Shown here one piece after another: positions 1-13,375 of a stretch of DNA of 13,375 nucleotides. The notes beneath the pieces are model-generated. The model had not been told where the DNA came from and did not search any database. It was given only the letters and a program-made list of their open reading frames with translations. The DNA is from Rhodanobacteraceae bacterium (lineage in GTDB: Bacteria > Pseudomonadota > Gammaproteobacteria > Xanthomonadales > Rhodanobacteraceae). The first letter of the stretch is position 1, and each line of letters opens with the position of its first letter. The translations under genes and the position numbers were made by a program. The stretch is from assembly GCA_012270595.1 (NCBI GenBank), contig JAAXIA010000175.1:1-13375 (forward strand), in the 5' to 3' direction.

Positions 1-815
1 ATCAGGGGTAAGGATTGCATCTGCCCCATTGTCACCCAGTGTGTACCAAACAGGTAGCCCAGTTGAGAATCGGGCATGCGTACAAATTCCACCAAACAGC
101 GCAGCACACCATACATCAAGGCAAACAGGCCGGAAACCAGGTAACGCGGTCGAGGCTTACATGAAACCCACCATAACACCACGAAGATCAAAACGCCCTC
201 CAGAGCCAATTCATACAACTGTGACGGATGACGTGGCAAACCGCCATAACGCAACATGATCTGGGTCCAGACCGGATGCTGGGCGACATAGGCCAGATCT
301 TCACTTCGTGCAGCGGGGAAAATCATCGCCCACGGTACATGACCTGGCTTGCCCCACAATTCGCCGTTAATGAAGTTACCCAGACGCCCCAGCCCCAGGC
401 CGATGGGAGTCAAGGGCGCGACAAAATCCAGCGTGTCGAAGAAATGCAGCTTATGCCGATATGACCACCACAGCACCATCGCCATAACCCCGAGCATGCC
501 GCCGTGGAAACTCATGCCACCATCCCAAACCTTGAACAAAACCAGCGGAGTAGTCCATATCCAGCGCAGCCCACCTGCGTAGTAGAACAGCATATACCAA
601 ATACGACCACCAATAATCACACCGAGCATGCCATAGAAAAACAGGTCACTGAGCGCATCGGCAGCTACCGGCAAACGTCCGCGCCGGTGGCGATATTGAC
701 CAAGCGTCATCGCGCAAAGAAAGGCGAACAAATACATCAGCCCGTACCAGTGCACCGATAAAGGGCCAAGGTGGAAAGCTACCGGATTAAAGTGAACAAC
801 ATAGGGTGGTAACAT
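1..815 (-). CDS. lgt: Prolipoprotein diacylglyceryl transferase, 3' end cut by the window edge
   Basis: Lgt transfers diacylglycerol from phosphatidylglycerol to the lipobox cysteine of prolipoproteins in the inner membrane, the first step of lipoprotein maturation. The reading frame starts with ATG at 815 (MLPPYVVHFNPVAFHLGPLS) and stays open to position 3, giving 271 visible residues of a protein usually about 260-290 long, so only a short C-terminal tail is missing. Visible hallmarks are Tyr26, GGMSFHGG with His104, the Lgt signature GRLGNFINGELWG with Arg144, PRHPSQLYE near 195-202, Arg239 in YGVLRCLVEFVR, and the late segment HWVTMGQMQSLP. Several hydrophobic membrane spans separate these motifs. 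All residues known to matter in the E. coli enzyme appear present. The ribosome-binding site is weak. The gene diverges from the DUF481 gene at 1032 across about 216 bp. Identification is secure. Confidence 0.96.
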   Translation of the reverse strand, partial: MLPPYVVHFNPVAFHLGPLSVHWYGLMYLFAFLCAMTLGQYRHRRGRLPVAADALSDLFFYGMLGVIIGGRIWYMLFYYAGGLRWIWTTPLVLFKVWDGGMSFHGGMLGVMAMVLWWSYRHKLHFFDTLDFVAPLTPIGLGLGRLGNFINGELWGKPGHVPWAMIFPAARSEDLAYVAQHPVWTQIMLRYGGLPRHPSQLYELALEGVLIFVVLWWVSCKPRPRYLVSGLFALMYGVLRCLVEFVRMPDSQLGYLFGTHWVTMGQMQSLPL

Positions 816-1031
816 GGGAAATCCAGACAGCACAAGGGAAACACCGTAAAGATTGTAACGACAAGCAAGCGCAGCAGTAACAAAAAAGTATTACACTGCT
901 CCATTGAGATCGATTCAATCCTTAAGGCTGAGTGGTAACATTTTCCCTTATCTGGGAAACAGGGAAAAGCAAAGTCAGCCCTCCATCGTTACCGAGCATC
1001 TTCTTTTCCACCCAGCTCCCGTCACGACGCC
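816..1031. promoter_or_regulatory. Divergent intergenic region between lgt and the DUF481 gene
   Basis: This 216 bp stretch must carry the 5' regions of two divergent genes. A perfect 6 bp inverted repeat, TTTCCC at 942-947 and GGGAAA at 954-959 with a 6 nt spacer, is the only clear structure. I do not see a strong sigma-70 promoter on either strand, so the regulatory assignment is positional only. Confidence 0.35.
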
Positions 1032-1838
1032 TTGAAGATCACGAAAAAAAAACTGTGTGCCGGTCTACTTCCCGTTCTCATCATAGGCCTTGCTACCCAG
1101 ACCAGGGCTGCGTCAGGGAATAGTCGGTGGACGGGTTCGGGAGAACTGGGCTTTTCCTCGACAACCGGTAATGCCCATACGCAGAACCTGGACGCCAAAC
1201 TTGGCCTGAGTCAGGAAACGGCCCAGTGGAGAAACAGTTTTTTTCTGGTTGTGACACGCGCCACAAATCAGGAGAAAGTTATCAATCCCGATGGCAGCAC
1301 CGATAAAAAATACAACACTACAGCCAACCGTTACGTCCTTGGCACATCCGAGGGGTACAAGCTTGATCCGCGCAGCTATGTGGTCAGTGCGCTCCGTTAC
1401 GCACATGACGATTTTGGCTCTAACCGCTGGCAAGCGGTCTTTTCCGTCGGCTACGGCTATACTGCACTTAAAACACAGCGCAACGGGTTATCATTTGAAG
1501 TTGGTCCCGGTTTCAAGCAGTACAAACCCGCCGACACCAAGGTCAAGGTAGACGGCCAGAGTGTGCTTTACAAACAAAGACGCCAGGCCGAGGCCGTGAT
1601 ACGCGGCTTGCTCCACTACAGCCACCGGTTAAATGCCAATACCACACTCGAAAACACTTTTCTGACGGAAGCAGGCTCCAAAGACAAGTATTTTCAAAAT
1701 GATGCCAGTCTCGCCGTCAGCGTGACCCGGAAGCTGCTACTGAAGGTAGGTTATGAGGTACGTCACCACAGTTTTGTGTTGCCTGGTGCCAAGAAAACCG
1801 ACACCTTGACAACCACCAATCTCGCCTATAAATTCTAG
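1032..1838 (+). CDS. DUF481 (YdiY-like) outer-membrane beta-barrel protein, TTG start
   Basis: The 268-residue product has a basic N-terminus (KITKKK), a hydrophobic core (residues 8-21) and a plausible signal peptidase I site after TRA at residue 26. The mature part is rich in alternating beta strands such as WTGSGELGFSSTTGNAHTQN, RYVLGTSEGYKLDPRSYVVS and VSVTRKLLLKVGYEVRHHSF, and ends in NLAYKF. A terminal phenylalanine is the usual outer-membrane insertion signal. GELGFSSTTGN is typical of the DUF481 family ('putative salt-induced outer membrane protein'). The frame is open from 939 but contains no ATG or GTG before TTG at 1032, which sits directly before the signal peptide, so TTG is chosen although no good Shine-Dalgarno sequence precedes it. 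Nine adenines at 1044-1052 lie just inside the gene. The molecular function of the family is not established; a small channel or structural role is a guess. Confidence 0.85.
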   Translation: MKITKKKLCAGLLPVLIIGLATQTRAASGNSRWTGSGELGFSSTTGNAHTQNLDAKLGLSQETAQWRNSFFLVVTRATNQEKVINPDGSTDKKYNTTANRYVLGTSEGYKLDPRSYVVSALRYAHDDFGSNRWQAVFSVGYGYTALKTQRNGLSFEVGPGFKQYKPADTKVKVDGQSVLYKQRRQAEAVIRGLLHYSHRLNANTTLENTFLTEAGSKDKYFQNDASLAVSVTRKLLLKVGYEVRHHSFVLPGAKKTDTLTTTNLAYKF

Positions 1839-1941
1839 ATAAATCAGCAAGATGGGGGTACGCCCTTGGCTTTAAGAGACTGTTCACGATCTGTGCAAGA
1901 GCCTGGATAGATTCATCGCAAGATTTATACCCATAAGGCTA

Positions 1942-2115
1942 TTATCGAATTTGAACTGCCTCCCAAAATAAAGCCGCGTTCTTTGCGTCACGTGATGCAA
2001 GATCGCTCCAGCGCTTGAGATACCAACAATAGGCTTTCAACAAGATGCCTGACCAGAAAACAATCAATAACCACACTGCACACAAATATGATATAAACAT
2101 GGCTGTGAGCGCCAT
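1942..2115 (-). CDS. Small single-span membrane protein, 57 aa, unrecognised
   Basis: An ATG at 2115 opens a frame of 57 codons ending in TAA at 1942-1944. Residues about 3-26 form one hydrophobic, aromatic-rich membrane segment (TAMFISYLCAVWLLIVFW and following). It is followed by a basic, amphipathic tail containing LLKAYCWYLKRW, SRDAKNAALFWEAV and the end QIR. Lys and Arg after the span predict N-out, C-in topology by the positive-inside rule. A GGGG purine stretch lies a few bases before the ATG but is not a classical ribosome-binding site. The gene lies 127 bp downstream of hemC on the same strand and converges on the DUF481 gene. The tryptophan and tyrosine content and the clean membrane span argue against chance, but codon count alone does not prove it. 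I recognise no family. It occupies most of the otherwise gene-free 1839-2242 interval; the rest holds nothing I can identify. Confidence 0.5.
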   Translation of the reverse strand: MALTAMFISYLCAVWLLIVFWSGILLKAYCWYLKRWSDLASRDAKNAALFWEAVQIR

Positions 2116-2242
2116 AAACCCCGTGGGAAAGTCGCTAAAACCAGCGTTCTCTCATCCGACTGTTTTCCAGTTTTTGGACGAAATGCGGAGCGCGCTTTTA
2201 GCGCTTTCTGAGCTTGGATTTAAGGTGGAAAAACAAAAAAGC

Positions 2243-3160
2243 TTAACCAGGAAGCAAGACACCCGCGCCTTGATCCAATAACCGCTGGGCCACCTTCCGT
2301 CCCAATGCCTCGGGGTCGTCACGTGACTGGCTGGCACTGGCCATAAACAACCGGCCACTGCTCGCATCGCCCACCATACCGTATAAATGCAACCGGTGTT
2401 CACCCACTTTGCACCAGGCGCCAATCGGCACGCTGCAGCTCCCCCCCAGTGCCTGGCTCATGGCCCGCTCGGCACTTACCGCGGTGCAAGTATTCACATC
2501 GTTAAGGACTGCCAAAAGCTTCAGCACATCATGACGTTCGGCAGCCGCTTCCAGCGCAATCGCCGCCTGCCCTGGCGCAGGCAACCAATGCGGCACAGTC
2601 AATTTGCAACCAATGCGATGCCCAAGATGCAGCCGTTCCAGTCCCGCGCAGGCGAGGATGATGGCATCAAGGTCACCACTATCCAGGCGTGCCAGACGGG
2701 TGTTCACATTGCCGCGCAGATCGTGCAGCTCAAGATCATTACGTAATGCACGCAATTGTGCCTGTCGTCGCAGCGAGGATGAGCCTACGCACGCACCAAC
2801 TGGGAGTCCCGCAAGTTCGCCATAATGATTGCTGACCAGAGCGTCTGACACATCTGCTCGCGGCAAGATGGCTGGCAAAATGAAACCAGGCGTCAAATTT
2901 ACTGGCACGTCTTTGAGCGAATGCACGGCAAGTTCGGCGCGATCCTCCAGCAGTGCGACTTCCAGTTCCTTAAGGAACAATCCCTTGCCACCGATGCTAG
3001 CAAGCGGTTGATCAAGTATGCGGTCGCCGCGCGTACTCATCGGGACCAGTTCTACACGCAGTTCCCGATAGACAGCACGTAACATTGATGCCACATGCTC
3101 GGCCTGCCACAGAGCAAGTGCACTCTGGCGGGTAGCAATACGCAAAGTGCCAGGTGACAC
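2243..3160 (-). CDS. hemC: Hydroxymethylbilane synthase (porphobilinogen deaminase)
   Basis: HemC polymerises four porphobilinogen molecules into hydroxymethylbilane in the cytosol, an early step to uroporphyrinogen III and haem. The start is GTG at 3160, preceded by a strong GGAGGT ribosome-binding site at close spacing. The 305 residues match the family length. Visible motifs are [14 protein letters not shown] near the N-terminus (Arg11), GGKGLF around Lys59, HSLKDVP with the catalytic Asp84, [10 protein letters not shown] (Arg131, Arg132), [13 protein letters not shown] (Arg149, Arg155) and [12 protein letters not shown] with Cys242, which carries the dipyrromethane cofactor. Key positions carry the same numbers as in E. 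coli HemC. In many gammaproteobacteria hemC is followed by hemD; here no hemD is seen downstream, only a 57-residue membrane protein and then a convergent gene. The upstream neighbour on the same strand is 414 bp away, so hemC probably has its own promoter. Confidence 0.97.
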
Positions 3161-3574
3161 GATACCTCCATGCTGGGCTGATAGCCTGTTCTCGATAAGG
3201 ATAAAGCTAAACCTACCTTTCCTTCACGGAAAGTCTGATGTCATTAAGGTTTTCTTGAGCACTGTGTGCGCGCGACGCCAGGTTACGCCGAATATGAGGT
3301 GTGGTTGCTGCATCCAGGCTACCTGCGGCGACAAGCGTGGTAACACCTAGACTTGTGGTGTATGAATGGATAGTAACCGGGCATCAGGATGCATTGTTGC
3401 CAATGTATCGCGTGCGATCCGGCCAGCGCCGACACTTCCGGCTAGCTAGCAACCCCACTGCATTCACCTAAGCAGTGCGCTTAAGACGGGTGCGGGCCAA
3501 CGTATCTCATCCATAATCAGTAAGCGCATCCTTGTCCTTCTTCTTCCAGGGCAAGTATGCCGCAAGTGGCGACC
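3161..3574. other. 414 bp gap between hemC and estB, no convincing gene
   Basis: This interval should contain the hemC promoter and leader, but no strong -35/-10 pair is apparent. A perfect hairpin, CTTTCC at 3217-3222 and GGAAAG at 3228-3233, lies about 60 bp before the hemC start. On the minus strand a 21-codon frame (3464-3529) follows an AAGGA Shine-Dalgarno sequence at 5 nt spacing. Beyond its stop, two further short open stretches in two frames give coding-like amino acid strings, but each is short enough to arise by chance. A decayed gene is possible but not shown. No terminator with a T tract is seen after estB. Confidence 0.4.
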
Positions 3575-4246
3575 TTAAGCAGAAAAACGCTGTCCCAACC
3601 AGTGGCGCAGATCACTGATTTCCTGAGTGCAGAGCGTATGCGCCATCGGATAAGAGTGCCAGTCCACACGGTAATCCAGTGCGACAAGCTGGTCATGCGC
3701 GGCACGACCTTGTGCGAGCGTCACGACGGGATCGAAGGTGCCATGCCCCTGAAAAATCGGCGTTGTCATGTTGGCTGAACTGCGCTGGATTGCCAAATCA
3801 TCGCCTAGAACCAAATAGGTCGATAGTGCCACAATGCCGGCAAGTCGGTGTGTATGCCGCAATCCAGCGGCTAGCGCAAGAGCCCCACCTTGGGAAAAAC
3901 CAGCCAGCACGATGCTCCCGTCCGGGATACCGCGCGCATTCTCGCGCGCGATCAAGGCGCTGGTTGCTGCAATGGACCGATGTATACCTGCTTCGTCCTG
4001 ACATGCGTAAAGATCAAAGTTTCTAATGTCATACCATGCGCGCATCGGCATGCCCGCGTTGAGGGTAAGCGCTTGTATTGGGGCATGGGGAAATATAAAA
4101 CGCACAGCAGGCCATGACGATGCTACCAGCTCGGGAACAATCGCCTCAAAATCATGACCATCAGCACCCAAACCATGAAACCAGATGACGTTATAACTGG
4201 GACAAGGTCCGGTTTCGTGTTCAACGACGGCGGGAATTTCAGACAT
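3575..4246 (-). CDS. estB: Carboxylesterase / phospholipase-family alpha/beta hydrolase (EstB-like)
   Basis: This 223-residue cytosolic serine hydrolase belongs to the acyl-protein thioesterase and carboxylesterase II family, which cleaves short-chain or acyl esters; the physiological substrate is usually unknown. The fold signature is complete: VIWFHGLGADGHDF near residues 20-33 (oxyanion region), FPHAPIQALTLNAGMPMRAW, the nucleophile elbow GFSQGG with Ser118, GHGTFDPVV with Asp172, and YPMAHTLCTQEI with His203. These give an intact Ser-Asp-His triad. There is no signal peptide. The ATG at 4246 matches the normal family N-terminus, although the sequence before it lacks a good ribosome-binding site. 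It is divergent from the Pr6Pr-type gene at 4392 and followed by a long gap before hemC, so it is probably transcribed alone. The family is clear; the gene name rests on resemblance to Pseudomonas EstB. Confidence 0.92.
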   Translation of the reverse strand: MSEIPAVVEHETGPCPSYNVIWFHGLGADGHDFEAIVPELVASSWPAVRFIFPHAPIQALTLNAGMPMRAWYDIRNFDLYACQDEAGIHRSIAATSALIARENARGIPDGSIVLAGFSQGGALALAAGLRHTHRLAGIVALSTYLVLGDDLAIQRSSANMTTPIFQGHGTFDPVVTLAQGRAAHDQLVALDYRVDWHSYPMAHTLCTQEISDLRHWLGQRFSA

Positions 4247-4391
4247 GGAGGCTAAATGAATTCAAGATAACGCCTTCAGTCTACTAAAGTTAAAGCCTAT
4301 ATGCTGCTGGCGACACCTTCCTGTTCCTGATCCAAGGTGGCAGGAGAAGCGTGGCATGGCGACGTAAAAAAATGGACACCCACCACTTGCA

Positions 4392-5129
4392 GTGGACGAG
4401 GCTTCCCTAAGCTACTACGATGAAGTCATGTATCGCCAAGGGACATGGCTGTTTATCTGGCAGGCACTGCGCGTGCTTGCAGCGTTTGCTGCAGTAGCGG
4501 CAATTATCAGACAGCTAGAAAATTCCCTGGCCATCGCTGCTGTTAAAGGCTGGCCAATATCCGGCGCGATCATTGATTTTTTTAGCTACTTCACAATTCT
4601 TTCCAACACCGCAGCGGCCATTACCTTGATTCTGAGTGCGATCATCGCCTGGTCAGGATGCAGAATCAACCCACGCTGGCTTGCTACACTTCTGCTATGT
4701 GTCACCACTTACATGTGGACCACTGGCATCGTCTATAACCTGCTACTGCGCGGCACTGTCTCATCACCAGATGCCTTAGTACCATGGGCAAACAACATAA
4801 AGCATGTTGCCATACCTGTTTTCTTTCTTTTTGATGCGGTTTTTGCACCCTTGAAGCGCCGTTTGCCATGGCGAAAAGTCTACATGGTCATCCTTTTTCC
4901 CATCATATGGCTCGGCTATACCATGATCCGTGGGGCGCTAGTGACGAATTACCGCAATGGTGAAACATGGTGGTATCCCTACTTCTTTTTGAACCCACAC
5001 CTTCAACGGTGGGGCTATGGTAGTGTGGCGCTGTATGTGATCGCCATTTCACTGCTGATCGCTTTACTTGCAATCATCGGCATTGGGCTAACACACTGGC
5101 GTGGAAGCGTGAAGACAGGGCACAGATAA
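4392..5129 (+). CDS. Pr6Pr-family integral membrane protein
   Basis: A 245-residue polytopic membrane protein with about six hydrophobic spans, roughly residues 18-38, 57-85, 96-118, 135-152, 160-180 and 212-236. Family-like features are the polar TM2 region FFSYFTILSN, GIVYNLLLRGT after the third span, NNIKHVAIPVFFLFDAVF with an intramembrane His, WLGYTMIRGALV, WYPYFFLNP and the late GYGSVALYVI. These match the Pr6Pr (DUF-type) family related to FAR-17a/AIG1 and TIGR02206-like proteins; the function is not established. The frame opens after a stop at 4365. GTG at 4392 is the first possible start, while ATG at 4428 (MYRQGTWLFIW) is an equally plausible alternative just before the first span. 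Neither has a strong ribosome-binding site. It is followed after about 80 bp by the propeller gene on the same strand. Confidence 0.8.
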   Translation: MDEASLSYYDEVMYRQGTWLFIWQALRVLAAFAAVAAIIRQLENSLAIAAVKGWPISGAIIDFFSYFTILSNTAAAITLILSAIIAWSGCRINPRWLATLLLCVTTYMWTTGIVYNLLLRGTVSSPDALVPWANNIKHVAIPVFFLFDAVFAPLKRRLPWRKVYMVILFPIIWLGYTMIRGALVTNYRNGETWWYPYFFLNPHLQRWGYGSVALYVIAISLLIALLAIIGIGLTHWRGSVKTGHR

Positions 5130-5210
5130 AACACGCAGCCCAATATACCGCATTATCCGTTAAGGGAACCCTGCTCGAAATGTTCCAGTTTTATCAAGAA
5201 GGTTATGTGC

Positions 5211-6176
5211 ATGGACATTGCAACGTATAGAAAGTGCATAGCAGGGTTTGTTTTCCTTGCCACTTCAACATTGCTTTCTGGGGTGATGTCATTTCCGGCC
5301 ATGGTGACGGTCAGGCCATACCGTCACCACCTCCTATCCAGGCACCAAGGAAAAACCCTTGCCTGGGGTGCCAATGGTTTTTCTGAAGGTCGTTTACCCT
5401 TCGCTGTGCGTGACGGTGTAAGCGCCATTTCTTCCGGCTGGTCGCATTCCCTTGCGCTAAGGCATGGCAAGGTCATTGCCTGGGGATATGACGCCTACGG
5501 CCAAACCGACGTGCCGAAAGAGGCGCGTTCTGGCGTGAGTGCCATTTCTGCTGGCAGATATTATTCCATGGTCCTGAAACACGGCAAAGTCATCGCCTGG
5601 GGAGATAACGGTGCAGCTCAGGCAAAGGTGCCACGGCAGGCTAAATCCGGGGTGAGCGCTATTTCTGCCGGCTGGGTCCATGCTCTGGCATTAAAGCATG
5701 GCCGCGTGATCGCTTGGGGATATAACGGCTCAGGACAGGTTACGGTACCCCGCGTGGCCAAATCCGGGGTGAGCGCTATCGCCGCTGGCTATGCGCATTC
5801 TCTGGCCTTGAAGCATGGAAGGGTGATTGCCTGGGGAAATGATTATTCGGGTCAAACAGATGTGCCCGATGCAGCCCTGTCTGGAGTAGACGCCATTGCA
5901 GCCGGTGATTATCACAGTCTGGCGCTTAAAAACGGCAAAGTTTATGCTTGGGGTTTCAACAAATATGGCCAGTGTGATGTTCCCAGAGAAGCACAATCGG
6001 GTGTGGTCGCTATTGCCGCTGGATATGGACACTCGTTAGCGCTTAAAAAAAACGGTCAGGTGATTGCCTGGGGAGACCATTCCTACAGGCAGACAAAGGT
6101 GCCGCACGCGGCCAGATCAGGAATAATGGCTATCGCTGCCGATGGAAATCATTCTTTGGCTTTGAAAAAACCATGA
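5211..6176 (+). CDS. Exported seven-repeat RCC1 / BLIP-II-like beta-propeller protein
   Basis: From the chosen start the protein has 321 residues: an N-terminal hydrophobic segment (CIAGFVFLATSTLLSGVMSF) acting as a signal peptide or anchor, then seven consecutive repeats of 39-40 residues and nothing more. Each repeat follows the pattern GKVIAWG, a variable turn, GQ..VP..A.SGV.AI.AG, then HSLALKH. Seven short repeats predict a closed seven-bladed propeller. Repeat length, register (starting at the AWG strand and ending at the LALK strand) and the aromatic residues in the AG-x-x-H loops closely resemble Streptomyces BLIP-II, a secreted beta-lactamase inhibitor; ordinary RCC1 repeats are longer. 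ATG at 5211 has AGAAGG at an 8 nt spacing; the in-frame ATG at 5205 is too close to it. The target is unknown. BLIP-II-like folds also occur in proteins without known inhibitory activity, so the role is inferred only. Confidence 0.85.
   Translation: MDIATYRKCIAGFVFLATSTLLSGVMSFPAMVTVRPYRHHLLSRHQGKTLAWGANGFSEGRLPFAVRDGVSAISSGWSHSLALRHGKVIAWGYDAYGQTDVPKEARSGVSAISAGRYYSMVLKHGKVIAWGDNGAAQAKVPRQAKSGVSAISAGWVHALALKHGRVIAWGYNGSGQVTVPRVAKSGVSAIAAGYAHSLALKHGRVIAWGNDYSGQTDVPDAALSGVDAIAAGDYHSLALKNGKVYAWGFNKYGQCDVPREAQSGVVAIAAGYGHSLALKKNGQVIAWGDHSYRQTKVPHAARSGIMAIAADGNHSLALKKP
5349..6173 (+). repeat. Seven tandem ~117 bp coding repeats of the propeller
   Basis: Repeat units begin near 5349, 5466, 5583, 5700, 5817, 5934 and 6054, a period of 117 bp for the first five and 120 bp for the last two because of one added codon each. 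The units are diverged at the DNA level but share the GC-T-GGGG (AWG) core and the SGV.AI block. They are protein repeats, not a CRISPR or satellite array, and could support unequal recombination that changes blade number. Confidence 0.9.
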
Positions 6177-6329
6177 AGCCTGTTTCGGTCATACCAGCAC
6201 CTTAATTTTTTTCCAAAGTGGCAAGCCTGCCTGAAACGAAGGTCAGCGCCTATGTGACCATGTGCACTGATCCCACCCAAAAGATCTGGCATGTGCTCAT
6301 CCATGCGCAACACACAAAGTAACGGAGCC

Positions 6330-7280
6330 ATGAACTTATCTCCCCTCCACGTACTAGCCGGCGTTTTATGCAATATGCAAGGCTGCGTATTATTGGCCCA
6401 ACGCCGACCAGAGCAACATTTAGCTGGTATGTGGGAATTCCCTGGGGGGAAAAAGCAGCCCCATGAAACAGCGCTACAAGCCCTGACACGGGAACTTGAC
6501 GAAGAGCTTGGCATCAAGATTGAGCCATCTAGTTGCCAGCCATTGCTTCGCGTGCCATGGATCGATGGCGGGCAACCGCTATGTCTGGATTCTTGGCGAG
6601 TCGGGCGCTGGCAAGGCAAGGTCAGGCCGATGGAAAATCAAGCATTGCAATGGAGCCATCTCCAGGAAGTCAATCCTGCTTCATTGATACCAGCCGACCG
6701 TAGTATTTTGCAGGCATTGCGTTTACCACCCTGCTACCCTATCACCCCCGACCAATGGCCGACCAATGCAGCCGAAACTGTTTTCCAGAAAATCCGCAAG
6801 ACCATCGAGCAAGACGCTACCTTGTTGCAATTGCGTTTGCCTAACTGGCCTGTCACAGCCGTACGTGATCTGGCCGCACGCTTGCTACCGACACTGCATA
6901 AAAAGCAGTCACAGCTACTCCTTAACGCAGACATTGCCGGTGCCCGCCAATTAGGCGTAGGGGTACACCTGCAAGCAAAACAACTCATGACATTGAACGC
7001 ACGCCCCTTAGCCTGGAACCTTCCGGTAGCCGCCAGTTGCCATAATGCCAAACAATTGGAACAGGCGGTGCATCTAAGAGCAGATTTCGCGCCCTTATCG
7101 CCACTGATGGCAACCAGAAGTCCCCCACAAGCCACACCTTTAGGCTGGGCAAACTTTCGTCTTCTAGCCGAAACTGCATCCATACCCATATACGCACTGG
7201 GTGGACTGGGTCCAAATCAGCTAAAGATCGCACAACAGGCCGGTGCACAAGGCGTGGCAGGAATCAGCGCATTCTGGTAA
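6330..7280 (+). CDS. Nudix hydrolase (MutT type) fused to a ThiE-like domain
   Basis: The 316-residue protein has two parts. Residues 1-131 form a MutT-type Nudix domain with HVLAGVLCN, AQRRPEQHLAGMWEFPGG and a complete Nudix box at 40-62 (G-x5-E-x7-REL-DEE-LGI), suited to hydrolysing oxidised nucleotides such as 8-oxo-dGTP. Residues about 135-316 resemble thiamine phosphate synthase: LLQLRLPNW, LLLNADIAGARQLGVGVHL, VAASCHNAKQLEQA, then IPIYALGGLGPNQL and AGAQGVAGISAFW at the end. Key ThiE residues look lost: the Lys after the QxR motif, the ND pair (here NAD) and the T-x-T-K diphosphate loop (here ATRS), so the domain is probably not a working TMP synthase. This fusion is known from gammaproteobacteria, often near secA. 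ATG at 6330 fits the family N-terminus and follows CGGAG; in-frame ATGs at 6291 and 6303 lack a ribosome-binding site. Confidence 0.9.
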   Translation: MNLSPLHVLAGVLCNMQGCVLLAQRRPEQHLAGMWEFPGGKKQPHETALQALTRELDEELGIKIEPSSCQPLLRVPWIDGGQPLCLDSWRVGRWQGKVRPMENQALQWSHLQEVNPASLIPADRSILQALRLPPCYPITPDQWPTNAAETVFQKIRKTIEQDATLLQLRLPNWPVTAVRDLAARLLPTLHKKQSQLLLNADIAGARQLGVGVHLQAKQLMTLNARPLAWNLPVAASCHNAKQLEQAVHLRADFAPLSPLMATRSPPQATPLGWANFRLLAETASIPIYALGGLGPNQLKIAQQAGAQGVAGISAFW

Positions 7281-7429
7281 TTAGTAAAAAAACCACACCT
7301 CACCTATTTTAATTCTATAGCCTGTTTTATTTTCGGCGTCAGGACAGACTTGCACGCCACAGTCATAATCATAATCAAGCAGTGCTGTACAATTTTAGGA
7401 ACGGCACACGAAAGAACAGGAGTTCCACC

Positions 7430-8410
7430 ATGCAATACCGTCATCTCGGTCGCTCTGGACTACTACTTTCCGCGCTCTCCTTCGGAGCCTGGACGACCTT
7501 TGCCAAGACCGTGAAACGCTCGTTAGCGCGCGACATGATCGCGCTAGCCTATGATCACGGCGTAAATTTTTTCGACAATGCCGAGGTATACGCCCACGGC
7601 GAAGCCGAGTCGCTGATGGGTGATGTGCTCGCTGACCTGCGCTTTCCCCGTGATAGCTGGTGCGTATCCAGCAAAGCCTACTTTGGTCGCTGTAAGAGCC
7701 CAAAACCAACCCAGCATGGACTATCGCGCAAACACCTGGTTGAGGCATGTCATCAAGCCTTAAAGCGCCTGCGTGTCGATTACCTCGACCTTTACTTTTG
7801 CCATCGTCCCGACACGGACACACCCATTGAAGAAACTGTGGCCGCGATGGACATGCTGGTGCGACAGGGCAAGGTGCTGTATTGGGGGACCAGTGAGTGG
7901 CCGGCCGAATTAATCCACGAGGCACACCGCGTAGCGCAGGAAAACTCCCTTACCGCACCGGTAATGGAGCAACCACAATACAACCTGTTGCATCGCGAGA
8001 GGGTGGAGAAGGAATACGCGCCGCTATACCAGGCCTATGGTATGGGGACCACGATCTGGTCGCCCTTGCTCTCGGGTTTGCTGACTGGAAAATACGATGC
8101 AGGTATTCCCGATGATTCACGTCTGCACCATAACGAACTTACGTGGTTGCGTGAGAACGTACTTGGCGAACATGGCCAGAACGTGGTCAAGGCACGTGCT
8201 TTACGCCCTATCGCCGACGAGCTTGGTTTAAGTAGCGCACAGCTAGCTATTGCCTGGTGCTTACGTAACCCTCACGTATCCACTGTCATTCTTGGAGCCA
8301 GCCAAAGCAAACAACTCGAACACAACCTTAAATCTATAGATTGGCTTACCACACTCAGTGAGTCCGCCGTAGCAAAACGCATAGACACCGCGCTGGACTG
8401 CGAAGAATAA
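7430..8410 (+). CDS. Aldo/keto reductase, potassium-channel beta-subunit type
   Basis: A 326-residue NAD(P)H-dependent oxidoreductase of the aldo/keto reductase superfamily. It starts at ATG 7430 behind AGGAG at 7 nt spacing; the frame is open upstream to a GTG at 7382, but the AKR fold starts at MQYRHLGRSGL. The catalytic tetrad is intact: Asp49 and Tyr54 in NFFDNAEVYAHG, Lys82 in SSKAYFG, His125 in DLYFCHRPD. Further family blocks are VEACHQALKRLRVDYLDLY, LVRQGKVLYWGTSEW, QPQYNLLHRERVE and TTIWSPLLSGLLTGKYD, and the cofactor-binding end VSTVILGASQSKQLEHNL. The FDNAEVYAHGEAE and NLLHRERVE segments place it with the Kv-beta-like (AKR6-like) subgroup. The natural substrate cannot be predicted; aldehydes or ketones are likely. 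About 150 bp separate it from the preceding gene, enough for its own promoter. Confidence 0.93.
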   Translation: MQYRHLGRSGLLLSALSFGAWTTFAKTVKRSLARDMIALAYDHGVNFFDNAEVYAHGEAESLMGDVLADLRFPRDSWCVSSKAYFGRCKSPKPTQHGLSRKHLVEACHQALKRLRVDYLDLYFCHRPDTDTPIEETVAAMDMLVRQGKVLYWGTSEWPAELIHEAHRVAQENSLTAPVMEQPQYNLLHRERVEKEYAPLYQAYGMGTTIWSPLLSGLLTGKYDAGIPDDSRLHHNELTWLRENVLGEHGQNVVKARALRPIADELGLSSAQLAIAWCLRNPHVSTVILGASQSKQLEHNLKSIDWLTTLSESAVAKRIDTALDCEE

Positions 8411-9016
8411 ACCGGAAAACCCACACGGCAGACGATCAATAGATCATCTCACGCTTATTGGCGGTATCTTTACTCACTGTGATTTCCATCGCGCTGACCT
8501 ATGCTTTTCAGGTGAAAATAGAAAACAAGACAGGAAAAATCATGATGGTATCGTGCAAATCAACGGGCAACTCTATCTACGTTTAGCACTGGAGCCAGTG
8601 CCTTCAGAAAACTGTGATGGAAATCATTTCTTTAGTTGTAATGGGTCTGATAATTACGACATATATTTCAGAAAATGGGATCTAAGCAACTTTGACAAAA
8701 CTTGGCGGTGACGAGACAGTAGAGGTTATTTTTTTAGGTTAAAAAACAGAAAAATAACATCATGGACAGCTCTCTTTTACTGAGATCTCATAAGGGGTGG
8801 TAGATTCTTACAGAAAGCACATACATCGTTTTTTTCTCCAGAAAAAAACTTGCAATAGGGATTATCTGAAAAAGGATCACGATGAAAAATGGCCTTAAAG
8901 CACCTTAAAGCACTAGATAATAAAACAGCAACTGTATGGATAAATAAGGAACCCTGAAAACGCAGTGCTCCCGTTGGCAACGCATAGATAATAGCGCATA
9001 TGGAAAAAATGGATTC
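8411..9016. other. Gene-poor, largely AT-rich region between the reductase and the gyrB terminator
   Basis: No intact gene is convincing here. It holds the frameshifted small exported frame at 8458-8708, an AT-rich inverted repeat (GTTATTTTT at 8725-8733 and AAAAATAAC at 8750-8758), and a 10 bp tandem duplication CCTTAAAGCA at 8893-8902 and 8903-8912. A minus-strand frame at 8777-8980 starts only with TTG and lies beyond the gyrB terminator; I do not call it. Homopolymer runs and base composition differ visibly from the flanking housekeeping genes, which suggests decayed or foreign DNA. Confidence 0.5.
8458..8708 (+). pseudogene. Small exported protein, apparently split by a frameshift
   Basis: One frame (TTG at 8458, open since a stop at 8440) encodes a signal-peptide-like start, LLAVSLLTVISIALTYAFQV, followed by KIENKTGK, and then soon stops at 8584-8586. 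The frame one base back is open through the same point and encodes a sensible polar continuation: NHDGIVQINGQLYLRLALEP, then two Cys in ENCDGNHFFSCNG, and finishes DLSNFDKTWR with TGA at 8706-8708. Adding one A to the five-A run at 8535-8539 would join both into a protein of about 84 residues. This looks like one gene broken by a homopolymer deletion, either real or a sequencing error. No good ribosome-binding site precedes the TTG, and I recognise no family. Confidence 0.4.
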
Positions 9017-9044
9017 AAAAAAAGGCGCTCAAGTAGCGAGCGCC
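9017..9044 (-). terminator. Intrinsic (rho-independent) terminator of gyrB
   Basis: Read on the minus strand, GGCGCTC and GAGCGCC form a perfect 7 bp GC-rich stem around a 7 nt loop (GCTACTT), followed directly by seven T residues (the A run at 9017-9023 on the plus strand). It begins about 62 bp after the gyrB stop codon and ends the replication-gene transcription unit. There is no T tract on the plus-strand side, so it acts only in the gyrB direction. Confidence 0.92.
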
Positions 9045-9106
9045 GACTTTGAAGCAGAATGATGCGATATCATACTGCCTTGGCTGTCTTCCCATCCGGT
9101 TGTTTT

Positions 9107-11656
<2,550 letters not shown>

Positions 11657-12748
11657 TTAGGATGGCGCAACATTTTCCAGCCAAACCTGACCCTGTTCCA
11701 CGTGGAACAAACAGGCCGGGAATGAGCTCATCAACGGAGGAAATTCCGTTCCGGTGACTAATACCTGGGCACTACTGGCCTGGAGTTGGGACATAACAAG
11801 AGCCTGATGTGCAACATCCAGTTCCGAGGAAAGGTCGTCTAAACAAATCAACGGCCATATACCACATTGCTGTGCATGCACTGTAGCTTGCGCTAACAGA
11901 CAACTCAATGCGCTGAGTTTCTCCTGCCCGCGCGATAAATGTTCACGCCATGGCGCATGCTCAAAATGCAAAGTCCAATCCGCACGATGTGCTCCCTGCG
12001 AAGTATGTCCTCGCACCACATCCCTGGAACGATTTTCTGCCAGAAGAACCTCAAGCCTCTGGTCTTCAGCCCACCCCTTCCGGTAATGGCATTCCAGTGA
12101 CCCTAACTCAGGCAACAAAGCCTGTGTTTGCGCTCGTAAATAAGGCATGAGGTGATCGATATAACGCCGCCGCCACATATCTATTTTTTGGGCTAATTCC
12201 CCTAATTGTTTTTCCCACGGAAGATACGCTACCGTGCTTACCTCTCTATGATTACGTAGTAAATAATTACGCTGTTTCAATGCACGCTGATAGCGTCGCC
12301 AGGTATCTAAAAAGGCGTGTTCCACGTGAAACACGCCCCAATCAAGATAATGTCTCCGCCCTTCAGCACCTCCAGCAATCAAACTGTGTGAACCTGGTTC
12401 AAAACAGACAACAGCACATTCGCGGACGAGCTGCGCCAATTTCACCTGCTGACCATCAATGCGAGCATCCCAGTGCTTTCCTCTTTGCCCTAATCCAAGA
12501 CGGACAGGACTACCCTTGGCAGTACGCCACGCAGAAAACACCGCCATGGTTTCAGCGCCGCGCTGCAATAAAGCATCCCTGGTCCCACTGCGAAAGGAAC
12601 GTCCATGGGAAAGCATATAAGCCGCTTCAAGTACTGCGGTTTTCCCCGCTCCGTTTGCACCAACAAGTATATGCAGTCCTTCCGATAGTTGCATTTCAAC
12701 CTGGGTTAGACAACGAAGTCCTTGGATACGCAAGCGTTCCAGTTTCAT
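11657..12748 (-). CDS. recF: DNA replication and repair protein RecF
   Basis: RecF is an SMC/ABC-like ATPase that loads RecA with RecO and RecR at single-strand gaps. From ATG at 12748 (MKLERLRIQGLRCL) it has 363 residues; E. coli RecF has 357. It shows Walker A GANGAGKT at 30-37, the RecF block LSHGRSFRSGTRDAL, RRHYLDWGVFHVEH near 131-144, QRNYLLR, the ABC signature LSRGQEKLSALS at 271-282 and Walker B LICLDDLSSELD at 300-311. An in-frame ATG at 12799 would add 17 residues (MVSLQCTTSKKNILKLK) and has GGA before it; family alignment favours the shorter form. The gene lies 81 bp after dnaN and 99 bp before gyrB on the same strand. Two parS palindromes are written into it, encoding FHVE at 140-143 and again at 348-351. 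Confidence 0.96.
   Translation of the reverse strand: MKLERLRIQGLRCLTQVEMQLSEGLHILVGANGAGKTAVLEAAYMLSHGRSFRSGTRDALLQRGAETMAVFSAWRTAKGSPVRLGLGQRGKHWDARIDGQQVKLAQLVRECAVVCFEPGSHSLIAGGAEGRRHYLDWGVFHVEHAFLDTWRRYQRALKQRNYLLRNHREVSTVAYLPWEKQLGELAQKIDMWRRRYIDHLMPYLRAQTQALLPELGSLECHYRKGWAEDQRLEVLLAENRSRDVVRGHTSQGAHRADWTLHFEHAPWREHLSRGQEKLSALSCLLAQATVHAQQCGIWPLICLDDLSSELDVAHQALVMSQLQASSAQVLVTGTEFPPLMSSFPACLFHVEQGQVWLENVAPS
11694..11709. promoter_or_regulatory. parS site (ParB-binding centromere), perfect palindrome
   Basis: TGTTCCACGTGGAACA is a perfect 16 bp palindrome matching the bacterial parS consensus TGTTnCACGTGnAACA, in the variant form found in pseudomonads. It lies near the 3' end of recF and encodes LFHVEQ there. 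ParB is expected to bind and spread from it. Confidence 0.85.
12314..12337. promoter_or_regulatory. parS site (ParB-binding centromere), exact consensus core
   Basis: The core TGTTCCACGTGAAACA at 12318-12333 fits the widely conserved parS consensus exactly. GGCG and CGCC flanks extend it to a 24 bp palindrome with a single mismatched pair. It lies in the middle of recF, where it encodes GVFHVEHA, 624 bp from the second site. Such sites cluster close to oriC and nucleate ParB-SMC loading. Confidence 0.9.
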
Positions 12749-12829
12749 CTTTAATTTGAGAATGTTTTTTTTCGAGGTAGTGCATTGTAAGGAAACCATC
12801 TTTATCCGTCACAGTGGGATACGCTGGTA

Positions 12830-13375
12830 TCAGATCCGTAACGGCATAATGACGTGACGGGTATCTTCATCATTTTCTTCTTGAATCAGGCAGCTCGATT
12901 GAGCATCACGCAAGCACAGACGTACTTTTTGCCCTTGCAGGGACGCCAAAGCGTCAAGTAAATACCCTACATTGAAGCCTACAGAAAGATCAGACAAAAC
13001 GCTGTTTGTATCTAACTCTTCCACGGCTTCTTCCTGTTCGGGGTTGTGCGCAACAAGTCTTAGTTTTCCGGGTAAAAACTCCAGACTTACACCGCGGTAT
13101 TTTTCGTTGGATAAAATTGCTGCGCGCTGTAAGGCACCACGAAGTAGCTGGCGATCAAGCGTGATTTGCTTATCTGCATTCAAGGGGATAGCCGCTTCAT
13201 AATCAGGAAATCGACCATCAATCAACTTTGTTGTCAGTACAACATTGTCACGACTCACGCGCAAATGATTCTTGCCAAAAGACAGATCAACCTGACCATC
13301 GCCGGATTCTAGCAATCCAATAATTTCATTGACTCCTTTGCGCGGAATGATGATTTGCTTACGTGAAGCCACCAG
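12830..13375 (-). CDS. dnaN: DNA polymerase III beta subunit (sliding clamp), C-terminal half, 5' end cut
   Basis: DnaN is the ring-shaped clamp that tethers DNA polymerase III and many repair proteins to DNA. The window holds the last 181 codons; the frame is open through the right edge, and the GTG near 13372 is an internal codon, not the start. Visible clamp motifs are QIIIPRKGVNEIIGLL, TTKLIDGRFPDYEAAIP, AAILSNEKYRGVSLEF, HNPEQEEAVEEL, VGFNVGYLLDALASL and the C-terminal VIMPLRI. This last segment corresponds to the E. coli VVMPMRL end, which forms part of the partner-binding pocket. It is the upstream gene of the dnaN-recF-gyrB cluster; dnaA and oriC are expected just beyond the right edge. 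Nothing unusual is seen in it. Confidence 0.97.
   Translation of the reverse strand: MVASRKQIIIPRKGVNEIIGLLESGDGQVDLSFGKNHLRVSRDNVVLTTKLIDGRFPDYEAAIPLNADKQITLDRQLLRGALQRAAILSNEKYRGVSLEFLPGKLRLVAHNPEQEEAVEELDTNSVLSDLSVGFNVGYLLDALASLQGQKVRLCLRDAQSSCLIQEENDEDTRHVIMPLRI

Follow-up and report, generated by a model that had tools for sequence, protein, structure and literature searches.

A seven-bladed RCC1/BLIP-II-type propeller, probably exported, in an apparently genome-reduced member of Rhodanobacteraceae

Gene content of the contig

The window, a stretch of 13,375 nucleotides, makes up one entire contig of a 1.45 Mb assembly in 213 contigs (85.8% complete, 0.32% contamination). It carries a gene for a seven-bladed propeller protein of the RCC1/BLIP-II type, the features of which are collected in Table 1. 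Upstream of the propeller gene lie lgt, a gene for a DUF481 protein, hemC, a carboxylesterase gene and a gene for a Pr6Pr membrane protein; downstream are a gene for a Nudix-ThiE fusion, an aldo/keto reductase gene, gyrB, recF and dnaN (the names lgt, recF and dnaN come from reading the translations by eye). On this contig, there is no neighbour pointing to beta-lactams or cell-wall synthesis, and no RNA family matched the window at the gathering score.

Table 1. Features of the propeller locus; residues are numbered from ATG 5205.
Feature	Position	Strand	Basis and remarks
Pr6Pr-family membrane protein gene, upstream neighbour	4392..5129	+	profile match; 81 nt gap to propeller gene
Shine-Dalgarno-like AAGAAGG	5196..5202	+	read in sequence; putative role
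Propeller gene, seven-bladed, RCC1/BLIP-II-type	5211..6176	+	321 aa from ATG 5211; 323 aa from ATG 5205
Putative N-terminal hydrophobic export signal (or anchor) and basic linker	5211..5333	+	residues 3-43; hydropathy, model pLDDT
Blade 1	5355..5471	+	residues 51-89; repeat parse, model, blade HMM
Blade 2	5472..5588	+	residues 90-128; repeat parse, model, blade HMM
Blade 3	5589..5705	+	residues 129-167; repeat parse, model, blade HMM
Blade 4	5706..5822	+	residues 168-206; repeat parse, model, blade HMM
Blade 5	5823..5939	+	residues 207-245; repeat parse, model, blade HMM
Blade 6	5940..6059	+	residues 246-285; repeat parse, model, blade HMM
Blade 7	6060..6173	+	residues 286-323; repeat parse, model, blade HMM

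Among named proteins, the gyrB product of the contig is closest (76-78%) to those of Fulvimonas, Rhodanobacter, Frateuria and Dyella, which bears out the "gammaproteobacterium" of the first-pass annotation; in the NCBI taxonomy, Fulvimonas and Rhodanobacter belong to Rhodanobacteraceae. A foreign or contaminating contig was considered and rejected, because the core genes are of the host type and the propeller gene (GC 0.536, GC3 0.512) is similar in composition to the adjacent genes. The genome measures 1.45 Mb at 86% completeness, against 2.9-4.2 Mb in 14 congeners, and the GC content of the window is about 0.52 (0.46-0.58 for its genes), against 0.64-0.73 at five congener loci. This uncultured lineage looks like a reduced, AT-enriched member of Rhodanobacteraceae.

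The propeller open reading frame (5205-6176, + strand) is real, intact and free of internal stops, and spans 323 amino acids when counted from its first ATG. ATG 5211, which was the start chosen previously (321 amino acids), looks the better of the two candidate start codons, because the putative ribosome binding site AAGAAGG is situated 8 nt before it and only 2 nt before ATG 5205. No terminator-like site is listed on the + strand in the 81 nt that separate the Pr6Pr gene from the propeller gene, and the two are possibly co-transcribed. The Pr6Pr protein has matches in only five of the 14 congeners, all weak (30-32% identity), and its gene may itself be a separate acquisition or fast-evolving. 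Between the aldo/keto reductase gene and gyrB, some 700 bases (8411-9106) hold no open reading frame of at least 80 amino acids, with GC content falling to 0.37; this stretch is possibly a decayed gene.

Repeat architecture, predicted fold and export

The protein consists of a hydrophobic N-terminus, a linker and seven repeats of 39, 39, 39, 39, 39, 40 and 38 residues. The repeat parse confirmed that the ring starts at the AWG strand and ends at the LALK strand; the blade HMM likewise gives seven blades, from residue 51 to the C-terminus at residue 323. In Pfam, the protein matches PF25390 (E 4.3e-51, 174.8 bits, cut-off 150), PF13540 (2.4e-44, 148.5 bits, cut-off 22) and PF00415 (1.1e-13, 51.9 bits, cut-off 21.7); the families above cut-off are of the RCC1 type only, DUF3192 falling below its own. 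The protein thus belongs to the RCC1/BLIP-II propeller superfamily, and the earlier description, seven repeats and no other domain, is correct. The structure prediction and superposition on BLIP-II that had been proposed as a check yielded a model with 21 strands in a closed ring of seven predicted blades, superposing on BLIP-II over 270 residues at 0.9 Å (a predicted, not a solved, structure). Between the blades of the gene, dN is smaller than dS wherever the two could be computed.

In the N-terminal part, the mean Kyte-Doolittle value climbs to 1.9 in 15-residue windows from residue 11 on, which confirms the hydrophobic stretch reported before and makes a role in export plausible. Model pLDDT is below 50 at residues 1-4, 6-29 and 31-43; that is, the N-terminus and linker are disordered in the model. 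Inspection of the N-terminus by eye found no lipobox. From its sequence, the protein is probably exported by the Sec route; instead of a cleaved signal, the N-terminus could form a membrane anchor.

Similarity to BLIP-II and the wider family

The best solved match of the propeller is BLIP-II of Streptomyces exfoliatus (PDB 1jtd, 3qhy, 3qi0), at 52% identity and E 8e-87 to 5.7e-86. The best RCC1 protein scores 5.3e-16 and human RCC1 2.1e-4, which leaves BLIP-II well ahead. BLIP-II is, like the protein described here, a stand-alone propeller of seven three-stranded blades (for BLIP-II, PMC6121496), with repeats of about 39 residues and a ring that begins and ends at the same place. Nevertheless, the match is not specific, because BLIP-II is also the first solved match for all four other family members that were tried, taken from Verrucomicrobiota, Hadarchaeales, Chloroflexota and Amycolatopsis. 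Relatives are very common: of 7992 scored candidates, 5592 proteins reach E ≤ 0.001. Since relatives are common and BLIP-II tops the matches of others too, the resemblance tells us the fold and not the target; within this family, little about function can be read from a top match to BLIP-II, and variation in the contact loops is at the family background.

In PMC9218822, a study of highly repetitive propellers, RCC1/BLIP-II is handled as a single large group that is mostly bacterial. Our family set combines the best 120 of the 5592 proteins with the new ones among the best 120 listed of 1003, giving 214 different proteins; being made of best-listed matches, it is no random sample. Seven blades were counted by HMM in 98 of 215 proteins (this best-listed set plus the propeller itself), while exactly seven blades with little else occur in 11 of the 215, this protein included. 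The organism is given for eight of the 10 other stand-alone seven-bladers among the 214 listed relatives, and all eight are Nonomuraea (e.g., P0284 and P0289); a further stand-alone example, its blades counted by eye, comes from an Amycolatopsis MAG (L030). Such bacterial short-repeat RCC1 proteins (PF13540/PF25390) have the same repeat, repeat length and layout of N-terminus plus propeller as the protein studied here. In a tree of seven-bladers, built from 60 of the 80 sequences that passed a length filter and with a bootstrap that had not settled, BLIP-II and this propeller fall into one loosely supported group of 15 rows (88/90) with an unsettled branching order. Their branches measure 0.85 and 0.95, and this propeller was flagged for unusual letter make-up. 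As a family member, the propeller is ordinary.

Contact surface and loops

PMC10817188 lists 22 BLIP-II positions contacting TEM-1 or Bla1; if its printed "Tyr19" is taken to mean Tyr191, all 22 fit the BLIP-II sequence employed here. Aligned as in the structural superposition, the propeller keeps three of the 22 (N50, Y208 and N304); outside the contacts, it is 57% identical to BLIP-II. The family keeps a mean of 3.54 contacts (SD 1.60, range 0-7, n = 150), the count covering those of the 215 proteins (the propeller among them) that had 230 or more aligned positions and 20 or more contacts. A rotated register as a rescue of the contact surface was rejected, the other six rotations keeping 1-5 of the 22. 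None of the five acidic BLIP-II contacts is kept (family mean 0.93), and four of the nine aromatic contact positions are still aromatic (family mean 3.05), which we call average. A fragment sharing 90% identity with BLIP-II over 130 residues retains six of the nine contacts that it covers; this fragment is the only close BLIP-II relative listed and the only positive control, and a partial one.

The AG-x-x-H loops carry W, RY, W, Y, DY and Y, exactly as quoted in the first-pass annotation. They are aromatic in six of seven cases, as in BLIP-II (also six of seven), somewhat above the family rate of 0.49; three of 67 proteins reach as high a value. These 67 are the ones among the 214 relatives in which six or more loops were parsed, and the seven loops each of the propeller and BLIP-II were listed by hand. 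The enrichment was spotted before it was tested, and it is modest (binomial 0.055). The BLIP-II-like interpretation is partly supported; the contact surface does not bear it out. Judged by the contact residues read in its sequence, the protein is probably not a BLIP-II-type beta-lactamase inhibitor.

Charge

The propeller has a net charge of +16 over 279 residues, against -11 over 268 in BLIP-II. Its excess positive charge resides mostly in K-H-G-K/R hairpin turns, which, going by the strand topology, would lie on the face opposite the BLIP-II binding loops (the sixth unit is one residue longer, by which the loop split in the charge analysis is shifted by one). In these basic turns it differs from other bacterial short-repeat RCC1 proteins: none of the 113 relatives measured, namely those of the 214 with at least five regular units, is as basic per blade.

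Other proteins of the same genome are charged as well: the exported DUF481 protein encoded on this contig (1032-1838, + strand) carries +6.3 per 100 amino acids, an RlpA-like protein +9.0 and PilQ +5.1. The exported proteins looked at range from +3.5 to +9.0 per 100 amino acids, with the exception of a presumably exported sphingomyelinase-like protein (-0.7), and the cytosolic ones from -3.6 to +2.4, with GyrB (-1.8) as acidic as the GyrB of relatives. The basic face as an argument for an anionic ligand is weakened accordingly, most other exported proteins looked at also being basic, so that the charge is more plausibly a mark of an envelope location and of long residence there than evidence proving such a ligand. 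It may only reflect the envelope chemistry of the organism; an adaptation of the exported proteins to acidic or anionic surroundings is possible.

Distribution and origin

None of the 14 congeners has a match to the propeller at E ≤ 1e-3. Among 98 other genomes in the same search, 16 have weaker matches, none better than E 3.4e-14 and most of them in longer frames. When 398 genomes were drawn from the order and some first-look candidates scored in each, at least two of the 398 matched at E ≤ 1e-20, one of them being the propeller's own. The nearer named relatives come from Paenibacillus, Lentisphaerae, an Amycolatopsis MAG and Verrucomicrobia, the farther ones from Oxalobacteraceae (44%), Rhodocyclaceae (37%), Pseudomonadales (38%) and another gammaproteobacterial MAG (34%). 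Other proteobacterial relatives do exist, but there is no near one in the same genus. The 42 loci from a scan of contigs for relatives are a sample, since the scan relied on six exact peptide patterns.

Some relatives are carried by plasmids of Deinococcus and Chlorohelix. Among 72,556 plasmid records, 57 match, all below 60%; the best of them, from a Candidatus Chlorohelix plasmid (51.7% over 91%), stands at about the same distance as chromosomal relatives. Eight of 50,697 phage records match, the best-ranked at 37% over 71% of the query, and viral contigs contribute two weak loci (22% and 32%). A phage or plasmid origin is thus unsupported, with weak phage and viral matches and plasmid matches no nearer than chromosomal ones. 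The scattered relatives, none of them near within the genus, together with the host-type composition suggest an older horizontal gain. Horizontal acquisition is the most likely origin of the gene, a conclusion founded on patchy distribution and not on a resolved tree. We found no literature on RCC1 in Rhodanobacter or on BLIP-II in Gammaproteobacteria in a search that left most subscription journals outside.

Possible targets and secretion systems in the genome

A search of the 86%-complete genome with PF13354 detected no class A beta-lactamase; the sole match is a DacA/DacC-type carboxypeptidase. Nor was the linked bla gene that had been suggested as a check recognised on the contig, for which seven proteins were scanned, gyrB was searched, and lgt, recF and dnaN were judged by eye. 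PF00144 retrieved a class C-like hydrolase, a lipoprotein by eye, and, below cut-off, the DacA/DacC-type carboxypeptidase again. The best NCBIfam model for the hydrolase is the class C beta-lactamase, at 53.6 bits, far below the cut-off of 415. PF00905 (PBP transpeptidase) has four matches in the genome, three of them in long open frames.

PilQ secretin was the only secretion marker found: in the 86%-complete genome, neither FHIPEP (type III secretion) nor a VirB4-type protein (PF03135) had a match, in a search confined to markers of these kinds. At that completeness, absent secretion systems may simply be unassembled. PADLOC gave no match, and membership in a defence system was rejected on this ground.

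Proposed role and alternative readings

The best joint explanation, which we hold to be fairly probable, is that the gene encodes a Sec-exported, horizontally acquired, stand-alone seven-bladed short-repeat RCC1/BLIP-II propeller that acts as a binding scaffold in the envelope or at the surface. The protein would probably reach the periplasm or the cell surface and be non-enzymatic; binding and a partner are suggested by its fold and by the example of BLIP-II. In the model, one face of the seven blades carries the AG-x-x-H and WG-x-N-x-x loops and is enriched in aromatics; it probably grips a partner protein as BLIP-II does with the same loops. The strongly basic face of K-H-G-K/R turns might perhaps hold the protein on anionic surfaces of the envelope. 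It is unlikely that the partner is a class A beta-lactamase held in the way BLIP-II holds its targets; a protein of the envelope or surface, either the cell's own or a host's, would be more likely.

What gives the propeller a mild interest is that the gene is retained in a lineage with an apparently reduced genome while none of the 14 congeners has a match. It is small, its fold is predicted with confidence, its distribution is patchy and an apparently shrinking genome has kept it, which makes it a clean case for the function of stand-alone exported RCC1/BLIP-II propellers; a partner, if found, would bear on the purpose of BLIP-II-type propellers outside Streptomyces.

The gene could instead be a passing acquisition without a selected function, or an assembly artefact on the contig. 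Its sporadic occurrence and its recovery from a single assembly of the lineage fit such a reading, which is nonetheless unlikely: the frame is intact and preceded by a Shine-Dalgarno-like site, GC and GC3 are like those of the neighbours, dN lies below dS between blades (a signal that may predate the transfer), and the core genes on the contig are those of the host family.

It is quite unlikely that the propeller tunes cell-wall metabolism by binding a PBP-class serine enzyme in its own periplasm, be it the DacA/DacC-type protein, the class C-like lipoprotein or a PBP. The genome does contain the former two and three PBP transpeptidase domains, and the proposal that BLIP-II has a part in cell-wall remodelling in S. 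exfoliatus is repeated in a review (PMC9146315). The propeller gene, however, is not genetically linked to any of them, its neighbours encoding the Pr6Pr protein, the Nudix-ThiE fusion and the aldo/keto reductase; the BLIP-II contact surface is unconserved; and the congeners lack the propeller, though they are expected to carry such enzymes. The full version, a periplasmic clamp on one of the cell's own PBP-class enzymes in a genome-reduced Gram-negative, is very unlikely; if true, the inhibitor activity of BLIP-II would be one specialisation that grew out of an earlier use of the scaffold in regulating the cell wall.

We regard as highly doubtful a host-directed protein, for instance a mimic of eukaryotic-type RCC1 acting on Ran. 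PMC7157520 describes Ran-acting effectors with RCC1 repeats in Legionella, likewise a gammaproteobacterium, and the reduced genome together with a sphingomyelin-phosphodiesterase-like gene may hint at a life with eukaryotes. According to the same paper, however, PieG, LegG1 and PpgA are secreted by a type IV system and have two to three RCC1 repeats with GQLGLGE/D, whereas the protein here has seven repeats of 39 residues (against 50 positions in the Pfam model of the classical RCC1 repeat) and no GQLG motif. It is also remote from human RCC1, its hydrophobic N-terminus points to Sec export, and no type III or VirB4-type marker was found in the genome as assembled.

Least probable is a functional BLIP-II-like inhibitor whose loop face binds beside the active site of a class A beta-lactamase: despite the close fold match, the E value and the aromatic loops, the contacts are kept at family level with none of the acidic ones, the charge is opposite, the BLIP-II-like fragment by contrast retains most of its contacts, and the genome offers only a carboxypeptidase as a PF13354 match.

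The sphingomyelin-phosphodiesterase-like open reading frame is located on another contig (C51, L084, 42-1259, + strand), where it adjoins the gene for the class C-like serine hydrolase; it matches TIGR03395 at E 1.7e-24 and 86.8 bits, under the 248-bit cut-off.
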